Shown here piece after piece: positions 1 through 64,000 of a stretch of 64,000 bases of DNA (position 1 is its first letter; every line of letters starts with the position of its first letter). Source of the stretch: Bacteroidaceae bacterium (GTDB lineage Bacteria; Bacteroidota; Bacteroidia; Bacteroidales; Bacteroidaceae); the NCBI GenBank assembly GCA_017448965.1, contig JAFSKK010000061.1:89738-153737 (forward strand), read 5' to 3'. Both the position numbers and the translations under genes were made by a program. The notes beneath the pieces are model-generated. The model was not told where the DNA came from. It saw nothing but the letters and a program-made list of their open reading frames with translations, and searched no databases.

Positions 1-3000
1 GGCATCTGCACACGCCTGAGCAAACTGACTGTAGGAGGACATGAGGGAGGACACCGTGGCATAGGCTGCCTGTGCCATGGCTTGGAAGTTGGCAAAACGC
101 TGACGGTCGAGCTCCTGAGAGGCGGCATTGTATTCTGCCTGACTAATGAGGTCGGACTGGCGCAGTTCCTTCAGCTTGGCGTATGCATCAGAGGCTGCTT
201 TCATGTTGTAGGCGGCGGCAGCCAACTGGGTGAAGCCGGAGGAGATTCCTTCGCCTGTGCTTGATGGGGTGTCAACGGTCTTAAAGCCGATATTGTCGAG
301 CGTCTGCTTTCCTAACGTCTCTTGTTCCTTCTCACCTTCGCCCTTGTATTTGGAACGTATCTGATGCAGCACTTTCTGGCACTCCTCTTCATTGATCAGC
401 TGCTTGGCATGAAGCTGGTCGAGCAGATTGATTTCTTCCTTTTCCCGTTCGGCTGCCGACAGCGTGAGGTATTTCTTCTTCATGTCGTTGTACTTCTTCA
501 GGAAGGCTTCCTCGCTCTGCTGACGTTGACGCTCTGACTCTTTCTGGTACTCCAACTCGGCACGGTTGGCTTCCTCGGGAGTGCCGTCACGACGGAGCAG
601 GTCGGCTTTCTCCTTCAGATACTTCATGGTGATGTCGAGCAGCTGCTGACGGTAGGATTCTTCGGCTATCTCGCCCTTGGCATAGCGGCTGAAGAGTGCC
701 TTGCGCTCCTCTTCCGTCTCCACATCCAACTGGTTCAGGCTCCAGACTGTCTGGTTCTGCTGCTGCTTCTGCTGTGCTTCGAGCACTTTCTTGTTCAACT
801 CCAGCCAATGCTCAGAGTTCCGGGCATAGAGGTCGCGCTGACGGGTGTAGAGGTCAACATCCAGTTGCGCCATCCGCTCTGTGTACTGCCTGTAGTCGAT
901 GAGACGGAGGGAGTACTGAGACTGGAGACTGATGCGCATTTCATCGGCTGCTGATTCCATACGCTTCCGTTTACTCTCATAAGGATCTCCATTGGATGAG
1001 GACGGCGTGACGGTCGGAGCCGGATCTGGGGTTACAGTCTTATTCGTGCCAGCGTTGACTACATCATCAAACTTTACACCGACCTTTTCTGCCAGCTTCA
1101 GCACTTGATCCTGGCGCTTGCCTATGCCTTCAAGGTCTTTTTGCTTTTCAGACACCCAACCTTGGGCTTCCTCTATATCTGCAGACAGACGGCGGTTGTC
1201 CTCCACGAAGCTGTTGTACTGCTTCTTCAACTCCCAGAAGTCAACACCACGCTGCTTGGCAAGATTGCTCAAGGCCTCACGTTCTGTGGTACCAGCCTCA
1301 TACCCAAAAGCTGTCACTGTAGGGCTACCCGCTCCAGTCTTGGAACGATGATCGTAGATATCAGAGAAGTCGGTATAGTTGGCGCGAAGGACGGACAAGC
1401 GGTTACGACGCTTGTAAAGTGCAGACTGCCGGCGGGCAAGACTGTCTTGTGCATCCAGCTCGACGGATGCCAGTTTTCCGAGCTTATCTTTCACGGCCTG
1501 TGCCATGGCAAGGTTCTTCAGCTCCTGGATATAGTCTTTCACGGCTTTGGTGTTCTCCCTCACCACAGTACCCTCCTTGTTCATCTCAACATTGTAGTCG
1601 GGAATTATCTTCTTCAGCTGCTCGACAGCGGTGAGCCGGTCAGACAGTGAACGCGTATTGTCATGGATGACAGAAGTGAGCACTTTCACTTTCGACACTT
1701 CCTCTGCGACAGCCTCGTTCTTCTGACGCTCGATATCACGAATGTCTTTGTTGAGCTGTGCAGCCTGGCGTTGCTCACGGGTGAGTTCCTTCGTACGTGT
1801 CAGAAGGTTGTAGATGACCACGCCAACAGCCGCCAGCGACATGAGGAGCAAGCCCCATGGATTGACCGCCGTGGCGGCATTTAGGGCTGTCATCTCTGCA
1901 CGGAGGAGCTTAATCTGACCTGTCATCAGGAAATAAGCGGCACGCAACAGACCAAGCGCCACCGTCTTGGCGTTCGTCCACAACACTTCTGCCTTATCGA
2001 GAGCGATGCTGGCTGCCTTGGCAACGGCATGACGCTTCTGCCAAGCCGTGTCAAGCATGACGGCAACGGTGTAGGCTCCCAGTACAATGGTGAGCTGAAG
2101 GAGCGCTTTCTTGTGAGCAAAGAGATATTCGATGGTGATGTTCAGACCACGGAGAAACACACTGGTCATCGACAGCAAATGAGAGGCAACGGGACGAAGC
2201 TTCTCACCCAACTCCACACTGACATCATGGAAACGCTTCTTGGCTTTATCTAGTCCGGCTTGGACTGTGTTGTTCTGCACGTTGAACTCGTGGGTGACAC
2301 TGGTGGCATCGGCAAAGGCACGGGTGGCTAGCTCCTGTTGGTCACGCACATCATCGATGTTGGCAGAGAGGGTGCTGAGCACCTGAACGATGGCGGCACC
2401 CGACATCTGCATGTCGCCGAAGAAGGGTGCCAGTTCGTCAAGACTGCCCATATTGGAGAGTGACTGGAGGAACTGAAGCAGGGCGGCGTTGGCATCCTCC
2501 TTCAACAAACGGGTGAACTCCTGCACGTCCAATCCCGCAAGACGGGCAATCTTGGCAGGATCCTGATAGAGCTTGACAATGACCTTCTGAAGGGCGGTGG
2601 CGCCCTTCTCTGCACTCACCATATTCTTGTCGAGCGTGGCAGCCAAACCCATCACATTCGCTTGGGCAATGTTAGCCTGGTGCGCTGCACCTGCCAGGCG
2701 ACCCGTGAAGTCAAGGATGTAAGGCTCGGAGGCGGAGGAGTTCTGTGCCAGTTCGTTAATGGCGGAACCCGTGGCAAGCATGCCTTCACGAAGACCACGA
2801 CGTTTATCCTCGCCGAAAAGCTGAGTGAGCTTGCCGATGTTCTTCACGGCATCCCCGCCAAGATCCTCTCCCAGCGCCACGTTGATTTTGTCAGCAGCAT
2901 CGACGAACTCCAGTATCTCCCTCTTCGACTGGATGCCCAGACGACCAGCATCGCCAGCAAGGGCATTCAGACGTTCACGGGCAGTACGAGTGTCCATCCG

Positions 3001-3615
3001 CTTCAGGTCGTCGTTCAGTTCACGGACTTCCTGTTTGGTAAGCCCTGTATATTTGATGACCTGAGCCTCGGCTTCTTCCATGTCGGCAAAGTCCTGCACG
3101 GCTTGGCGAATGGTGGTCTTGATGCCAGAAATGGCTTGGACGGCTCCACCAATTGTGGTGGCGATCCCCATCCATTTATTGCCAAAGTCAAGCAGCCTAT
3201 CCTTCAACGACATGGCGGCATCTTGTTCTTCCTTCACTTTCTCGATTTCCTGCTTGGTCTTCCTGATGGCTTCGGTCAGCACGTCCCACTCCTTGCTGCC
3301 ACGCTCTATCTTACCAGAGTTCAGTTCGCGGGTCAACTCCTTCACTGTGTTCTTCATGTCCTTCAGGCTGGAACCGTCGAGGTTGCTCAGCACCTTATCA
3401 ACCTGCACTGCGCGACTCTGCATCTGCTGAAGCTGACGTTCTGCCTTGTTGATTTCCTTGCCATACTCCTTCAGAGCCTTGGGATCACCAGACTCCAGAG
3501 CTTTCTTCTGACCCACACGCAGCTGCTCCAGCTTCGTCTTCAGCGAGTCAATTTTCTTGGAGGCATCCTCGTTGTTGACGAGGAGCTTCACGGTACGGAT
3601 TTCTTCGTTGTTCAT
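1..3615 (-). CDS. Phage tail tape measure protein, 3' end beyond the window
   Basis: The frame is open from the ATG at 3615 to position 1, giving at least 1205 residues; the C terminus lies outside the window. The N-terminal ~120 residues are a charged coiled coil (many K/E/Q heptads). Residues ~170-480 look like the TP901-type tape measure core: an alanine-rich region predicting 'NIAQANVMGLAATLDKN', then a helical part. Hydrophobic segments near 500-530 and 570-600 fit membrane-active helices. After ~620 it is again long, lysine/glutamate/glutamine-rich coiled coil. The family sets tail length and helps DNA cross the membrane. The length implies a long siphovirus-like tail. It is the last visible gene of the late minus-strand cluster. 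Function is inferred from composition and position. Confidence 0.85.
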   Translation of the reverse strand, partial: MNNEEIRTVKLLVNNEDASKKIDSLKTKLEQLRVGQKKALESGDPKALKEYGKEINKAERQLQQMQSRAVQVDKVLSNLDGSSLKDMKNTVKELTRELNSGKIERGSKEWDVLTEAIRKTKQEIEKVKEEQDAAMSLKDRLLDFGNKWMGIATTIGGAVQAISGIKTTIRQAVQDFADMEEAEAQVIKYTGLTKQEVRELNDDLKRMDTRTARERLNALAGDAGRLGIQSKREILEFVDAADKINVALGEDLGGDAVKNIGKLTQLFGEDKRRGLREGMLATGSAINELAQNSSASEPYILDFTGRLAGAAHQANIAQANVMGLAATLDKNMVSAEKGATALQKVIVKLYQDPAKIARLAGLDVQEFTRLLKEDANAALLQFLQSLSNMGSLDELAPFFGDMQMSGAAIVQVLSTLSANIDDVRDQQELATRAFADATSVTHEFNVQNNTVQAGLDKAKKRFHDVSVELGEKLRPVASHLLSMTSVFLRGLNITIEYLFAHKKALLQLTIVLGAYTVAVMLDTAWQKRHAVAKAASIALDKAEVLWTNAKTVALGLLRAAYFLMTGQIKLLRAEMTALNAATAVNPWGLLLMSLAAVGVVIYNLLTRTKELTREQRQAAQLNKDIRDIERQKNEAVAEEVSKVKVLTSVIHDNTRSLSDRLTAVEQLKKIIPDYNVEMNKEGTVVRENTKAVKDYIQELKNLAMAQAVKDKLGKLASVELDAQDSLARRQSALYKRRNRLSVLRANYTDFSDIYDHRSKTGAGSPTVTAFGYEAGTTEREALSNLAKQRGVDFWELKKQYNSFVEDNRRLSADIEEAQGWVSEKQKDLEGIGKRQDQVLKLAEKVGVKFDDVVNAGTNKTVTPDPAPTVTPSSSNGDPYESKRKRMESAADEMRISLQSQYSLRLIDYRQYTERMAQLDVDLYTRQRDLYARNSEHWLELNKKVLEAQQKQQQNQTVWSLNQLDVETEEERKALFSRYAKGEIAEESYRQQLLDITMKYLKEKADLLRRDGTPEEANRAELEYQKESERQRQQSEEAFLKKYNDMKKKYLTLSAAEREKEEINLLDQLHAKQLINEEECQKVLHQIRSKYKGEGEKEQETLGKQTLDNIGFKTVDTPSSTGEGISSGFTQLAAAAYNMKAASDAYAKLKELRQSDLISQAEYNAASQELDRQRFANFQAMAQAAYATVSSLMSSYSQFAQACADA

Positions 3616-3681
3616 AAAAAACGTGCTACCTTGGTTTTACGTTCCAAAGGTAACACGTTCTTATGATATGAGAAAAGACGG

Positions 3682-3975
3682 TCAGCAGCCGTACATTTTA
3701 CGTTCCTGCTTCTCAATCCACCTTTTGCGCTTCTCGCGAGCTTCAGAACTGAAGCCTGGAAACTTTCTCCACGCCTCGTCTTCGGGATAGCGCATTGAGA
3801 ACCAAGACCTGCGCCGGCACTTGTGCACAGCATTCCCATCCACCTCCTTGCGCCACTCCTGATAGAAGGGCTTTCGGGAGAAAGCGAAGCGCAGCGCAAC
3901 CCACACCAGCATGACCAGAATCCATGCCAGAAGTGCGATGCCTACGTAGGTGAGGATGTCGAGCAATGTTTCCAT
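3682..3975 (-). CDS. Small phage membrane protein
   Basis: 97 residues from the ATG at 3975; the open frame extends further upstream, but that Met directly precedes the hydrophobic segment. Residues ~4-30 form one transmembrane helix, followed by a strongly basic tail (many K/R, with several W and C). It lies 66 bp before the tape measure gene and downstream of three very small genes. I do not recognise the family. Position suggests a tail-assembly chaperone neighbour or lysis accessory, but nothing in the sequence shows that. Confidence 0.6.
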   Translation of the reverse strand: METLLDILTYVGIALLAWILVMLVWVALRFAFSRKPFYQEWRKEVDGNAVHKCRRRSWFSMRYPEDEAWRKFPGFSSEAREKRKRWIEKQERKMYGC

Positions 3976-4098
3976 ATTCGTCAATTTTATGCTGCAAAGA
4001 TACATTTTTCTACCGATACTTCCAAAAGGGTTGGGGAAAAACCTGCCGCATCTCACGACGAAGCAGGGGAAAAATGACTTGTATAGACAAATCAGACA

Positions 4099-4359
4099 TT
4101 ATACGATACGGTGCTGCTTCACCAGCCAGTACCACTTCTGCCCGTGCAGCTGAAGGGTGAATCCGTTCTGCCGCATGTAGGTGGTCACCTCCTCGACAGA
4201 GAATCCATAGGTGTCTCCGGCATTGACAATGATGTCGGCAGAGGTGAGCATCTGACAGTCGGGGTCTGACTCCGATGCAGGGTCATACTGAGAGAGCATC
4301 AGCTGCAGCAGCTCCTCGCGCAAGGACGGCTGCTGGTTCTGAGCGTTGTCTTTCTTCAT
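4099..4359 (-). CDS. Phage hypothetical protein, 86 aa
   Basis: 86 residues, soluble and acidic in the first half, with a tryptophan/tyrosine-rich end (HGQKWYWLVKQHRIV). It begins in an ATGA overlap with the gene before it (4356-4556), whose last codons carry the AAAGGAGG ribosome-binding site. That coupling supports the start. Located where tail-assembly chaperones sit in many siphoviruses (just before the tape measure), but I see no slippery sequence joining it to its neighbour. Function unknown. Confidence 0.6.
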   Translation of the reverse strand: MKKDNAQNQQPSLREELLQLMLSQYDPASESDPDCQMLTSADIIVNAGDTYGFSVEEVTTYMRQNGFTLQLHGQKWYWLVKQHRIV

Positions 4360-4556
4360 GACTCACCTCCTTTCTTGTAACGGTTAAAAAACGATTCCAT
4401 CGCCTGAGCACGGTCGATGGCATTGCCTAAAGCCTTGTGAAGTTTGATGGCATCTTCAAGTTCCATGTTGTCATTCTCGTAGCCATCCATGTAGAGAATG
4501 CTAGTCACCTTGCCGTCATCCAACGTGCAAGTGTTCACTTCAAAATTGACATTCAT
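4356..4556 (-). CDS. Phage hypothetical protein, 66 aa
   Basis: 66 residues, acidic, no membrane segment or known motif. The ATG at 4556 overlaps the stop of the upstream reading frame as ATGA, and AAAGGAGGT lies just before it. Its own C terminus (KKGGES) is the translation of the ribosome-binding site of the next gene. This stereotyped end is shared by several small genes in this phage. Function not recognised. Confidence 0.6.
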   Translation of the reverse strand: MNVNFEVNTCTLDDGKVTSILYMDGYENDNMELEDAIKLHKALGNAIDRAQAMESFFNRYKKGGES

Positions 4557-4922
4557 GATATACCTCCTTTCTGTTGCAAAAATTCTTCTGATACATAGCC
4601 AAAGGCGGCTGTCCCTTCGTCATACTCCAGTATGCCGCGGATGCGGAAGAAGTGAATCCGTGCCGCCACATCCTGGTCTGCCCTCTTGGCATAGAGCGAT
4701 ATCTGCCCCCCTGTCGGTGTCGCTGTAGCACACGTCGATGTGGGCGGTGCTGTTCTTGATGCGAGACTTCTCCAACAGCAATTCCAGTTTATCGACGAAC
4801 AGGTCAAGATTGTCCTTGTCATCGAGGAAAGCACACTCATTCACTTTCTGCATCATTTCACACACAGGCTTCAAATACTTGGGGCAGTTGCCCCTCTCGA
4901 AATATCCTTCACAGCAAATCAT
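4553..4922 (-). pseudogene. Small cysteine-containing phage gene, frameshifted at a G6 run
   Basis: Translation from the ATG at 4922 (good AAAGGAGGTG upstream, ATGA overlap with the previous stop) runs as MICCEGYFERGNCPKYLKP, then an acidic helical part, and then stays in the wrong frame to a stop at 4620. The alternative frame from about 4705 down to 4553 reads ISLYAKRADQDVAARIHFF and ends QKGGIS, with its stop overlapping the next start codon exactly as in neighbouring genes. The two frames meet at a run of six Gs (C on the + strand, 4706-4711). With five Gs the gene would be one 122-residue frame. This may be a real mutation, homopolymer slippage in the population, programmed shifting, or a sequencing error. 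Confidence 0.6.
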
Positions 4923-5197
4923 GCCGCACCTCCTTTCTCCCACAGCCCATGGGAACACAGCCCGGCGAGGGCGAGGAACAGAAGGGTGACGAAGAGGCTG
5001 GACGCGGCACCGAAGACCGCCAGCGTGAGGAAGAGGAAGGTGGCGAGGACTCGCAGCACCTGCAGATGGGTCACTTGCTCCCCCATCAGCGAGGAGCAGA
5101 AAGAATTTGTACTTTGCAGCCATCTTGCGATGGCCTCCAGCATGGTCGCCTCATTCGTGAGGCGGCCAGCATTGAGAGTTGTCTGAATTGGTTTCAT
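4919..5197 (-). CDS. Small phage membrane protein with coiled N terminus
   Basis: 92 residues. The first ~45 are polar and helical; residues ~48-86 contain one or two strongly hydrophobic segments (VLATFLFLTLAVFGAASSLF). It ends EKGGAA, where the codons double as the ribosome-binding site of the next gene (ATGA overlap). It is the first gene of the small-gene operon leading to the tape measure and is preceded by a long structured leader whose last repeat touches the ATG. Could be a holin-like or tail-assembly membrane protein; family not recognised. Confidence 0.6.
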   Translation of the reverse strand: MKPIQTTLNAGRLTNEATMLEAIARWLQSTNSFCSSLMGEQVTHLQVLRVLATFLFLTLAVFGAASSLFVTLLFLALAGLCSHGLWEKGGAA

Positions 5198-5459
5198 AAC
5201 CAGTCATTAGAGTTTAGCATTAAGGGCAAGAAAACGGCTGCCCATTCCCGTGTCGCTAAACTCCAATGACTGGTTATCGCTCCGAAGAACAAAAGTGTCA
5301 AAGTTGGGAAAGGCAGCCGCCTGTATGTATCTATGTCTGTCCGCTGTGATGCGGAAAAGAGGTCAGGGCACAAAAAAAGCCCGACGATTTCGTGGAGCAG
5401 TTAACCGATGCTCATGCGGAGCGGACTGACCGCCATTGGAATTTAGCGATGCAAAGATA
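5195..5459 (-). promoter_or_regulatory. Promoter and structured leader with three complementary segments
   Basis: On the minus strand a TATCTTTG -7 box (5459-5452) is followed by a ~250-nt leader. Segment A1 (about 5450-5425, CGCTAAATTCCAATGGC) is at the RNA 5' end. A T7 tract after a weak stem (about 5400-5375) could end transcription. Segment A' (5276-5255) is complementary both to A1 and to segment A2 (5218-5197), which abuts the start codon. A'/A2 form a 22-bp inverted repeat with one mismatch. The arrangement suggests alternative pairing that exposes or hides the start. The same layout occurs at 32162-32352. Confidence 0.5.
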
Positions 5460-5622
5460 GGGAGAAGTTTTGGAATGAACAAAGAAAAAGGCAGAAAAAT
5501 TTGGGGAATGGCAAACTTTTTCAGAATTGCAGACTATTTATAATTGAAAAGGGGAAATAAATATGGAAACGCTTAAATGAAGAAAAGGCGCTTCAGGAGG
5601 GGTGAAAGACTTATATGTGATT

Positions 5623-5730
5623 ATGACTAAAAAAAATAAATGGAGGACACAGCGAATAATAGTAACTGTCCTCAAGTACGCAAGTGCGTTCATCAACATC
5701 GTTCAACTGGTTCAATTCTTCATGGGTTGA
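5623..5730 (+). CDS. Possible 35-aa basic-hydrophobic peptide
   Basis: A short ORF on the strand opposite to the phage genes: 35 residues with a basic start (MTKKNKWRTQR) followed by one hydrophobic helix to the end (about residues 12-34). A GGAGGGG stretch lies about 30 nt upstream, too far for a normal ribosome-binding site. A strong terminator with a T tract on this strand follows 42 bp downstream. Size and pattern are those of small membrane peptides such as type I toxins or phage lysis/exclusion peptides. No family recognised and no -7 box is clear, so it may be chance. Confidence 0.35.
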   Translation: MTKKNKWRTQRIIVTVLKYASAFINIVQLVQFFMG

Positions 5731-5772
5731 AACAGCTGACACCGTTTGATTTGTTCTAACACTACACGAAAG

Positions 5773-5813
5773 AACCGCCAGCAGCTCCACGTGAACTGCT
5801 GGCGGTTTTGTTG
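5773..5813 (+). terminator. Strong intrinsic terminator
   Basis: A perfect 12-bp stem (5773-5784 with 5796-5807; AACCGCCAGCAG arm) with an 11-nt loop, followed on the + strand by TTTTGTTGTT. On the minus strand the stem follows the end of the 310-aa membrane protein gene (stop at 5955) with a weaker T-rich tail, so it may serve both directions. Confidence 0.75.
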
Positions 5814-5954
5814 TTCTTTCCTGAAATGAAGAAGGGAGTACTTTACACTTCCTCCATCTGGTTAATAACTCACTTTACTTTCTCTTGTTTCTCCGAAGTT
5901 TGCTTAAAGCTATCCTTCGGTGTCATTTTCTAAAGGTCTCATAATTTAAGTTTT

Positions 5955-6887
5955 TTATAATGTCCGCAAGACGAAGGTATATCCCTGCCTTGGCAAGACG
6001 ATTCCTTTATACTGTTTACTTATACTATCCGGAACTATTCCATCCTCGAAATCACCTTGAGTGCCACGTGCCGTAAATATCGCCTCTATTCCCTCCGGCA
6101 AATATAGTGCTACACTCAAGTTATTCACAATATACTTTGCTCTGAAGCCTATATAATAATCTGTGGCGATACTGTATATTTTCTCTCTGATATATTTTAT
6201 CTCATATCTTTCCGAGCCTTTCAGATTTATTATTCTCTCCTCGCATGTGTCACCATGGTCTTCTGATTGAACAGGTTCTTTTATCTCCTGACTTTCTCCA
6301 TTGACGGTAAAAGAAAGAATCCTCTCTTGGTACTCATCACCATCCTTCACCCTCGTCCACGTCTTCAATGGGTATTCTACATTTTTCGCCTTGCTTTCCG
6401 CTACAAGTTCGAAGGATGTAGTGTCTGTCACCTTAATCAGATGTCTATCTCTGTCATACCATTCTACTTTTGTATAAACAGTATAGTTGTTGTAGAAACT
6501 TACCACATCATCTGGGAAATACCTTTTCAATGCTTGAAGAAAATCATCATGAATGGCAGGGAACTTATTTTTGAACATTTGTTTGGATGCCCTATTCCAT
6601 AACTCTTCCAAATCGTTCCGTTTCTGAAGATGTTCTTCCATGTACACAATCTCCCGCAAATCCTGCTTGAAAATCCCCAACATCTTCGCTATGTTAGTAA
6701 AATAACCAAGGATAACACCAATAACAAAAATGTCACCTATCTTGATAAAAATTTCCCGCCATACAGAATCTTCGGCAAAAACACCTATATAGGCAATAGC
6801 ATAAAACGCCACACCTACAATCAGCATAATCCACGGAGATGCCACTATCAACGTGAAAAAAGAGAATATGTTATTTATCCGCTTCAT
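5955..6887 (-). CDS. Two-TM membrane protein, candidate lysogeny cargo gene
   Basis: 310 residues. Two hydrophobic segments near the N terminus (about 10-34 and 48-68) are followed by a ~240-residue soluble domain rich in aromatic residues, with a helical part (70-120) and a probably beta-rich C-terminal half. I recognise no family. The gene is visibly more AT-rich than the flanking late genes, and has its own TATCTTTG promoter and a terminator, so it forms a separate unit inside the late cluster, as cargo ('moron') genes do. Operator-like repeats matching those of the phage repressor lie 127-191 bp upstream, with the same relation to this gene as to the repressor gene. From this I infer expression in the lysogen, for example for superinfection exclusion or defence. 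That role is not shown by the sequence. Confidence 0.65.
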   Translation of the reverse strand: MKRINNIFSFFTLIVASPWIMLIVGVAFYAIAYIGVFAEDSVWREIFIKIGDIFVIGVILGYFTNIAKMLGIFKQDLREIVYMEEHLQKRNDLEELWNRASKQMFKNKFPAIHDDFLQALKRYFPDDVVSFYNNYTVYTKVEWYDRDRHLIKVTDTTSFELVAESKAKNVEYPLKTWTRVKDGDEYQERILSFTVNGESQEIKEPVQSEDHGDTCEERIINLKGSERYEIKYIREKIYSIATDYYIGFRAKYIVNNLSVALYLPEGIEAIFTARGTQGDFEDGIVPDSISKQYKGIVLPRQGYTFVLRTL

Positions 6888-6929
6888 CGGATAGAGGTTA
6901 AAAATATTAGTTTATAAACTTTCGGCTAC

Positions 6930-6937
6930 AAAGATAC
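6930..6937 (-). promoter_or_regulatory. -7 box for the 310-aa membrane protein
   Basis: TATCTTTG on the minus strand, 43 bp before the ATG at 6887; it matches the Bacteroidota consensus TAnnTTTG. The upstream stretch is AT-rich without a perfect TTTG -33 box. Confidence 0.55.
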
Positions 6938-7013
6938 GTCCTTTTTTCTCTTCCTCACGTCTTTTTATCCCGAAAACACGTTTTTTTAACGCTTTTTCAG
7001 TCATTTTTCATTG

Positions 7014-7078
7014 TTTTTATACACTTTTGCGAAAAAAACGTAACAAGTTTGTGTAAAAAACATATTGGGTTTGCGAAA
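7014..7078 (-). promoter_or_regulatory. Second set of repressor-type operator repeats
   Basis: Read on the minus strand, three sites follow each other at about 20-22 bp: TTTCGCAAAC (7078-7069), CAAACTTGTTA (7051-7041) and TTTTCGCAAAAGTGTATAA (7035 downwards). They match pieces of the three sites in the repressor region (37557-37616), including an exact 11-mer CAAACTTGTTA and the 10-mer TTTCGCAAAC. Confidence 0.5.
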
Positions 7079-7267
7079 GTTTTTTCGATTTAGGGGAAAC
7101 CTGTTGGTGGGTCGGGAGGGTTTGACTATCTTTGTCGATGTTTTTCCACATGTAACATCAATTCTTTCTTCATTTCTCATAAGCAAATATGAAAGAGCAT
7201 CGCCCATGGTTGTGAAACCGTGGGCGATGTGCTTGGTGTATGGACGGTGTATGGCGGTGTAGGACTG
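7079..7267. other. Intergenic: + strand promoter-like box and a hairpin
   Basis: A TATCTTTG box on the + strand (7127-7134) with TTGG 19 bp upstream points towards the ends of the late genes; no gene follows it on that strand. A 12-bp hairpin with one mismatch (about 7197-7229, arms CATCGCCCA/TGGGCGATG) probably ends the minus-strand unit that stops at 7268. Nothing else is evident. Confidence 0.35.
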
Positions 7268-7684
7268 TCACTGCTCGACGACGGCCAATAGGGGCATGGC
7301 TGACGTGAGCTCAACAGTGAGGGTGACTGCGGAGCGTTCGCCTGGACGGTCGGCACGGCGGTCTTGCTGGGTGATGAGGGGGAAGGGACGCTGACCGCCA
7401 CCTATCAGATAGCTCATGCCGCTGGCAGTGGTGGCCACTACACAGGAACGAGGAGGAACCGCGACGCGCTCTGCCAACGTGGCGGTGAGCTTGATGGCGT
7501 GGATGCGCTCGCCCTGCTGCATGGAATCGGTGTCTTCGAGGGCGGAGAGCCCCACCGTGCAGAGTGCCATAAGGGGTGCCGAGGAGGGCATATAGACCAG
7601 CTCCGTTGTGGGAGCCACGACACACTGCTGAAGGATGGTCTGTTCGCTGATGAGCGACACACCTATGATATTGGGTACTTTCAT
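7268..7684 (-). CDS. Phage hypothetical protein after the portal gene
   Basis: 138 residues, mostly beta-type and small residues, no membrane segment, no recognised motif. The ATG at 7684 overlaps the stop of the portal-like gene as ATGA, so they are translated together. It is the last gene of its operon before a hairpin. Position next to the portal makes a head-completion or decoration role possible, but this is a guess. Confidence 0.6.
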   Translation of the reverse strand: MKVPNIIGVSLISEQTILQQCVVAPTTELVYMPSSAPLMALCTVGLSALEDTDSMQQGERIHAIKLTATLAERVAVPPRSCVVATTASGMSYLIGGGQRPFPLITQQDRRADRPGERSAVTLTVELTSAMPLLAVVEQ

Positions 7685-9057
7685 GGTTCGTCTTTTTTAG
7701 GGTTCACTTCTTCTGCATCTTTATGTTTATCGAGCGTGGTGAGCTGGATGATGGGCACGGTCGGGGTGCAGCTCCAGCCATTGTACTCGCACACCATCTG
7801 CAGGGGTTCCAGCAGGATGTCGTGGAAGGCGGTCTCCAGACTCTGCTTCATGGTGAAGAGCTCGCGCTTGTCACTGCCGGAGTTGTTCATCTGCGACTTG
7901 CCCGGCACGGCACCCACCAAGTTGGGATGCACGTTGTCGCCATAGCAAATGGTGTTGCTGGCGGCTTGTATGTCCTCATTCCAGTCACCACCCTCTTTCT
8001 CCGTCTCGATGCGCTTCACCACCACATCGTGCTCTTCCTTGCCGTCAGGGTTGACGTAGTACTGGGAAATCCACACCTTGTCCTGGTTGTTGATGCCCAT
8101 ACAGAAGTCGCGGATGTTCTGCTTTTCCTGGTTCACACGCTCCTGAGCCTCTTTGGGGTCAGTGATGCCATCCTCGCGGATGATGCGGTCGTAGTAGTCA
8201 CGGTAAATCTCCACCTGGTATTTGATGCTGGTGGCGTTTTTCAGCTTGGCTCGTTTTCCGATGCTGATGAGACGCTTCTCGTCGTAGCTGCCGCCACGGA
8301 AGATGGCACTGTAATAGGGAATGGGATAATACTGGCAGCCCACCGTGGGGAAACGCATCAGGATGGCAAACTTGCGGTCTTTCACAGGTGCCTTACGTCG
8401 GGTTCCGTCGGGCATCGGCTCACGCGCCATGCGCTGCATCAGGTCGCCCATCGGGTCGCGGAGGTTGAGCAACGGAATGATCTCCACCTTCTCGGGATCC
8501 CCGTCGCGCCAGTCACCATAGAAGACATGAGGGATGACACCCTTGCCGTTTGCTGGCTCCAGACGGCAGTAGCAGGCATCTTTGTGAATGAGGCGGTTGA
8601 TCTGGGAAGCGTCTCGGGAGAGAATGATAACCGCCACACAGAAATAGTAGTATTTCATGTCGGTGGCTTGCTCCAGGAAATATGCCGGCTTTGCCTGACG
8701 GCGCATGAAACGCTTGACATCAGCGGACTCGGTCGGTTTGCCCGTCGCATTGTCGATCATCTGAAGACCGCGACCGTAACAGGTGAGCACATTGAACAGC
8801 TTGTTCTGGCTGGTCACTTCGTCACCACCCACCAGACGCGCTATCTCGAAGGGAAGCTGGTTGTCAATGCCCCAAGGTACATACTGCATCTTTTCGTTGC
8901 CTGGCAAAGGACGGGCATCGTGCTTGCCGGCCAACGAGTCGAAGGTGGTGGTGGTGTCTGCCACGTCCATAATGGCGATGGCCGCATTTGTGCCTGGCAA
9001 GTCGATGATTTCCGATGACACCGGCACATGAGGATAATGCTTCTTTTCTTCTTTCAT
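7681..9057 (-). CDS. Portal-like protein
   Basis: 458 residues. N-terminal ~60 residues are flexible; then a long mixed domain with VGCQYYPIPYYSAIF at about 236-250, and a C-terminal helix-turn pattern (DKRELFTMKQSLETAFHDIL, ~400-420) like the end of portal proteins, where crown helices bind DNA-packaging partners. A portal forms the dodecameric vertex ring through which terminase packs DNA. Start and end overlap both neighbours by 4 bp (amidase upstream, 138-aa protein downstream). Assignment is by overall pattern, not by a decisive motif. It sits 20 kb from the large terminase, which is unusual. Confidence 0.55.
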   Translation of the reverse strand: MKEEKKHYPHVPVSSEIIDLPGTNAAIAIMDVADTTTTFDSLAGKHDARPLPGNEKMQYVPWGIDNQLPFEIARLVGGDEVTSQNKLFNVLTCYGRGLQMIDNATGKPTESADVKRFMRRQAKPAYFLEQATDMKYYYFCVAVIILSRDASQINRLIHKDACYCRLEPANGKGVIPHVFYGDWRDGDPEKVEIIPLLNLRDPMGDLMQRMAREPMPDGTRRKAPVKDRKFAILMRFPTVGCQYYPIPYYSAIFRGGSYDEKRLISIGKRAKLKNATSIKYQVEIYRDYYDRIIREDGITDPKEAQERVNQEKQNIRDFCMGINNQDKVWISQYYVNPDGKEEHDVVVKRIETEKEGGDWNEDIQAASNTICYGDNVHPNLVGAVPGKSQMNNSGSDKRELFTMKQSLETAFHDILLEPLQMVCEYNGWSCTPTVPIIQLTTLDKHKDAEEVNPKKDEP

Positions 9058-9476
9058 AGGTCACAGTATTCTTGGGTTGCGTCAAACGAGGGACAGGCTT
9101 TCTTGGCAAAGTCGCGGTGACCGCGAATCTCAGCATCGGGATAGCGCACCTTCAGGTCGCGGAGCAGCCGGAGCAGCGCCGCCTTCTGCGCCGGGGTGCG
9201 GGTGTCCTTGGGGGTCTTGCCATCGGAGGCCAGGCCGCCGACGTAGCACACGCCGATGCTGGTGGAGTTCTTGCCGTAGCAGTGGGCACCCACCTCCCCT
9301 TCGGGACGACCGACATGGACACTGCCATCGAGATGAACAACATAATGATAGCCACAGCATCGCCAACCGTTTGCACGATGCCATTTATCAATATCCTTCA
9401 CGGTGAAAGCTTTGCCTTCTGGGGTGGCGGCACAATGTACAATGATGTAATTAACTTGATTGATCTTCTTTGCCAT
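9054..9476 (-). CDS. Endolysin, N-acetylmuramoyl-L-alanine amidase (T7 lysozyme type)
   Basis: 140 residues, a single Amidase_2 domain close in size to T7 lysozyme. The zinc ligands expected in the family are present: His14 in IIVHCAAT, His120 in GHRDF and Cys128 in CPSFDA. It cleaves the amide bond between muramic acid and L-alanine in peptidoglycan, releasing progeny or acting in the virion. It has no signal peptide, so it needs a holin or virion delivery. It overlaps the next gene by 4 bp. It is ~12 kb from the holin and spanin genes, so a virion-associated role is also possible. Confidence 0.9.
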   Translation of the reverse strand: MAKKINQVNYIIVHCAATPEGKAFTVKDIDKWHRANGWRCCGYHYVVHLDGSVHVGRPEGEVGAHCYGKNSTSIGVCYVGGLASDGKTPKDTRTPAQKAALLRLLRDLKVRYPDAEIRGHRDFAKKACPSFDATQEYCDL

Positions 9477-10092
9477 TTTCTTTCTGATTTTTATAGGTTC
9501 TTGGTTTTAGAGGTTTATCTTCAGGCAACTCCTCGAAGTCGGTTTCTTCCACCTCTGACTCCTTAATCATCCGCGCCTCCAGACGGGCGGCGACTTTACG
9601 CCAGTCCTTGATAGGCTTGAAGCCAAGGACTGAAGGATCGGTGGATAAGATGAAGGACTGAGGGACAATGTCGCTGTAAGCTGGAGCATCTGCCTCCTCT
9701 TTGTCGAGCTGCATGTATTTGCCGTAGGCGGCAAGCAGACGGGCATAGGCATTGGCATCGTGCTCCTGACGAGCGACCTCAATGCCTTCTTCAAAAAGCT
9801 GACGGAAACGGTATCGGTCATAATCCTTGGTGACTTGGTTTAACGTACCCAGACATATCTTCACCAGACGGATGTCTTCGTAGGCCTGAGTGTCGGAGGT
9901 GAGCTTGTAGCGATGCTTCAGCTCCAGCACCAGATCACGCTCCGTGGTCTTCGGATAACGAAGCCAATAGGCATACATGTCACGGATACGGAGCAGACGG
10001 ATCCGCTGGGGAGCCGTCAGCCCTGCCGTGACCATCTCCTTCTCATCGGCAAAAAGGTAGGTCTGTGTTCGTTGCACTAGTTCAGAGTCCAT
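9451..10092 (-). CDS. Phage packaging or structural protein, small-terminase-like
   Basis: 213 residues from the ATG at 10092, which gives an 11-bp overlap with the gene before; an upstream ATG at 10125 is the alternative. It is helical and charged, with a conserved-looking segment AYWLRYPKTTERDLVLELKH and a polar C-terminal tail. The pattern (helical N-terminal part with a TTERD segment, acidic end) resembles phage proteins annotated as terminase small subunit or packaging-associated, but I cannot confirm this. Its end overlaps the amidase start by 26 bp. Confidence 0.5.
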   Translation of the reverse strand: MDSELVQRTQTYLFADEKEMVTAGLTAPQRIRLLRIRDMYAYWLRYPKTTERDLVLELKHRYKLTSDTQAYEDIRLVKICLGTLNQVTKDYDRYRFRQLFEEGIEVARQEHDANAYARLLAAYGKYMQLDKEEADAPAYSDIVPQSFILSTDPSVLGFKPIKDWRKVAARLEARMIKESEVEETDFEELPEDKPLKPRTYKNQKENGKEDQSS

Positions 10093-10351
10093 CTGAGTAT
10101 ATTCTTTCAAGGTAGGTGACAACATGCTCGGAAGCCGTAGGACTGCCAGCCTGTGCCAGTTCTATATCGTTCTTGCGCACATTCATGGCGATTTCCGCAA
10201 TGGTGCGACGGTATTCCTTTCCTAGCGGCGTGTCCTCTGACAAAAGGGCTCGCAGCTGTCCGACACTCATGTCGAGCAACACAGCCATGTCGCTGATGGG
10301 CGTGAGGGCACGTGCCATGTCAAGCACTTTATTTCTTAATTCTTCAGTCAT
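10082..10351 (-). CDS. Small helix-turn-helix phage protein
   Basis: 89 residues, all helical. Residues ~18-38 (SDMAVLLDMSVGQLRALLSE) read as a helix-turn-helix, as in small terminase N-terminal DNA-binding domains. The second half (KNDIELAQAGSPTASEHVV) is a typical helix pair. It precedes the 213-aa protein, amidase and portal in one operon, which fits a DNA-recognition role in packaging. Regulation of late genes is an alternative. Confidence 0.5.
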   Translation of the reverse strand: MTEELRNKVLDMARALTPISDMAVLLDMSVGQLRALLSEDTPLGKEYRRTIAEIAMNVRKNDIELAQAGSPTASEHVVTYLERIYSDGL

Positions 10352-10364
10352 AAATAACTATCCA

Positions 10365-11654
10365 TTAAAGTGTTTTTTTCAAACTCCATGTAGTACCGTT
10401 ATACGTGTAAACCTTCAGATTTCCAGCCGTATCACTTGAACTTAGAACAAGCCTCGTCATCCTGTTACCTATCAGCATTTCATCAGGTGTCAAATGAAAC
10501 ACCTCGACCTCCGCATCGTTGTGCTTGACGAAGAAGTAAAGTCCACTGGCATTCATCACAAAGCGGGTATTCGTATGCCTGAAGGTCACCGTGCCATCCG
10601 AATCTATGGCATTTGCTCCAATTAGTTTAAGCGCCGTGTTCCTGGCATGTGCATAGATACCATAACCGCCCTCTTCATTAGACAGGTAGATGTTGGCATT
10701 ACGAGCCAATTCAGTCGTGGTGGTGGAAACGCATGTGTATGAGTTGTTATTGACTCCGAAATACAGCTTGCCATCCTTGGCCTCAAATTTATCACCGGAT
10801 ATGCTCAGATTTCCGAAATAGCCGGCATCGGCATTCACAGTCCCCTTGATTTCCGCATTCATACAGCGGAGAAATCCTGTCAAGAAATCAATCAAGATGT
10901 TGGGTGTGAAGTCACCTCCAGCTTCGGTAGGAGCGCTGTATTGGCCTGGTGTATTGATGACTGTGTTCCCACGCTTTCCATACTGTGAGAACATATAGTT
11001 CCCATGGAACACTGCTTTGCCAATCAGACCGAGATTCGCCATCAGAATCTGGGTGAAGATGGGGGTGTACCCTTCAAAAAGAAGCCAGTTCCCGCCATTG
11101 TTGGCAACGTCTGTCGAAGGCTTGACACCTTTGACAGCCCCCACTTTCTTCAGCACATAGTACAGCTGTCCGTCCAGCACATAAGGAGCGAGAACCCCAT
11201 TGTTCGTATAAGTGACCGTCGCATCATATTCACCAGCTGGAACAGGCAGGGCATTCACGACCGATTCCCCTTTTGCTCCATCCATGACCACGGGAACCGT
11301 GCAACGTGCCACGATGCCCTCACCCGTCACGCCAAGTATACACTCGAAGCGGACACACAGCGGGTTGTTGGTTCCTGTCGTATTGGTGCTGAAGGTGACA
11401 GACCCATTGCCAGTAGTTGAATACCGCGCCACGCCATTCTCATCATATCCAACCAATGCGATGAGACCATTATATGCGGTTCTGGTACCACCGACAATCT
11501 TGTATGCCGTGACGGTGCAACTCGTCGAGATGGTGCGAGTTGCATTCGTCTTCAGTTGCGTGACAGAAGGGATGAGCTGATAAGTTACAGCTGCATCTCC
11601 ATCTTCTCCGTCTTTTGGAGCTGGTATGAGCGTATCTGTAGCGGTAAGTTTCAT
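10365..11654 (-). CDS. Tail fibre / baseplate adhesin
   Basis: 429 residues. The N-terminal part has the GEDGDAAV..YQLIPS pattern and a GAKGES collagen-like bit typical of tail-tip proteins of Bacteroides phages. The middle (~215-330) is glycine/asparagine-rich and beta-type with helix-like repeats (NADAGYFGNLSISGDKF), a common fibre shaft pattern. The end is a small beta domain. It probably contacts the host surface. First of five consecutive fibre/baseplate genes with 2-3 bp spacing or small overlaps. Confidence 0.6.
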   Translation of the reverse strand: MKLTATDTLIPAPKDGEDGDAAVTYQLIPSVTQLKTNATRTISTSCTVTAYKIVGGTRTAYNGLIALVGYDENGVARYSTTGNGSVTFSTNTTGTNNPLCVRFECILGVTGEGIVARCTVPVVMDGAKGESVVNALPVPAGEYDATVTYTNNGVLAPYVLDGQLYYVLKKVGAVKGVKPSTDVANNGGNWLLFEGYTPIFTQILMANLGLIGKAVFHGNYMFSQYGKRGNTVINTPGQYSAPTEAGGDFTPNILIDFLTGFLRCMNAEIKGTVNADAGYFGNLSISGDKFEAKDGKLYFGVNNNSYTCVSTTTTELARNANIYLSNEEGGYGIYAHARNTALKLIGANAIDSDGTVTFRHTNTRFVMNASGLYFFVKHNDAEVEVFHLTPDEMLIGNRMTRLVLSSSDTAGNLKVYTYNGTTWSLKKTL

Positions 11655-11656
11655 GT

Positions 11657-12742
11657 CTAAGTATTCTTGTTAGCGGTGATGTGGGTGGTGAGTTCCCCAT
11701 GCTGCAGCAGCTCCGCATGGGTGACGGAGAAAGTGGCAGCAGTGGCGGAACGGACAACATTTTTGTCGTTGTCACGAAGCACGAAACTGAACGTCCATCC
11801 TGTCTGGACAACATTGCCTTCACGTTTCATCACAGTGGGCGTGTAGGTGACTGTGTCGCCATCCTTCACCAGATTGCTGGCTTGGGAACGGCCAATGTTG
11901 ATAAAGTAAGGGTCGTGAGTGTCGGACACCTGAATGCCTCCCCAATAGTTGTTGTTGTTATACACAACCTTGGCAAAGTACTCCTCGGTGCCTTCCACCG
12001 CTCCATCGTAGAGCTTGAGCGTCTGACCGTTGTTGGATATCTCAGTGATGCCAGCCTGATGGGTGACCTGCTGCATACCTGAGGCTGTGACACGCCACCA
12101 TGTGTAGGTGCCTTCCAGGACACTCACACCACGATTGGCCAACGAGGCAGTCAGTTGAAGCCATTCGGCATCGTTGTCTATCACAGTGTCACCGTCGATA
12201 GTGTTGCCGCTGCCGTCACCGCTCATGCTGTTGATGATCACCTCGAAGATGTCACCCACACTTTCACGCACAGGGAACTCACCATGACTGGTGACTTCGA
12301 TGCCACCAAACTTGCCCACGAAATAGATGGTCACATCGTTCAAGTCGTCGGCATCAGCCGGACAGCCAATCAACTCCAGTGCAGGGAAGGTCTGCCCGGT
12401 CAAGGTGACGGTGGTGGCTCTGAAGATGTTGCGGAACTTCTCAACCACAGTGGAGCCACCCTGAGAGGAAAGGATGGCAGCGGAGGATACGCCTGGAGCA
12501 TTGAGATACCACTGGTACTGACCAGCATCCGGAACAAGGAACCTGCCTTGACCTGATGAATAGTTGTGCGGAAACAACTTTATCTTAGTAGCCAGGTCGG
12601 CATAGTTGGGTGTGAACGCATGGGTGGATGGGTTATAATACAAAGTACGTCCTATGCCTGTGGGCAAGACGAAATTCATGCCAGGAACGATGGTGTCACC
12701 ATCGACAATGGCTTGCAGGGTGTCAATCGCACTAATGTACAT
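11657..12742 (-). CDS. Tail fibre / baseplate structural protein
   Basis: 361 residues, beta-rich, with Ig-like stretches at the C terminus (VKDGDTVTYTPTVMKREGN). It shares the style of the neighbouring fibre proteins but no decisive motif is visible. It lies 2 bp from the next gene, so the two are co-translated. Probably part of the distal tail. Confidence 0.55.
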   Translation of the reverse strand: MYISAIDTLQAIVDGDTIVPGMNFVLPTGIGRTLYYNPSTHAFTPNYADLATKIKLFPHNYSSGQGRFLVPDAGQYQWYLNAPGVSSAAILSSQGGSTVVEKFRNIFRATTVTLTGQTFPALELIGCPADADDLNDVTIYFVGKFGGIEVTSHGEFPVRESVGDIFEVIINSMSGDGSGNTIDGDTVIDNDAEWLQLTASLANRGVSVLEGTYTWWRVTASGMQQVTHQAGITEISNNGQTLKLYDGAVEGTEEYFAKVVYNNNNYWGGIQVSDTHDPYFINIGRSQASNLVKDGDTVTYTPTVMKREGNVVQTGWTFSFVLRDNDKNVVRSATAATFSVTHAELLQHGELTTHITANKNT

Positions 12743-12744
12743 GG

Positions 12745-12954
12745 CTATCTTTCTATTAGATGGTTATACGTTTCTTTACATTCCTCTATGGACATCTCAA
12801 CAGCACCGTCATGCAGAGCTTCTTCACGACCGTATGCGCGAATGTCCTGAGAGGAAAGGATATAAAGACCTTCGGGGGTCTGAAGACGAATTTCGGTCAG
12901 ATGAAGATGATCTGCCACCGACTTGGGCGAGAGGTAAACTTTTACAGGCTTCAT
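12745..12954 (-). CDS. Small phage protein between fibre genes
   Basis: 69 residues, mixed charged, no membrane segment. It overlaps the upstream fibre gene by 4 bp (ATGA) and ends 2 bp before the next. Proteins of this size between fibre genes are often fibre-assembly chaperones. I do not recognise it. Confidence 0.5.
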   Translation of the reverse strand: MKPVKVYLSPKSVADHLHLTEIRLQTPEGLYILSSQDIRAYGREEALHDGAVEMSIEECKETYNHLIER

Positions 12955-14087
12955 GATTCTTTAGGTATTTGGATGCATACGGTTTTACCATCAATCTGGA
13001 CTTCCTTGTTGCCTATAGTGACAGCACGGAGTGCAGTCCGCTCTTTTGTCTCAATGCCAAACACCGGAATGACGTTAGGATCCTTGCCGGCAATGCTGGC
13101 AGGAACGACAACAGTTTCACCATAGCCAACCACGGTCTGGGGAGCACCACGCTCATTAGTGGTGAACACATGGGTGATGTCAAAGTACTTGGCAGGATCT
13201 ACCACCTGCCCCTTGTCTGTGTCAACGATGGCCATCACCTCAAATTCATCCGTGTCGGGACGAACAAACTTGCCACGAGTGATGACACAACGGTCATCCC
13301 AAGCACCATACCAGCGATACATCTTGACACGCTTGCGGAGACGTTTATCCGGATTGAGCACGTGCCACACCTCACAAACCAGGACCTCCCTGTCAATGTA
13401 ACGGCGGTCAATGGTGATGCTGTCGTTTGTGATGGCATCGACAAAAATGTCGTTGGTGGACGAGGCGACATTCAGAACCCGATTGGTCTTGTCCCAAATT
13501 TGCCAGCGACAAAATGCATTCACCCCATCGATGGGGATGATATCTTCACCATTGCGCAAGGTGGCATGAATGGTGCGCTGACCGAAGTTCTTGAAGGGAG
13601 AAATAGGCATCTTGTCCGCCACATCCAACTCCAAGGAAAGTTTGAGGTCAGCACTTCGGGTACTGGTGAGCGTAAGCTGGTGCTGCTTGCGGTAGATGCG
13701 TTGGGTGCGCGGATCGATGAAAGCACAGGAGAAATAAAGATGCAAGGGGGCGTAATCCTCCACATTACGCCGTACGGTAAGCCTACCAGCTTCACCCAGG
13801 GTGAATCCTGATGTGCTGGAGGTGATACGCTTTGTCTCATCGCTGTCGTCAGTGGCAAGGTACCAGCGACAGTCTATCAGATTAGAGGATTGGTCACTGA
13901 CTGTAATGATACCGTCTGGATCGGAGACTTCCAAATGTGGGGAAAGCACTAACGGGGTGACGGAACGGTCTGGATCAAAGTCACCGCTCAACTCATCAAT
14001 ACGCTGAGTGAGAGAACCGCCTAGCATGTCCATCGTGAGGGCAATGCTCAAAGGCTGGTAGAGGATGTAGGCACTGTCTGTTTTCAT
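12951..14087 (-). CDS. Tail fibre / baseplate structural protein
   Basis: 378 residues, almost all beta-type, with an early helix (MLGGSLTQRIDELSG) and several jelly-roll-like stretches ending in a proline-rich beta tail. No signal peptide. Its stop directly precedes the ATG of the small protein at 12954 (ATGA). Role inferred from neighbourhood in the fibre cluster. Confidence 0.5.
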   Translation of the reverse strand: MKTDSAYILYQPLSIALTMDMLGGSLTQRIDELSGDFDPDRSVTPLVLSPHLEVSDPDGIITVSDQSSNLIDCRWYLATDDSDETKRITSSTSGFTLGEAGRLTVRRNVEDYAPLHLYFSCAFIDPRTQRIYRKQHQLTLTSTRSADLKLSLELDVADKMPISPFKNFGQRTIHATLRNGEDIIPIDGVNAFCRWQIWDKTNRVLNVASSTNDIFVDAITNDSITIDRRYIDREVLVCEVWHVLNPDKRLRKRVKMYRWYGAWDDRCVITRGKFVRPDTDEFEVMAIVDTDKGQVVDPAKYFDITHVFTTNERGAPQTVVGYGETVVVPASIAGKDPNVIPVFGIETKERTALRAVTIGNKEVQIDGKTVCIQIPKES

Positions 14088-15548
14088 TTACATGTTGAAT
14101 GTAAGGGTTTCTGAATAAGTTTCACCATCACGGAGGAACACGGTGCAGCGAAAGGCCACCTGCTTGGTGTCATACCAGTTGGATGGCATGTCCCTGGGGG
14201 TGATATCGAGGGTGGTGGAGGCGGAGGCATGTTCGGTGTTCCACAGAAGATCCTCGGCGGTCAGACCGCTCTCACGCGTCCACTCCACCTGAGAGGCATC
14301 CACGCTAATGTCCATCTCGCCATGCTTCAGGATGAAACCAAGCGTGGTGTATTCCTGCCCGTAGCGGAAGAATCGCCCTTTGGTGCTGGTGATGGTCAAC
14401 GTGAAGTTGCTGTCACCCACAATGCAGACCCACTGCGTGTTGTTCCAACGAGGGGCAAGCCCGATGGTGGCTGCCGCTGACATACAGCGCCAGCAGCACG
14501 ATTTCCACCACACTTGATGCTGCACGTACTTGTGGGAGGCTGCGTCATAGCCACGGATGTACTGCGCGGTGGCATCCCACAGGCCAAGGTCAATCACTTC
14601 ATAGGTGGGATTGCCCTCAAAGTCGATGCGGAGCAAGTCCTGAATAATGGCACCACGGGCAAAAATGTAGGGATGGCTGTAGTTGATGGGCAAGCCATTG
14701 AAGAGCGTGAGGTGCTTGGGACGACCGATGCTCAGGTAGTAGTTGCTCTCATCGAGGATGGGCTTGGTCACACCTTCCAGATACATGATGACTCCCTCGT
14801 AAGAGGAGATGTACCAGCAGCTCTGACGCTCATCGTTCGTCTGATTGCCACGACGGCTAATGTTCATGGACACCTCTGGAGGGAAGTTGACTCCTGCAGG
14901 CACCTCATCATCGGGATAGAGGGACACTGTCAGCTGGTTGGCCGAACGGTTGACGGAGTTAACACGGAACCACGAGGTGCGGTAGCTGCCATCGGCAAGC
15001 AGAGAGTTGAGAGAGCCAAACACCACGTCGTTGTCCTGGAAGGAGGTGAAGTCGTAGTCCCAGCGCTTGCGCATGGTCAGAAGGTAAGTGCCTGGTTCTA
15101 TCTCCGACACACTCTCTATGGTGCCGCTATCGGTGAAGACAGTGTCTCCCTCCACGGCATTGAGACGGTTGATGATGAGTTCCATGAACATGGCATAACT
15201 GCGCACCTTCAGACTCTCCACCTCCGCATGACCTTGTGCGTCGATGGCTGCTCCCTTGCCTTCCGTGATGCTCTCGATGAATCTGCCGAAAGTGGCACCT
15301 TGTGCTGCCGTGATGGTGCCATTGGCCACCAACCCTTGGGCAAAGGTGATGATGCCCTGTGCCATATCGGCCACATCCTTGCGGAGGAAGTACTGGGACA
15401 GCTGCTCCACGTCCGACACTTCCAAGGCACGGACGATACGCAACAGCAGACCACCAACACGCTGGGCAGTGTTGGCACCAATCCTCGTTTCGTCACGCAC
15501 CTGGACGGCAAGGCTGGCAAGTTCGTCGATGGTCTGCTGGTTTGCCAT
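14088..15548 (-). CDS. Tail fibre, probable receptor-binding protein
   Basis: 486 residues from the ATG at 15548; an ATG six codons upstream is possible. Residues 1-55 are a helical bundle-forming segment (ANQQTIDELASLAVQVRDET) typical of fibre N termini that attach to the baseplate. Residues ~70-110 contain alternating small residues, and the rest is a large beta domain with many Trp/Tyr/Asn, as in carbohydrate-binding fibre tips. It adjoins the next gene by one base. Confidence 0.55.
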   Translation of the reverse strand: MANQQTIDELASLAVQVRDETRIGANTAQRVGGLLLRIVRALEVSDVEQLSQYFLRKDVADMAQGIITFAQGLVANGTITAAQGATFGRFIESITEGKGAAIDAQGHAEVESLKVRSYAMFMELIINRLNAVEGDTVFTDSGTIESVSEIEPGTYLLTMRKRWDYDFTSFQDNDVVFGSLNSLLADGSYRTSWFRVNSVNRSANQLTVSLYPDDEVPAGVNFPPEVSMNISRRGNQTNDERQSCWYISSYEGVIMYLEGVTKPILDESNYYLSIGRPKHLTLFNGLPINYSHPYIFARGAIIQDLLRIDFEGNPTYEVIDLGLWDATAQYIRGYDAASHKYVQHQVWWKSCCWRCMSAAATIGLAPRWNNTQWVCIVGDSNFTLTITSTKGRFFRYGQEYTTLGFILKHGEMDISVDASQVEWTRESGLTAEDLLWNTEHASASTTLDITPRDMPSNWYDTKQVAFRCTVFLRDGETYSETLTFNM

Positions 15549-15599
15549 AAGCTTTTGTTTTTTCAAAGGTAAGGCTTTCCCGTGAGTCTGGAAAAGACA

Positions 15600-16049
15600 C
15601 TACTTTTCGGAGATGATATCGAAAAGCCCCACGAAACGGTTGCCGATGATGCCCTGCATGGCATCGGCCATGACACGGCAGCTGATGTACCACGATATGG
15701 AAAACCATGGACGACGCTCACGCTGCTTGCCAAGACCATGCTCGATGCGGTAGGTGGGGTCGAGGATGTCCAACTGGCCAAAAGAGTTGCGCTTGCCTTC
15801 ACCCTTGGGGTTGTCCTTGCGATAGTAGCCATTGCCCACTCCCCTGTCCTGACAGATGCCATAGTAGAGAATCTGAAAGGCTATCTGAGAACTGATGTCA
15901 CTGACTGTCGCCACACCTGAAGGGAGAGAACGCAAACGCCCCGTGTCAATGACTCCGAAACGGTCAATGTTGTCACCCCATATCTGAGTCATCTTGTCTG
16001 TCCACAGACGGGTGTAGCGCCCGATATCTTCCTGAAGCTCGTCGGTCAT
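15600..16049 (-). CDS. Head-tail joining or minor tail protein
   Basis: 149 residues from the ATG at 16049, chosen because it forms an ATGA overlap with the gene before (another ATG lies two codons upstream). Mixed alpha/beta with several Trp/Tyr and a C-terminal helix. Size and position between capsid genes and fibres fit an HK97 gp10-like or neck protein. No clear motif. Confidence 0.45.
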   Translation of the reverse strand: MTDELQEDIGRYTRLWTDKMTQIWGDNIDRFGVIDTGRLRSLPSGVATVSDISSQIAFQILYYGICQDRGVGNGYYRKDNPKGEGKRNSFGQLDILDPTYRIEHGLGKQRERRPWFSISWYISCRVMADAMQGIIGNRFVGLFDIISEK

Positions 16050-16543
16050 AGCCATTCATCTGCATTGTAGGAGAGATCGACGGGTTCGTCGATGTTCACC
16101 ATGAAGTATAAGCCAGTGCAGCCACTCATGAAATGACTGCCGATATCGGTGGTGGTCATGCGGTCAACACCCAAGTAGGTGAGTTCACTCTGAAGGGCTG
16201 CTTCGTCCATGATGAAACGGGACTGAAACTGACGCATCAGATTACGGCACTGGGCAAGCTTCTGCTGACGGTCTCCTTCATCGCCAAAGGCGCAGCGCAT
16301 CAGGATGAAGACGGTAAAGGTTCGACGCTGAAACCAACCACCGCCATGCTGCACCGTCTGTCCTGGAGTGATGTCGTCAGTGGCCACGAAGTTGGCAGTA
16401 CTCAGAAATCCATCGAGCACCCCCTGCAGACCGTTGATGCCCGTACAGGTGCAGGGCTTGAAGTGAAGCTGCTGGGCGAGACGGTTCTGCTCGACGAGAC
16501 TTGCCATATAGGCATGGAAATCAAAGAGGCTTTCGGTATTCAT
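16046..16543 (-). CDS. Minor tail / tail-terminator-like protein
   Basis: 165 residues, alpha/beta, with aromatic-rich strands near the C terminus (GLYFMVNIDEPVDLSYN) that resemble tail-terminator proteins. It stands between the capsid-side genes and the joining protein. Family not recognised with certainty. Confidence 0.4.
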   Translation of the reverse strand: MNTESLFDFHAYMASLVEQNRLAQQLHFKPCTCTGINGLQGVLDGFLSTANFVATDDITPGQTVQHGGGWFQRRTFTVFILMRCAFGDEGDRQQKLAQCRNLMRQFQSRFIMDEAALQSELTYLGVDRMTTTDIGSHFMSGCTGLYFMVNIDEPVDLSYNADEWL

Positions 16544-16544
16544 G

Positions 16545-17279
16545 CTATTTCTTATTAAGAAGTTCTTTCATTTCTCGGGCTTCACGGGCTTTGGCATCCA
16601 ACTCGGTGAGGGCTCGCCAACAATCTGATTGCAAGACCTGTGCCTCCTTGGTGATATCTCCACCTGTCAAAGCACGGATCTCGGCATCGACCACTTCAAG
16701 CATGGAAGGCTGCTCGGTGGTTTCTCCACCTGCAGGGTGGAAGAACTCAGACCACTGCTGGGCAAACACCTGCTTCACCGAGGTCATCCACTGAAGGATG
16801 TTGTAACGCTCGAAGGGACGCAATGGCTTGTGGGCTTCAGCTGAAGGGTAGAGCATGGGGAACATGGCATCCAGCGCCTTTTCATCCTTGCTCTGAAGAT
16901 AACCCTGATACAAGCTTTCAAGGTTGATGTAGGTGTTGAAGGGCACCCCATGAAGCAGGGCATCAACAGCTGTTCGACCTTGCACTGTGGACAGACGGAC
17001 AGGAACGGACGGCACGTCATGCAGCCAGTCGAGCACAGAAGAGGCAGCGGCGATATCTTCACTCGGTATGCCTACCCACCAGCTGCCATCGCCCAGCTGC
17101 TGGGAAGCCAGACGGCAAAACAGGTATTGACGGGCAGTTTCGGCATCAAACACACAAAGCACCGTGAAGGCATAACGAAGCTGCTGCTCATCCAACTCTG
17201 ACCACGATGTAGGCATGGTAAGCTGCACGGTGCGCGTTTCACCCGAAGAAGAAGGTGGAGTGCTCTTGCTTGTTTTCAT
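16545..17279 (-). CDS. Phage hypothetical, head-tail connector region
   Basis: 244 residues from the ATG at 17279. The open frame continues upstream, but that part lies inside the end of the previous gene. After a Ser/Thr/Pro-rich tail of ~18 residues the protein is helical, with PTSWSELDEQQLRYAFTVL and a coiled end (ELDAKAREAREMKELLNKK). It overlaps the previous gene by 41 bp. Phage-specific, function unknown. Confidence 0.5.
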   Translation of the reverse strand: MKTSKSTPPSSSGETRTVQLTMPTSWSELDEQQLRYAFTVLCVFDAETARQYLFCRLASQQLGDGSWWVGIPSEDIAAASSVLDWLHDVPSVPVRLSTVQGRTAVDALLHGVPFNTYINLESLYQGYLQSKDEKALDAMFPMLYPSAEAHKPLRPFERYNILQWMTSVKQVFAQQWSEFFHPAGGETTEQPSMLEVVDAEIRALTGGDITKEAQVLQSDCWRALTELDAKAREAREMKELLNKK

Positions 17280-18063
17280 ATCGGGGTGCATGACGTGACT
17301 GATAGGTGGAGGATGACTGATAAGAGGCAAGCTGCTCGACATGGGTCTCTATGAAACGGAACAGGCTCTTGGCGAGGTGCTTGGCACGGAACTCGCCTGA
17401 AGGGTTGACCTGTGAGGCGATGAGACTGCGAGACTGCGCAAGCACAAACGTTTCTTCCGCTGAAAGACTGCCGTGGGTGCGGATCTTTCCAAGAAGCTGC
17501 TCGTACAGTTCTGGCGATATCAGTTCCGCCACCTTCTGCTCGGCTTCGTCAATCTGAGAAACGAGTGCCTGGTATTCGTCGCTGTACAGTTCAGAGAAAG
17601 AGGACTGGGAACGGATGCCGTAGTGACGGGCAAGGGTGGCGTTCCAGAGTAACCGGCTGATATGTCTGAATGATGCTTCAGTACCACTCCAGGAGGTGGC
17701 CGTGAGCTGATCAAGCAACTGGTCTTCACAGTCGCTCCGCTCACGGTAAAGCTGGCGAGTCAATGCCGCCACACGGTCACGGCTGGCTGGAGCGAGATTC
17801 TGATTGCTGACAATGCCGAAACCTGTAGGAGTGAGCACAAGGTCAAGGTGACTCATGGCACGGTGGGCGGCAGCAAGACACACCAGATGCTGGAAGCTAT
17901 CTGCCACGGAAGCACCTTCAGGCAAAGTGCCACCACTGAAAAGGGAGGCTATCAATTCCACCTCGGTACGGTCAAGGATGGGCTTGACCTTATTGAACAC
18001 CTCATCTGTGGCGTTCTTGAAGGAGGGAACATGAGACTCAAATGTGGTTTGGTCGATATTCAT
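17239..18063 (-). CDS. Phage conserved protein in head-completion position
   Basis: 274 residues, helical. The start MNIDQTTFESHVPSFKN and the middle (FELYSDEYQAL type) resemble a family common in Bacteroides prophages (DUF6712-like), which I recall only by pattern. The C-terminal ~30 residues are polar and cover the start of the next gene. Position after the capsid suggests head completion. Confidence 0.5.
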   Translation of the reverse strand: MNIDQTTFESHVPSFKNATDEVFNKVKPILDRTEVELIASLFSGGTLPEGASVADSFQHLVCLAAAHRAMSHLDLVLTPTGFGIVSNQNLAPASRDRVAALTRQLYRERSDCEDQLLDQLTATSWSGTEASFRHISRLLWNATLARHYGIRSQSSFSELYSDEYQALVSQIDEAEQKVAELISPELYEQLLGKIRTHGSLSAEETFVLAQSRSLIASQVNPSGEFRAKHLAKSLFRFIETHVEQLASYQSSSTYQSRHAPRYENKQEHSTFFFG

Positions 18064-18159
18064 GGGGCTTCAATGAATTAAAAATGTCGGGTGAACCTGC
18101 GCAGCCCACCCGACACCCACAATGATTTACTAACCTTAAAACTATGATATGACACTATT

Positions 18160-18918
18160 TCAAGAGAAGGTGAGACCGAGGCCTTCCAGTTCCTTCTGAT
18201 AGTCGGCATCGAATTTCTCGCCTGAGGTGAGGATGAGCGACACACGCTGCTGCATCTTTTCGATGAATGCCGTGCGCTTGGCTCCGTCCTCAATAGTGGC
18301 GAGCTTCTTTTTCCCTTCAGACAGGTACTTTCTGGCAGCTGCTATCTCCTTGGGAGTGGCTGCGGTCGTGGTCAGAGCGGTCTGTGATCCATCAGCTGCT
18401 TCAGGAGCAGTGGTGAAAGCATCATAGCGGTTCCAGTTCTCACGGTACTCACGGTCAAGTTCCGCCAGCACCTTCAGATGCTCGTAACGGTCACATGGCT
18501 CGGCTGACTCCATCTGAAGAAGGGTGTTGTACGTCGCCTTGATCTTGGGGAATAGTTCGCCGTTGCGGTCGTAGAGCTGCTGGATGTCGGCTGGGAGCTG
18601 GTCGTGGTCGGCACGCTTGCCCTTGTGGGTGGCTTCGGCTTCCTCGGCCTTGATGGTGGAGGCTGCCTTGGGCATCACCGTGACGTTCATCCGCTGCACT
18701 TCCTGAAGGGTCAGACCGTCAATGCGATACTTCAGATGCTTCTTCAGCTCATACTCCAGCTTATCCCAGTTCTTGCGGCGCAGGATGTTCTGATGCAGCA
18801 TGCGGTTGCCGTTCATGCGAAGAAGGAGCATGGCTCCCTCTTCGATGGAACGGGATTCGCGAGGCTTCTCAAGATAGTCCACGACGGACTGGGTGAACTT
18901 TTTGTCAACCTTCATCAT
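18160..18918 (-). CDS. Phage hypothetical helical protein
   Basis: 252 residues (251 if the second Met is used). Very helical and charged, with a coiled part around 120-170 and an alanine/threonine-rich linker (~185-195). Follows the tail-tube-like gene by 3 bp. Could be a scaffold or tail chaperone; not recognised. A 96-bp gap containing no clear signal separates it from the next gene. Confidence 0.5.
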   Translation of the reverse strand: MMKVDKKFTQSVVDYLEKPRESRSIEEGAMLLLRMNGNRMLHQNILRRKNWDKLEYELKKHLKYRIDGLTLQEVQRMNVTVMPKAASTIKAEEAEATHKGKRADHDQLPADIQQLYDRNGELFPKIKATYNTLLQMESAEPCDRYEHLKVLAELDREYRENWNRYDAFTTAPEAADGSQTALTTTAATPKEIAAARKYLSEGKKKLATIEDGAKRTAFIEKMQQRVSLILTSGEKFDADYQKELEGLGLTFS

Positions 18919-18921
18919 GGC

Positions 18922-19545
18922 TTATCCTCCTGCTTGCTGAACGGGTTTTCCTGTCGCGCCAGAAATATCTCCGTCATCGGCTGTTTCCAGCGTGCCTGGA
19001 TAGAAGGGAGCCGGACAAACATCGGTGACTTCAATCTCGAGATCTGAGGAGATGTCACCTGTCACGCCCTCACCTGTGGCTCCCTTGGGCTTGATGTCGG
19101 TCTCGAACATCTCATTGCCGAGGATGCGGTACTTGCCATCACGCTGGGGCACGGCAAACACGAGGTCGTCTGCCACGGCCTGACGAGCAAAGCCAAGAGC
19201 CGCTTCACTGTTGCCAGGATGACTCACGGTGAGTTTGTTGAGGAAGGTACGGGAAGGCTTTTCGCCCTGGGTCTCATACTCAATATTACCCTTGTTGAGG
19301 GCAAGGTCAATGCGCACCCATTTGGCATCAGCCTCCAACGTGAAGTTACCACTGTAGGAGGCCAGTGCAGACATGTCCGCAGCTCCCTCCACATCTGGAA
19401 GGGTCGGCCAAGCGGTGATCTTACGCTTTGGAATGGCATAGACGTGCTGGCGGATGCCAGGAAGAACCGTCTTGCCCGGGCAGAAGCGCAGGGAGTCATA
19501 AATGCCGGTGGAAGCGCATGGGGTGTTGTTATTATTCTCTGCCAT
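18922..19545 (-). CDS. Putative major tail (tube) protein
   Basis: 207 residues. N terminus is short and polar; residues ~15-75 (PGIRQHVYAIPKRKITAWP) and the rest are beta-rich, like tail tube proteins. The Gly/Thr-rich C terminus (GATGEGVTGDISSD) suggests an exposed loop or Ig-like tail. It lies 24 bp downstream of the capsid gene. The tube assignment is from position and fold style. Confidence 0.45.
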   Translation of the reverse strand: MAENNNNTPCASTGIYDSLRFCPGKTVLPGIRQHVYAIPKRKITAWPTLPDVEGAADMSALASYSGNFTLEADAKWVRIDLALNKGNIEYETQGEKPSRTFLNKLTVSHPGNSEAALGFARQAVADDLVFAVPQRDGKYRILGNEMFETDIKPKGATGEGVTGDISSDLEIEVTDVCPAPFYPGTLETADDGDISGATGKPVQQAGG

Positions 19546-19569
19546 AGTTGTTGATGAATTTAGAGATGA

Positions 19570-20532
19570 TTAGACGGTGGGAAGCTCTGCCACAAGCAGA
19601 CGCTCCTTGCTGATGCTCTCGAACTCTACGCCGAAATAGAGCGTGGCGGCATAAGTGAGGACGAAAGAGGAGAAGCGGTCAACCTCAATCTTCTCGCCAA
19701 GACCGTTGCCGTAGCCGTAGAGCATGTTGGACTGGGTGGACATGTGGATGTACTTCGAGTTCTTCTTGCTGGCAAGTGGAACAAGCTCGCAAAGGTCGTT
19801 GGAACCTTCCACGAATGTCTTCTCGAACTTCGTGTTGTAAGGCACGGAGCCAACGGTCTGCTGGTAGTCATCCACATAGGCATTGTACACGTAACGTGGA
19901 ATGTAGAGCTTCACCTTCTCTTCCTGAAGCTCATCAGAGGCAGTACGGTAGATGCTCTTCAGCACATCGACGGCATTGCTGGAGGTGATGGCCTCGCTCA
20001 GCAGAAGGTAGTTGCCTTTGGCTGCTGCAATGTTGCCGGCTGTAATCTCGGTGCCAGTGATGGTGTCGAAACCATTGAAGAGGTCTTTCGTCGTGGTGCC
20101 ATTGGCATTGCGAACGGCATCCCAGATGGACATGTTGAGGTTCTTACCCAGCTTGGCGGCAAGGAGGGAGAGGACGGCACGGGCGATGTCCACGTTCTTC
20201 AAGCCTTCGCCCTGAGAGATGAGCGAACCGTAAACGGTCTGCCAGACCTCGTTGGGGTCAAAGTCCTTGATGACCGAGCCAAGGAAGGTCTCTAACGTGC
20301 GAGGCGTAATCTTGGGCTGGTCGGTGTCCTTGCGGCTGTTGCTGTAAGGACCAAACTGTGCATCGCCCGACATCTCGCCGACAACTTGACGGCCACGGAC
20401 TCCGGGACGACCTGTCATGTGCATGAGCGTGCGACGTGCACCGATAACGGGCATGGCCAGCAGCTGCTTCTTGAACTGTACCGCCGATTTTCTCAGTTCC
20501 TCGGTGGTGATGTTGATAGTTACGTCTAGCAT
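19570..20532 (-). CDS. Major capsid protein
   Basis: 320 residues, in the expected position directly after the protease-scaffold. The pattern fits an HK97-type capsid: an N-terminal helical arm, a long spine-helix region (KNLNMSIWDAVRNANGTTTK), and a beta-rich end (FSSFVLTYAATLYFGVEFES). It probably assembles the icosahedral shell and is matured by the protease. No single motif proves it; the operon order supports it. Confidence 0.7.
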   Translation of the reverse strand: MLDVTINITTEELRKSAVQFKKQLLAMPVIGARRTLMHMTGRPGVRGRQVVGEMSGDAQFGPYSNSRKDTDQPKITPRTLETFLGSVIKDFDPNEVWQTVYGSLISQGEGLKNVDIARAVLSLLAAKLGKNLNMSIWDAVRNANGTTTKDLFNGFDTITGTEITAGNIAAAKGNYLLLSEAITSSNAVDVLKSIYRTASDELQEEKVKLYIPRYVYNAYVDDYQQTVGSVPYNTKFEKTFVEGSNDLCELVPLASKKNSKYIHMSTQSNMLYGYGNGLGEKIEVDRFSSFVLTYAATLYFGVEFESISKERLLVAELPTV

Positions 20533-20534
20533 AA

Positions 20535-21566
20535 TCAGATGAGGTCTTTTACAAGGTTAAACATTTCTTTGGCTCCTGCATAGGCATCGGCACTCTTGCC
20601 ACCGTCGCCTGACACGTCGGGGCTTTCTGCGCCGTCACCTTTCTTCAGGTTCTCTACTTCTGACTGCAAGGTTTCAACCTGAGCCTTCAAACCTTTCTCG
20701 GAATCAGAAAGTGCTTTCAGGCGGTCTTCGACCTGCTGCAGTTGCTCGGAAGTGAGGGCGACCACGCCGTCCTTCTCTTCGAGGTCATCCACAGCAAGAA
20801 GGCTGCAGATGAGAGCAAAAGCAAGTTTCTTCATTGTGATAGGGGTATTTGAGGTTGTTGCGTTGGTTTCTTCTGCTGAAGATTCTTCGGAGGCTGACGC
20901 TCCATCAGCGGCAGGGACAGAGTCTGGCACATTCTCCAACACAGCCTTGCCACGCTCGATGAGGACGGATGAATCAACCAGTTCGGGAACTGGATAGCCA
21001 GAAGCGGCAAAGAAGTTGCGAACTTCACCCGTCACGGCAGGAGCACTGCCCTCTTCCAGAATCTCATCTATGAGACCGAGTTCCTTACACTGCTCAGCCG
21101 TCAGCCATTTGGCATCTACGAGTACCTTTCTGATTTCGTCGGCGGTCTTCCCTGCACGCTTGGCATACAGGTCACACAACACTTCATCCACTTTCTCCAG
21201 CGTGTCCTTGTCGCGCTGAAGGTCAGCGATGAGACGGGCGAGGTCTTCCTTGTTCATCTGAGCCCACTCGAAAACAAAGGTGCTCGACGGATGAATGAGC
21301 ATGAGTGCCTGACGACTCATGCACACCTTCTTCGCGCCCATGGCGATGACAGTTGCAGCGCTGGCGGTCATGCCGAAAATGTAAACGGTCACATCCCCGT
21401 GGTCGAGAAACTGCTGGCGGATGTCAAGGGCATCAGGAACACTGCCGCCCAAGGAGTTGATGCGGACAGCACAGGGCTTGCCATGATACTTGGCCATCAG
21501 ACTCTTGATGTAACGTGCCGAATAAGGCCAGCCGATGGTACTGTCGATGTCAATGTTGTACTTCAT
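20535..21566 (-). CDS. ClpP-like prohead protease with C-terminal scaffold domain
   Basis: 343 residues from the ATG at 21566; the frame upstream begins only with GTG. The first ~190 residues are a ClpP-fold protease: INSLGGSV near 36-43, nucleophile Ser69 in GMTASAATVI, His92 in LMLIHPSS. The rest is an acidic linker (~205-245) and a coiled scaffold (~245-343, KALSDSEKGLKAQVETLQSE). An internal in-frame ATG at 20834 (MKKLAFALICSLL) could start a separate ~99-residue scaffold. The stop of the spanin gene overlaps its start (ATGA). It processes the capsid during maturation. Confidence 0.85.
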   Translation of the reverse strand: MKYNIDIDSTIGWPYSARYIKSLMAKYHGKPCAVRINSLGGSVPDALDIRQQFLDHGDVTVYIFGMTASAATVIAMGAKKVCMSRQALMLIHPSSTFVFEWAQMNKEDLARLIADLQRDKDTLEKVDEVLCDLYAKRAGKTADEIRKVLVDAKWLTAEQCKELGLIDEILEEGSAPAVTGEVRNFFAASGYPVPELVDSSVLIERGKAVLENVPDSVPAADGASASEESSAEETNATTSNTPITMKKLAFALICSLLAVDDLEEKDGVVALTSEQLQQVEDRLKALSDSEKGLKAQVETLQSEVENLKKGDGAESPDVSGDGGKSADAYAGAKEMFNLVKDLI

Positions 21567-22012
21567 AGGAACTTTTTTAATTTCTGCCACAAAGTTAATC
21601 TTTTACCTATTATATATAAAAGACACACGAAAACGGGAAAAACAATGGACACCCAAAGAAGCCATGGAGGACGGCTCCGCTCCTTCTCACGCCAAACGGC
21701 TTCATGCTCCATGCTGCGGTGAAGCGTGTCGGTGCTCTCCACATAGAGGGTGTCATGGACTGTACTCTCACGCTCACGCCACATAGTGCGGTCACGGTAG
21801 ATGGTCACGGTGTCGCCCTGACGCTGCACCTCGATGTAGATGCTGTCTTTCTCACGCAACGTGTCGGTGCGGAGGGTGACATGATGGACATCGTTCGTCC
21901 GATGGATGAAGACGGTGTCGGTGCGCACCTCTCGCTCCAGCTGACGGTGGGAACGGCAGGAGGCGGCAAGAAGGGAAAGTAGGACAAGAAGAAAGATCAG
22001 GTGCTTTTCCAT
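21563..22012 (-). CDS. Putative unimolecular spanin (lipoprotein with C-terminal TM)
   Basis: 149 residues from the ATG at 22012. N-terminal signal peptide with lipobox LLAASC (Cys ~18), then a charged, beta-alternating ectodomain (~20-115), a C-terminal transmembrane helix (WLLWVSIVFPVFVCLLYII, ~118-137) and a basic tail. An outer-membrane lipid anchor plus an inner-membrane helix in one chain is the layout of u-spanins such as phage T1 gp11, which fuse the two membranes at lysis. It lies next to the holin. Function is inferred from topology. Confidence 0.6.
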   Translation of the reverse strand: MEKHLIFLLVLLSLLAASCRSHRQLEREVRTDTVFIHRTNDVHHVTLRTDTLREKDSIYIEVQRQGDTVTIYRDRTMWRERESTVHDTLYVESTDTLHRSMEHEAVWREKERSRPPWLLWVSIVFPVFVCLLYIIGKRLTLWQKLKKFL

Positions 22013-22476
22013 ACGGTTGCTGTATTTAGTTGGTTGAGTGAATGAATGATGCTGTCCATGATGGCGGCATTGTGAATGACCGTGTAGTTCTCCAGCCGGT
22101 TGCCACGAGTCTGGTTCTGACTGGTCAGTACCAGTACCGACAACTTCACCCCCTCGACAAGCAGCACCTTGGAGTGGTTCTGACACAGACGGACTTCATC
22201 GGCCACACGCCGGACCATGACATTCAGACGGGCTGTCTTGTCGGCTGCCTTGGTGTCGGCGATGATGAGGAGGTGGGAGATAAGACCACGCTTGCGGAGA
22301 TGATGGCATCGACGCAGAAATTCCTCTCCTACACTGTAAGTGGAAACCACCACACGGGCAACGCCTGAGAACTGAAGCAGACGCTCCAGCACATCACCTA
22401 ACTGCAGACCATCACTGACAAACGCCTGAAGGGGATGGCTGAGGGGATCCTGTATAAGGCTCTCATTCCGTCTCAT
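21997..22476 (-). CDS. Phospholipase-D-like fold phage protein
   Basis: 159 residues from the ATG at 22476, overlapping the previous gene by 14 bp and the next by 16 bp. An alpha/beta sheet pattern (VARVVVSTYS, LISHLLIIADT) is followed by NHSKVLLVEG, which reads as the HxK part of a PLD/HKD motif, and a later NYTVIHNAAIMD. Only one HKD-like half is present, so it may act as a dimer or be inactive. It lies between holin and spanin. Whether it acts on DNA or lipids is not evident. Confidence 0.5.
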   Translation of the reverse strand: MRRNESLIQDPLSHPLQAFVSDGLQLGDVLERLLQFSGVARVVVSTYSVGEEFLRRCHHLRKRGLISHLLIIADTKAADKTARLNVMVRRVADEVRLCQNHSKVLLVEGVKLSVLVLTSQNQTRGNRLENYTVIHNAAIMDSIIHSLNQLNTATVWKST

Positions 22477-22702
22477 CAGCTGGCGTGGTTTTGGTGATTT
22501 TGGCAAGGCGACCGTTCACGTAGGCCATGATGCCGAAACAGGTGCCAGCCATGGTGAAGGCCTCGGCAATGTACATCAACACGGAATCGCTGATTTCACC
22601 CACGGGAGGGACACAGAAACCGGCGCATGCCAGGCCGAAGCCGCTGATGAGCAACCCGACGGCACACCATGTCTGAATGCTGATTTTCTTTTCTGACGTC
22701 AT
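22463..22702 (-). CDS. Putative holin
   Basis: 79 residues with a short charged N terminus, two hydrophobic helices (~12-31 and ~39-61) and a polar tail. This is the size and topology of class II holins. It starts the lysis cluster holin - PLD-like - spanin, which supports the role. Holins form the inner-membrane hole that triggers lysis. Confidence 0.6.
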   Translation of the reverse strand: MTSEKKISIQTWCAVGLLISGFGLACAGFCVPPVGEISDSVLMYIAEAFTMAGTCFGIMAYVNGRLAKITKTTPADETE

Positions 22703-22746
22703 GGTTTGAACTTTTTTGCAAAGATAAAGACTGCCAGCATGCAGAT

Positions 22747-22786
22747 AAAAGACAGCACCCCGACATCTTGGTGCCGGGGTGCTGTC
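22747..22786 (-). terminator. Intrinsic terminator after the DGR cassette
   Basis: A perfect 12-bp stem (22751-22762 with 22775-22786, GACAGCACCCCG arm) followed on the minus strand by TTTT. It separates the DGR-linked genes from the lysis genes. Confidence 0.75.
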
Positions 22787-22793
22787 TGGATAG

Positions 22794-23186
22794 TTACTCT
22801 GTGAGCCATTTGTCCACAAGGGCAATGGCTGCCTCTCTGTCCACTTTGAACTTTGCCCATTCACTGGCATAGTCCGAAGCTTGGGGACAGTCAGGATCTT
22901 CACGCACAAGAAGCTGATGGGTCTTGATGGCATCCTCCTTGCTTTGACTGTAAGTGGAACGCAGAACACCGTTGATGAGAGCATCACGGCTGATTTCTGA
23001 CACTTCCAACAAAGTGCCTCCATCTGCCTCAGGACCCGTGTAGGCATAAGCCGTGACGGGACGAGGCATCGGGTCTCCATCGTCTGGTACAAAATCCTCA
23101 ATGACTTCTTCGTTGAGGTACGCAATGACATGATCCTTGTCATAAGGAGTGAAAGTCATCGGCTGAAGATAAATTTTTCTGTTCAT
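22794..23186 (-). CDS. Hypothetical protein downstream of the DGR reverse transcriptase
   Basis: 130 residues, acidic, mixed beta then helical C terminus (YASEWAKFKVDREAAIAL). It is the last gene of the cassette, 35 bp after the RT stop and just before a terminator. It does not look like Avd, the four-helix accessory protein of many DGRs: it has an initial beta part, and Avd is usually basic and fully helical. Function unknown. It may be a tail protein partner of the DGR target. Confidence 0.55.
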   Translation of the reverse strand: MNRKIYLQPMTFTPYDKDHVIAYLNEEVIEDFVPDDGDPMPRPVTAYAYTGPEADGGTLLEVSEISRDALINGVLRSTYSQSKEDAIKTHQLLVREDPDCPQASDYASEWAKFKVDREAAIALVDKWLTE

Positions 23187-23221
23187 ATATTTAAGTTTTT
23201 ATACCTTCAGCCGAAAGGGCT

Positions 23222-24766
23222 TCAGGTGAATTTGTAGAATCTCTTGCGCTGCTTGTTGAAGAACTCCTTGATGACAGTGGGTGAAGGCAAGTCCTCACGG
23301 GTGAACTCGTTCTGAGCCTGGTCTATCATCACCTTGGAACCTGAGAAGGTGTAATGCTCAGCATCCTCCCACACAAAAACGGGGTCACCCTCAGGATCTT
23401 CTGGAACTGTCACTTGCCTGGCATGGCGGTAACGGAATGAGAGGCACTGCTCTGGAGTGCCGTCTGACTTCTTCTCGATGACGGAATCCTCTATCTTGTA
23501 ATCGAGCAACTGAATCCAATACTTGTTCTCATCGTCGCCTGAATGGCAGACAAGGGACTCGATGCTCTCACGCTGGGAGAACTCCATGCCATCGAAAGGA
23601 ACACGATGGCGATTCTTCTTAATTTTCTTTCCTAATCTTTCCATATGTAACTTTTTTAGTAAATGTTTGGTGTCTGCATGGATAGCAAAGCCTACACGGC
23701 TCGCACACTTGAGACGAATGTCACGCTCTGAGTAGCCCTTCTTCCTCAGCTTCGCCACCTGACGGCACAAGGCTTGCTTGTTGCGCTTGCGGAGACGGAC
23801 ATGATCATGGTAAATCACATAGCCACAAATGTCATTGCCTGTATAGGTGGGGTGGACGTTCCAACTCTTGTTGACATAGACAAAATAATCACGAGCCAAA
23901 ATCATGATTCCCAGCTCCGTCATCAGATGAAGGAAAACACAATCGCCATGTTTGATGGTGATGTTGTCTGCAAAACGGCTGTAGTGCCGAAGACCCTCGG
24001 AAACATACCTCCTGAATTTCTCATTCAGATAGGCTACACCCTTGGAAACCTCTGCCGCCTGAGCTGGAGTGCGACAGGTCATGAAACAATCCGTGACGTA
24101 ACGACTCTGCCAATAATGGAAACGCTCAGGATCTTTGCCGATATCGAAACAGCGGAGGGCAAGACGGTCGAAGGAAGCCAGATATAACCCGGACAGAAGC
24201 TGGGAGAGTTTCACACCAAGCACCAGACCCGGATTGAAACTGTCAATAAACTCATCTAAGAAATACAGCAGCTTCGGGTCTTTCAACTTCTCACGGATGC
24301 ACCGCTTCATCAAATCGTGATGGATAAAGAGAAAGTAATGGTGGATGTCAAGTTGCACCAAGTAATACACCTCTTCCTGACTGCACCGCCACATCTCTGA
24401 CTGCTCCTGACGGAGATAAAAATGGGTGCCCTTCTTAGGAACACAGGCTGGACTACGGTGGTAGAAAGAATCCATCAGCCATGGCTCAACAGGAAGCATG
24501 GCTGACCACTGAATGACATGCGTGGCTACAGTGGTCTTGTCAACCACACGGTGCTTGGGTTCAAAAACTTCTTTGGGAACATAAGGAGGAGTGACCCATG
24601 AACAAGTGTCATAGGCATTCATCAGACACTCCAGACGATTGTCCAAGTCCACCTCAAAACGCTGAATGGACTCGCGACGGTGCTTGCCGTCTGCGAATCC
24701 ATCAAAGCCCTGAACGAAATTGTCTCTCGTGACAATCTTCTCTGTAAAGTGACCTTTACGATGCAT
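23222..24766 (-). CDS. DGR reverse transcriptase
   Basis: 514 residues. The RT palm is visible: catalytic Asp140 in VQLDIHHYF, the DGR-diagnostic GVKLSQ (184-189; GxxxSQ instead of the QGxxxSP of group II introns), and the active-site box FADN (265-268), where most RTs have YxDD. The ~200-residue C-terminal part is basic, then acidic, and may bind the template RNA. It is expected to reverse-transcribe TR RNA with errors at adenines and to supply cDNA for retrohoming into VR. It lies 171 bp after TR on the same strand. The Asn at the second catalytic position is odd; either this lineage uses it or the enzyme is impaired. Confidence 0.9.
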   Translation of the reverse strand: MHRKGHFTEKIVTRDNFVQGFDGFADGKHRRESIQRFEVDLDNRLECLMNAYDTCSWVTPPYVPKEVFEPKHRVVDKTTVATHVIQWSAMLPVEPWLMDSFYHRSPACVPKKGTHFYLRQEQSEMWRCSQEEVYYLVQLDIHHYFLFIHHDLMKRCIREKLKDPKLLYFLDEFIDSFNPGLVLGVKLSQLLSGLYLASFDRLALRCFDIGKDPERFHYWQSRYVTDCFMTCRTPAQAAEVSKGVAYLNEKFRRYVSEGLRHYSRFADNITIKHGDCVFLHLMTELGIMILARDYFVYVNKSWNVHPTYTGNDICGYVIYHDHVRLRKRNKQALCRQVAKLRKKGYSERDIRLKCASRVGFAIHADTKHLLKKLHMERLGKKIKKNRHRVPFDGMEFSQRESIESLVCHSGDDENKYWIQLLDYKIEDSVIEKKSDGTPEQCLSFRYRHARQVTVPEDPEGDPVFVWEDAEHYTFSGSKVMIDQAQNEFTREDLPSPTVIKEFFNKQRKRFYKFT

Positions 24767-24936
24767 CGGTGTCTTGCGGTGTCTTTCGGATTGTCTGCTT
24801 GTTTGCTTTCCCTGCCTTCAACCGTGCCCGTTTGGCACGTCTACCAGCACTTCTTTCTTGTTCATTTTCCACCATGGGGTGCGGTCTCGTTCCGTTTTGA
24901 GCACGGCAAGCTGACACTGAACCGTGCGGAAAAGTT

Positions 24937-25062
24937 GAGAGGCGAGCCCGTGTTCACATTGGTCGTCGAGACACCATTGTTCACATTGACGTACTCAGGA
25001 CCATAATTGCCACCATTGTTAGCATTGCCACCAACATACGGCACGCGCAAACCCGAAGCGGC
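24937..25062 (-). repeat. DGR template repeat (TR)
   Basis: 126 bp, homologous to VR (25315-25442). Read on the minus strand it carries 25 adenines; 9 of them differ in VR (5 A to T, 3 A to G, 1 A to C), and no non-adenine position differs. An AAC/AAT-rich core (codons for Asn in the VR frame) is the usual design of DGR templates. It lacks 2 nt relative to VR near 24976-24980. It lies between the target gene and the RT, outside any real gene. Confidence 0.92.
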
Positions 25063-25314
25063 TCGATGAGGGAACGACAACCGAGATTTTAAAAATCCGC
25101 TGCGAAGGTAAGACTTTTTTTCAAAAGTTACACGGAAATCTGTCAAAGAACGACTTTTTATTTTTATTTTCGACCCCTTACGGGGTATTTTTGATGCGGC
25201 ACAATGTGCCTTGGGTTCTTTTGTGTTCTATCGAACACTTTGTTCACTCAGGCAACAATGGGATCATGCGGCCACCAAGATGGGCGTTGTATCCCAATCT
25301 TCCTCTGATTCGCA
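25063..25314 (-). promoter_or_regulatory. DGR spacer with hairpins downstream of VR
   Basis: Between VR and TR. Read on the minus strand it holds three small hairpins: GTGTTC-GATA-GAACAC (25238-25223), a perfect GGCACA-n-TGTGCC palindrome (25210-25198), and ACCCC-GTAA-GGGGT (25186-25173) with a GNRA-type loop. In the Bordetella DGR a hairpin just after VR is needed for homing; here they start about 75 bp from the VR end. A TACCTTCG box near 25110 could be a weak promoter for TR RNA. Confidence 0.45.
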
Positions 25315-25442
25315 GAGAGGCGAGCCCGCGCTCACAAAGGTCGTCGAGACACCAAAGTGCTCACATAGACGTACTCAGGACCATAATTGCCACCATAGTT
25401 AGCATAGCCACCAACATACGGCACGCGCAAACCCGAAGCGGC
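25315..25442 (-). repeat. DGR variable repeat (VR)
   Basis: 128 bp at the 3' end of the target gene; it runs 17 bp past the stop codon (25332). It matches TR except for adenine-directed changes and a 2-nt insertion. At protein level three TR asparagine codons read Tyr in VR (GGYANYGG.. EYVYV). The distal end (CGGGCTCGCCTCTC on the minus strand, about 25328-25315) is unmutated and GC-rich, as expected of the IMH (initiation of mutagenic homing) region. Confidence 0.92.
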
Positions 25443-26690
25443 ATTATCATTGTAGAAGGCATCTGCATAGTAGGTGCTCTCCGTGGCTGGAGTCCCCGTA
25501 ACAGTTGGCTTGTGGCAGAGATTCTGCATGGACAGCTGCTGGATGAATTCCCACTGGCTGGCAACGGCAGCCGCTGGAACCTGAGCGACCTTGATAAGAC
25601 CTGACAGGCTGCTCATGTTATAGGAACTGTGCAATCTGGGCACAACATAGACATCGCCAGCCCCACCAGCAACTTTATTGATGAGACAGCCACGCTCCCA
25701 GCGACCAAGGTAGCCAAAGAAGTTTTTCAGACCAAAGAATACAGGAATGTTGAAGGTCTTGGCGACAGTGCCAGATTCATTCAGCACACTGTAGGAAGAA
25801 AGACCTACACCATCAGCCAGATCCACACCGACCGACGTGGGCAAGAACGGCTGCGTACTGCCCATGACGGATCCCCAGCTGCTGCCCCAACCTGTGACAC
25901 CGGCACCAAAACCGCCTTGATAAAGCCCATTACTGTCCTTGTTGGCGTTATAGGCTGCTTGGGCATTACGGGTGCCCATGATGATACGCAGAAGAATGCC
26001 TAAGACGGCAGGGAAGGTGTACCAATAGGCTTCCCAGCCTTCACCTTTCTTTCGGGCATAGCTGCCAAAGGTGGAGGCATCAAGATTCGTGGCGGCACGT
26101 CCTAAAAGGGTGTTGTAGGCACTGTCCTTGGAGGAATCATTGTCACCACCACGATATCGGGCTGCTTCGCTGATAACCGAAACCAACTCGTTGTTCTCAC
26201 GGTCAACAACAGATACACCCAAAGCACTGGTGCTGGCAACTGGAATCACATAATTCCATCGCCCTGGTATGGGCTTCAGAGAAGCTGCTTCATAATAATA
26301 GTTGCCTTCTATCCACCAGGCATAATACCATTTGGTTCCCCATCCCCACATGTAATCACCCATGGTGCCGTCAAGGGCTGCCGCCTCACCCGTCGCAAAC
26401 TTGTGATGATTGGTGGGGTCAAGCTTACGCCGTCCATGGTTCTTATCGACAAGATAACAACCCAACCCCAATAAGGAGGGAAGGTTGCGGAGATAGTCGA
26501 TGTTGCCCACGGCTTCACCTACCGAAGTGCTTTTCGTCATGTCCCAACGACGACAGGCATAACCTTCATTGGTGACGAAACTGAGAGGAATGAAACCGAA
26601 CTTGTTGCCGGATGTGCTGAAACCTACAACTTTGTCTTGCGATGTGATCGCTGACAAAGATTCAAGAGTTGCCAAATCAATTTTTTCCAT
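25332..26690 (-). CDS. DGR target: variable C-type-lectin-like tail protein
   Basis: 452 residues from the ATG at 26690 (an upstream TTG two codons earlier is less likely). The N-terminal ~100 residues look like a fibre-attachment domain, the middle is Gly/Trp/Tyr-rich, and the C-terminal ~100 residues end in the variable segment ASGLRVPYVGGYANYGGNY, the pattern of DGR targets with a C-type-lectin (CLec) fold. The VR residues would form the binding face. It follows two tail genes and is probably displayed at the tail tip for receptor switching. The last residues (VSRRPL) depend on the 2-nt indel relative to TR; without it the protein would run 28 residues to a stop at 25264. Confidence 0.85.
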   Translation of the reverse strand: MEKIDLATLESLSAITSQDKVVGFSTSGNKFGFIPLSFVTNEGYACRRWDMTKSTSVGEAVGNIDYLRNLPSLLGLGCYLVDKNHGRRKLDPTNHHKFATGEAAALDGTMGDYMWGWGTKWYYAWWIEGNYYYEAASLKPIPGRWNYVIPVASTSALGVSVVDRENNELVSVISEAARYRGGDNDSSKDSAYNTLLGRAATNLDASTFGSYARKKGEGWEAYWYTFPAVLGILLRIIMGTRNAQAAYNANKDSNGLYQGGFGAGVTGWGSSWGSVMGSTQPFLPTSVGVDLADGVGLSSYSVLNESGTVAKTFNIPVFFGLKNFFGYLGRWERGCLINKVAGGAGDVYVVPRLHSSYNMSSLSGLIKVAQVPAAAVASQWEFIQQLSMQNLCHKPTVTGTPATESTYYADAFYNDNAASGLRVPYVGGYANYGGNYGPEYVYVSTLVSRRPL

Positions 26691-26692
26691 AA

Positions 26693-26935
26693 TCAAAGAT
26701 ATATTTTCATGTTGTCAATCTCGAAAAGAGTGATGTCACGGAACTCACGTATCTCACCACTTGGAAACAGCTTGACACGGTGAGTGCCGCCACGTTTGAA
26801 ACCTCCTATACAGACAGCCTGACTGTAGAGAAGGATGTCTCCAGTGGACAGTTTCCACAACCTCAGGCGATGGGGCTGTCTGTCTTCCAATAGGTGCAGG
26901 GCATCATTCCTATGTATCACAAGGGGACGTTTCAT
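26693..26935 (-). CDS. Small phage protein before the DGR target
   Basis: 80 residues, basic and beta-rich (DILLYSQAVCIGGFKRGGTH). It overlaps the upstream gene by one base and ends 2 bp before the DGR target start, so all three are coupled. Not recognised; may be a tail-assembly helper or a chaperone of the variable protein. Confidence 0.55.
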   Translation of the reverse strand: MKRPLVIHRNDALHLLEDRQPHRLRLWKLSTGDILLYSQAVCIGGFKRGGTHRVKLFPSGEIREFRDITLFEIDNMKIYL

Positions 26936-27969
26936 CAGTTGAATGTTTCATCAAAGGTTTCATCAAATATACGCCCGTCCTGCACTGTCCTGGCACGGAG
27001 CTGACGACGGGAAGCCATTCTCCAGGTCACTGTGCCAGAAAGAGATTCGACAGAGGCGTTGGTGCGCTTCCAATCGTTGTCTGTCACGGTCACCTCTACA
27101 TCACCAATGGCACCATCCATCAGCCATAATCTCCGTGCCCTCACGACATCATCCATCAAACCGCTCATGCCTTCAGGCAGCTCACCAGTGGAAGCTTTCC
27201 AAGTGGGAATGCTCTCCACTTCGTAGTTGCGGGTCTTGCCACCGATGACGGCAGAGGTACGGGTGGGCTTGGTGTCACGCTCAACCATACCGAAGAAGGT
27301 CATGGACTCATACACGCCGAAGCTGTTGAGGAAACAAAGGACTGTAGGAGTGATCTCTACATCACGGAGACAATAATGCTGGGCGCGATTGCCCAAGGTG
27401 ACGGTGTAACGCACGAGTACCGCACCAGCTGCTGGTGGTGTCCATTCGCTGACATTCCAGGAATGGGTGTTGATTCCTTGACGGGCATCCACAGACATGG
27501 TGCGGTTCTCAGACTGCACGCCTGAGGATGATGCCCATATCGCTGTCACGGCAAGGGTGGCAGAACCTGCTGCAGATTGCCACCATGACAGATATTCACG
27601 GGATGACACATGGGTCACACGCTCACCTCGAACGACTGTCAGGAACGATTGGCTGCACCAGATCTGAGCGGAGTCCGTGGTGGACAACCTGCAGGGTATC
27701 AGCACCCATGAGGCGACTGTCACCCCGTTGAGCTTCAGCACACAGTCTTTGACTGCATTATCACTGTATGCCTCAAAGAGACTGGCCATATCCTCCAGCG
27801 AGACAGTCCCGTCACCGCCAAAACTTAAAGCTGTGGAGAGGATGCTGACCTCACCGCACAGCAGATCGACGGACACACTGCGCTCACCACTGGCGGTCGT
27901 GCCGATGGCCAGCGTGTCCACTTCCCAGGGGAAGGCAATGGCGTTGATGGTGGTGATCAGTCTGCTCAT
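26935..27969 (-). CDS. Tail structural protein upstream of the DGR target
   Basis: 344 residues from the ATG at 27969 (the frame upstream starts only with TTG). Beta-rich throughout, with Ser/Thr-rich stretches and a C-terminal repeat (FDETFDETFN). It is the first gene of the DGR operon, with a TAAGTTTG box 16 bp upstream. Probably the baseplate or tail-tip part to which the variable protein attaches; that is inferred from order only. Confidence 0.55.
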   Translation of the reverse strand: MSRLITTINAIAFPWEVDTLAIGTTASGERSVSVDLLCGEVSILSTALSFGGDGTVSLEDMASLFEAYSDNAVKDCVLKLNGVTVASWVLIPCRLSTTDSAQIWCSQSFLTVVRGERVTHVSSREYLSWWQSAAGSATLAVTAIWASSSGVQSENRTMSVDARQGINTHSWNVSEWTPPAAGAVLVRYTVTLGNRAQHYCLRDVEITPTVLCFLNSFGVYESMTFFGMVERDTKPTRTSAVIGGKTRNYEVESIPTWKASTGELPEGMSGLMDDVVRARRLWLMDGAIGDVEVTVTDNDWKRTNASVESLSGTVTWRMASRRQLRARTVQDGRIFDETFDETFN

Positions 27970-27984
27970 GCTCTTATTTTTCGG

Positions 27985-27992
27985 CAAACTTA
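27985..27992 (-). promoter_or_regulatory. -7 box for the DGR operon
   Basis: TAAGTTTG on the minus strand, matching TAnnTTTG, 16 bp before the ATG at 27969. It gives the DGR cassette its own promoter in addition to any read-through from the terminase genes. Confidence 0.5.
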
Positions 27993-28036
27993 CATATTTT
28001 ATATAGGCGGATAAAAGACGAGAAAGCTCCTTGAAA

Positions 28037-28082
28037 ACGTGGCTTCACCGCTTTCACATGCTGGTTGACGGTGGAGCCACGT
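28037..28082. repeat. 14-bp hairpin in the gene-poor segment
   Basis: Arms ACGTGGCTTCACCG (28037-28050) and CGGTGGAGCCACGT (28069-28082) pair along 14 bp with one G-T type pair. No T tract follows on either strand, so it is not a simple terminator. Confidence 0.6.
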
Positions 28083-28125
28083 CTCCAAGAAGAACATCTC
28101 GTTCTGCATCTCACCTAAGAATGCG

Positions 28126-28248
28126 ATGAGGTTTGCCTTCCTCCTGAAGCAACGCACTGGACACCGCATCGACGACACCGCCCTCGCACTCCTCATGGCG
28201 GAACACGCCAAGGTGAAGGCACTGACGGAGACACCAGCGGAGGCTTGA
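28126..28248 (+). CDS. Possible 40-aa protein on the opposite strand
   Basis: 40 residues starting MRFAFLLKQRTGHRIDDTAL, amphipathic and helical, ending in an alanine-rich tail. A hairpin-type terminator with T5 follows 33 bp downstream on the same strand. No good ribosome-binding site or promoter is visible. It may be a fragment of a larger protein of another element. Weak call. Confidence 0.25.
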   Translation: MRFAFLLKQRTGHRIDDTALALLMAEHAKVKALTETPAEA

Positions 28249-29013
28249 TGCCTTCCTTCTGGTACTGTGCAAGCGGATGGCGGCGAGGTCATTACCTCGC
28301 CGTTTTTCGTGTCCTCCCCAAGGCACCCCCACCGTGCATATTCCGCCTTTTGAAGGGTGGTCATGACCTTTCGGGCGTAGGGCAGTGGTGGAGTACACTC
28401 GCAGACAATCCGCAAGATTTTGCGGTGTCGGAAGGAGAGAATGCCTGTAAAATCGGGCTTTTCAGGGTGAGCAACTCCGAAGAAAAATAAAAAAATGCCG
28501 TCATTTCGGCTTTTTTTGTTGCTCACGAGCCTGTTTTCCAGACTGTTACGATAGGCGAAGCCTTCGGCAAAACGGCTCGGCTGAACCGCTGCCCTCCACC
28601 CGTCAGATGACAGTCCGGGACTTGGCAACAGACAGGCGGAGGACGATTTTCGGTTCAGCCGAGCCGTTTTGCCGTGAAGAAGGTAAACCGCCAGCGGTTT
28701 GGATGTTGACCCCACCCCAAACCCCATCAACACATCATGGACTCTTGCACGGGAGCGGTGGCTTTCCTGAGTTCCTGAAGACAGAGTTCCTGTACCATGT
28801 TGACGCGCTGCCATGCGGAGAGGACAGCACCTGCATCTCGTTTCACGGCAGGAGAGACTGCGCTGCTCTTGCTGTGAAATGAAATGCAGGAGCAGACCTC
28901 TTTTCCTTTGGTAACGGCACATGGGGAACACAGACTTCCTGGAATCCTTCAAGCCGCCTCTTTCGTTTCTTCGCCATGAAGAGATGATGCCACGGGAAAT
29001 CCAAAGGACTTTT
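28249..29013. other. Gene-poor segment between the DGR operon and terminase
   Basis: About 1 kb (from 27993) has no convincing minus-strand gene although every neighbour is packed. It holds a + strand terminator (28281-28307, stem CGGCGAGGT), an A7/T7-flanked GCCG hairpin that could stop both strands (28490-28518), a perfect 24-bp inverted repeat (28565-28588 with 28651-28674), and a 20-bp imperfect inverted repeat (28830-28849 with 28871-28890) 124-184 bp after the terminase stop. Long open frames here have no protein-like composition. It could be a remnant of a mobile element or a structured RNA region. Confidence 0.5.
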
Positions 29014-30606
29014 TCAGCTATTGCTCGTGGTGCGGAGCACATAGGAGGTCTGGGGGAACTTTACACAGCCTATATAGAGGGTGTCGAAGGCATCGCTGCC
29101 GTCTGTGCGACCTTCCAAACGGTCTTCCTCAGTCTCGGCGAGCTTCTCACCCCGCTTGTCTTTCTTGCCATTATAGACTCCTGCTGTCTGGACGCTGACC
29201 AGCAGATCCTCATTGTTCTCACGGTTGAAGAAGGGCATGAGGGTGCCGCGACCCGAGAAGCCCCTGTTGATGAGCAGATGCTTCTCCAGATGCCCCATGG
29301 TGCGACCGATATAGACAGGTCTGACTGTCCACCCCAGCTGCTGAAGCTTATGGACGATGACCCACTGGAAGTCTTCTTTGTTGACAGCATAGTTGGAACC
29401 AAGGGCTGTGTTGTCGTAGTAGAAGATGACTTCACGGGGACGGAAGTGGTGGTAGTAGGTGTCGAAGTCTTCACAGAGGGCTTCCAGCTTACGCTCATAC
29501 TTAACCCAGAAAGACTTGACCACGTTGAGACGACCCAGGTCGTGGTCTGGCTGGCCGACGACGAGCCAGTTGATGTTGGCATTGAAGTCGAAGGCAATGC
29601 AGAGTGGCTGATGCTGAAGGTCGCCGTCCATGCGGCAGTCCTGAAGCTTCAGCTGCTCGAAGTCATAGCCGAGGCTGTCAAGGTAGTGGAAATCGGTACT
29701 GGAATAGATGTGCCGCGGACGCATGGAACTGTAGAAGCCATCTTTCAGCAAGCCGATGCGACGGCAGAGGATGGAGGTCTGGAAGGTGAGAGGGGGAAGG
29801 TCACGCTTCATCTTTTTGATGAACTCGATGCCAAGCACCTGAAGGTTGACCAAAGAGGAGTATTCCTTGTAGAAGATGGCACGTCGACGAAGACTGGAGA
29901 GGGTTGCTTCAATGTCGGCCAGTTCCTTCAGATGATAAGAGGAGAGCGATGCACCTTTCTGGCGGATCTCCCACTGACGGCAAAGCAGACCCTGTATGAG
30001 GTCGATGAGCTCGGTGTCCATCTTGTCGGCATAGTTGAGGAACCAGGATCCTTTCTTGGTGACGGGCATATCGCTGGCGATGAGCATGCCGTGATGCCAC
30101 GGACAATGGTCAAACTCCTTTTGCTGGCCACGGTTGGCTGGAAAGGTCTCATCCTTCAGCTGATCAAAGTCTATGTACTTGGCTTCGTCGATGTCAAGCC
30201 AGTCAAAGCTTTTGGAGTTGGAGGTGCCGGCACGATCCTGAGAAACGATGAAGCCAATGGCACCCGTGTAGAAGCTGATGACATTTTCCCAGTTCTCGGG
30301 AGGAATGAGGGGAGAAGGCCAGTGGAGCGACTTGGGGGGACGATGACCGATGCACCAGTGGACATCCCGCTTGTAACCCCAACGCTCCAGATGCTCCAAC
30401 ATGGAGGGAAGGGTGTTGGAGAGGGCGCGTTTGGTGTTGGCTGCAGGGAAGGCACCTGTGGAGCCTGGCATGGCCTGTATGTTGCGGAGGGTGTAGGCTG
30501 CATGTACCACGCCCTTGCCAATGCCACGACCGCCAACAACGATGGTGTCCTTAGCTCCAATAGCCATCACCTCCAGCTGCATGTCGTTGAAATATTCCTC
30601 TCTCAT
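29014..30606 (-). CDS. Terminase large subunit
   Basis: 530 residues. ATPase: Walker A GGRGIGKG (~25-32), Walker B FDWLDIDE (134-141) with the catalytic Glu. Nuclease: Asp in CIAFDFNANINW (~355) and DGSDAFDTLYIG near the C terminus. It powers packaging and cuts the concatemer. It overlaps the 172-aa gene upstream by 4 bp. The portal-like and other packaging-type genes are ~20 kb away at 7.7-10.4 kb. Confidence 0.92.
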   Translation of the reverse strand: MREEYFNDMQLEVMAIGAKDTIVVGGRGIGKGVVHAAYTLRNIQAMPGSTGAFPAANTKRALSNTLPSMLEHLERWGYKRDVHWCIGHRPPKSLHWPSPLIPPENWENVISFYTGAIGFIVSQDRAGTSNSKSFDWLDIDEAKYIDFDQLKDETFPANRGQQKEFDHCPWHHGMLIASDMPVTKKGSWFLNYADKMDTELIDLIQGLLCRQWEIRQKGASLSSYHLKELADIEATLSSLRRRAIFYKEYSSLVNLQVLGIEFIKKMKRDLPPLTFQTSILCRRIGLLKDGFYSSMRPRHIYSSTDFHYLDSLGYDFEQLKLQDCRMDGDLQHQPLCIAFDFNANINWLVVGQPDHDLGRLNVVKSFWVKYERKLEALCEDFDTYYHHFRPREVIFYYDNTALGSNYAVNKEDFQWVIVHKLQQLGWTVRPVYIGRTMGHLEKHLLINRGFSGRGTLMPFFNRENNEDLLVSVQTAGVYNGKKDKRGEKLAETEEDRLEGRTDGSDAFDTLYIGCVKFPQTSYVLRTTSNS

Positions 30607-31121
30607 GGGCGTGTTCGTTTTTTACCAGTCTCATGATACCTTTTTTCATGAAATTTCCCCAAAATGATGCCTTTCTCACGGTAAGACTTGCGCATTCGGT
30701 AGAATTTCTGACGAACTGCCTCACGAAAGTCGAGGTCGATGCCATGACGCTCACACCACTCATCAATGAAGCTGTTGAGCTCCACACGGCTGTGTATCTG
30801 AGGGGCACAGGCACTCCAGAGATCAAGACGGAAGAGGTTGTCGATGGCTGCCACCAAGGCACGGCATCCACGCCGCCCCATGTGGTGGTAGAACTCGCTG
30901 GGCTTTTCGTTACTGTCGGGGATGATGACCTCTACAGACGGAAGGGAGTCGGAGCGGTGGCCGCCTGCAGGACAGGATGCCTCTGTCCGCTTGCTGATGT
31001 AGCGGAGGATGATGCTGTTCTCATACGACTGGGGAGGGAACGCCACTGGTTCACCCAAGGAGTGGATGAGCCACTGGCGCATGTATTGTTCCATTTGTAG
31101 GGTAAAGGTCATTCCTTTCAT
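30603..31121 (-). CDS. Putative terminase small subunit
   Basis: 172 residues (169 from the second Met, 31112). The N-terminal part is mixed; the C-terminal third is helical and basic (FREAVRQKFYRMRKSYREKG), suited to DNA binding. It directly precedes and overlaps the large terminase gene (ATGA), the usual place of the small subunit. The family is not recognised, so the role is positional. Confidence 0.5.
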   Translation of the reverse strand: MKGMTFTLQMEQYMRQWLIHSLGEPVAFPPQSYENSIILRYISKRTEASCPAGGHRSDSLPSVEVIIPDSNEKPSEFYHHMGRRGCRALVAAIDNLFRLDLWSACAPQIHSRVELNSFIDEWCERHGIDLDFREAVRQKFYRMRKSYREKGIILGKFHEKRYHETGKKRTRP

Positions 31122-31261
31122 AGTGTACCGATTTTCTATGCAAATATAGATGTTTTATGCCAAATTGGCAATAATTTCATGATTTTTCTATGTTTCTCTA
31201 TACAGTATCTCTACTTCGTTCATGGTCTGATATCTGATTTTGTCCGAATTTTTTGCAACTT

Positions 31262-31507
31262 TGTAACTTTTAATTCTTTTTTCGCAAGTAACTGATTATC
31301 AAAGGGCATTTGGTTACACTTCCGAAAAATGGCAATTTGTAACCGCCTCAGAACTTTGTAACCCCGTCCATCGTGTAACGGCTGGTTACAAACTGAAAAA
31401 TTTTGTAACCAAAGTGTAACCAGTTTTGTAACCTATTTTGTAACCCCTCTTTTTTGCTGATTTTCAACACTTTTTCTTCTTTCGCTACTTTCAGTTACAA
31501 AGTTACA
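31262..31507. repeat. Array of TGTAAC/GTTACA words (iteron-like)
   Basis: Twelve copies in ~246 bp of AT-rich, gene-free DNA: direct at 31262, 31339, 31357, 31374, 31404, 31415, 31427 and 31439, inverted at 31313, 31385, 31494 and 31502. Several are TTTGTAACC. The densest part has 11-12 bp spacing. The whole gap 31122-31706 has no gene. Iteron arrays mark replication origins or repressor clusters; the primase-helicase and terminase genes flank this position. Confidence 0.6.
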
Positions 31508-31663
31508 AAAAATTAGTAGTAAAAAGAGGGAAGGAAGTCGAAGGAAACAAAGGGGCTTTGCGATGAATGAGAAGCGGGGCATCTTGGCCATGTCATCATG
31601 GCAGATGCCCCGAATGTCCCTTCGAGAGGGGGGGATGGGCAGGAAATTGGTCATAATGTACAC

Positions 31664-31686
31664 AAAAAGCCCCTCCGAAGAGGGGC
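31664..31686 (-). terminator. Intrinsic terminator of the small-gene operon
   Basis: Stem GCCCCTC-CGAA-GAGGGGC (31669-31686), followed on the minus strand by TTTTTGTG. It lies 21 bp after the stop of the 38-aa gene. Confidence 0.75.
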
Positions 31687-31706
31687 GACTGTTTAGCGAC
31701 ACAGGG

Positions 31707-31823
31707 TTAGAAAGCGGCTGCCTTCCCAATTTGACCTTTGGCTCTCCGGAGGGAGAACTGCGTGAGTTTGACGACGGGTTTTGTTTGACGACACGGGAAT
31801 AAGGGGTATGTGAACGCTTTCAT
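31707..31823 (-). CDS. 38-aa basic phage peptide
   Basis: 38 residues starting MKAFTYPLFPCRQTK, strongly basic, ending GQIGKAAAF. The start overlaps the previous stop as ATGA, and the last codons of the previous gene (QEGGAS) supply a good AAGGAGG site. A terminator follows. This coupling, the same as in four other small-gene pairs of this phage, is the main support. The + strand at about 5244-5340 resembles this coding strand (shared ATTCCCGTGTCG and GGCAGCCGC words). Function unknown. Confidence 0.5.
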   Translation of the reverse strand: MKAFTYPLFPCRQTKPVVKLTQFSLRRAKGQIGKAAAF

Positions 31824-32161
31824 GACGCACCTCCTTCCTGTGCTGGGGCTTCATACATGGGGAGGCTGTTGCGGAACTCGTGCTGGACTTTGGAGAGTTG
31901 CGTCTGCAGATTCCAGCGGACGGACTTCTCTCGGTTCTTCACATCAGCGACCTTATCGGAGCAAGCGTTCAACAACTCGTACTTTTTCCGGGTGAACTCC
32001 TCGTTCGCCTTGCGCTGTGCCTCCTTCAGCAGGAACGACTCATGCTCCGATTCGTGCCGGATGGTTCTACACTCCTTGGTTTCTCTCTCTTTCGACTGGC
32101 GCATCTCGCTCTCCAGCCGTGCTACCTCATTGCGGTAGGCTTCAAATTCTTGCTGTTTCAT
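31820..32161 (-). CDS. Coiled-coil phage protein
   Basis: 113 residues from the ATG at 32161, reached right after the last leader repeat. The frame continues upstream into the leader, but that part is the structured RNA. Almost the whole protein is charged coiled coil (RNEVARLESEMRQSKERETK). It ends QEGGAS, overlapping the next ribosome-binding site. Could be an early regulator or assembly factor; not recognised. Confidence 0.6.
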   Translation of the reverse strand: MKQQEFEAYRNEVARLESEMRQSKERETKECRTIRHESEHESFLLKEAQRKANEEFTRKKYELLNACSDKVADVKNREKSVRWNLQTQLSKVQHEFRNSLPMYEAPAQEGGAS

Positions 32162-32352
32162 ACAATTGTGATTTAGCAATGAAAAAACTGCATTACGTGC
32201 TGCTAAGTTCACAATTGCTGAAACTCCGGGGCGTTACCGCTTGCCGACACGATGCAGTTATACTACGTTATTATAATATGTGTGGGTACAAAAAAGGCTG
32301 ACATGGAGTCAGCGGCTTCGTACCGCAACTGTGATTTAGCGGTACAAAGGTA
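32162..32352 (-). promoter_or_regulatory. Promoter and structured leader with attenuator
   Basis: TACCTTTG box (32352-32345) starts a leader on the minus strand. A1 (CGCTAAATCACAGTTGCGG, from ~32342) is at the 5' end. An intrinsic terminator (stem GCTGAC/GTCAGC, 32312-32297, then TTTTTT) follows. A' (32217-32202) is complementary to A1 and to A2 (32177-32163), which ends 1 nt before the start codon. The layout is the same as at 5195-5459, with a different sequence in the variable part. Confidence 0.55.
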
Positions 32353-32416
32353 GGGATAAGTCGCGACACCACCAAATGTTTTCGGGAGAAAATTGAGGAA
32401 AGATGTTGAAGAACAT

Positions 32417-32448
32417 AAAAAAGCCCCACATCGGGAGGATGCGGGGCG
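32417..32448 (-). terminator. Terminator after hicB
   Basis: Stem GCCCCACATC/GATGCGGGGC (32423-32448, one mismatch), followed on the minus strand by TTTTTT. Confidence 0.75.
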
Positions 32449-32479
32449 GCCACGTTTGGTTACGTCGTCAAACAATTAA

Positions 32480-32893
32480 CTAAACAACGGCTATAAGTTC
32501 TCGTCCAATTTTGTGGATGCCATCCACAATGCGCTGGCGCTGTTGGGGACGTGGGGTCTTCAGACGGTTGGCATAGTGGCTCAGCTGATGCTGGTTGATG
32601 CCTGAGGCACGGCTGATGGAAGCGATGGAAGCGTACGGTTCGATGGCACGAAGCAAGGTTGCTGTATCAACGTAGTTCCATTCAAACTCGTAGTCACCAG
32701 ACAGCCACCAGGCTGGCATCTCGTCACCGTCTTCCTGCATGCCTTCCATGTGGAACCGAAGGGTCTCCTGGGCTTCTTTTTGAAGCTGTTCAATAGTGCT
32801 TGCTGTGAAAACCACTGCACCTGGCACGTTTTCACCGAATGTGGCACCAAAATTCTTTTCGCACCACTGTACATCAACTCTAATCTTTTCCAT
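32480..32893 (-). CDS. hicB: HicB-like antitoxin with HTH domain
   Basis: 137 residues. The N-terminal ~75 residues have the HicB partial-RNase-H-like fold (VQWCEKNFGATF, VVFTASTIEQLQKEAQETL); residues ~90-125 (ISRASGINQHQLSHYANRL) are an XRE-type helix-turn-helix for autorepression. It follows the HicA-like toxin by 59 bp. Its stop codon lies inside an inverted repeat whose partner is in the 5' leader of hicA. Order toxin-antitoxin is usual for hicAB. Confidence 0.8.
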   Translation of the reverse strand: MEKIRVDVQWCEKNFGATFGENVPGAVVFTASTIEQLQKEAQETLRFHMEGMQEDGDEMPAWWLSGDYEFEWNYVDTATLLRAIEPYASIASISRASGINQHQLSHYANRLKTPRPQQRQRIVDGIHKIGRELIAVV

Positions 32894-32952
32894 GTTACGT
32901 ATGACTTTAAGTTCTTATAATATTTATCTGCGAAAGGAGAAAGGGAGGGTGG

Positions 32953-33150
32953 CTATTTCCACCCCGCCTGTTTCCAGATGCTGTTCAGAAGGAACTGGCT
33001 CAAGTTCTCACTCATGTGGCCTCTCACTGTCACTCTGCCCGGTTTTGTCGGGTGCTTGAACTGAATGTGGTCGGTCGCCTTCGTCTTCAGCTGATACCAT
33101 CCATCTTGCTCCAGCAACTTGATGACCTCTTTGACTTTATAATTCTTCAT
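32953..33150 (-). CDS. hicA: HicA-like mRNA interferase toxin
   Basis: 65 residues from the ATG at 33150, a complete YcfA/HicA domain of usual size. The first helix (KVKEVIKLLEQDGWYQLK) is followed by the beta-hairpin with the catalytic His in ATDHIQFKHP, and the TVRGH strand. It is expected to cut mRNA when HicB is lost; in a prophage this can stabilise the element or limit other phages. A TACCTTTG box (33188-33181) lies 31 bp upstream, so the pair has its own promoter. Confidence 0.85.
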   Translation of the reverse strand: MKNYKVKEVIKLLEQDGWYQLKTKATDHIQFKHPTKPGRVTVRGHMSENLSQFLLNSIWKQAGWK

Positions 33151-33153
33151 ATT

Positions 33154-33188
33154 GTTGTTTGGTTTAATTGTTTGACGACACAAAGGTA
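33154..33188 (-). promoter_or_regulatory. hicAB promoter and 5' repeat
   Basis: -7 box TACCTTTG (33188-33181), then a 26-nt leader segment (33179-33154) starting GTCGTCAAACAATTAA. Its near-perfect inverted copy is at 32464-32488 at the end of hicB. The two can pair in the mRNA, joining its ends, or serve as operator sites. Confidence 0.55.
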
Positions 33189-33275
33189 ACAATTTTAATA
33201 CTATTACCCAAGGATTCTTCCATAAAAAGTATCAAAACTATTACTTTTTAACATTCCCGCTGCTTTTTGAATTGA

Positions 33276-33309
33276 AAAAAGCCGTGCCGGACTTCACATC
33301 TGGGCACGG
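33276..33309 (-). terminator. Terminator of the early operon
   Basis: Stem CCGTGCC/GGCACGG (33282-33309) with a 14-nt loop, followed on the minus strand by TTTTTT. It ends the unit that starts at the operator near 37.5 kb. Confidence 0.7.
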
Positions 33310-33348
33310 TCACTTCATTTAATGAAGTTTCAAGAATCTCTCGGGTTC

Positions 33349-33618
33349 TCACTCTTTTTCATGTATGTAGGCGGTGTAATCGTCCTTGAAACAGTACTCT
33401 GCCTGGTTTCCATGGGAGTACATGTGGATGCAGCATGTCCAAATGATCCACTGAAGCTGGGGCATCGGATAGCCCTCAAAGCGCAATTCGTGGCCACGGG
33501 GCATACGGTCAAGGTAGCGGTAAACGGCATCGGAGTACTGTCGGAACGCTTCGTTGGAGTCCCAGAGGTCACGATAAAGCTGCTCGTTCTCTAAAATGTA
33601 TTGCTTGTAATCTGGCAT
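33349..33618 (-). CDS. Small early phage protein
   Basis: 89 residues, acidic and Tyr/Trp-rich (YKQYILENEQLYRDLWDS), with His/Cys in the second half (WTCCIHMYSHGN). It follows the primase-helicase by 11 bp and is the last gene before a terminator. Not recognised. Confidence 0.55.
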   Translation of the reverse strand: MPDYKQYILENEQLYRDLWDSNEAFRQYSDAVYRYLDRMPRGHELRFEGYPMPQLQWIIWTCCIHMYSHGNQAEYCFKDDYTAYIHEKE

Positions 33619-33629
33619 GGCCGCATGGT

Positions 33630-36521
33630 CTAATAGGGAAGTTCCTGCTCGTGGTCGTATTCGTCTGTCACATGCTCGTTGGGAGTGAAGCCGCTGCCTT
33701 CGTCCTTCAGACGTGCCACGCTGCGCATATAGAGCATCACCTTGGATACGTTGTCCTTGCCCTTGCGGATGATGCGGCCACTAGCGTTCTGCAGCTCTGC
33801 AGGATTCAGTTCAAAACGGTAGGAGTTGAGTGTGGCGTATGCCTTCAGGGAACGCATGAAGCGTTGGGAGGACAAGCCTTTGATGTTGTAGTTCTTGGTG
33901 AAGTCTGCCATGGCTTCGTCTTTCTCCACGAAGGTGTCGAGGTGCTCTCCGGCAAAGTAGGCATCTGCCCACTCCTCAAATTCACCCACCATGTCGCTCA
34001 TCAGCTTGCGCTTAATGATGTTACCCATCGGTGGCTGCAGCTTCAGGTTCTCACGCGCCATGGAGAGGTAGAACTGCTCGCAACGCATAAAGAAGTTACA
34101 ATCCTCGTTCCATTCCGCCTCGCTGTAGTCGGAGGCGAAAAGGTCTTTGCCGAAGTCGTCGCGGATGGAACGGGTCTCATGGTAGTCGTTGTCGGCAGTG
34201 CGCTGATGGTAGTAGTCGCTGAAAGCGAGATACACCAGACGGGCATCGGTGGAGGGGTCGAAGTCGCCTGGCACATAGTTGGTGGTGAAGGCGAGCTTGG
34301 GACTGTGCTCGAAGGGGATGGTGAATGACTGGTTGTTCTTGGGGTTGACGGTGAGGTCGGAGGTGATGATGTCATAGAAGATGCCCGTCTGGAGATAGCG
34401 GTCGCAGTCATCGACAATGATGTAGTCGGTGTGCTGAGTCACCTGGTCGAACACGTGGGGGTTGTCCATCAGCTTGGGATTGCGCCCGGACAGCTTCACG
34501 GTCTTGCCAAAGTAACTGAGCACCTTGAAGTAGAAGCTTTTGCCACTGCGTCCGTTGCACTCGCCTTCATCGTCTATCTTGTTGTCCATGGCATAGAGCG
34601 CCCACGCCTTGGAGGCTGACTTGTAGCGGTGAAGCCAAAAGCCGATGCCAAAGATCTTATTGACAAGGTTCTGCTTCTGCTCCATCACCTCGTGCTCCGT
34701 GAGGCCTTCGCCGTCGATGCAGAAAAGATGGGCGGCCTTGTATTGACGCGCCTCTTCTGCGCTCTTGTCTTCAAAGTTGTACTCCAGCTCTTTCCTCCAG
34801 TGAATGCGTGAGGTGTTGATGAGGTAGCCGAAGAACTTACTCCGGGTGTTGTGGATGGTGATGTCAAACACGGTATCACCCAACAAGTTTTCCTTCTTGC
34901 TGATGGTGAACATGGGATCGAGGAGACGCACGTTGTGCTGCAGCACGTTCTCTTCCCATACATAACGGTCGAGGTCACTGCTGCGCCCCTGGTACTCAGC
35001 AATGCCTTCTGCAGTCACCTCAAACGTGGTTTTGGGGAAGAAGAAGAGCTGGCTGTGGTCGGTGCATTTGGTGAAGTCCAAATCCACCTCCTGAAGGTTG
35101 GCGATGGCACTGCCGGCAATACGGGGAGAGTTGAGGATAAGGTTGCGGATGTCACGCTCCAGATAATTGTCTTCTGCCCAACGGATGATGAAGCCGGAAA
35201 TGTCTTTCTGGGCAACACTCTTCACGATGTTGCCTTCGATGCGCACGTATTTGGGAGTGGAGGAGTTTTCGTCATGCAGCGTATAGAAACCATTCAGGCG
35301 AAGGAAATAGCGAAGGCAGTCACTGTCCACCTCGTAGGTGTAGCCCTTGTTCTTTTCACTCCAACGGCTGCTCCAGAACTTGGCGGGCTTGGCAAGATTG
35401 AGCAGCTTCTTGAAGTCGCTCGACTTCGGACGAAGGTCGCTCCAGTCACGGAAGTCTTTCCGGGGCTTGCCACGATTATCACGGTAGGTGGAAAGCCAAT
35501 CCGGCAACCAAATGGTGTGAATGTCGATGAAACGCAGGGCAAGCTCCGTTCCCTTCAGGACACCCGTGCTGTCGAGATCCGGAATGTTATAGAGCACCTT
35601 CACATACTTCATGATCTCCTTGTATTCCTCCACCGTCAGCTTGTAAGTCTCGCTGTTGAACCACAACGGGCTGTAACCCAAAGCACGGCAGCACAATGAA
35701 TCACGCTCACCGCTGCAGATGACGGCCTCCTCCAGCTTCACCTGCTTGAAGGGCTTGTCTTCATTCTTCGGATCCTGGAAGAAAATCTTCTCCTCTTCCA
35801 CATTCAGCTGCCGGTGACGTTCCTTCAGCTCAGCAAAGCCATTGATGTATTCTCTTGGTTTGGCTCCTCTGGGTGTGTACTGGAATCGCCATTGCTTCTG
35901 AGGGTTGAGGGGCTCGTAAATCTTGTAGAATTTCTTCTCTCCAGCCTCTCCATCAGCGGCGGACACCAGACACTCACGCATGAAAATGGGGTAGTTCTCG
36001 TTGGAGAATTTATAGGTGGCTTCGCGGTTCTTGATGTCACACACCCACTTCACCGAGTACCAGTGCAACGCATCGCAAGTGGCTTGGGTCACATTAGGAC
36101 CCAGCAGCTTCAGCTCTGAAGAGGTAAACTTTTCGTTGAACTCGAAGTATTTCTTCCCCTCTTCCTGATCCTGAGTGGCGGGACGCTTCTCGATGTGGGG
36201 TTTGTTGACTGTCGGGTTCAGTTCGTCCCTCAGACCGAAAATCTCGGACAGCCTGGCAACCGCCTCGCCAAAGGAGGGAATGCCGTTCACACGCATGTAG
36301 AGATCAATGGGAGACTCCGCATGACCAGTGTCGCCAAAGTCCGTGACCTTCCACACATTATTATACTGCTTTGCCGACGAGCTGGGAGTGCGCTCGTTGC
36401 GAAGGGCAAATTTCTTGCCCGACAAAATGGCTTCCCGGACGGAGGAACTGTCGCCTACGCACAACAGTATCACGTCCAGACCGCCATTCGATACATTGTA
36501 GATATCTTCCGCCTTAATCAT
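33630..36521 (-). CDS. Primase-helicase (TOPRIM plus SF3-type helicase)
   Basis: 963 residues. N terminus ~1-100 resembles a primase zinc-finger domain that has lost its cysteines (KFALRNERTPSSS). A TOPRIM-like region follows at ~265-340 (Glu in CSGERDS, Asp in YNIPDLDST). The helicase has Walker A CNGRSGKS (~655-662), Walker B IIVDDCD (~701-707) and sensor FTTNYVPGD (~745), as in DUF5906/D5-type phage helicases. It should start and unwind phage DNA replication. A replicative primase-helicase together with no transposase suggests theta or similar replication, not Mu-like transposition. Confidence 0.8.
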   Translation of the reverse strand: MIKAEDIYNVSNGGLDVILLCVGDSSSVREAILSGKKFALRNERTPSSSAKQYNNVWKVTDFGDTGHAESPIDLYMRVNGIPSFGEAVARLSEIFGLRDELNPTVNKPHIEKRPATQDQEEGKKYFEFNEKFTSSELKLLGPNVTQATCDALHWYSVKWVCDIKNREATYKFSNENYPIFMRECLVSAADGEAGEKKFYKIYEPLNPQKQWRFQYTPRGAKPREYINGFAELKERHRQLNVEEEKIFFQDPKNEDKPFKQVKLEEAVICSGERDSLCCRALGYSPLWFNSETYKLTVEEYKEIMKYVKVLYNIPDLDSTGVLKGTELALRFIDIHTIWLPDWLSTYRDNRGKPRKDFRDWSDLRPKSSDFKKLLNLAKPAKFWSSRWSEKNKGYTYEVDSDCLRYFLRLNGFYTLHDENSSTPKYVRIEGNIVKSVAQKDISGFIIRWAEDNYLERDIRNLILNSPRIAGSAIANLQEVDLDFTKCTDHSQLFFFPKTTFEVTAEGIAEYQGRSSDLDRYVWEENVLQHNVRLLDPMFTISKKENLLGDTVFDITIHNTRSKFFGYLINTSRIHWRKELEYNFEDKSAEEARQYKAAHLFCIDGEGLTEHEVMEQKQNLVNKIFGIGFWLHRYKSASKAWALYAMDNKIDDEGECNGRSGKSFYFKVLSYFGKTVKLSGRNPKLMDNPHVFDQVTQHTDYIIVDDCDRYLQTGIFYDIITSDLTVNPKNNQSFTIPFEHSPKLAFTTNYVPGDFDPSTDARLVYLAFSDYYHQRTADNDYHETRSIRDDFGKDLFASDYSEAEWNEDCNFFMRCEQFYLSMARENLKLQPPMGNIIKRKLMSDMVGEFEEWADAYFAGEHLDTFVEKDEAMADFTKNYNIKGLSSQRFMRSLKAYATLNSYRFELNPAELQNASGRIIRKGKDNVSKVMLYMRSVARLKDEGSGFTPNEHVTDEYDHEQELPY

Positions 36522-36601
36522 GAGAACCGCTTGTTAATCACCCACAAAATTACATTTTTCAGAGGAGCCTACAGAAGACATCCTACTGGGAGGGAATGGA
36601 T

Positions 36602-36829
36602 TTACCCCCCCTCTGCCATCTTATGAGCCACGGGCGCAATCCTATGACAACGGATCTGCTTATACAGCACTTCTGCCTTGGCTTGCGTTTCTTTCGAGTT
36701 CTCTGGACGAAACAGGAATTTGCCACCAGGAAATGAAACCAAATACAAACCATACATGACGAGGCTTAAATCCTCTTCTGTCAGATCATTCAGGGAGTGA
36801 AGACCCCTGCTGTCTATATCAATAAACAT
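36602..36829 (-). CDS. Small early phage protein
   Basis: 75 residues from the ATG at 36829; the frame upstream begins only with TTG. Helical (LTEEDLSLVMYGLYLV), ending AHKMAEGG. It precedes the primase-helicase by 80 bp. Not recognised. Confidence 0.5.
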   Translation of the reverse strand: MFIDIDSRGLHSLNDLTEEDLSLVMYGLYLVSFPGGKFLFRPENSKETQAKAEVLYKQIRCHRIAPVAHKMAEGG

Positions 36830-36836
36830 GGCGCAC

Positions 36837-37094
36837 TCAGAATTGGAGGTCAAACGTCGGCATCGGGCGGTTCGTTTTCAAAGTCACGTAACAGGACAGG
36901 TCTTCGTCATAATAATTGATGTAACCTTCAGGAGGTATCCCCTGAACTACCTCGAATGCCTTGCCGTTCGTGTCAAAAACCAACCGAGTTTTTCCTATAT
37001 GTGCAATACAAGCGACCACCTCTCCCAAAACGCATTTGAACGCGTCTATACATATATTGGAAGGCATCGCACGCTCAAAATCAGCAATCCTCAT
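36837..37094 (-). CDS. Small early phage protein
   Basis: 85 residues, mostly beta-type with cysteines (CIDAFKCVLGEVVACI). Starts in an ATGA overlap with the HTH gene before, whose last codons (EKKGGAA) carry the AAAGGAGG site. Not recognised. Confidence 0.5.
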   Translation of the reverse strand: MRIADFERAMPSNICIDAFKCVLGEVVACIAHIGKTRLVFDTNGKAFEVVQGIPPEGYINYYDEDLSCYVTLKTNRPMPTFDLQF

Positions 37095-37534
37095 GCTGCA
37101 CCTCCTTTCTTCTCCAGGAGTGATGGCCAGATATCTATCTCGGACAGCCCTGTCACCTCACACACCCTCTTGCGAACAATCGCGCTGGGAACACTCTGAC
37201 CGTTCATCCACATGCGTACACGAAGATCACTCACACCTGTAGCTTCAGTCAACTTCGACCGCAGCTGCTGCATGGGAGTGGGAATCCCATGCAAGAACTC
37301 GAGCAGCCGACCGGATGCGACCACTCCATTTCCGCAATCAGACACAGACCAAAGCGATGACTCAGGCAAGCCTGTTACCTTGGCTATGGCTTCGCGCTTC
37401 AATCTCGGCGGAACAGAATAACCGTATATCCAACGCTCCACACTGCGTTCACTGCTGCACGTCTCTCGTGCAATCTCTCGAACCTTTTCCCTGCGCAAAT
37501 CAGGAAGAGTCCTTGCAAAATCTTTCAAATTCAT
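37091..37534 (-). CDS. Double helix-turn-helix early regulator
   Basis: 147 residues made of two similar halves, each a Cro/CI-type HTH: SSERSVERWIYGYSVPPRLK (~27-46) and GVSDLRVRMWMNGQSVPSAI (~100-119), each followed by V/TGL plus (S/E)xxxW. It is the first gene on the minus side of the operator region, the place of Cro or an early activator. It probably competes with the repressor at the 37557-37616 sites or controls early genes. Confidence 0.7.
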   Translation of the reverse strand: MNLKDFARTLPDLRREKVREIARETCSSERSVERWIYGYSVPPRLKREAIAKVTGLPESSLWSVSDCGNGVVASGRLLEFLHGIPTPMQQLRSKLTEATGVSDLRVRMWMNGQSVPSAIVRKRVCEVTGLSEIDIWPSLLEKKGGAA

Positions 37535-37556
37535 AAGCCTAAATTTTGTTTATTTC

Positions 37557-37616
37557 TCGCAAACTTGTTATATTTGTTTCGCAAACTTGTTATAAATTTT
37601 TCGCAAATGTATGTAT
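37557..37616. promoter_or_regulatory. Phage operator: three repeats at 22-bp spacing
   Basis: TCGCAAACTTGTTATA at 37557-37572 and 37579-37594 (identical), and TCGCAAATGTATGTATA at 37601-37616, spaced 22 bp, so on the same face of the helix. They lie between the divergent double-HTH gene and the repressor. The AT-rich flanks should hold both promoters. Confidence 0.75.
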
Positions 37617-37677
37617 AATTTATACAATAACCAAACTTTTGTATAAAAATTTAATCACAAAGTAAAAATTTCTGCTT

Positions 37678-38085
37678 ATGACTGTCAAAGAAAGACTTAT
37701 TCAATTCATCAATTACAAGAATTTGTCTGCAAGGGAGTTTTGTCGCCAATGCGGAGTATCATCTTCCTTTGTTTCCAATATTGGGAAGTCCATATCCGGA
37801 AGTTATCTGGATAAGATTTCTATGCAGTTTCCCGACCTAAATCTATCCTGGTTACTGCTCGAAAATGGCAATATGCTGAACATCCAAAATGACAACTCCA
37901 CTTTGCAAATGGAAAGCATAACCATTCCAGTGGAAGCATGGTCGGTCATCAAACAACAGGCTGCAAGTCTGGAAGCAAGAGACAGGCAAATTGACACACG
38001 AGACCGACACATCGACGACCTTATCGCTATGCTCAAGCAACAAATCATGCCACCTGCAGCATCCAAAAAAGCTGCATGTGGATAA
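37678..38085 (+). CDS. CI-like phage repressor
   Basis: 135 residues. Residues ~15-55 are an XRE-type HTH (SAREFCRQCGVSSSFVSNIG) followed by the DLNLSWLLLENGNM signature of Bacteroides/Gram-negative phage repressors. The C-terminal half is a helical, charged segment (ARDRQIDTRDRHIDDLIAML) for oligomerisation; there is no S24 peptidase domain, so it is not a self-cleaving LexA-type repressor. It is the only clear gene on the + strand of the phage, divergent from the early genes. Confidence 0.8.
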   Translation: MTVKERLIQFINYKNLSAREFCRQCGVSSSFVSNIGKSISGSYLDKISMQFPDLNLSWLLLENGNMLNIQNDNSTLQMESITIPVEAWSVIKQQAASLEARDRQIDTRDRHIDDLIAMLKQQIMPPAASKKAACG

Positions 38086-38201
38086 GGACAAATAATAGAC
38101 TGAGCCCCCAAAAAGGAACAAAAACGGTAAGTATAAATGTCTATAAATCAGGAAAGGAGGAATAAACAAAAATTGCAGTTGTCCCCTCCCCCGCTACAAA
38201 A

Positions 38202-38240
38202 AAGCGGAAGTGTCAATCGACACTTCCGCTTTTTCTTTTT
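38202..38240 (+). terminator. Terminator after the repressor
   Basis: 13-bp stem AAGCGGAAGTGTC/GACACTTCCGCTT (38202-38231) with T tracts on the + strand and A tract before it. It works in both directions in principle and marks the right edge of the phage genes. Confidence 0.8.
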
Positions 38241-38286
38241 CCCCCATTTCAGTATCTCCCATTGGGGACTTCCACTACCTCAAAAT

Positions 38287-38351
38287 CGGTGTGACTCACA
38301 CCGAGGGGGTCGGTCTGAGTCACACCGAGGGTGGCGGTGTGACTCAGACCG
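38287..38351. repeat. Triple 17-bp palindromes at 24-bp spacing (copy 1)
   Basis: cggtgtgactcacaccg (38287-38303), cggtctgagtcacaccg (38311-38327) and cggtgtgactcagaccg (38335-38351), each palindromic or nearly so, repeated at exactly 24 bp. A second cluster is at 63190-63254. The segment 38086-38397 otherwise holds only the terminator; no gene. Confidence 0.8.
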
Positions 38352-38397
38352 TTTTTGAAGTACTGAAAGGGGGGATTGTGCGACTACCCTTCTGCGC

Positions 38398-39162
38398 TTA
38401 TGGCAGAAGCAGCACAGCCAAATAGAAGGAGAGTTCGGCAAGGAGGCAGACGGCTCCACAACAATCGCCCGTGTAGCCCTGGAGTTTGCGCCAGATGAAG
38501 AGGAAAAGGAGGGCGACCACAACGATGGGCGCGAGGACGGCGAGCCACCATGTGGTGTCGGTAAGCAGGATGAGGGGAATGGAAGGAAGAAGTCCCTGCA
38601 AGGCAAGACCAATGGTTGCTCCCATACTGATGGGGCGATAGACGGTCTTGTTTTTTGCCTCTTCCTCACGACGAGCGTAGGGCATGAAATTGACAATCTG
38701 GCTGGAGAACATCTTTGCCAACGGGTCTCCTGCCAAAATGGCAAACACAGCAGTCATGGGTGGCAAGGCCATGAGAATGCCTCCCAACAGGGCAAAATAG
38801 AAGATGAGGGCAATGACGCCATAGGTGCCGATGTGGGAGTCCTTCATGATGGTGAGGATGCGCTGGCGGTCAACGCCTCCTCCAAACCCATCGAACAAGT
38901 CAGCAAGACCATCTTCGTGGAGTGCGCCTGTCAGGAAGAGACGAACAAGGATGGCCACGATGACAGCAACAGGATAAGGCAGGATGTGGCATGCACCGAG
39001 AAGCGTTGCCGCCATGATGCTACCTGTGAGCCACCCGACCAGTGGCCAATGCTCCACCACGGTGGCATACGCCTCCTTGGGTGGCTGATAGAGTCGCCAG
39101 AAGGGAAGACGGGTGAAGAAGATGAAGGAAGCAAGAATGCGATGGTGATATTTGATGTGCAT
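38398..39162 (-). CDS. cobS: Adenosylcobalamin (cobalamin-5'-phosphate) synthase
   Basis: 254 residues from the ATG at 39162; the frame upstream runs into the intergenic part and cobT. Polytopic membrane protein with the CobS signature GALHEDGLADLFDGFGGG (~65-82). It joins GDP-cobinamide and alpha-ribazole(phosphate) in the inner membrane, the last step of the nucleotide loop. It is the last gene of the minus cobalamin operon, 35 bp after cobT. Confidence 0.93.
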   Translation of the reverse strand: MHIKYHHRILASFIFFTRLPFWRLYQPPKEAYATVVEHWPLVGWLTGSIMAATLLGACHILPYPVAVIVAILVRLFLTGALHEDGLADLFDGFGGGVDRQRILTIMKDSHIGTYGVIALIFYFALLGGILMALPPMTAVFAILAGDPLAKMFSSQIVNFMPYARREEEAKNKTVYRPISMGATIGLALQGLLPSIPLILLTDTTWWLAVLAPIVVVALLFLFIWRKLQGYTGDCCGAVCLLAELSFYLAVLLLP

Positions 39163-39197
39163 AAGGCTATGAGAAAATCGCCCAGCGCGTGGGCTGG

Positions 39198-40256
39198 TTA
39201 GAAGTATTTGGTGATGTTGGCATTGTCGAAGTTGTTCATCTCGTTCATCATGCGGACAGCGGAATCGACGATGGGGAAGGCACAAAGGGCACCTGTTCCC
39301 TCGCCTAACCTCAGTCCTAAGGAGAGGATTGGCTCGGCGCGGAGGAAGTCGAGCATACGACGGTGACCGCTCTCGTCGCCACAATGGCCGAATATCATGT
39401 AGTCTTGGGCAGCAGGATAGAGTTGACAGGCCGCCAGAGCACAGGCAGTCATGATGAAACCATCGACGAGCACGAGCATCTGTAGTTCGGCAGCACGTAG
39501 CATCGCACCGATGGCCACCACCATCTCGAAGCCACCGAAGTAGCGGATGATGTATTCAGGTGAAAGTTGAGAGTTAAGAGTTGAGAGTTGAGAGTTGAAA
39601 CGGTTGAGGGCTTGGGTGAGCACTTCGTATTTGTGGGTGATGCCCGTGGAGTTGAGTCCTGAGCCTGCACCGATACACTCGGCCAACGGAATGTGGCAAA
39701 AGAGGCTCATCCAGATGGAAGAGGGAGAGGTGTTGGCAATGCCCATCTCACCGATGCAGAGGACGCGACAGCCCTCCGTGTGGCAAGCATCGACCAATTC
39801 AATGCCGACGGAAATGGCACGGTCATATTCCGAAGGGGACATCGCCGGTTCGTGAAGGAAGTTGCGAGTGCCTGGTGCTATCTTGCGATTCAGGATGTCT
39901 GGAATCTGAGACAAATCATGGTCAACGCCCACATCAACAATACGGAGATGAAAACCATGCTGACGGCAGAACATATTGACCCCACCCCCACCTTTCGTGA
40001 AGTTGACCATCTGCTGCCACGTGACTTCGCGCGGAGAGACGCTGACCCCTTCACGTTCGATGCCGTGATCACCGCCCAAAAGGAGATGGCAAGGGTGTGC
40101 CAACGAGGGAGTCAATGTCTGCTGGGCAAGACATATCTGCATGGCGAGGGTTTCGAGACGACCAAGAGAGCCCTTGGGCTTGTTGAGGTTGTCGATCTTG
40201 GATTGGATGGCGGGACGAATGGCCTCTTCTGGAGCTTGTATATGAAATATTTGCAT
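39198..40256 (-). CDS. cobT: Nicotinate-nucleotide-dimethylbenzimidazole phosphoribosyltransferase
   Basis: 352 residues, usual length. Family motifs NKPKGSLGRLE (~25-35), GDHGI (~62-66), GEMGIANT (~168) and LGEGTGA near the end, which carries the catalytic Glu. It activates the lower ligand base to alpha-ribazole phosphate. At about 218-230 an in-frame tandem repeat (FNSQLSTLNSQLS) interrupts the usual sequence; its DNA is a TTGAGAGT-type repeat (39565-39600). It seems tolerated, as the rest is intact. Confidence 0.92.
   Translation of the reverse strand: MQIFHIQAPEEAIRPAIQSKIDNLNKPKGSLGRLETLAMQICLAQQTLTPSLAHPCHLLLGGDHGIEREGVSVSPREVTWQQMVNFTKGGGGVNMFCRQHGFHLRIVDVGVDHDLSQIPDILNRKIAPGTRNFLHEPAMSPSEYDRAISVGIELVDACHTEGCRVLCIGEMGIANTSPSSIWMSLFCHIPLAECIGAGSGLNSTGITHKYEVLTQALNRFNSQLSTLNSQLSPEYIIRYFGGFEMVVAIGAMLRAAELQMLVLVDGFIMTACALAACQLYPAAQDYMIFGHCGDESGHRRMLDFLRAEPILSLGLRLGEGTGALCAFPIVDSAVRMMNEMNNFDNANITKYF
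39565..39600. repeat. TTGAGAGT-type tandem repeat inside cobT
   Basis: About 36 bp of GTTGAGAGTT(A/G)AGA units on the + strand, translated in frame on the minus strand as FNSQLSTLNSQLS. A degraded similar piece (AAGTTGAAAGTTGAAAA) lies between cobQ and cobD near 42750. Confidence 0.7.
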
Positions 40257-40260
40257 AAGC

Positions 40261-40767
40261 TTACTTGATTTTTACGGGGATTCCACTCACCATCAGGATG
40301 ACCTCATCGGCATGTTGAGCCACGTATTGGTTCATCCAGCCCTGAAGGTCTGTGAATTGTCGTTGTACAGCGTTGTCGCTGATGCCGCCAGAGCCAATTT
40401 CGTTAGTGACGAAGATGAAGGTGGCATCTTGGCCGGTAAAGCGGTCAAACTCGTCTTTGAGAGCAGTGAGGGCTTTGTCCACATCTTGGAGTTCAAAAAA
40501 GAAATTGGTACACCAGAGGGTGATGCAGTCGATGACGGCTACACGTCCAGTGAGGTCGTGGCGACTCAGGTAGCGCTCTTCTTCGATGTTGTCCCACTCA
40601 GCACCACGCCGTGCCTGGTGCTTGGCAACACGCTGACGGAACTCATCGTCCCACACATGGGCTGTTGCCACATAGACGGGTTTAGGACTGAGGGAGAGGG
40701 CAAGGCGTTCTGCATATTGGCTTTTGCCTGAGCGTTGGCCACCGGTGATGAGGATGATACGTTTCAT
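40261..40767 (-). CDS. cobU: Adenosylcobinamide kinase / guanylyltransferase
   Basis: 168 residues, usual length. Walker A GGQRSGKS (9-16), the guanylylated His in AKHQARRG (~50), and TNEIGSGG (~122). It phosphorylates cobinamide and adds GMP to give adenosyl-GDP-cobinamide. Four bp before cobT. Confidence 0.93.
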   Translation of the reverse strand: MKRIILITGGQRSGKSQYAERLALSLSPKPVYVATAHVWDDEFRQRVAKHQARRGAEWDNIEEERYLSRHDLTGRVAVIDCITLWCTNFFFELQDVDKALTALKDEFDRFTGQDATFIFVTNEIGSGGISDNAVQRQFTDLQGWMNQYVAQHADEVILMVSGIPVKIK

Positions 40768-40779
40768 GGGGGGAATGGG

Positions 40780-41766
40780 TTAAATGGGGTGAATGGGAGT
40801 TATGGGGAGGAGGAGATAGAGGAGAGCGAGGAGGATGAGGGCTATACATTCGGCGATGCGGTTGATGCGGATGGCAGTGCGCATGTCTTGGGTGGTGAGG
40901 AGGCGATCGTTCTCACCAATGAAGGGTTTGTCGAAGAGTTGGCCAAAGTAGGTGTGGGGGCCACCGAAGCGGCAGTTGAGGATGCCTGCAAGGGCTGCTT
41001 CGGGATAGCCGCTGTTGGGTGAGGCGTGGTGGGATCCGTATTTGGCGACGAATTTCAGCAGGGAGAGCCTGCCCGACGCGAGAACCATGAGGAAGGCGGT
41101 GAGGCGGGCAGGAATGTAGTTGGCGACATCGTCGAGGCGGGCAGCAAAGCAGCCGAAGTCCTTGTAGCGGTCGGTCTTGTAGCCAATCATGGAGTCGAGG
41201 GTGTTGACCATTTTGTAGGTGAGCATGCCAGGCACTCCTGCGACGGCGAGCCAGAAGAAGGGGGCGATGACACCATCGCTGAGATTTTCGGCAAGGGTTT
41301 CAAGGGCTGCCGTGCGGATTTCTTGGGCTGAGAGTTCGGAGGTGTCACGACCGACAATGCGAGCCACCTGCTTGCGTCCTTCTTCAAGCGAGCGGTCAAC
41401 AGCCAGGAAGGTTTGGCGCACTTCACGGATGAGAGTAGTGCCGGCAAGGCACCAGAAGATGATAAGAGAGGAAAGAGCAAGAAAAAGACCCTCTCCCCAA
41501 CCCTCCCCCGTAATGGGGAGGGAGACCACCCAGGATGTAAGAACGAGAAGTACCCACGTGGCAACAAAAACGAAGATGACGAGGAAGAGAGAAAGGAGTG
41601 CTCCCTTCAATTTACGGTGCCCGCCTTTGTTGAGATGCTTCTCACTCAAGGAAATCATCTTGCCAAACCACACAACAGGATGCGGCATCCACAAAGGGTC
41701 GCCAAGAAGGAGGTCGAGCAACCAGCCGATGAGCAGGGGCAATATGCAGGAATACAGAATCGTCAT
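40780..41766 (-). CDS. cbiB: Adenosylcobinamide-phosphate synthase
   Basis: 328 residues, polytopic, with DLLLGDP..PHPV near the N terminus and GVPGMLTYKMVNTLDSMIGY (~185-204) typical of CbiB. It attaches aminopropanol (phosphate) to cobyric acid. Residues ~82-96 (LPITGEGWGEG) are encoded by a palindromic repeat inserted in frame at 41487-41526, in a loop before a TM segment. Overlaps the upstream gene by 4 bp. Confidence 0.92.
   Translation of the reverse strand: MTILYSCILPLLIGWLLDLLLGDPLWMPHPVVWFGKMISLSEKHLNKGGHRKLKGALLSLFLVIFVFVATWVLLVLTSWVVSLPITGEGWGEGLFLALSSLIIFWCLAGTTLIREVRQTFLAVDRSLEEGRKQVARIVGRDTSELSAQEIRTAALETLAENLSDGVIAPFFWLAVAGVPGMLTYKMVNTLDSMIGYKTDRYKDFGCFAARLDDVANYIPARLTAFLMVLASGRLSLLKFVAKYGSHHASPNSGYPEAALAGILNCRFGGPHTYFGQLFDKPFIGENDRLLTTQDMRTAIRINRIAECIALILLALLYLLLPITPIHPI
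41487..41526. repeat. In-frame palindromic element, copy A (in cbiB)
   Basis: 40 bp on the + strand starting gaccctctccccaaccctcc and ending with a TAATGGGGAGGGAGAC part, near-palindromic (ctcccc..ggggag). Read on the minus strand in frame as SLPITGEGWGEGL. The same element occurs at 52189-52283 and 61353-61510, always within a gene. Confidence 0.8.
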
Positions 41767-42743
41767 TGTTGAAGAAATTGCTGGATGGCAGCCACCAATG
41801 CATCGTTCTCTTCGGGTGATTGGGTGGCAATACGGAAATGATGAGGTGTAAGTCCTTGGAAGTTGGAGGCATCGCGGATCAGGATGCCATGTTCTTGGAC
41901 AAGGTGGTCTTTCAGTTCGGCAGCGGTGGCAGGTTCGACGGTGCAGAGGAAGAAGTTCGTCTGGGTATGAAAAGCGGTAATGCCTTCGATGGCATTCAAC
42001 TGTTCACGAAGTCTTTGAGTCTCTTCCATATAAAGACGCACATCGGGGATGAGACATGCACGGTTGCTCACGAGCCATTTGCCAGCCTCAACAGCAAGGG
42101 CATTGACCGCCCACGGACGGTATTGTTGACGGAGATAGCGAATGATGCCCGCTGATGCCGTAATGTATCCTATCCGCAAACCAGGAATAGCATACTGCTT
42201 GGTCATGGAATGAATCTGTATGATGTTGCTGGGACACAGCATGTCGGCTGGCCCTGGCATTCGGCACATCGTGTAGTCTTCGTAGGATTGGTCAACCACC
42301 AAGAACTCATGCGATGTCGAAGCCTCGATGACGATGTCTTCGGGCACTACCCTACCTGTCGGGTTGTTGGGGTTGCAAAGCCAACAGAGTGCCGCATCGG
42401 GGTGCTTTTCATAGCCAAACAACCGACAAGCATCTTCGTATTCAGAGAACGTGGGATGATATACATAGTAGGTCTTTCTGTTACGAAAAGCTTGGGCAAT
42501 GAGGTAGATGGCATCGGTGGCACCACTGGTCACCAAGACCTCATCCGCATCAATGCCATACTCATGGGCTATCATCTTTTCCAGAGAATGGGAAGAGGGT
42601 TCGGGATAGGAATGAATGGTATCAAGATGACGACAGAGGTGTTCCTCCAACCCCGAGAGGTCGGCATGGGCATAAATGTTGGAACTGAAGTTCATACGGA
42701 TGCCCGAATAGTTGTAGATGTCATCTCCGTGTCCGTTAAGCAT
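41763..42743 (-). CDS. cobD: Threonine-phosphate decarboxylase-like aminotransferase
   Basis: 326 residues, fold-type I PLP enzyme: NPNNPTG (~128-134), Schiff-base Lys in HSMTKQYAIPGLRIGY (~182-197), and ITAFHTQTNFFL near the C terminus. In a cobalamin operon this family (CobD of Salmonella, also named CobC) makes aminopropanol phosphate from threonine phosphate. Four-bp overlap with cbiB. Confidence 0.85.
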   Translation of the reverse strand: MLNGHGDDIYNYSGIRMNFSSNIYAHADLSGLEEHLCRHLDTIHSYPEPSSHSLEKMIAHEYGIDADEVLVTSGATDAIYLIAQAFRNRKTYYVYHPTFSEYEDACRLFGYEKHPDAALCWLCNPNNPTGRVVPEDIVIEASTSHEFLVVDQSYEDYTMCRMPGPADMLCPSNIIQIHSMTKQYAIPGLRIGYITASAGIIRYLRQQYRPWAVNALAVEAGKWLVSNRACLIPDVRLYMEETQRLREQLNAIEGITAFHTQTNFFLCTVEPATAAELKDHLVQEHGILIRDASNFQGLTPHHFRIATQSPEENDALVAAIQQFLQQ

Positions 42744-42767
42744 GAGGGAAGTTGAAAGTTGAAAATT

Positions 42768-44261
42768 TTAGATGAGGAGTTGGTAGAGGCGTTCCATGTC
42801 GAGGTGTTGTCGCACATGGTCTGCCAAGAGGTCATATTGCTGTTCCTTAAAGGCTTGATAGTCGAAGGCCTTGCTTCGCTCAGACAGTTTTGCAGCAAAA
42901 GGCTGTAAAAGCATGTCGATGAATGGGGCATTATCGAGGATGCCATGAATGTACGTGCCCATGCAGCGGTCATCCACCTTGTAGCCATCGGGAGTGCCAT
43001 CCTCCAACGTGACCAACGGACTTTCTTCAGCATCTGCATAAGGATGAGTCTCGCCACAATGAATCTCATAACCCTGCATACCACCGTTGAAGGTGACTTG
43101 CCGCGTGGTCTTCTCAGCGGTGATGGTCGTAGTGACAGGCAGAAGTCCCAATCCGGGCAATCGCTCGATGTTGCCTTCTATATGCTGAGGGTCGCACACC
43201 TCCACACCCATCATCTGATAGCCTCCACAGATGCCCATGACGGTTGCACCCTCACGATGGGCACGAATGATGGCTTGTGCCACTCCGTTGCGACGGAGTT
43301 CGTAGAGGTCACTAAGGGTCGATTTGCTGCCAGGCAGGATGATGATGTCGCTTTTCAAAAGGTCGTCAGTGTTATTGGTGTAGAAAAGATGCACACGAGA
43401 GTCACGTTCCAGCACGTTGAAATCGGTGAAATTGGAGAGATGGCGAAGAAGCACCACCGCCACATTTACACGCCCCTTTTCTGCCGTAAAGGACTTCATG
43501 GCCAAGTCCACGCTATCTTCTTCTTCGATGTGGATGTCCTTGTAATAAGGAACCACACCCAACACAGGCACTCCACAGAGGTCTTCCAACATCTTCCGTC
43601 CATCATCGAACAGTCGCAAGTCACCACGAAACTTATTGATGATGATGCCCTTGATGCGCTTCTTGTCTTCAGGAGTCTGCAAGGCGATGCTGCCATAGAC
43701 GGAAGCAAACACACCACCACGGTCGATGTCGCCCACCAAGATGACATCGGCATTAGCATGACGAGCCATCGGCATATTCACCAAGTCGTGGTCACGGAGG
43801 TTGATCTCAGAGATAGAGCCAGCACCTTCCATGACGATGGGGTTGTATTGGGCAGCAAGGCGGTCGAAGGCGGCATTGACTTCTTGGCGGAAGTCGATGG
43901 GAGGAGTTGTCGGAGTATTCTGATGAGTCCGAGAGTTCCGCCAAAAGTCGTAGGCATCCCGATTGCCAATAGGCACGCCATTCAGCACCACTTGGCTGGT
44001 GTGGTCACTCTGGGGCTTCAACAGGAGCGGATTCATGTCGGTGTGGCAGGGGATGCCTGCCGCCTCGGCCTGAACTGCTTGCGCACGCCCAATTTCCAAT
44101 CCTTCAGGAGTGGCGTATGAGTTGAGCGCCATGTTCTGGGCTTTGAACGGAGCAGGATGGTAGCCATCTTGCAAAAAGATACGGCACAAGGCGGTGGCAA
44201 GAACACTCTTGCCTACATCGCTGCCTGTACCAGCCAACATGATGGGATGAAGCCTCTTCAT
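42768..44261 (-). CDS. cobQ: Cobyric acid synthase
   Basis: 497 residues, usual length. N-terminal MinD-like ATPase (GTGSDVGKSVL, ~11-21; KAQNMALNSY), C-terminal glutaminase domain with the nucleophile Cys in MGICGGYQMMG (~330-340) and the His in GTYIHG (~440). It amidates four side chains of the corrin ring (also called CbiP). Start overlaps the stop of the cbiA C-terminal piece as ATGA. Confidence 0.95.
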   Translation of the reverse strand: MKRLHPIMLAGTGSDVGKSVLATALCRIFLQDGYHPAPFKAQNMALNSYATPEGLEIGRAQAVQAEAAGIPCHTDMNPLLLKPQSDHTSQVVLNGVPIGNRDAYDFWRNSRTHQNTPTTPPIDFRQEVNAAFDRLAAQYNPIVMEGAGSISEINLRDHDLVNMPMARHANADVILVGDIDRGGVFASVYGSIALQTPEDKKRIKGIIINKFRGDLRLFDDGRKMLEDLCGVPVLGVVPYYKDIHIEEEDSVDLAMKSFTAEKGRVNVAVVLLRHLSNFTDFNVLERDSRVHLFYTNNTDDLLKSDIIILPGSKSTLSDLYELRRNGVAQAIIRAHREGATVMGICGGYQMMGVEVCDPQHIEGNIERLPGLGLLPVTTTITAEKTTRQVTFNGGMQGYEIHCGETHPYADAEESPLVTLEDGTPDGYKVDDRCMGTYIHGILDNAPFIDMLLQPFAAKLSERSKAFDYQAFKEQQYDLLADHVRQHLDMERLYQLLI

Positions 44262-44803
44262 ACTATATTATATATATGCGTGTAACTCGCCAACACATTC
44301 TTGTGTCTGAACACAGGCGTGGGCACAGGATGGCCCTTGGCATCATAAACTTGCACGATAGATGGTGGCGTCTCGCCCAAGAACTGAGTGTAGTGGAACT
44401 CATGCCCCCGATACTCCCGTCCATCCAACACAAAACGCCGATAACCCAGGGAGAGTTTGCGGTCGGCCTTTCGTGCCGTGATGCGATAAGGCAGGACTCC
44501 GCACATCGGGAACTCGCCCTCGTCGGTCACAATGCTTTGGCACAGATACATCATGCCACCACACTCCGCCACGATGCGACCACCTTGTTCTGCATAGGCT
44601 CTGATGCTCTCGCGCGTCCGTTCGGCCTTCACCAATGCCTCCAGATGTTTTTCGGGATAGCCACCTGGCAGATACAGAAAGTCGCACTCCGCAGGCAACG
44701 GCTCATTCGCCTCCGGGTCAAAGAAGGATATCTCCCCTAACCTATCCAACGTTTCCTGATAGAGAAACGAGAACGACTCACTATTTCTTGCCACCAGAAT
44801 CAT
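44258..44803 (-). CDS. cbiA: Cobyrinate a,c-diamide synthase, C-terminal glutaminase half
   Basis: 181 residues from the ATG at 44803. It starts MILVARNSESFSFLY, the sequence that normally continues the middle of CbiA, and holds the glutaminase with the nucleophile Cys in IVAECGGMMYL (~85) and the late His in GHEFHYTQF (~138). In most bacteria this is one chain with the ATPase half. Here the stop of the N-terminal half and this start overlap as ATGA, so both could be made as coupled subunits. Alternatively a frameshift split the gene recently. Confidence 0.8.
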   Translation of the reverse strand: MILVARNSESFSFLYQETLDRLGEISFFDPEANEPLPAECDFLYLPGGYPEKHLEALVKAERTRESIRAYAEQGGRIVAECGGMMYLCQSIVTDEGEFPMCGVLPYRITARKADRKLSLGYRRFVLDGREYRGHEFHYTQFLGETPPSIVQVYDAKGHPVPTPVFRHKNVLASYTHIYNIV

Positions 44804-45453
44804 AACGTCAACAATCTTTGCCAATTCACATGCTCATCTAACAATGAGACCAACTTCTCACTCTCCATCTTCTCCGAGAAGTCCAAACCCAAATAGCGGG
44901 AGCCTTGTTCCAATTCAGCACATTTAGGAAGAAAACCAAAGCACTCCACCTGCAAGTCATCACACACCTCCTGCAACATCTTCCGATGGCGTTCCGAACC
45001 TACTTTGTTGAAGATGACACCAGCAATCCGTATATCCTCTCGGAAATGAAGAAAGCCCGACAGCAATGCCGCCATTGAGTAGGCTGCAGACTTGGCATCC
45101 ACCACCAGCACCACAGGCAAACCCAACACGCTGGCAATCTCAGCCGATGAACCTTTGTCGCGGTCGTAACCATCGAAGAGACCCATCATGCCCTCCACGA
45201 TACAGACACTGGCATCCGCGCCATAGTGCACAAAAAGTTCCTTCACGTGTTCCTTTGTTGCCATGAACGTATCGAGGTTGATGCTCGGACGCCCGCACAC
45301 CACCTCATGAAACTTCGTGTCAATGTAGTCAGGTCCGCATTTGAAGGGCTGAACCTTCATGCCGATGCTGGCCAGCAACGCCATCAGCCCTCGGGCAATT
45401 GTCGTCTTGCCCGAGCCACTTGTAGGAGCTGCTATGAGGAATGAAGGTTTCAT
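44800..45453 (-). CDS. cbiA: Cobyrinate a,c-diamide synthase, N-terminal ATPase half
   Basis: 217 residues from the ATG at 45453. ATPase with P-loop PTSGSGKTTIARG (~9-21), then KCGPDYIDTKFHE (~39-51) and EGMMGLFDG (~90-98), all CbiA hallmarks. It ends ...HVNWQRLLTL. Together with the next gene it equals one normal CbiA (~398 aa). A TACCTTTG box lies 8 bp upstream of the ATG, so the operon mRNA has almost no leader and no riboswitch. Confidence 0.85.
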   Translation of the reverse strand: MKPSFLIAAPTSGSGKTTIARGLMALLASIGMKVQPFKCGPDYIDTKFHEVVCGRPSINLDTFMATKEHVKELFVHYGADASVCIVEGMMGLFDGYDRDKGSSAEIASVLGLPVVLVVDAKSAAYSMAALLSGFLHFREDIRIAGVIFNKVGSERHRKMLQEVCDDLQVECFGFLPKCAELEQGSRYLGLDFSEKMESEKLVSLLDEHVNWQRLLTL

Positions 45454-45460
45454 CGAAGTG

Positions 45461-45468
45461 CAAAGGTA
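45461..45468 (-). promoter_or_regulatory. Promoter of the minus cobalamin operon
   Basis: TACCTTTG on the minus strand (45468-45461), 7 bp before the cbiA ATG, which leaves a leader of only a few nucleotides. Confidence 0.6.
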
Positions 45469-45478
45469 GGGAAAATTG

Positions 45479-45599
45479 AAGAATTGAAAAATTGAAGAAT
45501 TGAAAAATACGATAAAGAATCTGAAAATTGAAAGAAAGAATGAAAAAAATAAGGAAGGAAACAACTTTAATCCTTCAATTCTTCAATTTTTCAATTCTT
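45479..45599. repeat. 26-bp inverted repeat between the two cobalamin promoters
   Basis: Arms 45479-45504 and 45574-45599 are perfectly complementary, made of AATTGAAGAATTGAAA-type units. They lie next to the -7 boxes at 45461-45468 and 45606-45613 and cover the expected -33 positions of both divergent promoters. Confidence 0.75.
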
Positions 45600-45605
45600 T
45601 ATTAT

Positions 45606-45613
45606 TATCTTTG
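45606..45613 (+). promoter_or_regulatory. Promoter of the btuB arm
   Basis: TATCTTTG on the + strand, directly before the riboswitch leader. Confidence 0.65.
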
Positions 45614-45616
45614 CCA

Positions 45617-45772
45617 CCGAAATTGGTAATCGAGCATATCGATGCAAGGGAATCCAGTGAGAATCTGGAGCTGTACCTGCAGCTGTAATCTCCTTTTGTC
45701 AACGTCTGTTCAACAAAGCCACTGAGGAATCGGGAAGGCGAGCAGACAGGGGAAAGCCAGAATACCTGCCAA
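45617..45772 (+). promoter_or_regulatory. Cobalamin riboswitch
   Basis: Elements of the cobalamin (B12) riboswitch in order: AAGGGAATCCAGTGAGAATCTGG-like P3 region (quoted in part: GGAATCCAGTG), GCTGTACCTGCAGCTGTAA, GCCACTGAGGAATCGGGAAG (one base short of 21, ~45717), and the B12 box GAAAGCCAGAATACCTGCC (~45752-45770). It precedes btuB by ~60 nt. Cobalamin binding should lower expression of the receptor operon. Confidence 0.92.
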
Positions 45773-45832
45773 AACACCAAAGAAGAAAGAGGTTTACATG
45801 CACAGGACTATGCATGACAACACCAACGCTTT

Positions 45833-48013
45833 ATGAAGAAATGGCTTCTTGGGGTGACACTCATGTGTCTTACCCAGACATTGTTGGCACAAGACATTCT
45901 GAAGGAAGATTCCTTGCAGGAAGTGGTCGTGACAGGTACTGGCACCCAGCACCTGCTGAAAGATGCGCCCGTTCAGACGGAGGTCATCTCACGCCGTGTG
46001 CTCGACAGCTTTGGCGGTAAGAGCATTGAGGAGATACTGAGCGGACTTACCGCCTCCTTTGCGTTCAGCGAAGGCGACATGGGCAGTCAGATGCAGATGG
46101 GAGGCCTTGGCAACAGCTACATCCTTATACTCATTGACGGCAAGCGCATTCATGGCGATGTGGGTGGCGAGAACGACCTTGGACTTATCGACCCACACAA
46201 TATCGAGCGCATAGAAATCGTCAAAGGGGCACAGAGTGCACTGTATGGCAGCGACGCAATGGCTGGTGTTATCAATATCATCACCAAGAAACACACCCAG
46301 GCGGGAATCTATGCTGACAACAGCACACGATATGGAACGCACAACGATTTGCGTCAGCACAACACCCTTGCCTTCAATTTCGGCAAGGTGAGCAGTCAGA
46401 CCAACTTCCAGATACAGCGGAACGATGGATGGCAGAACACAGCGAAGGAATATGCTGAAGCGATGGTGATTACCGACAGCAAGAACAAGACGGTAAACAA
46501 ATTCAACAACTGGCAGGTGTCCGAGCGCATCACATATCAGCCTTCACACAACCTGGAACTCTATGCTGACGGCACTTACTACATCAAGAACATCAACCGT
46601 CCCAGAAACGGCACACATCCGAGTTGTGATGTTTACACCTACGATTTACGATACAACAATGCTTCCGCATCGGCTGGCGGCAAATGGTATCTGAGCGGTG
46701 ATAAAGACGACACACGAAGAAACTATCTGACATTTGATGCTGATTGGAATAAGCATGCCTATTATTACACTTACACTGCCAAACATTACGATTATGTGCT
46801 GTTGAAAGGAGAGGAATATGGTGATCAGAACGGAGAGTGGTTCTCTGTGGCGATGAAACCGGGCCAGCGCAAGCTGCAGAGCGACCAACAGCGCATGATG
46901 GGTCAACTGAAGGGCGTTTTCTATCTTCCCTACGAGAACACAATCCATGCAGGAGCAGAATATCGGTACGACTATTTGAAAGCACCCAACCGCACAGAGG
47001 ATGGAACAGCAAGCGATTGGACATCAGCCTTATATGTACAGGATGAGTTCAACAAGCTGGAGTGGTTCAACCTCACAGCAGGACTTAGGTTGGTGAACAA
47101 CCGCAACTTCGGTGTCAGGCTTACCCCTAAGATCAGTACGATGTTTGCGGCAGGTGACTTCCGATTCAGGTTAGGATGGAGCCAAGGCTTCAAGACACCC
47201 ACCGTGAAAGAGTTGCACTACCGTTACCTGCACGTGATGGGCAGCAGCACTTTCTTCAATATCGGCAACATCAATCTGGATCCGCAAACCAGTAACTATT
47301 ACTCCGCCAACCTTGAATATCGTGGAAAGAAGTTGACGGCATCGGTGACAGGATACCTGAACAAGTTAGACCACATGATTGCATTGGCCAATGTGCCTGT
47401 AGGCGAGATCCCTGCTGGTGTCACCACCGCTTATCAGGGTGATGGCAGTGATAATGTGCAAGCACGTATGTATAAGAATATGGACAATGCCCGAACCCGT
47501 GGCATTGATGTGACGCTCTCCTATCAGGTGATGAAAGACCTGTCCATCACATCTGCCTACAGCTACTTGGACACCGAGGCCAACATGTATGATACGAGCA
47601 AAGACAGGATGACCCATGTCATCATAGACGGCACGGCATACCACAAGTGGAATGCTTCCGTCACATACAGCCACATCTTCTGCCCATGTTACAAGTTCGG
47701 TGTGAACCTGTCGGCACATGGCAGCAGCACACGGTTCTATCAGAACAACGGCAATGGAAAAGCCTTCCAGATATGGCGTATCAACACGACTCACGACCTT
47801 GGCAAGTCTGGCAAAATGCTGACCTACAGGTTGGAGTTTGGCGTGGACAACATCTTCAACTACGTGGATCGCACTATGCACCCTTACCACTTAGGCAACA
47901 CCACATCAGGCACGACGGTGCATGGCACCTTCTGCATTAAATTCAACTACGGCAAGAGAGTTAAAAACAATATTTCATTAACCAAACAAAAAATTAACTA
48001 TGAAGAAGATTAA
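45833..48013 (+). CDS. btuB: TonB-dependent cobalamin receptor (BtuB family)
   Basis: 726 residues. Signal peptide 1-19 (ends LLAQ), TonB box DSLQEVVVTGTG (~26-37), plug domain with GLGNSYILILIDGKRIHG and SALYGSDAMAGVINIITKK (~125-143), then a 22-strand barrel ending in an aromatic-terminated strand. It takes up corrinoids across the outer membrane. Controlled by the riboswitch upstream. The stop overlaps the cbiK start by 14 bp. Confidence 0.9.
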   Translation: MKKWLLGVTLMCLTQTLLAQDILKEDSLQEVVVTGTGTQHLLKDAPVQTEVISRRVLDSFGGKSIEEILSGLTASFAFSEGDMGSQMQMGGLGNSYILILIDGKRIHGDVGGENDLGLIDPHNIERIEIVKGAQSALYGSDAMAGVINIITKKHTQAGIYADNSTRYGTHNDLRQHNTLAFNFGKVSSQTNFQIQRNDGWQNTAKEYAEAMVITDSKNKTVNKFNNWQVSERITYQPSHNLELYADGTYYIKNINRPRNGTHPSCDVYTYDLRYNNASASAGGKWYLSGDKDDTRRNYLTFDADWNKHAYYYTYTAKHYDYVLLKGEEYGDQNGEWFSVAMKPGQRKLQSDQQRMMGQLKGVFYLPYENTIHAGAEYRYDYLKAPNRTEDGTASDWTSALYVQDEFNKLEWFNLTAGLRLVNNRNFGVRLTPKISTMFAAGDFRFRLGWSQGFKTPTVKELHYRYLHVMGSSTFFNIGNINLDPQTSNYYSANLEYRGKKLTASVTGYLNKLDHMIALANVPVGEIPAGVTTAYQGDGSDNVQARMYKNMDNARTRGIDVTLSYQVMKDLSITSAYSYLDTEANMYDTSKDRMTHVIIDGTAYHKWNASVTYSHIFCPCYKFGVNLSAHGSSTRFYQNNGNGKAFQIWRINTTHDLGKSGKMLTYRLEFGVDNIFNYVDRTMHPYHLGNTTSGTTVHGTFCIKFNYGKRVKNNISLTKQKINYEED

Positions 48014-49127
48014 GTCTTTTATCGTGGCTACCATGACATTTGCTTTGGTAGCTCCAGTGTTCACCGCTTGTAGCAGCGATGATGACAAAACGTATGAAAA
48101 CATCGTGTCGGAGTACACCGTCAACGATGAAATGGTGGCCAAGCAGAAGGCACAGTCGAAGAAGGATGTGGCCGTTCTGTTGGTTGCTTTCGGTTCCACT
48201 TGGAACAATGCTTTCCAGGCATTCGACAAGACCAAGGCTGAATACGAGAAGGCATTCCCTGAGGCTGACGTCTATGTATGTTTCTCCAGCGACATCTGTA
48301 TCAACCGCGCAAGCGTTGGTGAAAACGTGGACGACGAGGGTAATCTGGTGAAGCGCGACTACTATGAGCCACGCTACCTGCTGCATGCCATCGGTGCTGC
48401 CAAGTACAGCAAGATTTACGTGCAGTCTTTGCAGGTCATCCCTGGAGAGGAATTTTCCGCAGTGGTGGCTTCTGTCAAGAAGTTCATGAACAACGGTTAC
48501 GTTGCCAACGCTCACCTGGACGACGAGTATCTGGCTCAATTGGCTGAGGATGAAGCCATCTTCCTGGGTATGCCTCTGCTGAACGATCCTGAGGTGGACG
48601 TTCCAGAGGTGGCCAGACAGTTGAATGCTCTTTACAGTTCAGAAACTCAAGATGGCGCTGTGGCCTTCATGGGTCACGGTAACCCCGACAAGTACGACAC
48701 CTTCAAGGCAAACGTGCGTTACACTCAGCTCGAAGAGACATTGCAGGCAATCAACCCCAACTACTTCGTTGGAACTGTAGACATGAAAGACAACTTCAAG
48801 CAGGATGTGATGGGCCGTATGCAGGACAAGGGCATCAGCAGCGGTAAGGTTTATCTCCACGCCCTGATGTCTATCGCCGGTGACCACGCTCACAACGATA
48901 TGGCCGGTGAAGGTGCTGAGTACTGGGATCCAGATGAAGAAGAGAGCGAAGACAACAGCTGGTTTGAGTACTTCAACCACAAGGGTTACACGGCAACTGT
49001 TCCTGTTGTAGGTAACCACCCACAGGGTCTGCTTGAACTCAGCGGTATTCTGAATGTCTGGATCAAGCACACCAAGGAAGCCGAGTTCTTTGAGGATGCT
49101 TATCACTCCATGTATCCTGAAGAGTAA
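48000..49127 (+). CDS. cbiK: Lipoprotein cobaltochelatase-like CbiK
   Basis: 375 residues. N-terminal signal peptide with lipobox VFTACSS (Cys ~24), so exported and lipid-anchored. Chelatase fold with VAFGSTW (~64), the metal-binding His in MGHGNPD (~222), and HALMSIAGDHAHND (~283-296) with further His. Family members insert Co(II) into sirohydrochlorin, the start of the anaerobic pathway. Sitting between two TonB receptors and outside the cytoplasm, it may act on imported tetrapyrroles or in metal delivery or removal. That role is inferred. Confidence 0.82.
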   Translation: MKKIKSFIVATMTFALVAPVFTACSSDDDKTYENIVSEYTVNDEMVAKQKAQSKKDVAVLLVAFGSTWNNAFQAFDKTKAEYEKAFPEADVYVCFSSDICINRASVGENVDDEGNLVKRDYYEPRYLLHAIGAAKYSKIYVQSLQVIPGEEFSAVVASVKKFMNNGYVANAHLDDEYLAQLAEDEAIFLGMPLLNDPEVDVPEVARQLNALYSSETQDGAVAFMGHGNPDKYDTFKANVRYTQLEETLQAINPNYFVGTVDMKDNFKQDVMGRMQDKGISSGKVYLHALMSIAGDHAHNDMAGEGAEYWDPDEEESEDNSWFEYFNHKGYTATVPVVGNHPQGLLELSGILNVWIKHTKEAEFFEDAYHSMYPEE

Positions 49128-49145
49128 ATTCTCTATCAAATATCA

Positions 49146-51215
49146 ATGATAAAAAAAGTGTTTTTCCTGGCAGCGCTCTCATGCGGGAGCGCCGCTTTTG
49201 CCCAAGTACACAAGATGGAGCACCGCGACTCCACAGCGACTCTGCGCACCTACAACCTCAACCCAGTGGTGGTGACAGGTTCGGGGCACCATCAGCGACT
49301 CAAATCCACAGCCACGCCCGTGCGTGTGCTGTCCTCGCAGGAGATTCAGGAGCAGGGCATCAGCACGTTCGACGGTGCTCTCACGAGAATGATGCCGCAG
49401 GTGTCGATGGCACCCAGTTCCATGGGTTCGTTCCTCCGCCTGAACGGATTGGGCAACAAGTACATCCTCATCCTCATCAACGGACAGAAGTTGACGGGCG
49501 ACATCTCGAATAACATCGATTTGAACCGCATCAACATGTCGAGAGTGAAGCGTATCGAGGTGCTGGACGGCGCGGCTTCGTCGCTGTATGGAAGCGATGC
49601 CATTGCTGGTGTCATCAACATCATCACCGACCAACCCACGCAGAACCTTGTCAGCGTGACGAGCGACACTCGTGTGTCGGGCAAAGGTCAACTGACAGAG
49701 GCGGTGACCCTCGACATTTTCACCCACGGATTCGGCTCCTACACTTCGTTCACCCACGACCGCGCTGACAGTTACCGCACCAACGATCTGGAATATGTGA
49801 AAGGCTCCGACACGGAGACACAGCGAAGCATCGCGCCGCTGTTCACAGGTTATCGTTCCAATCTGGTGGGGCAGAAGTTCACCTACTCGCCCAACGACAA
49901 GTTGGCCCTCAACGCAGGTTTTGACTACTCGTACAAAATCACCGACCGTCCGAACACCAACCCCGACGTCACGGGCGGCACCGACTATGAGATGCAGTAT
50001 AAGGGTGCACGATGGAATGTGGGCGGCATCTACAAGTTCACGCAGAAGAACTCCGTGCAGGCTTCCTTCACGGCCGACCGTTTCCGCTACGGAAAGGACT
50101 ATGATGTGGAGACGAAGAGCAACCGAGTGGGCGACTTCGTCCTGTCGAAGAAGCAGCATGCCTACGAGAGCGACATCAAGACCATTCTCGGATTGACGAA
50201 GGGCGGCACCACCATCCTTGGAACCAACTGGCGCAGAGATGACCTCTTTGCCACATCGGGCAACATCGACGAGGGTGTACACACGTTTGCCGTCTATGGA
50301 CAGCACGAACAACGGTTCCTGAAGAACGTGATGGCGACGGTGGGCATCCGCTACACCGACCACAAAACGGCCGGCGGACATTTCACCCCCAAGGCAACGC
50401 TGATGTATTCGCCTGGCCCCTTCAACTTCCGTGCCACCTATTCCGCAGGTTTCAGAGCACCGGGTTTGGACGAGTTGTACTATCACTACTACTCTGTCAA
50501 TCGCGGCAAGCCCCAAATCAGTTTCGGCAATCGCGACCTCAAGCCTGAGAAGAGCCACTACGTATCCCTCAACGCTGAGTATCACACAGATAAACTGATG
50601 GTGAGTGTGACGGGCTACATGAACCGCATCAACGATATGGTGGTGAAGGAGAACGTCGCTGTGGATGAAAACTCGCTGGCCATGTTGCAGAATGAGTTCC
50701 CCGAAATGACGGCTGACGAGGCTTCCAAACTGGCCAGTTATGCCCTCTATCAGAACAGCGACAAAGGCGATGTGAAGGGTGTGCAGGTGAACATCTCAGC
50801 CAACCTGTTCCGCGGTTTCAACCTCTCTGCCAACTATGCTTACACCTATGCACGCACGAAGAGCGGTGACCAATGGAGCGTGTTGGAGCGCAGCATCCGC
50901 AACACCGGCACCATTGCCGCCAACTATCATCATGCGTGGGGTCGGTATGCCCTCAACGTGAACCTGAACGGCCGTCTGCAGTCGAAGACTTACTACACAG
51001 GTACATACGAGGATGCGCCGGGCTTCGGTGTGTGGAACCTCAACACCACGCACACCTTCGACTGTGTGAAGTGGGCATTGCTCGAACCCAGCATCGGCAT
51101 CGACAACCTCTTCGACAAGACCGACCACCGCATCGACTCGTCGGCACGCAAATATGCCCTCTACAACCCCGGCAGAATGCTGACTGTAGGCCTCAAGGTC
51201 AGGTTCAAGCAATAA
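49146..51215 (+). CDS. Second TonB-dependent receptor (BtuB-like)
   Basis: 689 residues with signal peptide 1-19 (ends AAFAQ), TonB box NLNPVVVTGSG (~37-47), plug (GLGNKYILILINGQKLTGD; SLYGSDAIAGVINIIT) and barrel to the C-terminal RFKQ end. Close in style to btuB but less Gly/Asn-rich. Eighteen bp after cbiK in the same operon. It may take up a different corrinoid, a precursor or a cobalt chelate; the sequence does not tell. Confidence 0.85.
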   Translation: MIKKVFFLAALSCGSAAFAQVHKMEHRDSTATLRTYNLNPVVVTGSGHHQRLKSTATPVRVLSSQEIQEQGISTFDGALTRMMPQVSMAPSSMGSFLRLNGLGNKYILILINGQKLTGDISNNIDLNRINMSRVKRIEVLDGAASSLYGSDAIAGVINIITDQPTQNLVSVTSDTRVSGKGQLTEAVTLDIFTHGFGSYTSFTHDRADSYRTNDLEYVKGSDTETQRSIAPLFTGYRSNLVGQKFTYSPNDKLALNAGFDYSYKITDRPNTNPDVTGGTDYEMQYKGARWNVGGIYKFTQKNSVQASFTADRFRYGKDYDVETKSNRVGDFVLSKKQHAYESDIKTILGLTKGGTTILGTNWRRDDLFATSGNIDEGVHTFAVYGQHEQRFLKNVMATVGIRYTDHKTAGGHFTPKATLMYSPGPFNFRATYSAGFRAPGLDELYYHYYSVNRGKPQISFGNRDLKPEKSHYVSLNAEYHTDKLMVSVTGYMNRINDMVVKENVAVDENSLAMLQNEFPEMTADEASKLASYALYQNSDKGDVKGVQVNISANLFRGFNLSANYAYTYARTKSGDQWSVLERSIRNTGTIAANYHHAWGRYALNVNLNGRLQSKTYYTGTYEDAPGFGVWNLNTTHTFDCVKWALLEPSIGIDNLFDKTDHRIDSSARKYALYNPGRMLTVGLKVRFKQ

Positions 51216-51237
51216 CCTCAATTTCCACACCGAAATT

Positions 51238-51344
51238 GTTACAAAATCCCCTACTCTACTGTTACACTTGTAACATACCCAGTGTTACAAATGTAACAGT
51301 GGCAGTGTAACATGTGTAACACTGGGTGTGTAACAAATGTTACA
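51238..51344. repeat. Cluster of TGTTACA/TGTAACA palindromes in the cobalamin locus
   Basis: Nine GTTACA/TGTAAC words in 107 bp (51238, 51261, 51269, 51284, 51292, 51306, 51315, 51329, 51339), mostly as TGTTACA-n-TGTAACA pairs, and a perfect 12-bp inverted repeat CCCAGTGTTACA/TGTAACACTGGG (51278-51289 with 51315-51326). It lies between the receptor operon and the cbiH promoter. Looks like an operator cluster. Confidence 0.7.
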
Positions 51345-51415
51345 AACGAGAAGTTTCCGAACAGAAAATGCACATTTCGGATTCACCCCGCTGAAAGCAA
51401 TAAAATCCCCCGATA

Positions 51416-51447
51416 TTTGGTGAACATGAAAAAAGTCACTATCTTTG
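51416..51447 (+). promoter_or_regulatory. Promoter of the corrin-ring operon
   Basis: TTTG (51416-51419), 20-bp spacer, TATCTTTG (51440-51447): a perfect Bacteroidota promoter. The ATG at 51455 is so close that the mRNA should be leaderless or nearly so. Confidence 0.85.
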
Positions 51448-51454
51448 CCCCCGT

Positions 51455-52927
51455 ATGAAAAAGATTATCGTTGCAGGCATCGGTCCTGGCAGTCAGGAAG
51501 ACATCACACCTGCCGTCATTCAGGCGGTAGGCGAGGCAGATGTGGTCGTTGGCTACAAGTATTACTTTCAGTTCATTACACCCTATCTGAAGCCTACGTG
51601 CCAATGCATTGACACTGGCATGAAGCATGAGCGCGAACGGGCAGAGCAAGCCTTCTCACTGGCCGAGGAGGGCAAGACCGTCGTGGTCATCTCGTCGGGC
51701 GATGCTGGCATCTATGGCATGACGCCGCTGATTTACGAGATGAAACGTGAGCGGAACAGCGACATCGAAGTGGAGGCACTTCCGGGCATCTCGGCCTTTC
51801 AGAAGGCGGCTTCCCTGCTTGGTGCCCCTGTAGGTCACGATTTCTGTGTCATTTCGTTGAGCGATTTGATGACTCCTTGGGAAGTCATCGAACGACGCAT
51901 CAAGGCCGCTGCCGTAGGAGACTTTGTGACGGCTGTCTATAACCCCAAGTCGAACGGCCGCTACTGGCAGTTATATCGCTTGAAAGAGATTTTCCTGTCA
52001 GAGGGACGTTCTCCCCAAACTCCTGTTGGCTACGTTCGGCAAGCCGGGCGACCCGAACAGGAAGTGACGGTGACCACCCTTGCCGACTTCGACCCCGAAG
52101 CGGTCGATATGTTCACGGTCATCCTCATCGGCAACTCACAATCTTATCAGTGGAACGGGAAGTTCATCACCCCTCGCGGCTACTATCAGACCCTCTCCCC
52201 AACCCTCCCCCATAATGGGGAGGGAGACCGTCCGGATGGCTCTCCCCATTACGGGGGAGATGTCCGACAGGACAGAGAGGGTCTTGGCCAACTCATCATG
52301 ATGGAATCCTTCAAAACCATCGCCTCTGAACTCAAAAGACAAGACTATCCCCTTGACCACCTGTGGGCACTCCTGCATGCCATCCACACCACCGCCGACT
52401 TCGACATGGAGAATATCCTGAAGATGGATGAAGGGGCTGTGGAAACCCTCTACCAGAAAGTGAAAGACGGCACGCTCACCACCATCATCACCGATGTGAC
52501 GATGGTCACCAGCGGCATCCGCAAAGGTGCCCTCACCCGTCTCGGCATCGAAGCCAAATGCTATCTGAATGATGTTCGTGTGGCGGAGTTCTCCTCTGCC
52601 AAAAACATCACCCGCACCCAAGCAGGCATCCGACTGGCGGTGGAAGAACACCCCGATGCGCTCTTCGCTTTCGGCAATGCTCCTACCGCCCTGATGGAAC
52701 TCTGCGACCTCATCCGCAAGGGCAAGGCCCACCCTGCCGGCATCATCGCCGCCCCTGTCGGATTTGTGCATGTGAAGGAGTCGAAACACATGGTCAAGCC
52801 TTTCACCAACATCCCCAAAATCATCGTGGAGGGACGCAAGGGAGGCAGCAACCTCGCCGCCACCCTCTGCAACGCCATCCTCACCTTCGACGATGCAGCA
52901 CAACTGAAACCTGGACGCGATTTATGA
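51455..52927 (+). CDS. cbiH-cbiC: Fused precorrin-3B C17-methyltransferase and precorrin-8X methylmutase
   Basis: 490 residues. Domain 1 (~1-240): tetrapyrrole methylase with GIGPGSQEDITP (~8-19), SSGDAGIYGM (~75-84) and ALPGISAFQKAASLLGAP. Domain 2 (~285-490): CbiC methylmutase with the catalytic His in HAIHTTADFDM (~310-320) and the Gly-rich GNAPTALMEL. The linker (~246-278) is encoded by a palindromic repeat inserted in frame (52189-52283). One chain thus makes C17 methylation with ring contraction and the later methyl shift. Confidence 0.92.
   Translation: MKKIIVAGIGPGSQEDITPAVIQAVGEADVVVGYKYYFQFITPYLKPTCQCIDTGMKHERERAEQAFSLAEEGKTVVVISSGDAGIYGMTPLIYEMKRERNSDIEVEALPGISAFQKAASLLGAPVGHDFCVISLSDLMTPWEVIERRIKAAAVGDFVTAVYNPKSNGRYWQLYRLKEIFLSEGRSPQTPVGYVRQAGRPEQEVTVTTLADFDPEAVDMFTVILIGNSQSYQWNGKFITPRGYYQTLSPTLPHNGEGDRPDGSPHYGGDVRQDREGLGQLIMMESFKTIASELKRQDYPLDHLWALLHAIHTTADFDMENILKMDEGAVETLYQKVKDGTLTTIITDVTMVTSGIRKGALTRLGIEAKCYLNDVRVAEFSSAKNITRTQAGIRLAVEEHPDALFAFGNAPTALMELCDLIRKGKAHPAGIIAAPVGFVHVKESKHMVKPFTNIPKIIVEGRKGGSNLAATLCNAILTFDDAAQLKPGRDL
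52189..52283. repeat. In-frame palindromic element, copy B (in cbiH-cbiC)
   Basis: First half 52189-52228 matches copy A with one change; the second, inverted half runs 52240-52283. Ends are gaccctct and agagggtc. Read in frame on the + strand as LSPTLPHNGEGDRPDGSPHY and further. It lies in the linker between two enzyme domains. Confidence 0.8.
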
Positions 52928-54126
52928 AGACGTGTGACATCATAGGAATCAGCGACAGCCGAAAGCAGTGGTTCCCTCCTGAAGTGACCGAATCCATCAG
53001 GAACGGACATGTGTTCTCTGGCGGTAAACGTCACCACGAAATCATGATGCCGCTACTGCCCGAGGGAGCTGTATGGATAGACATCACCGTGCCCTTGGAT
53101 AAGGTGTTTGAGCAATATGAAGGCTACGACCACATCGTCATTTTCGCATCGGGCGACCCCCTCTTCTATGGCTTTGCCAACACCCTCCAGCGTGAATTCC
53201 CCCACTCGCAAATGAAGGTTTTCCCTTCATTCAACTCTCTCCAGATGCTGGCTCACAGAATGTGTGTGCCCTACCACGACATGCATGTGGTGTCGCTCAC
53301 AGGCCGTGATTGGCAACGACTGGACGAGGCGCTCATCAACGGCGAACCTATGATAGGATGCCTGACGGACAGGACGAAAACGCCCCACGCCATCCACCAA
53401 CGGATGGTTGAATATGGCTACGACAACTACCTCATGACCGTTGGGGAGAATCTGGGCAATGAAGAGAAGGAGCGTGTGAGCCTTTATGATGAACACGCCA
53501 CCTACGACCACCCCAACTGCCTCATCCTTCGTTCGACCCGTTCACACCATTCGTTGTTCGGCATTCCCGACCAAGAATTTACCTTGCTGGATGGCCGCGA
53601 GAAGATGATCACCAAAATGCCCCTTCGTCTACTCACTCTCCAAGCCCTCGACCTGCCTCATCGCCACACTTTCTGGGACATCGGCTTCTGTACAGGCAGC
53701 GTTTCCATCGAAGCCCGCCTGCAGTTCCCTCACCTCCACATCGAGGCCTTCGAAATCCGTCCTGAATGTGAGGCCATCATCCAAGAGAACGCCCGTCGAT
53801 TCGGTGCCCCCGGCATCAACATTCACATCGGCGATTTCTGTTCCCTATGCTGCGACAATGTAGCAGCTCCCGATGCCGTCTTCATCGGCGGTCACGGCGG
53901 CCAACTCAAAGCTATCATGGAGAAAGTGCTCCGCTATCTCTCCCCCGACGGCATCATCGTCATGAACAGCGTCACATCGGCAGTAGTGAACCAAATGACC
54001 GACCGCCCCAGCAGCCGCCAACTCTGGGACGAAGCCTGCCAAGAACTGGGGTTGCAACAACAACCTCCCCTCCGCATCCAACTCAACGACTATAACCCTA
54101 TCGAGATACTCTCATGCAGAAAATAG
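52924..54126 (+). CDS. cbiE-cbiT: Fused precorrin-6Y methyltransferase / decarboxylase
   Basis: 400 residues. CbiE part (~1-205): tetrapyrrole methylase with FASGDPLFYGFANT (~76-89). CbiT part (~215-400): SAM methyltransferase with WDIGFCTGSVSIEARLQ (~258-274) and FIGGHGGQ (~320). It methylates C5 and C15 and removes a carboxyl group. ATGA overlap with the gene before; overlaps the next by 13 bp. Confidence 0.93.
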   Translation: MKTCDIIGISDSRKQWFPPEVTESIRNGHVFSGGKRHHEIMMPLLPEGAVWIDITVPLDKVFEQYEGYDHIVIFASGDPLFYGFANTLQREFPHSQMKVFPSFNSLQMLAHRMCVPYHDMHVVSLTGRDWQRLDEALINGEPMIGCLTDRTKTPHAIHQRMVEYGYDNYLMTVGENLGNEEKERVSLYDEHATYDHPNCLILRSTRSHHSLFGIPDQEFTLLDGREKMITKMPLRLLTLQALDLPHRHTFWDIGFCTGSVSIEARLQFPHLHIEAFEIRPECEAIIQENARRFGAPGINIHIGDFCSLCCDNVAAPDAVFIGGHGGQLKAIMEKVLRYLSPDGIIVMNSVTSAVVNQMTDRPSSRQLWDEACQELGLQQQPPLRIQLNDYNPIEILSCRK

Positions 54127-55901
54127 CCATCATCCCCATCGGCGAGGCTGGACAACACATCGCCGCCCTCCTCCGACAGCAACTCAATGCCAAAACCTGT
54201 ACACTATGCCGCGACAATGTCGCAGCTCATTGGCACAAACAAGACGCCTTCATCTTCATCGGTGCGATGGGCATCTGTGTGCGCACCATCGCCCCGCTTG
54301 TCGAGGACAAACACACCGACCCTGCTGTGGTGTGCGTGGACACAACAGGTCTGCATGCCATTTCCGTCCTCTCCGGACACATCGGCGGTGCCAACGAACT
54401 GACCACGCAGGTGGCAGCCATCCTCGGCGCCACATCCGTCATCACCACCCAGAGCGACAACGCCGGGTTGTGGGCACTTGACACCCTGGAGGAACGCTTT
54501 GACTGGCCCATTGCCAGCGAGGATGATATGAACGACTGCATCTTTGCTTTTGTCAATCGTCAACCGACAGCTTTGCTGCTGGAGGTACGCGACGAAGGAA
54601 CGGAGTATCTGGAAAAGACCCTGCCTGAGCACGTCACCATCATCCGCGACATCCGCGAGGCCGACCCTAAGAAGTACAAACTTCTCATCATCGTGTCGCC
54701 ATATATCCACCATGCACCAGCAGGAATGCTCGAACTCCATTTCGTGCCGATGGTGGGAACCGTTGGTTTCGGATTAGCGCACCATCCAGCAGATTATGAG
54801 GAGATTTACGACCAGATAGACGAAGCATTTGCGCGACAGGGCTATCTGCCTTGTTCTCACCGCTATTGCACCATCGATGTGAAAGAGGACGAGGAGTTTT
54901 GCGCCTTGCTCGAAGACGAATACGGTGAGGAGGTGGTGTTCTTCACGGCAGAAGAACTGGAGAAAGTCCACGTGCCCAATCCCAGCCCGACGGTGGCCAA
55001 GCATGTAGGCACGCCCAGCGTCTGCGAGGCAGCCGCCATCTTGGGCTCTAATCACGGCAAACTGATAGTTCCCAAAGTGAAGGGCAAGAACTGGACAGCA
55101 GCCCTTGCCATTGACTACAAGCATCTGCGCATGAAACAGGGGCACATTGAGATTGTCGGTGCTGGTCCTGGTGACCCCGGGTTGGTGTCGGTACGAGGCA
55201 GAAGGATGCTTGAGCGTGCCGACCTTATCCTCTATGCAGGTTCGCTCGTACCCAAAGAACTGACCGACTGCCACAAACCTGGTGCTGTTGTGCGTTCTTC
55301 TGCTGATATGAACCTCGAGGAGCAATGTGCCCTGATGAAAAAGCACTACGACCAAGGGCACTTCATCGTGCGCCTCCACACGGGCGACCCCTGCATCTTC
55401 GGAGCTATTCAGGAGCAGATGGCATTCTTCGACCGTGAAGGAATGTCCTACCACATCACCCCTGGCATCTCATCCTTCTTGGCCGCTGCTGCCGAACTCC
55501 GCAGCCAGTTCACCATCCCCGAACGCACGCAAACCATCATCCTCACCCGTGGCGAAGGACGCACTCCCATGCCCGAGAAAGAGCAACTGCATCTCTTGGC
55601 CAAGAGTCAATCAACCATGTGCATCTTCCTCAGTGCCGCCATTGTGGATGATGTACAGAAGGAGCTGCTCCAAGAGTATCCAGAAGACACGCCCGTCGCT
55701 GCCTGCTATCACCTGACTTGGCCTGACCAGCGCATCTATCGGGGTGTGCTCAAAGACCTCGCCAAAATCGTTCACGACAACAAACTGACGCTCACCACCA
55801 TGCTTGTGGTGGGCGAAGCCATTGACAACCGTCACGGCCTTTCAGAACTCTATAACAAAAACTTCACCCACCTGTTCCGCAAGGGGAAATCAGATGGGTG
55901 A
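54114..55901 (+). CDS. cbiG-cbiF: Fused cobalt-precorrin-5A hydrolase and precorrin-4 C11-methyltransferase
   Basis: 595 residues. CbiG part (~1-330): FIFIGAMGICVRTIAPL (~43-59) and SVLSGHIGGANELT (~84-97). CbiF part (~340-595): GAGPGDPGLVSVRG (~350-363), LHTGDPCIFGAI (~422-433) and a C-terminal tail. In the anaerobic pathway CbiF methylates C11 and CbiG opens the delta-lactone. The fusion order is seen in Bacteroidota. Last gene of the operon. Confidence 0.93.
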   Translation: MQKIAIIPIGEAGQHIAALLRQQLNAKTCTLCRDNVAAHWHKQDAFIFIGAMGICVRTIAPLVEDKHTDPAVVCVDTTGLHAISVLSGHIGGANELTTQVAAILGATSVITTQSDNAGLWALDTLEERFDWPIASEDDMNDCIFAFVNRQPTALLLEVRDEGTEYLEKTLPEHVTIIRDIREADPKKYKLLIIVSPYIHHAPAGMLELHFVPMVGTVGFGLAHHPADYEEIYDQIDEAFARQGYLPCSHRYCTIDVKEDEEFCALLEDEYGEEVVFFTAEELEKVHVPNPSPTVAKHVGTPSVCEAAAILGSNHGKLIVPKVKGKNWTAALAIDYKHLRMKQGHIEIVGAGPGDPGLVSVRGRRMLERADLILYAGSLVPKELTDCHKPGAVVRSSADMNLEEQCALMKKHYDQGHFIVRLHTGDPCIFGAIQEQMAFFDREGMSYHITPGISSFLAAAAELRSQFTIPERTQTIILTRGEGRTPMPEKEQLHLLAKSQSTMCIFLSAAIVDDVQKELLQEYPEDTPVAACYHLTWPDQRIYRGVLKDLAKIVHDNKLTLTTMLVVGEAIDNRHGLSELYNKNFTHLFRKGKSDG

Positions 55902-55923
55902 AGTTAAAATGAAGTTTCTTGCT

Positions 55924-56781
55924 TTATTTCTTCTTTGAAGACTTTTTACTTGAAGAGGTGGTGGTCGTTGTCGTTACAGGCTTATAATACGTCTGAGCCT
56001 CAGGCAACCAACCTTTAATCTGCTTGATGCGCTTCTCATCCGATGGGTGGTCGCTGAAGATGGAGTTTGAGCTATTGCCCAGAGAGGCCATGCGCTCCCA
56101 GAAAGCCACTGCCACCTGTGGATCATATCCAGCCATCGCGGCAAAGATGAGACCAATGTGGTCTGCCTCACTCTCCTGACTGCGCGAGAAACCCGATGTC
56201 CATGCCTTGGTGCCCACACCAATGATGCTCGACACGGCTGACTGCCAGTTCGGTCCCATGCCTGCTGCAGAAGCCACACCTCCCAGCACCTGCACCGCCG
56301 TCTGCTGCTTGTAAGAGTTGCTGATGCGCTCTGCCGAGTGTTTGGCCACCGCATGCGCAATCTCGTGCCCGAGCACGATGGCGAGCGATGCCTCATCCTG
56401 TGTGACAGGCAAGATGCCCTCATACACCACAATCTTTCCGCCAGGCATACACCATGCATTCACCTGCTTGTCCTGAACGAGGTTGAACTCCCACTGATAG
56501 TTCGACACATCAGATCCCATGCCGTTGCTTTGCAGATAGGAAACCACTGCGTTGGCCAGTCGCTGACCCACGCGCTTCACCATCGCCGTGTTGGTGGCAT
56601 CGGTAGAGATCTTTGCCGACTTCATATAACTCTGATACTCTTGGTTGCTCAGGCTCAACACCTGTTCATCGCTAACAACCAATCGCTGTTTGCGCCCCGT
56701 GATAGGCACCTGTGTGGCAGTTCCACAACTGGCCAAGATAGCCGTCACCACCACTAAAAGAAGATACTTTACATTTTTCAT
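55924..56781 (-). CDS. M48-family lipoprotein metalloprotease (LoiP/YggG type)
   Basis: 285 residues from the ATG at 56781 (56793 is an alternative). Signal peptide with lipobox AILASC (Cys ~19), zinc motif VLGHEIAHAVAKH (~124-136) and third ligand Glu in SQESEADHIG (~189). C terminus is a Thr/Ser/Lys-rich tail. Likely a periplasmic quality-control protease on the outer membrane. Its TAACTTTG box is at 56818-56811. Confidence 0.9.
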   Translation of the reverse strand: MKNVKYLLLVVVTAILASCGTATQVPITGRKQRLVVSDEQVLSLSNQEYQSYMKSAKISTDATNTAMVKRVGQRLANAVVSYLQSNGMGSDVSNYQWEFNLVQDKQVNAWCMPGGKIVVYEGILPVTQDEASLAIVLGHEIAHAVAKHSAERISNSYKQQTAVQVLGGVASAAGMGPNWQSAVSSIIGVGTKAWTSGFSRSQESEADHIGLIFAAMAGYDPQVAVAFWERMASLGNSSNSIFSDHPSDEKRIKQIKGWLPEAQTYYKPVTTTTTTSSSKKSSKKK

Positions 56782-56810
56782 CTTTCTACTCATATTTTGT
56801 AATGATGGGG

Positions 56811-56818
56811 CAAAGTTA
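56811..56818 (-). promoter_or_regulatory. Promoter of the M48 protease gene
   Basis: TAACTTTG on the minus strand (56818-56811), within 18-30 bp of the two candidate ATGs. It lies in the short stretch just before the end of the next gene. Confidence 0.5.
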
Positions 56819-56864
56819 CAGCATTTTATCCTTCCAAACAAATTTTTCACACGCACAAATGCCC

Positions 56865-59684
56865 TCAACCCTTATATTTGGCAGGCGTGCATCCATACTG
56901 TCGCTGGAAGCACTTGGCAAAATACGAAGGGCTGGAGAAACCGACCATGTAGCAAACCTCATTGACCCGATAGTTGCCCGTTTGGAGCAAAGAGGCAGCA
57001 TGCTTCAGGCGGATGACTTGTATCATTTCATTCGGAGTGACATCGGCCAGTGCCTTGATTTTAGCGAAGAGGCTGGAACGTGACACCCCGAGTTCGCTGG
57101 CAAGATAATCAACGGACAACTCAGAGTTGGAGAAGTTCTGTTCGATGATGGCCTCCATGCGATCCAGGAACTCCTGGTCTTTGTCGTTGATGGTCATGAA
57201 TTTGATGCGGGCATCGTGCACTTCCTGTTCCTTCTGCTCGTTCAGTTCCTTGATTTCAGCCACATGCTTGCGTTCTTTCTTGCGAAGAAGATGGCGCACA
57301 ATCAAGATGATGGTAGCAATGAGAAGGAGGATATAGATGACCTTGGCAGGCGTATTCCAGTAAAACGGGGGCGTGATGACGATGGGCAAGGTAGTGTCAG
57401 CCGATTGCATGCCATCGTTGGTGGTGGCCCTCACGTGAAGAATGTAACTGCCAGGAGCAAGGTTCGTGTAGGTGATGCTTTGATGGTTGCCTGCCTCCAC
57501 CCAATCATCTTCAAATCCTTCCAAATAGTAACTATAGAGGATATCGGAAGACTGCAGGAAACTCATGGCCGAGAAGTGGATGCGGATGACATTCTCGCGA
57601 TAGGTCAGCCGTAACTCATCCATATAAGGCAAGCGCACAGGCAAGTAGGTGCTGCCGACTGTCGCAGGACGGCCAAAGACATCAAGCCCCGTGAAGACAA
57701 TGTGCGGCTGCACCTGATTTCGATGCATGGATTGAGGTTTGAAGGTGACGAATCCGTTGGTAGTACCAAGATAGATGTGTCCGTCATGACTTCGGCAGAT
57801 AGCAGCAGGCAAGAAGTCGATGCTGGCGATATTGTGGCTCGTCTTATAGATTTGCTGCACCACACGTTTCGCCGGCGAATAACACAGGATGCCGGCAGAG
57901 GTGGCGAGCCACAAATCCTTTTCCACAGCAGTGATGCCATACACACTGACCACTCCTGACAGAAGCGGTATCGGCAGGAAACGATCGTTGGCGACATCAT
58001 AACAATAAAGGCCATTAGCAGTGCCGACCCACAGAATGCCTTGTCGGTCTTCGAAAAGGCTGTACACAGTGGCAGGCGTTCCTTCACCATGTGCCTCAAA
58101 GGCAAGTTGTTGATGGTGCTTCCACACCCCACGTTCATCGAGCATCCACAAGCCGCTGCCTTCAGTCGCCACCCATAAACGATGAGCACGGTCTTCGCGG
58201 ATGTCTGTCACCAAGCCACCCACTCGCTTCACTTGACTGAAGGTGTGCGTATCGGGATGGAAAACAGCCACATGACCAAATGTGCCCACCCAGATGCGAT
58301 GGGCATGGTCGCTATTGATGGCATACGAACTGGCATCGAAATGATGTCCCTGCTCATCGACGAAGTCTGGCACCTGCTGCACCTTATTGGTCTGCAAGTC
58401 CTTGATGTAAAGTCCCTGCGTGTAGGTGCCCACATAAAGGAGAGAACCCTCCCGATGCAGGGCATGCACATTGGTGGCTGTGCCTTTCGGAGCCAGTTGC
58501 ACAGGCGTGAAGGTGTGGTCTGCAGGATTGAAGCAGGTGAGGCCTCCGTCGTCGGTGGCTATCCAGATGCGGTGCTGGTCATCTTCGCAGAAGTGGTTGA
58601 CCACATTGCCCGACAGCGAGTTGTCCTGCGAGGTGTGAGTATAGGAAGTGAAGTTGCCCGAGATGGGATGGGTGTAGTTCACTCCCCCATAATATGTGCC
58701 GATCCAAGTGCCCCCTTCCCGGTCCTTCATGAGCGGATAGATGAAGTTGTCGCTCAGAGAACCACTCATGTCGCCTCGATGGTGCTTTCTCACCCAGTGA
58801 TTCTTCACATCCAGCGCATCAAGTCCCTTGTCGCTACCAACCAGCAGGGTGCCCGGCTTCACTTCGAGGATGCTGTGCACATGCTGCATGCCTGTCTCTT
58901 CAGCCGTGAACACGACTTCTGCCTGATGCCCCGCATTGTCAAAACGAATCAGGCTTCCATCCCAAGCACCCAGCCACATCTGCCGTTCAGCGTCTTCGCA
59001 AAGAGCGATGCCAGCCACCCGTTCGGGCATGCGACCCTTTGCCGACAGTTGCAGTTCCACAGGCAAGAACTGATCTTTACGGGAATCATAACGCACCAGA
59101 TTGTGGGTCACCCAGTTGCTGGATGCCCACACCGTGCCGGTAGTGCTTACATAGATGCAGCCGTAGGATTTACCACCATCGGGAGTGGACACCGCACGAA
59201 CCTTCCCTTTGGGGATGTCAAGCACGAGAATGCCCTGCCCCATCGTGGCCATCCACAATTGTCCTGAGGCATCCACCTTCAGATCGGACACATTGAGGTC
59301 TCCTTCGGCGTTTTTTTGCATCGGGAATGGGTACTTCACAATGCGATCAGTACGTTGCTGATACAAAAAAAGTCCATTTTCAGTGCCCACCCATAGTGTG
59401 TCACCCCATTCCGCCATAGAAGTGACGGACATCGCGCGTGTGGCAGGCAACGCCGTCACTTGATGTCCGTCATAACGGTTCAATCCGCGACTCGTTCCAA
59501 TCCAAACGAAACCCTTTCGGTCTTGCAACAACGCTCGTACTGTATTGGAAGACAGTCCGTTGTCGATAGATAGCGACGAGAAGGAAATGGTTGTCTGAAG
59601 GGGCGACTCGTCTTGAGCCACCACTCCTGTCGTGCCGAGCAACCAGAGCAGCACGATGCTGATCATGCGGATTGTTTTAAGCAT
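56865..59684 (-). CDS. Hybrid-sensor-like regulator without kinase: reg_prop propeller, Y_Y_Y, TM, AraC
   Basis: 939 residues. Signal peptide 1-23, then ~13 reg_prop beta-propeller repeats (GFVWIGTSRGLNRYDG type), a Y_Y_Y domain (~655-760), one TM helix (VIYILLLIATIILIV, ~770-785), a short coiled linker, and an AraC helix-turn-helix pair at the C terminus (SRSSLFAKIKALADVTPNEM). Histidine kinase and receiver domains of true HTCS proteins are missing, so it should bind its ligand outside and act directly on DNA at the membrane. Likely for polysaccharide use; no SUS genes are in the window. Confidence 0.85.
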   Translation of the reverse strand: MLKTIRMISIVLLWLLGTTGVVAQDESPLQTTISFSSLSIDNGLSSNTVRALLQDRKGFVWIGTSRGLNRYDGHQVTALPATRAMSVTSMAEWGDTLWVGTENGLFLYQQRTDRIVKYPFPMQKNAEGDLNVSDLKVDASGQLWMATMGQGILVLDIPKGKVRAVSTPDGGKSYGCIYVSTTGTVWASSNWVTHNLVRYDSRKDQFLPVELQLSAKGRMPERVAGIALCEDAERQMWLGAWDGSLIRFDNAGHQAEVVFTAEETGMQHVHSILEVKPGTLLVGSDKGLDALDVKNHWVRKHHRGDMSGSLSDNFIYPLMKDREGGTWIGTYYGGVNYTHPISGNFTSYTHTSQDNSLSGNVVNHFCEDDQHRIWIATDDGGLTCFNPADHTFTPVQLAPKGTATNVHALHREGSLLYVGTYTQGLYIKDLQTNKVQQVPDFVDEQGHHFDASSYAINSDHAHRIWVGTFGHVAVFHPDTHTFSQVKRVGGLVTDIREDRAHRLWVATEGSGLWMLDERGVWKHHQQLAFEAHGEGTPATVYSLFEDRQGILWVGTANGLYCYDVANDRFLPIPLLSGVVSVYGITAVEKDLWLATSAGILCYSPAKRVVQQIYKTSHNIASIDFLPAAICRSHDGHIYLGTTNGFVTFKPQSMHRNQVQPHIVFTGLDVFGRPATVGSTYLPVRLPYMDELRLTYRENVIRIHFSAMSFLQSSDILYSYYLEGFEDDWVEAGNHQSITYTNLAPGSYILHVRATTNDGMQSADTTLPIVITPPFYWNTPAKVIYILLLIATIILIVRHLLRKKERKHVAEIKELNEQKEQEVHDARIKFMTINDKDQEFLDRMEAIIEQNFSNSELSVDYLASELGVSRSSLFAKIKALADVTPNEMIQVIRLKHAASLLQTGNYRVNEVCYMVGFSSPSYFAKCFQRQYGCTPAKYKG

Positions 59685-60071
59685 AAAAGTCGCGTTTGGA
59701 GAACAAAAAGTGGTTTGACGTTGCTAAGGTAATGAAAATATCGTACAAGGCAGCAAAAAAATCGTACAAAACTTTCCGTTCTCATTACTTTTGTACGTTT
59801 TTCCTATTTTTTTAGACTTTTGTGTTACATCATCACCCAAAATATGCGTTACTTTGCACCAGTTAAACATAGCGATAAAGTAGTTCAACAAAAGTAGCCC
59901 TCTTTTTTTGATTAGATTAGTTAGATAAAGATAGAATTTGTTAGATTAGCCTATATTAAAGTCCTCCTCTTTTCATTGACGAGATAGTTCTATATAATAG
60001 GTGAAAACGGCACAACAAGTGCCACTACAGACAGAAGGCCGAACGTGAGTTCCGCCTTCTGTCTTTTTTTT
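59685..60071 (+). ncRNA. Candidate small RNA with strong terminator
   Basis: Gene-free interval. On the + strand a TTACTTTGC box (~59849-59857) could start a ~200-nt RNA ending in a strong terminator: stem GACAGAAGGC/GCCTTCTGTC (60030-60063), T8 tail. No protein-coding frame is convincing. At 59740-59800 CGTACAA/TTGTACG words are repeated and inverted. Could instead only be the terminator of an unknown unit. Confidence 0.35.
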
Positions 60072-60087
60072 GTATCTATCCGTCACA

Positions 60088-62331
60088 TCAGATCAGTTCG
60101 ACCTTCTTCACCACAGGAGTGCCTTCTTCGAACTTGATGGTGACTTTGAAGTTCGCAAAGTCACTGTAGATGTAGAGAGGGATGGCCTCGTTCTTCTTCG
60201 GCTCATAGTCGAATTTGAGACGGATGTGGTCACCAGAGAGGTAGTTCTCAGAGGGATGCACCGCCTTGTCCTTGTCGTTCACCTGATAGAGCGAGAAGAC
60301 TGGGTCGATGATGTAGAGGAGGCGAGGCAAATCGATGTGCAGTTTCTTGTCGCCGCCCGTCACGAGGTTCTTCATGTCGCGCTTCATGTCGTTCCACAGA
60401 TTGCCGTCGCTGGCTGTCCCCTGCACTTTCGTGTCTCTCTGGATGATGGAGAGCAATTTGTTGTTGTCCACATTGAAGTCTTCGAGCAGCTGCTGTTTGA
60501 CGGGCAGCACGGACTTGCCAGATGGCGAGGTGGCTCCTGCGGCCTGAGCAGCTTTCATGTACTTATAGTTCACGTTGTCAATCCAGCAAATCTTATCGTC
60601 GGTCATCGCGATAGCACGGATGCGAGTGATGTCATTGTACTTCTTGTCCTCGTAGTTGAGCTTCACCACACCAATCTCCGTCTTGTCGTGATGCTTGATG
60701 ATGTTGACCGACGGCAGTTTCTGCACATCGTACTCATCCTTGTACATATCGGTATAGTGCAGGCATAGGAAGATGCGCACGTTTTCCAGGTCGATGTCAG
60801 AACGGTTGTTGATGGTGACTTTGATTTCGTCGTCCTTGTCGGAAAGTGTCCAATTCATCGTCGGCTCCACCGACACATCGAGGAAGGACTGCTCCATGAG
60901 AATCTGCTTGAAACTGCTGTACATGTTGTCCTCGCAGTACTGCATGTCGCTGAGCAGGCAGTCATACACTCCCTGATTGCCTCGACGGTAGAAGTGGTTG
61001 AAGATTTCGGTCTTGCTTCCCTCCGCATCGCCGTGCTGTGCATAGTAGTGCGCCTTCAGCAGGTTGGGGCTGAAGATGCCGAATCCCTCCATCGTGGAGC
61101 GGTAAAGGCGAAGCAGATATTTGCCCTCAGCCGACTTATTCAGATAGGTTCGTGCCTTGTAACTGTCGAGCAGGTCGGTCAACGCCTCTGCCTGACGGGG
61201 ATATTCCATCGATGCCTGATCGAAGTAGGAGATGGCCTTGCCGTTATCACCTTGGGCGCGATAAAGCATCCCCTTCAGCACCAACGCTGGAGCGGAACGG
61301 TCGGGATAAAGACTGATGTATTGGTCGAGCGTGGTTTCGGCCTCGACTAAAAGACCCTCTCCCCGACCCTCCCCCGTAATGGGGAGGGAGAGGCCATCCG
61401 GCGAGGTTCCCAATGAAATGCTATCAGATTTAGCATTAGACGAAGATTCCGACGACTTCCCGTCCGCAGGGTCTCCCTCCCCATTATGGGGGAGGGTTGG
61501 GGAGAGGGTCTTTGAGGTCTGTTGGTTCGCCATCTCTATCAGCGCCAACCCCTTCAGCAGCAACGCCTCGCGGTTGGTGGGATAGTCTTTGAGAATCTCC
61601 TGCGTCTGGTTGTAGGCATCGAGGGGTCGGCCACCATAGAGGTCGATGTAGGCCTTGTCCTTCTTCAGACAGAGGGTATTCCACTCCTGCATATATTTAT
61701 AGTACACAGGTGCGTAGTCCTCCAGATATTCGATGTAGGACATCCGCACAGCCTCAATCTCGCGTTCAAGTTTGCGCTTCAGTTCCTTCTGACGCTCATA
61801 CTCCTCGAAGGCGGCTGTCTGCGCCTTGTCCATGCTGCTGCCCACCGAAATGGTGCTGAGCGTAGCGTCGCCCGTCATCATCGAGCCGAGCACACCCACG
61901 GGATTGACATCGGCCACGAAAGTGGTGGCTCCGCTGGTGGCGCTCCGCATGAGCATCCACACATCGTCCAGTTCCTCATATTCCTTCTGCAACTCGAAGA
62001 GCCGCTGCAAGATGGGGAAGAGTTTCTTCTTCTGTTCCAGCACCTCAGGAGCCACGTGGCTGAAGTCCTGCTTGGCCACATACTCCAGATAACTCATGAA
62101 GTCCTCCGACTGGCACTGCGCCACCTCGAGCGCATTCATCGCCCGCACCGTCTCCTCGAGGTCATACTCAGGTTCCTTCGCCTTCATGGCTTCCCAAGCA
62201 GGCGCAAACTCCTCCGACGGAGTGTATTCCTCCAGATTGATGCTTTCAGCAGGCCAAAAACGCCATGCGACAAAGCCGGCAATGCCCAGCACCGCCACAG
62301 CAACCAATGTCCAAACGACTTTCTTTTTCAT
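60088..62331 (-). CDS. TPR-containing membrane-anchored protein
   Basis: 747 residues from the ATG at 62331. N-terminal TM helix (KKVVWTLVAVAVLGIAGFVA), then a coiled region (~90-220), TPR-like repeats (~230-430: LDAYNQTQEILKDYPTNREA; LDQYISLYPDRSAPALVLKG) and a beta-rich C-terminal half. Between two TPR units about 55 residues come from two inverted copies of the palindromic element (61353-61510). Function unknown; periplasmic side likely. Confidence 0.65.
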   Translation of the reverse strand: MKKKVVWTLVAVAVLGIAGFVAWRFWPAESINLEEYTPSEEFAPAWEAMKAKEPEYDLEETVRAMNALEVAQCQSEDFMSYLEYVAKQDFSHVAPEVLEQKKKLFPILQRLFELQKEYEELDDVWMLMRSATSGATTFVADVNPVGVLGSMMTGDATLSTISVGSSMDKAQTAAFEEYERQKELKRKLEREIEAVRMSYIEYLEDYAPVYYKYMQEWNTLCLKKDKAYIDLYGGRPLDAYNQTQEILKDYPTNREALLLKGLALIEMANQQTSKTLSPTLPHNGEGDPADGKSSESSSNAKSDSISLGTSPDGLSLPITGEGRGEGLLVEAETTLDQYISLYPDRSAPALVLKGMLYRAQGDNGKAISYFDQASMEYPRQAEALTDLLDSYKARTYLNKSAEGKYLLRLYRSTMEGFGIFSPNLLKAHYYAQHGDAEGSKTEIFNHFYRRGNQGVYDCLLSDMQYCEDNMYSSFKQILMEQSFLDVSVEPTMNWTLSDKDDEIKVTINNRSDIDLENVRIFLCLHYTDMYKDEYDVQKLPSVNIIKHHDKTEIGVVKLNYEDKKYNDITRIRAIAMTDDKICWIDNVNYKYMKAAQAAGATSPSGKSVLPVKQQLLEDFNVDNNKLLSIIQRDTKVQGTASDGNLWNDMKRDMKNLVTGGDKKLHIDLPRLLYIIDPVFSLYQVNDKDKAVHPSENYLSGDHIRLKFDYEPKKNEAIPLYIYSDFANFKVTIKFEEGTPVVKKVELI
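61353..61510. repeat. In-frame palindromic element, copies C1 and C2
   Basis: C1 (61353-61391) matches copy A with small changes; C2 (61471-61510) is the inverted form. Ends are gaccctctcccc and ggggagagggtc, with ~79 bp between. In the minus frame they read LSPTLPHNGEGD (C2) and SLPITGEGRGEGLL (C1). Confidence 0.8.
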
Positions 62332-62350
62332 ATTCTCAGTCTTTAGTGAA

Positions 62351-62446
62351 ATTCGTTGCACAGAAGGTGCTTCGTGTAACACTTTCTATCTGCACAGTTC
62401 GTTTCATTCGTATAATTCGTTGTTTAAAATGAACATCCGAGACTTC
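62351..62446. repeat. Direct repeat left of the HU-like gene
   Basis: ATTCGTTGCACAGAAGGTGC start; about 95 bp that recurs, with differences, at 63024-63128. Both share CTGCAyAGTTCG and the ATTCGTTGTT..AACATCCGA end. Confidence 0.65.
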
Positions 62447-62459
62447 AATTACTGTTTTT

Positions 62460-62861
62460 TCATTCGTCGTCCAGTTCTGACTGGTACTCATAGCCGTTCT
62501 CCGCAATCGCCTCCTGCAACGGGCCATGCGGATAGAAGCGCAACTTCACGCCCTTAATCGCATCAGCAGGCGCACCCAGTTCCTCAGCTGACGCAGCCGA
62601 ACCCGAGTTAATCACAGGCTTCAGCGTGCCGATGCCGTCAATCTGCACCTGCCGTCCCAACTCCAGACAAGCCGCGATGCGGTTCACCATCGCAGTCACC
62701 ACACCCAGCGTCTTGTTCGTCGGCTCACCACACGCGTCCGCACACTCTTTGACAATCTCCTTAAACGTGATGGGCGGCAGCGACACCGACTGATACACCC
62801 ATGCATCGTGCATCCCGTCGGGACGCACAATCTTCTTCTTCGCTTTCCTTACTATTAACAT
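62460..62861 (-). CDS. HU-like DNA-binding protein (Bacteroidota histone-like)
   Basis: 133 residues. Basic start (MLIVRKAKKKIVRPDG), then an HU/IHF-type fold with helix FKEIVKECADACGEPTN and a beta arm (ELGRQVQIDGIGTLKPVI), and an extended acidic tail. This HU-HIG-like family is common in Bacteroidota. Good GGAGG site before the ATG. It stands alone, between direct repeats. Confidence 0.8.
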   Translation of the reverse strand: MLIVRKAKKKIVRPDGMHDAWVYQSVSLPPITFKEIVKECADACGEPTNKTLGVVTAMVNRIAACLELGRQVQIDGIGTLKPVINSGSAASAEELGAPADAIKGVKLRFYPHGPLQEAIAENGYEYQSELDDE

Positions 62862-63023
62862 AATGCCTCCTGTATAATAAACAACTGAACTTTCGAAAGT
62901 TTTTGATTTTAAACAACGAATTTTACGAATGATACTAATTTTGACATCCAGAGTGGACTCCTATTGCTCGAAGCCGCAAGCGGCGACGAATTTCACTAAT
63001 GCCATCCGGATGGTATTGGTGTC

Positions 63024-63128
63024 ATTCGTTGCACAGAAGGTGCCTTCGTGTAATACCGCTCTGTCTGCATAGTTCGCTTATTAGTTTAATTAGTTCTATT
63101 CGTTGTTAAAACTAAACATCCGAAACTG
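63024..63128. repeat. Direct repeat right of the HU-like gene
   Basis: Partner of 62351-62446, with about three quarters of positions alike by eye. Confidence 0.65.
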
Positions 63129-63189
63129 TAACAAACAACATTTCCTCGTTTCCACACCCACCAAATCCACTCCTCCACTACCGCCAAAA

Positions 63190-63254
63190 CGGTGTGACTC
63201 ACACCGTAGGGGTCGGTCTGAGTCACACCGAGGGTGCCGGTCTGAGTCACACCG
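63190..63254. repeat. Triple 17-bp palindromes at 24-bp spacing (copy 2)
   Basis: cggtgtgactcacaccg (63190-63206), then cggtctgagtcacaccg twice (63214-63230, 63238-63254), the same 24-bp step as at 38287-38351. Linkers agggggt/agggtgg-like also match. Confidence 0.8.
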
Positions 63255-63389
63255 TTCTCGAGGCTGTGGCGTCGAGTCATTTCCGACACAAAGGTAGACA
63301 TTCTTGTGGATGTTAGCAAAAGGATTCTCGAAAAAAATCACATCCCACAAAAAATCACCCTTTTTCTTGGAGAAGAATAAAAAGATGTG

Positions 63390-63397
63390 TACTTTTG
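63390..63397 (+). promoter_or_regulatory. -7 box of the last gene
   Basis: TACTTTTG on the + strand, 27 bp before the ATG at 63425; fits TAnnTTTG. Confidence 0.6.
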
Positions 63398-63424
63398 TAC
63401 ACTCAAAACCTAAACCGATATATA

Positions 63425-64000
63425 ATGAAGAAAACACTCGCCCTCTGCATCGCGTTGCTCTCCGCCACCCTGCTCCTTGCCAAACCCTACACCCAGCAGG
63501 GCATCGCCTATCTGTATGATTATAAGACCAAGACAAAGAAACCGGTGGCCAACGTGAGCCTCACTGTGGCATACGCCAAAGGCCCTGCCATCAGTCGGAC
63601 AGACGGCACCTTCACCATCGAGTTCCAGGACTTCGGGGCAGGGAAAAAACTGGCCTTCGAGAAACAGCCCTTCAGCCAAGGCCTCATCGTGCTCAACAAG
63701 AAGGAAGTGGACGGATGGTCCACCTTCGAAGGACGCCTCACCCTCATCATGTGCAACAAGCAGGACTTCGATGCCTGCAAGCAGAACTACTACAACGTAG
63801 GTCTCCAATCCGTCACCCAACGATACGAAAAGAAAATCGCTGCCCTCAAGAAGGAATCTGCCGACTACCAGCAACGCCTGCAGGAACTGGAAGAGGAACG
63901 CGACCGCATCATGGACAACCTCCGCAACTCTGCCGACGCGATGGCCCGCATCGACCAAAGCGAACTCGATGCCGCCATGCAGGAAGTCCTCGACCTCTAT
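63425..64000 (+). CDS. Secreted protein with carboxypeptidase-regulatory-like and coiled-coil parts, 3' end beyond the window
   Basis: At least 192 residues, frame open to 64000. Signal peptide 1-19 (ends LLLAKP), a beta domain of carboxypeptidase-regulatory type (KKPVANVSLTVAYAKG..ISRTDGTFTIEF, ~38-68), then from ~125 a long charged coiled coil (KIAALKKESADYQQRLQELE). Function not known; similar layouts occur in Bacteroidota proteins with later TPR repeats. Confidence 0.7.
   Translation, partial: MKKTLALCIALLSATLLLAKPYTQQGIAYLYDYKTKTKKPVANVSLTVAYAKGPAISRTDGTFTIEFQDFGAGKKLAFEKQPFSQGLIVLNKKEVDGWSTFEGRLTLIMCNKQDFDACKQNYYNVGLQSVTQRYEKKIAALKKESADYQQRLQELEEERDRIMDNLRNSADAMARIDQSELDAAMQEVLDLY

Follow-up and report, generated by a model that had tools for sequence, protein, structure and literature searches.

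The window, a stretch of 64,000 nucleotides from the draft genome of a Bacteroidaceae bacterium, carries a diversity-generating retroelement (DGR) with the following features.

22794-23186, minus strand: 130-aa gene after the reverse transcriptase (RT)
23222-24766, minus strand: RT, 514 aa, with LGVKLSQ in region 4 and FADN in motif C
23222-23644, minus strand: extension of some 140 aa at the C terminus of the RT, conserved across the clade
24791-24886, minus strand: RT-17 RNA (RF03020), full-length match at 69.7 bits, in the spacer between TR and RT
24937-25062, minus strand: TR, 126 nt, the sole perfect copy found in the draft genome
25223-25238, minus strand: candidate target-site hairpin with a 6-bp stem and a GATA loop, 76 nt past the VR end
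25315-25442, minus strand: VR, 128 nt, with nine substitutions against the TR and a 2-nt length difference
25332-26696, minus strand: DGR target gene (tail protein, PHROG 5302), whose ORF stops within the VR
38183-38197, plus strand: right copy of a 15-bp attachment core (att repeat)
Contig C11, 85663-85677, outside the window: left copy of the 15-bp core, at the 3' end of tRNA-Met

The range of the earlier note, 22794-26935, also covers the gene after the RT and an 80-aa ORF at 26693-26935.

The DGR lies inside a 42-kb prophage that is integrated in tRNA-Met, and an integrase is present. Seven loci were compared; three of them (L097, L103, L104) have the empty attachment site, which is thus seen in genomes of the same genus, and the other four have no match to the right flank. 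The cassette is flanked by a terminase-like gene and by head genes and is not within a block of tail genes. The earlier note had placed a DGR in a prophage tail module, which is right for the DGR and the prophage but not for the tail module.

Realignment of the TR and the VR places all nine substitutions at TR adenines, 9 of 25 compared with 0 of 101 other bases in the pairwise alignment (seven A>T and two A>G). The odds that nine out of nine substitutions fall on A by chance are about 1.2e-7. The repeats are thus as first described, 126 and 128 bp long, both on the minus strand and with changes confined to template adenines. No third copy was found within the window, nor in its own draft genome at E 0.01.

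The target ORF has the VR at its 3' end. Because the VR is two nucleotides longer than the TR, the frame is shifted inside the VR and the ORF ends there. The other 22 target ORFs listed, i.e. 21 distinct contigs since L005 and L010 are one contig, all remain in frame through the VR to a conserved tail. The only annotation matched by the target is PHROG 5302, 'tail protein', which agrees with the tail gene first proposed; that it is lectin-like stays a suggestion, with no Pfam or PDB sequence match. An hhalign comparison of the target with Mtd gave no support for kinship, and neither did a comparison with a tail protein of another DGR phage. The target protein may bind a receptor. As the target is out of frame in the VR, the present tail protein of the assembled copy is probably defective; its TR, spacer RNA and RT look intact.

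The break could also be an assembly or sequencing artefact that arose from a mixed population of VRs, an explanation that we take seriously without favouring it. The genome is a draft (74 contigs, 86% complete), a heterogeneous VR is difficult to assemble, and the 21 other distinct targets keep their frame. However, each half of the VR matches the TR with changes at A only, and joining two genuine variants where their sequences agree would, on its own, leave the length unchanged. The frame-broken VR raises the possibility that DGR copying can damage the very gene it rewrites, with the information kept safe in the intact TR.

According to PMC7290462, about a quarter of DGRs have no Avd homologue. 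Searches with NF033474, which recovers the known Avds of BPP-1, VP58.5 and BalMu-1, found no Avd in any of 12 related virus contigs, several of which are perhaps fragments; in the window's own genome there is one sub-threshold match, on another contig. Pfam PF05635 was dropped as a test because it misses the Avd of BPP-1. The 130-aa gene after the RT might itself be the Avd of the clade. It is similar in size, and it adjoins the RT in 21 of 25 related loci (the neighbourhood counts leave out L001 and L002). The RT precedes it in 19 of the 20 loci found with the gene, and the single record with the gene among the 50,697 of a phage collection also has the RT. In Hankyphage, a small ORF near the RT has been proposed as an Avd counterpart from its isoelectric point and mass (PMC6199706). 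However, the 130-aa gene is not matched by NF033474, and in one relative (L085) it starts 25 nt after a target of the same family, with neither TR nor RT between. In addition, the gene right after the RT contains DUF4376 in L021 and in Hankyphage p00, which presumably fits a companion of the tail. We therefore find it unlikely that this gene is an Avd.

Region 4 of the RT, LGVKLSQ, fits the (I/V/L)GxxxSQ pattern of DGR enzymes, so that the DGR-type motif noticed in an RT beside the TR is confirmed; in L014, L024 and L026 the SQ is replaced by AQ. Motif C is different. Its aspartate pair is commonly treated as invariant among reverse transcriptases. According to PMC3521204, motif C of DGR RTs is YxDD (or FxDD), with two aspartates that are 100% conserved in the data set. 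The window RT has FADN instead, and F-x-D-N occurs in all 33 records of its clade, the window included (29 FADN, three FMDN and one FVDN). We take FADN as a variant motif C because of the evidence of TR/VR activity described below. The C-terminal extension of the RT matches no known family in the searches made.

Pooled over 23 loci, the VR differs from the TR at 191 of 407 template adenines and at 5 of 1811 other positions, the non-A counts being lower bounds because the local alignments trim the ends. This count is without L004 and L006, whose contigs carry no VR, and without L005, which is the contig of L010. In eight additional loci 97 of 98 VR substitutions are at A.

Pairs of related contigs show the same pattern between VRs. 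Nine pairs were counted, leaving out L014/L026, window/L003 and L005/L010. In five of them the TR is identical over 140 nt, and in each of these the VRs have no difference at a non-A position. L021 and L023 differ at 15 of 23 adenines and 0 of 98 other positions, with identical RTs (510/510 aa) and identical sequence upstream in the target (880/880 nt). For L018 and L019 the values are 11 of 23 and 0 of 96 (target 880/880 nt; RT 440/440, L019 being cut), and for L016 and L017 they are 12 of 23 and 0 of 99 (RT 513/513; target 866/879). L015 differs from L016 at 15 of 23 adenines (RT 518/546) and from L017 at 14 of 23 (RT 486/513), with 0 of 99 others in both cases. In the four pairs with unlike TRs, the VRs differ at 4-11 of 98-99 non-A positions, which is approximately the number of TR differences. 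Variation at A positions of the VR with a constant TR, the check that the earlier note had proposed, is therefore found in related contigs, and the VR evidence says that the F-x-D-N clade appears active.

The same observations bear on a possible decay of the DGR in this lysogen, in which an odd motif C weakens the RT, the target is already broken and the VR differences are relics. FADN in place of YxDD would agree with decay, as would the fact that among 22 distinct targets only the window copy is out of frame. However, F-x-D-N is found in all 33 records of the clade, close relatives with an identical TR vary freely in the VR and at A alone, the RT has an unbroken frame, the TR and the spacer RNA are likewise intact, and the frame break is inside the very stretch that is rewritten by retrohoming. 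Decay is, in our view, quite improbable.

To place the RT we used a tree with 43 rows: 31 DGR, six group II and six other RTs, the non-DGR rows falling outside the DGR clade. The 31 DGR rows (17 F-x-D-N and 14 others) group together with a support of 100/100, and the F-x-D-N rows form one clade within the tree, also at 100/100. The comparison with DGR-RT families that had been called for thus puts the RT inside the DGR clade, apart from the group II, retron-like, RT-Cas1 and Drt3a rows, and the RT does not carry QGxxxSP, the group II/retron hallmark. By sequence, its best solved relative is 8ub7 ('Reverse transcriptase', 1.3e-28, compared with 1.5e-11 for a group II RT), which we take to be the BPP-1 enzyme. 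The view that the TR and VR are a chance repeat beside an RT from a group II intron, a retron or a defence system could draw on weak sub-threshold group II matches (2.8e-10) and on weak hits to models of defence RTs. It can be dismissed given the position among the 43 rows of the tree, the top match to 8ub7, the substitutions at A only and the synteny in relatives.

RT-17 is found at the Rfam cut-off in 20 of 25 related loci; L016, L017, L021, L023 and L024 are below it, L021 only just (39.1 against 40.4 bits). The stand-alone fold energy of the window spacer is no better than that of shuffled sequences (z 0.38), and covariation was for this reason used instead. Among 22 spacers, 94% of the cells are paired and two-sided changes occur at 10 of 12 pairs, and none of 500 shuffles matched this on both measures. 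The RT-17 RNA is probably bound by the RT. We found no account of RT-17 or RF03020 in the open-licence literature searched, and an earlier placement in DGRs is possible. A 2017 paper in NAR is reportedly the source of the RT-n RNAs and may already place RT-17 in DGRs. The position in a DGR spacer would give this Rfam family a likely job, as a template-RNA scaffold.

A hairpin with a GNNA loop follows the VR in 13 of 28 loci, compared with a mean of 0.12 in shuffled sequences; this count is without L021 and L023, which have no anchor, and includes L087 with an empty region. The loops are mostly GTCA, and a strict GRNA loop is seen in the window and L007 only. The distance from the VR is 76-138 nt in the clade, and the hairpin likely marks the target site. 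Another hairpin, at the VR end itself (CCTCTGCG stem; L015-L017, L027), was set aside, being partly forced by the conserved coding sequence.

We are highly confident in the reading of the element in the window as a phage-borne DGR without a detected Avd, with an RT carrying F-x-D-N in motif C. The sequences themselves show the TR/VR pattern, the kinship of the RT, a covarying spacer RNA, A-only changes between near-identical relatives and the insertion of the prophage; RT binding of the RT-17 RNA, the part played by the hairpin and receptor binding by the target are inferred. In the proposed mechanism, a transcript carrying the TR and the structured RT-17 spacer would bind the RT, which would copy the TR to cDNA with random bases at template adenines. 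The cDNA would then overwrite the 3'-terminal VR of the tail protein gene, at a site likely marked by the hairpin past the VR. The idea that this phage retargets its tail tip by mutagenic retrohoming draws its support from the A-only changes in the VRs of relatives; the assembled lysogen itself does not show it, the target frame being broken in its VR.

Judged by sequence, the F-x-D-N enzymes are a monophyletic clade of DGR RTs with asparagine in place of the second motif-C aspartate. What is new here is this active-site variant; the DGR kind itself is known. FADN in DGR RTs was not found in print in the open-licence literature searched. The clade seems to function without the second aspartate, and comparison of near-identical phage contigs reveals its activity. 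We tentatively suggest, as a real possibility rather than our expectation, that a working clade of DGR RTs has lost this residue, which would make it dispensable for mutagenic retrohoming, and that an Avd-less RT with a conserved C-terminal domain reads RT-17 directly. The domain may replace Avd, and the asparagine may go with another use of metal or another error profile. A system this small, consisting of an RT and a single RNA and having no detected Avd, would offer a simple model of how mutagenesis is directed to adenines.

The outgroups were also scanned for TR/VR pairs. The annotated pair of BPP-1 was found (L034; 18 of 22 substitutions at A), as was a pair in BalMu-1 (L035; 10 of 11); short pairs were seen in L029 and L031, and no convincing pair in L028, L030, L032, L033 and L036. 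The Avd-less lineage-3 DGRs of crAss-like phages share the order target-TR-RT without avd (PMC7290462), and in L028, L030 and L036 RT-17 matches below the threshold precede the RT on its upstream side. However, their RTs have YADD and form a separate branch of the tree. The Rfam entry RT-17, matched by sequence at full length, is an sRNA, here located in a DGR.

BPP-1 has the same TR/VR logic, the order target-TR-spacer-RT and a structured spacer, with the Rfam Phage_DGR RNA at the same place, but it has an Avd and YMDD. It also has a hairpin after the VR; according to PMC3240598, the hairpins of BPP-1 and other phage DGRs are 4-34 bp after the VR, closer than in the clade of the window.

Hankyphage (Bacteroides phage p00), which the earlier note had named as a parallel, proved well chosen, since its RT is the nearest lineage to the window RT clade among the tree rows (99/98). 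It differs in motif C (YCDD), in its spacer RNA (RT-3) and in the Avd-like small ORF proposed there (PMC6199706), and it is a Mu-like transposable phage (PMC6199706, PMC12135933), whereas the window prophage is in a tRNA gene. A kinship of the two C-terminal extensions, at which their final residues hint on inspection, found no support: hhalign gave 0.4% probability over 12 columns, with only two rows on the Hankyphage side. The likenesses are an RNA family match in the stretch that separates the RT from the TR/VR-like repeat, the lack of an NF033474 match, and an RT that is extended at its C terminus and directly followed by a gene.

The element is a genuine diversity-generating retroelement (DGR) of a kind already known, with a mechanism known in outline. 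On the minus strand, a target gene with the variable repeat (VR) at its end is followed by a hairpin, the template repeat (TR), an RT-17 RNA, the reverse transcriptase (RT) gene and a 130-aa gene. The features are:

24791-24886, minus strand: RT-17 RNA (Rfam), scoring 69.7 bits (cut-off 40.4), between TR and RT
24937-25062, minus strand: TR, from the TR/VR alignment
25315-25442, minus strand: VR, from the TR/VR alignment, 252 nt from TR
20535-21590: head protease
29014-30606: terminase-like gene, weak match to PHROG 2 (E 0.018)
38183-38197: right 15-bp att core, a repeat of the left core
C11 (the window's contig in the source genome) 85663-85677: left 15-bp att core, at the 3' end of tRNA-Met

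The alignment bears out the earlier note's claim that the repeats are substituted at template adenines alone. All nine substitutions fall at TR adenines (9/25 A, 0/101 other positions), p ~1.2e-7 if they were to fall anywhere; VR also differs from TR in length by 2 nt. A search of the source bacterium's own draft genome found no further copy of this TR/VR. The same genome carries a second, separate DGR (L055, G000:C42) with YMDD in its RT. There, in locus coordinates, a VR-like repeat (564-673) ends an ORF resembling, by eye, an FGE-sulfatase-type protein, a TR-like repeat lies at 2318-2427, and 9/10 repeat differences fall on an adenine in the copy located after the RT.

The window RT (514 aa) matches PHROG 1423 'Reverse transcriptase' at 1.2e-49 and no Pfam family, and the top solved structure for its profile is 8ub7 (1.3e-28). 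Using tblastn it matched 73 phage records, all below 60% identity. Among the 30 matches listed, BPP-1 brt, crAss-like phages and Hankyphage p00 align over about the first 370-390 residues, and MT835875 across 98% of the protein at 47% identity. We placed the RT in a tree of 43 RTs: 17 of its own clade, 14 other DGR RTs, six group II RTs and six others (one retron-like, one RT-Cas1, two Drt3a, two unassigned, labelled 'abi'). Labels are above curated cut-offs for L037, L038, L040 and L043 (group II), L044 (Cas1) and L054 and L056 (Drt3a); the retron-like L049 scores below its cut-off, and L041 and L060 were assigned to group II from the QGGVISP motif alone. The clade unites at 100/100, its closest neighbours are two Hankyphage-type RTs (99/98), and together with the 14 other DGR RTs it forms one group (100/100) with all six group II rows and the six others outside. 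The comparison with DGR-RT families thus places the enzyme among them, and the DGR-type GxxxSQ motif attributed to it is present, region 4 reading LGVKLSQ (AQ in three relatives). The RT gene of the crAss-like phage cr52_1 (L028, 2501-3526) yields no long ORF when read with table 11, but stays open if TAG encodes an amino acid.

GDN is motif C of negative-strand RNA virus polymerases. Motif C of the window RT is FADN, and F-x-D-N is found in 33/33 clade records including the window (29 FADN, 3 FMDN, 1 FVDN), some near-identical to one another; 25 came from the first searches and eight from a later search with the 130-aa gene. The tree's 14 other DGR RTs all carry YxDD. In the DGR set of PMC3521204, both motif C aspartates are reported with 100% conservation, preceded by Y or F. 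Motif C makes the window DGR a new variant, and its RT clade is well supported. The more distant relatives L086, L087 and L004, all three unplaced in the tree, have FMDN and not FADN, so the Asn may predate the Ala before it.

Nine pairs of related virus contigs, counted for VR differences, provide a natural experiment, and the A-position variation over a constant TR sought there is present. L021 and L023 share the same RT (510/510 aa), the same TR (140 nt) and the same 880 nt of target ahead of VR, but differ in VR at 15/23 template A and 0/98 other positions. L018 and L019 differ at 11/23 A and 0/96 others (RT compared across the 440 aa present in L019), and L016 and L017 at 12/23 A and 0/99 others, with RT identical across 513 aa and target at 866/879. 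L015 differs from L016 and L017 at 15/23 and 14/23 A and 0/99 others, with identical TR and non-identical RT. In the four pairs with unlike TRs, the VR differences cover 12-16 of 22-23 A and 4-11 of 98-99 others, the latter about as many as between their TRs. Pooled over 23 loci, VR differs from TR at 191/407 A and 5/1811 other positions (A>G 82, A>T 57, A>C 52); in eight further loci 97/98 VR substitutions are at A. That near-identical contigs differ in VR at A alone argues, at the sequence level, that the F-x-D-N enzymes work, or very recently did, the activity being visible in the window's relatives.

The target family matches PHROG 5302 'tail protein' in 18/18 aligned members, including the one in L085, a related locus; no solved structure matches the target by sequence. 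The window ORF stops inside VR, nine other residues replacing about the last 31 of the relative L003, and the 22 further listed targets, from 21 distinct contigs, stay in frame through the conserved tail. The break may reflect a copy that is truly damaged or an error of assembly. Past VR, a hairpin with a perfect 6-7-bp stem and a GNNA loop occurs in 13 of 28 VR-TR regions (one of them empty), compared with a mean of 0.12 and a maximum of 2 in 200 single-letter shuffles. It sits 76-138 nt past VR, and its stems vary on both sides among relatives, in eight distinct stem-loop types with several rows near copies. In phage DGRs, according to PMC3240598, GRNA loops on stems of 7-10 bp lie 4-34 bp past VR; the strict GRNA loop is found in the window and the relative L007 only. 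The hairpin is likely a target mark.

The earlier note had placed the DGR in a prophage tail module. The prophage stands, being about 42.3 kb, with an integrase (PF00589) at its left end, beyond the window, and the repeated att core. In 3/7 same-genus loci (L097, L103, L104) the flanks join with an exact 15-bp overlap; in the other four a right-flank match is absent. As to the tail module, the DGR here lies between the terminase-like gene and the head protease, outside the tail block. In L003, unlike the window, the DGR precedes a gene judged tape-measure-like by eye. The RT is rare in the host family, since 2/301 genomes, its own counted, hold it at E 1e-30 or better. Within the prophage, 32184-32259 (minus strand) matches Rfam c4-2 RNA (RF02944, 50 bits), a phage antisense RNA of the c4 type; past its right end lie a cobalamin-pathway-type gene (PF02277, 39198-40256) and a cobalamin riboswitch (45607-45787).

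The model NF033474 detects the accessory protein Avd in BPP-1, VP58.5 and BalMu-1 and none in 12/12 virus contigs of the window's clade, some possibly fragments, nor in Hankyphage p00; the source genome has one sub-threshold match, on a different contig. DGRs without Avd are already known (PMC7290462). Counting against an absence, PMC6199706 puts forward, from isoelectric point and mass, a small ORF close to the RT of Hankyphage as an Avd counterpart. The 130-aa gene follows the RT in 21/25 related loci. Of those without it, L019 and L025 stop before its place, and in L021 a different gene, with DUF4376, stands after the RT, and L023 has identical DNA at this place and so the same gene. Hankyphage too has a DUF4376 match in the gene that follows its RT. 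As a query, the 130-aa gene found 20 loci, the RT preceding it in 19 (in L069 the RT end only). In L085 a target-family gene stops 25 nt before the 130-aa gene (locus 2548-4447) and no RT was found within the 8.4-kb locus. From this one example, the 130-aa gene belongs with the target, and TR, RNA and RT look like a removable insert between them. L085, a DGR-less relative, offers a natural control for the retroelement's own contribution.

RT-17 reaches the Rfam cut-off at the same place in 20/25 related loci and is below it in L016, L017, L021 (narrowly, 39.1 bits), L023 and L024. Covariation was tested on 22 aligned spacers, taking in the sub-cut-off L016, L017, L021 and L024 and leaving out L023. 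The Rfam structure is paired in 94% of cells, dropping to 27-41% when it is slid. Two-sided changes occur in 10/12 pairs and in 44 cells, where shuffles give 14.0 (0/500 as high). Folded alone, the window spacer does no better than shuffled sequence. According to PMC12875486, the spacer of BPP-1 adopts a fold, brings in the bRT-Avd complex and primes cDNA. By analogy RT-17 would do a similar job. In BPP-1 the place of RT-17 is occupied by the Rfam Phage_DGR RNA, and in Hankyphage by RT-3, which lies upstream of Hankyphage-type RTs (L029 2322-2471, 141.6 bits; L057 2353-2532, 127.7 bits) and also looks like a DGR spacer RNA, while crAss-like DGRs have sub-threshold RT-17 matches at the same place.
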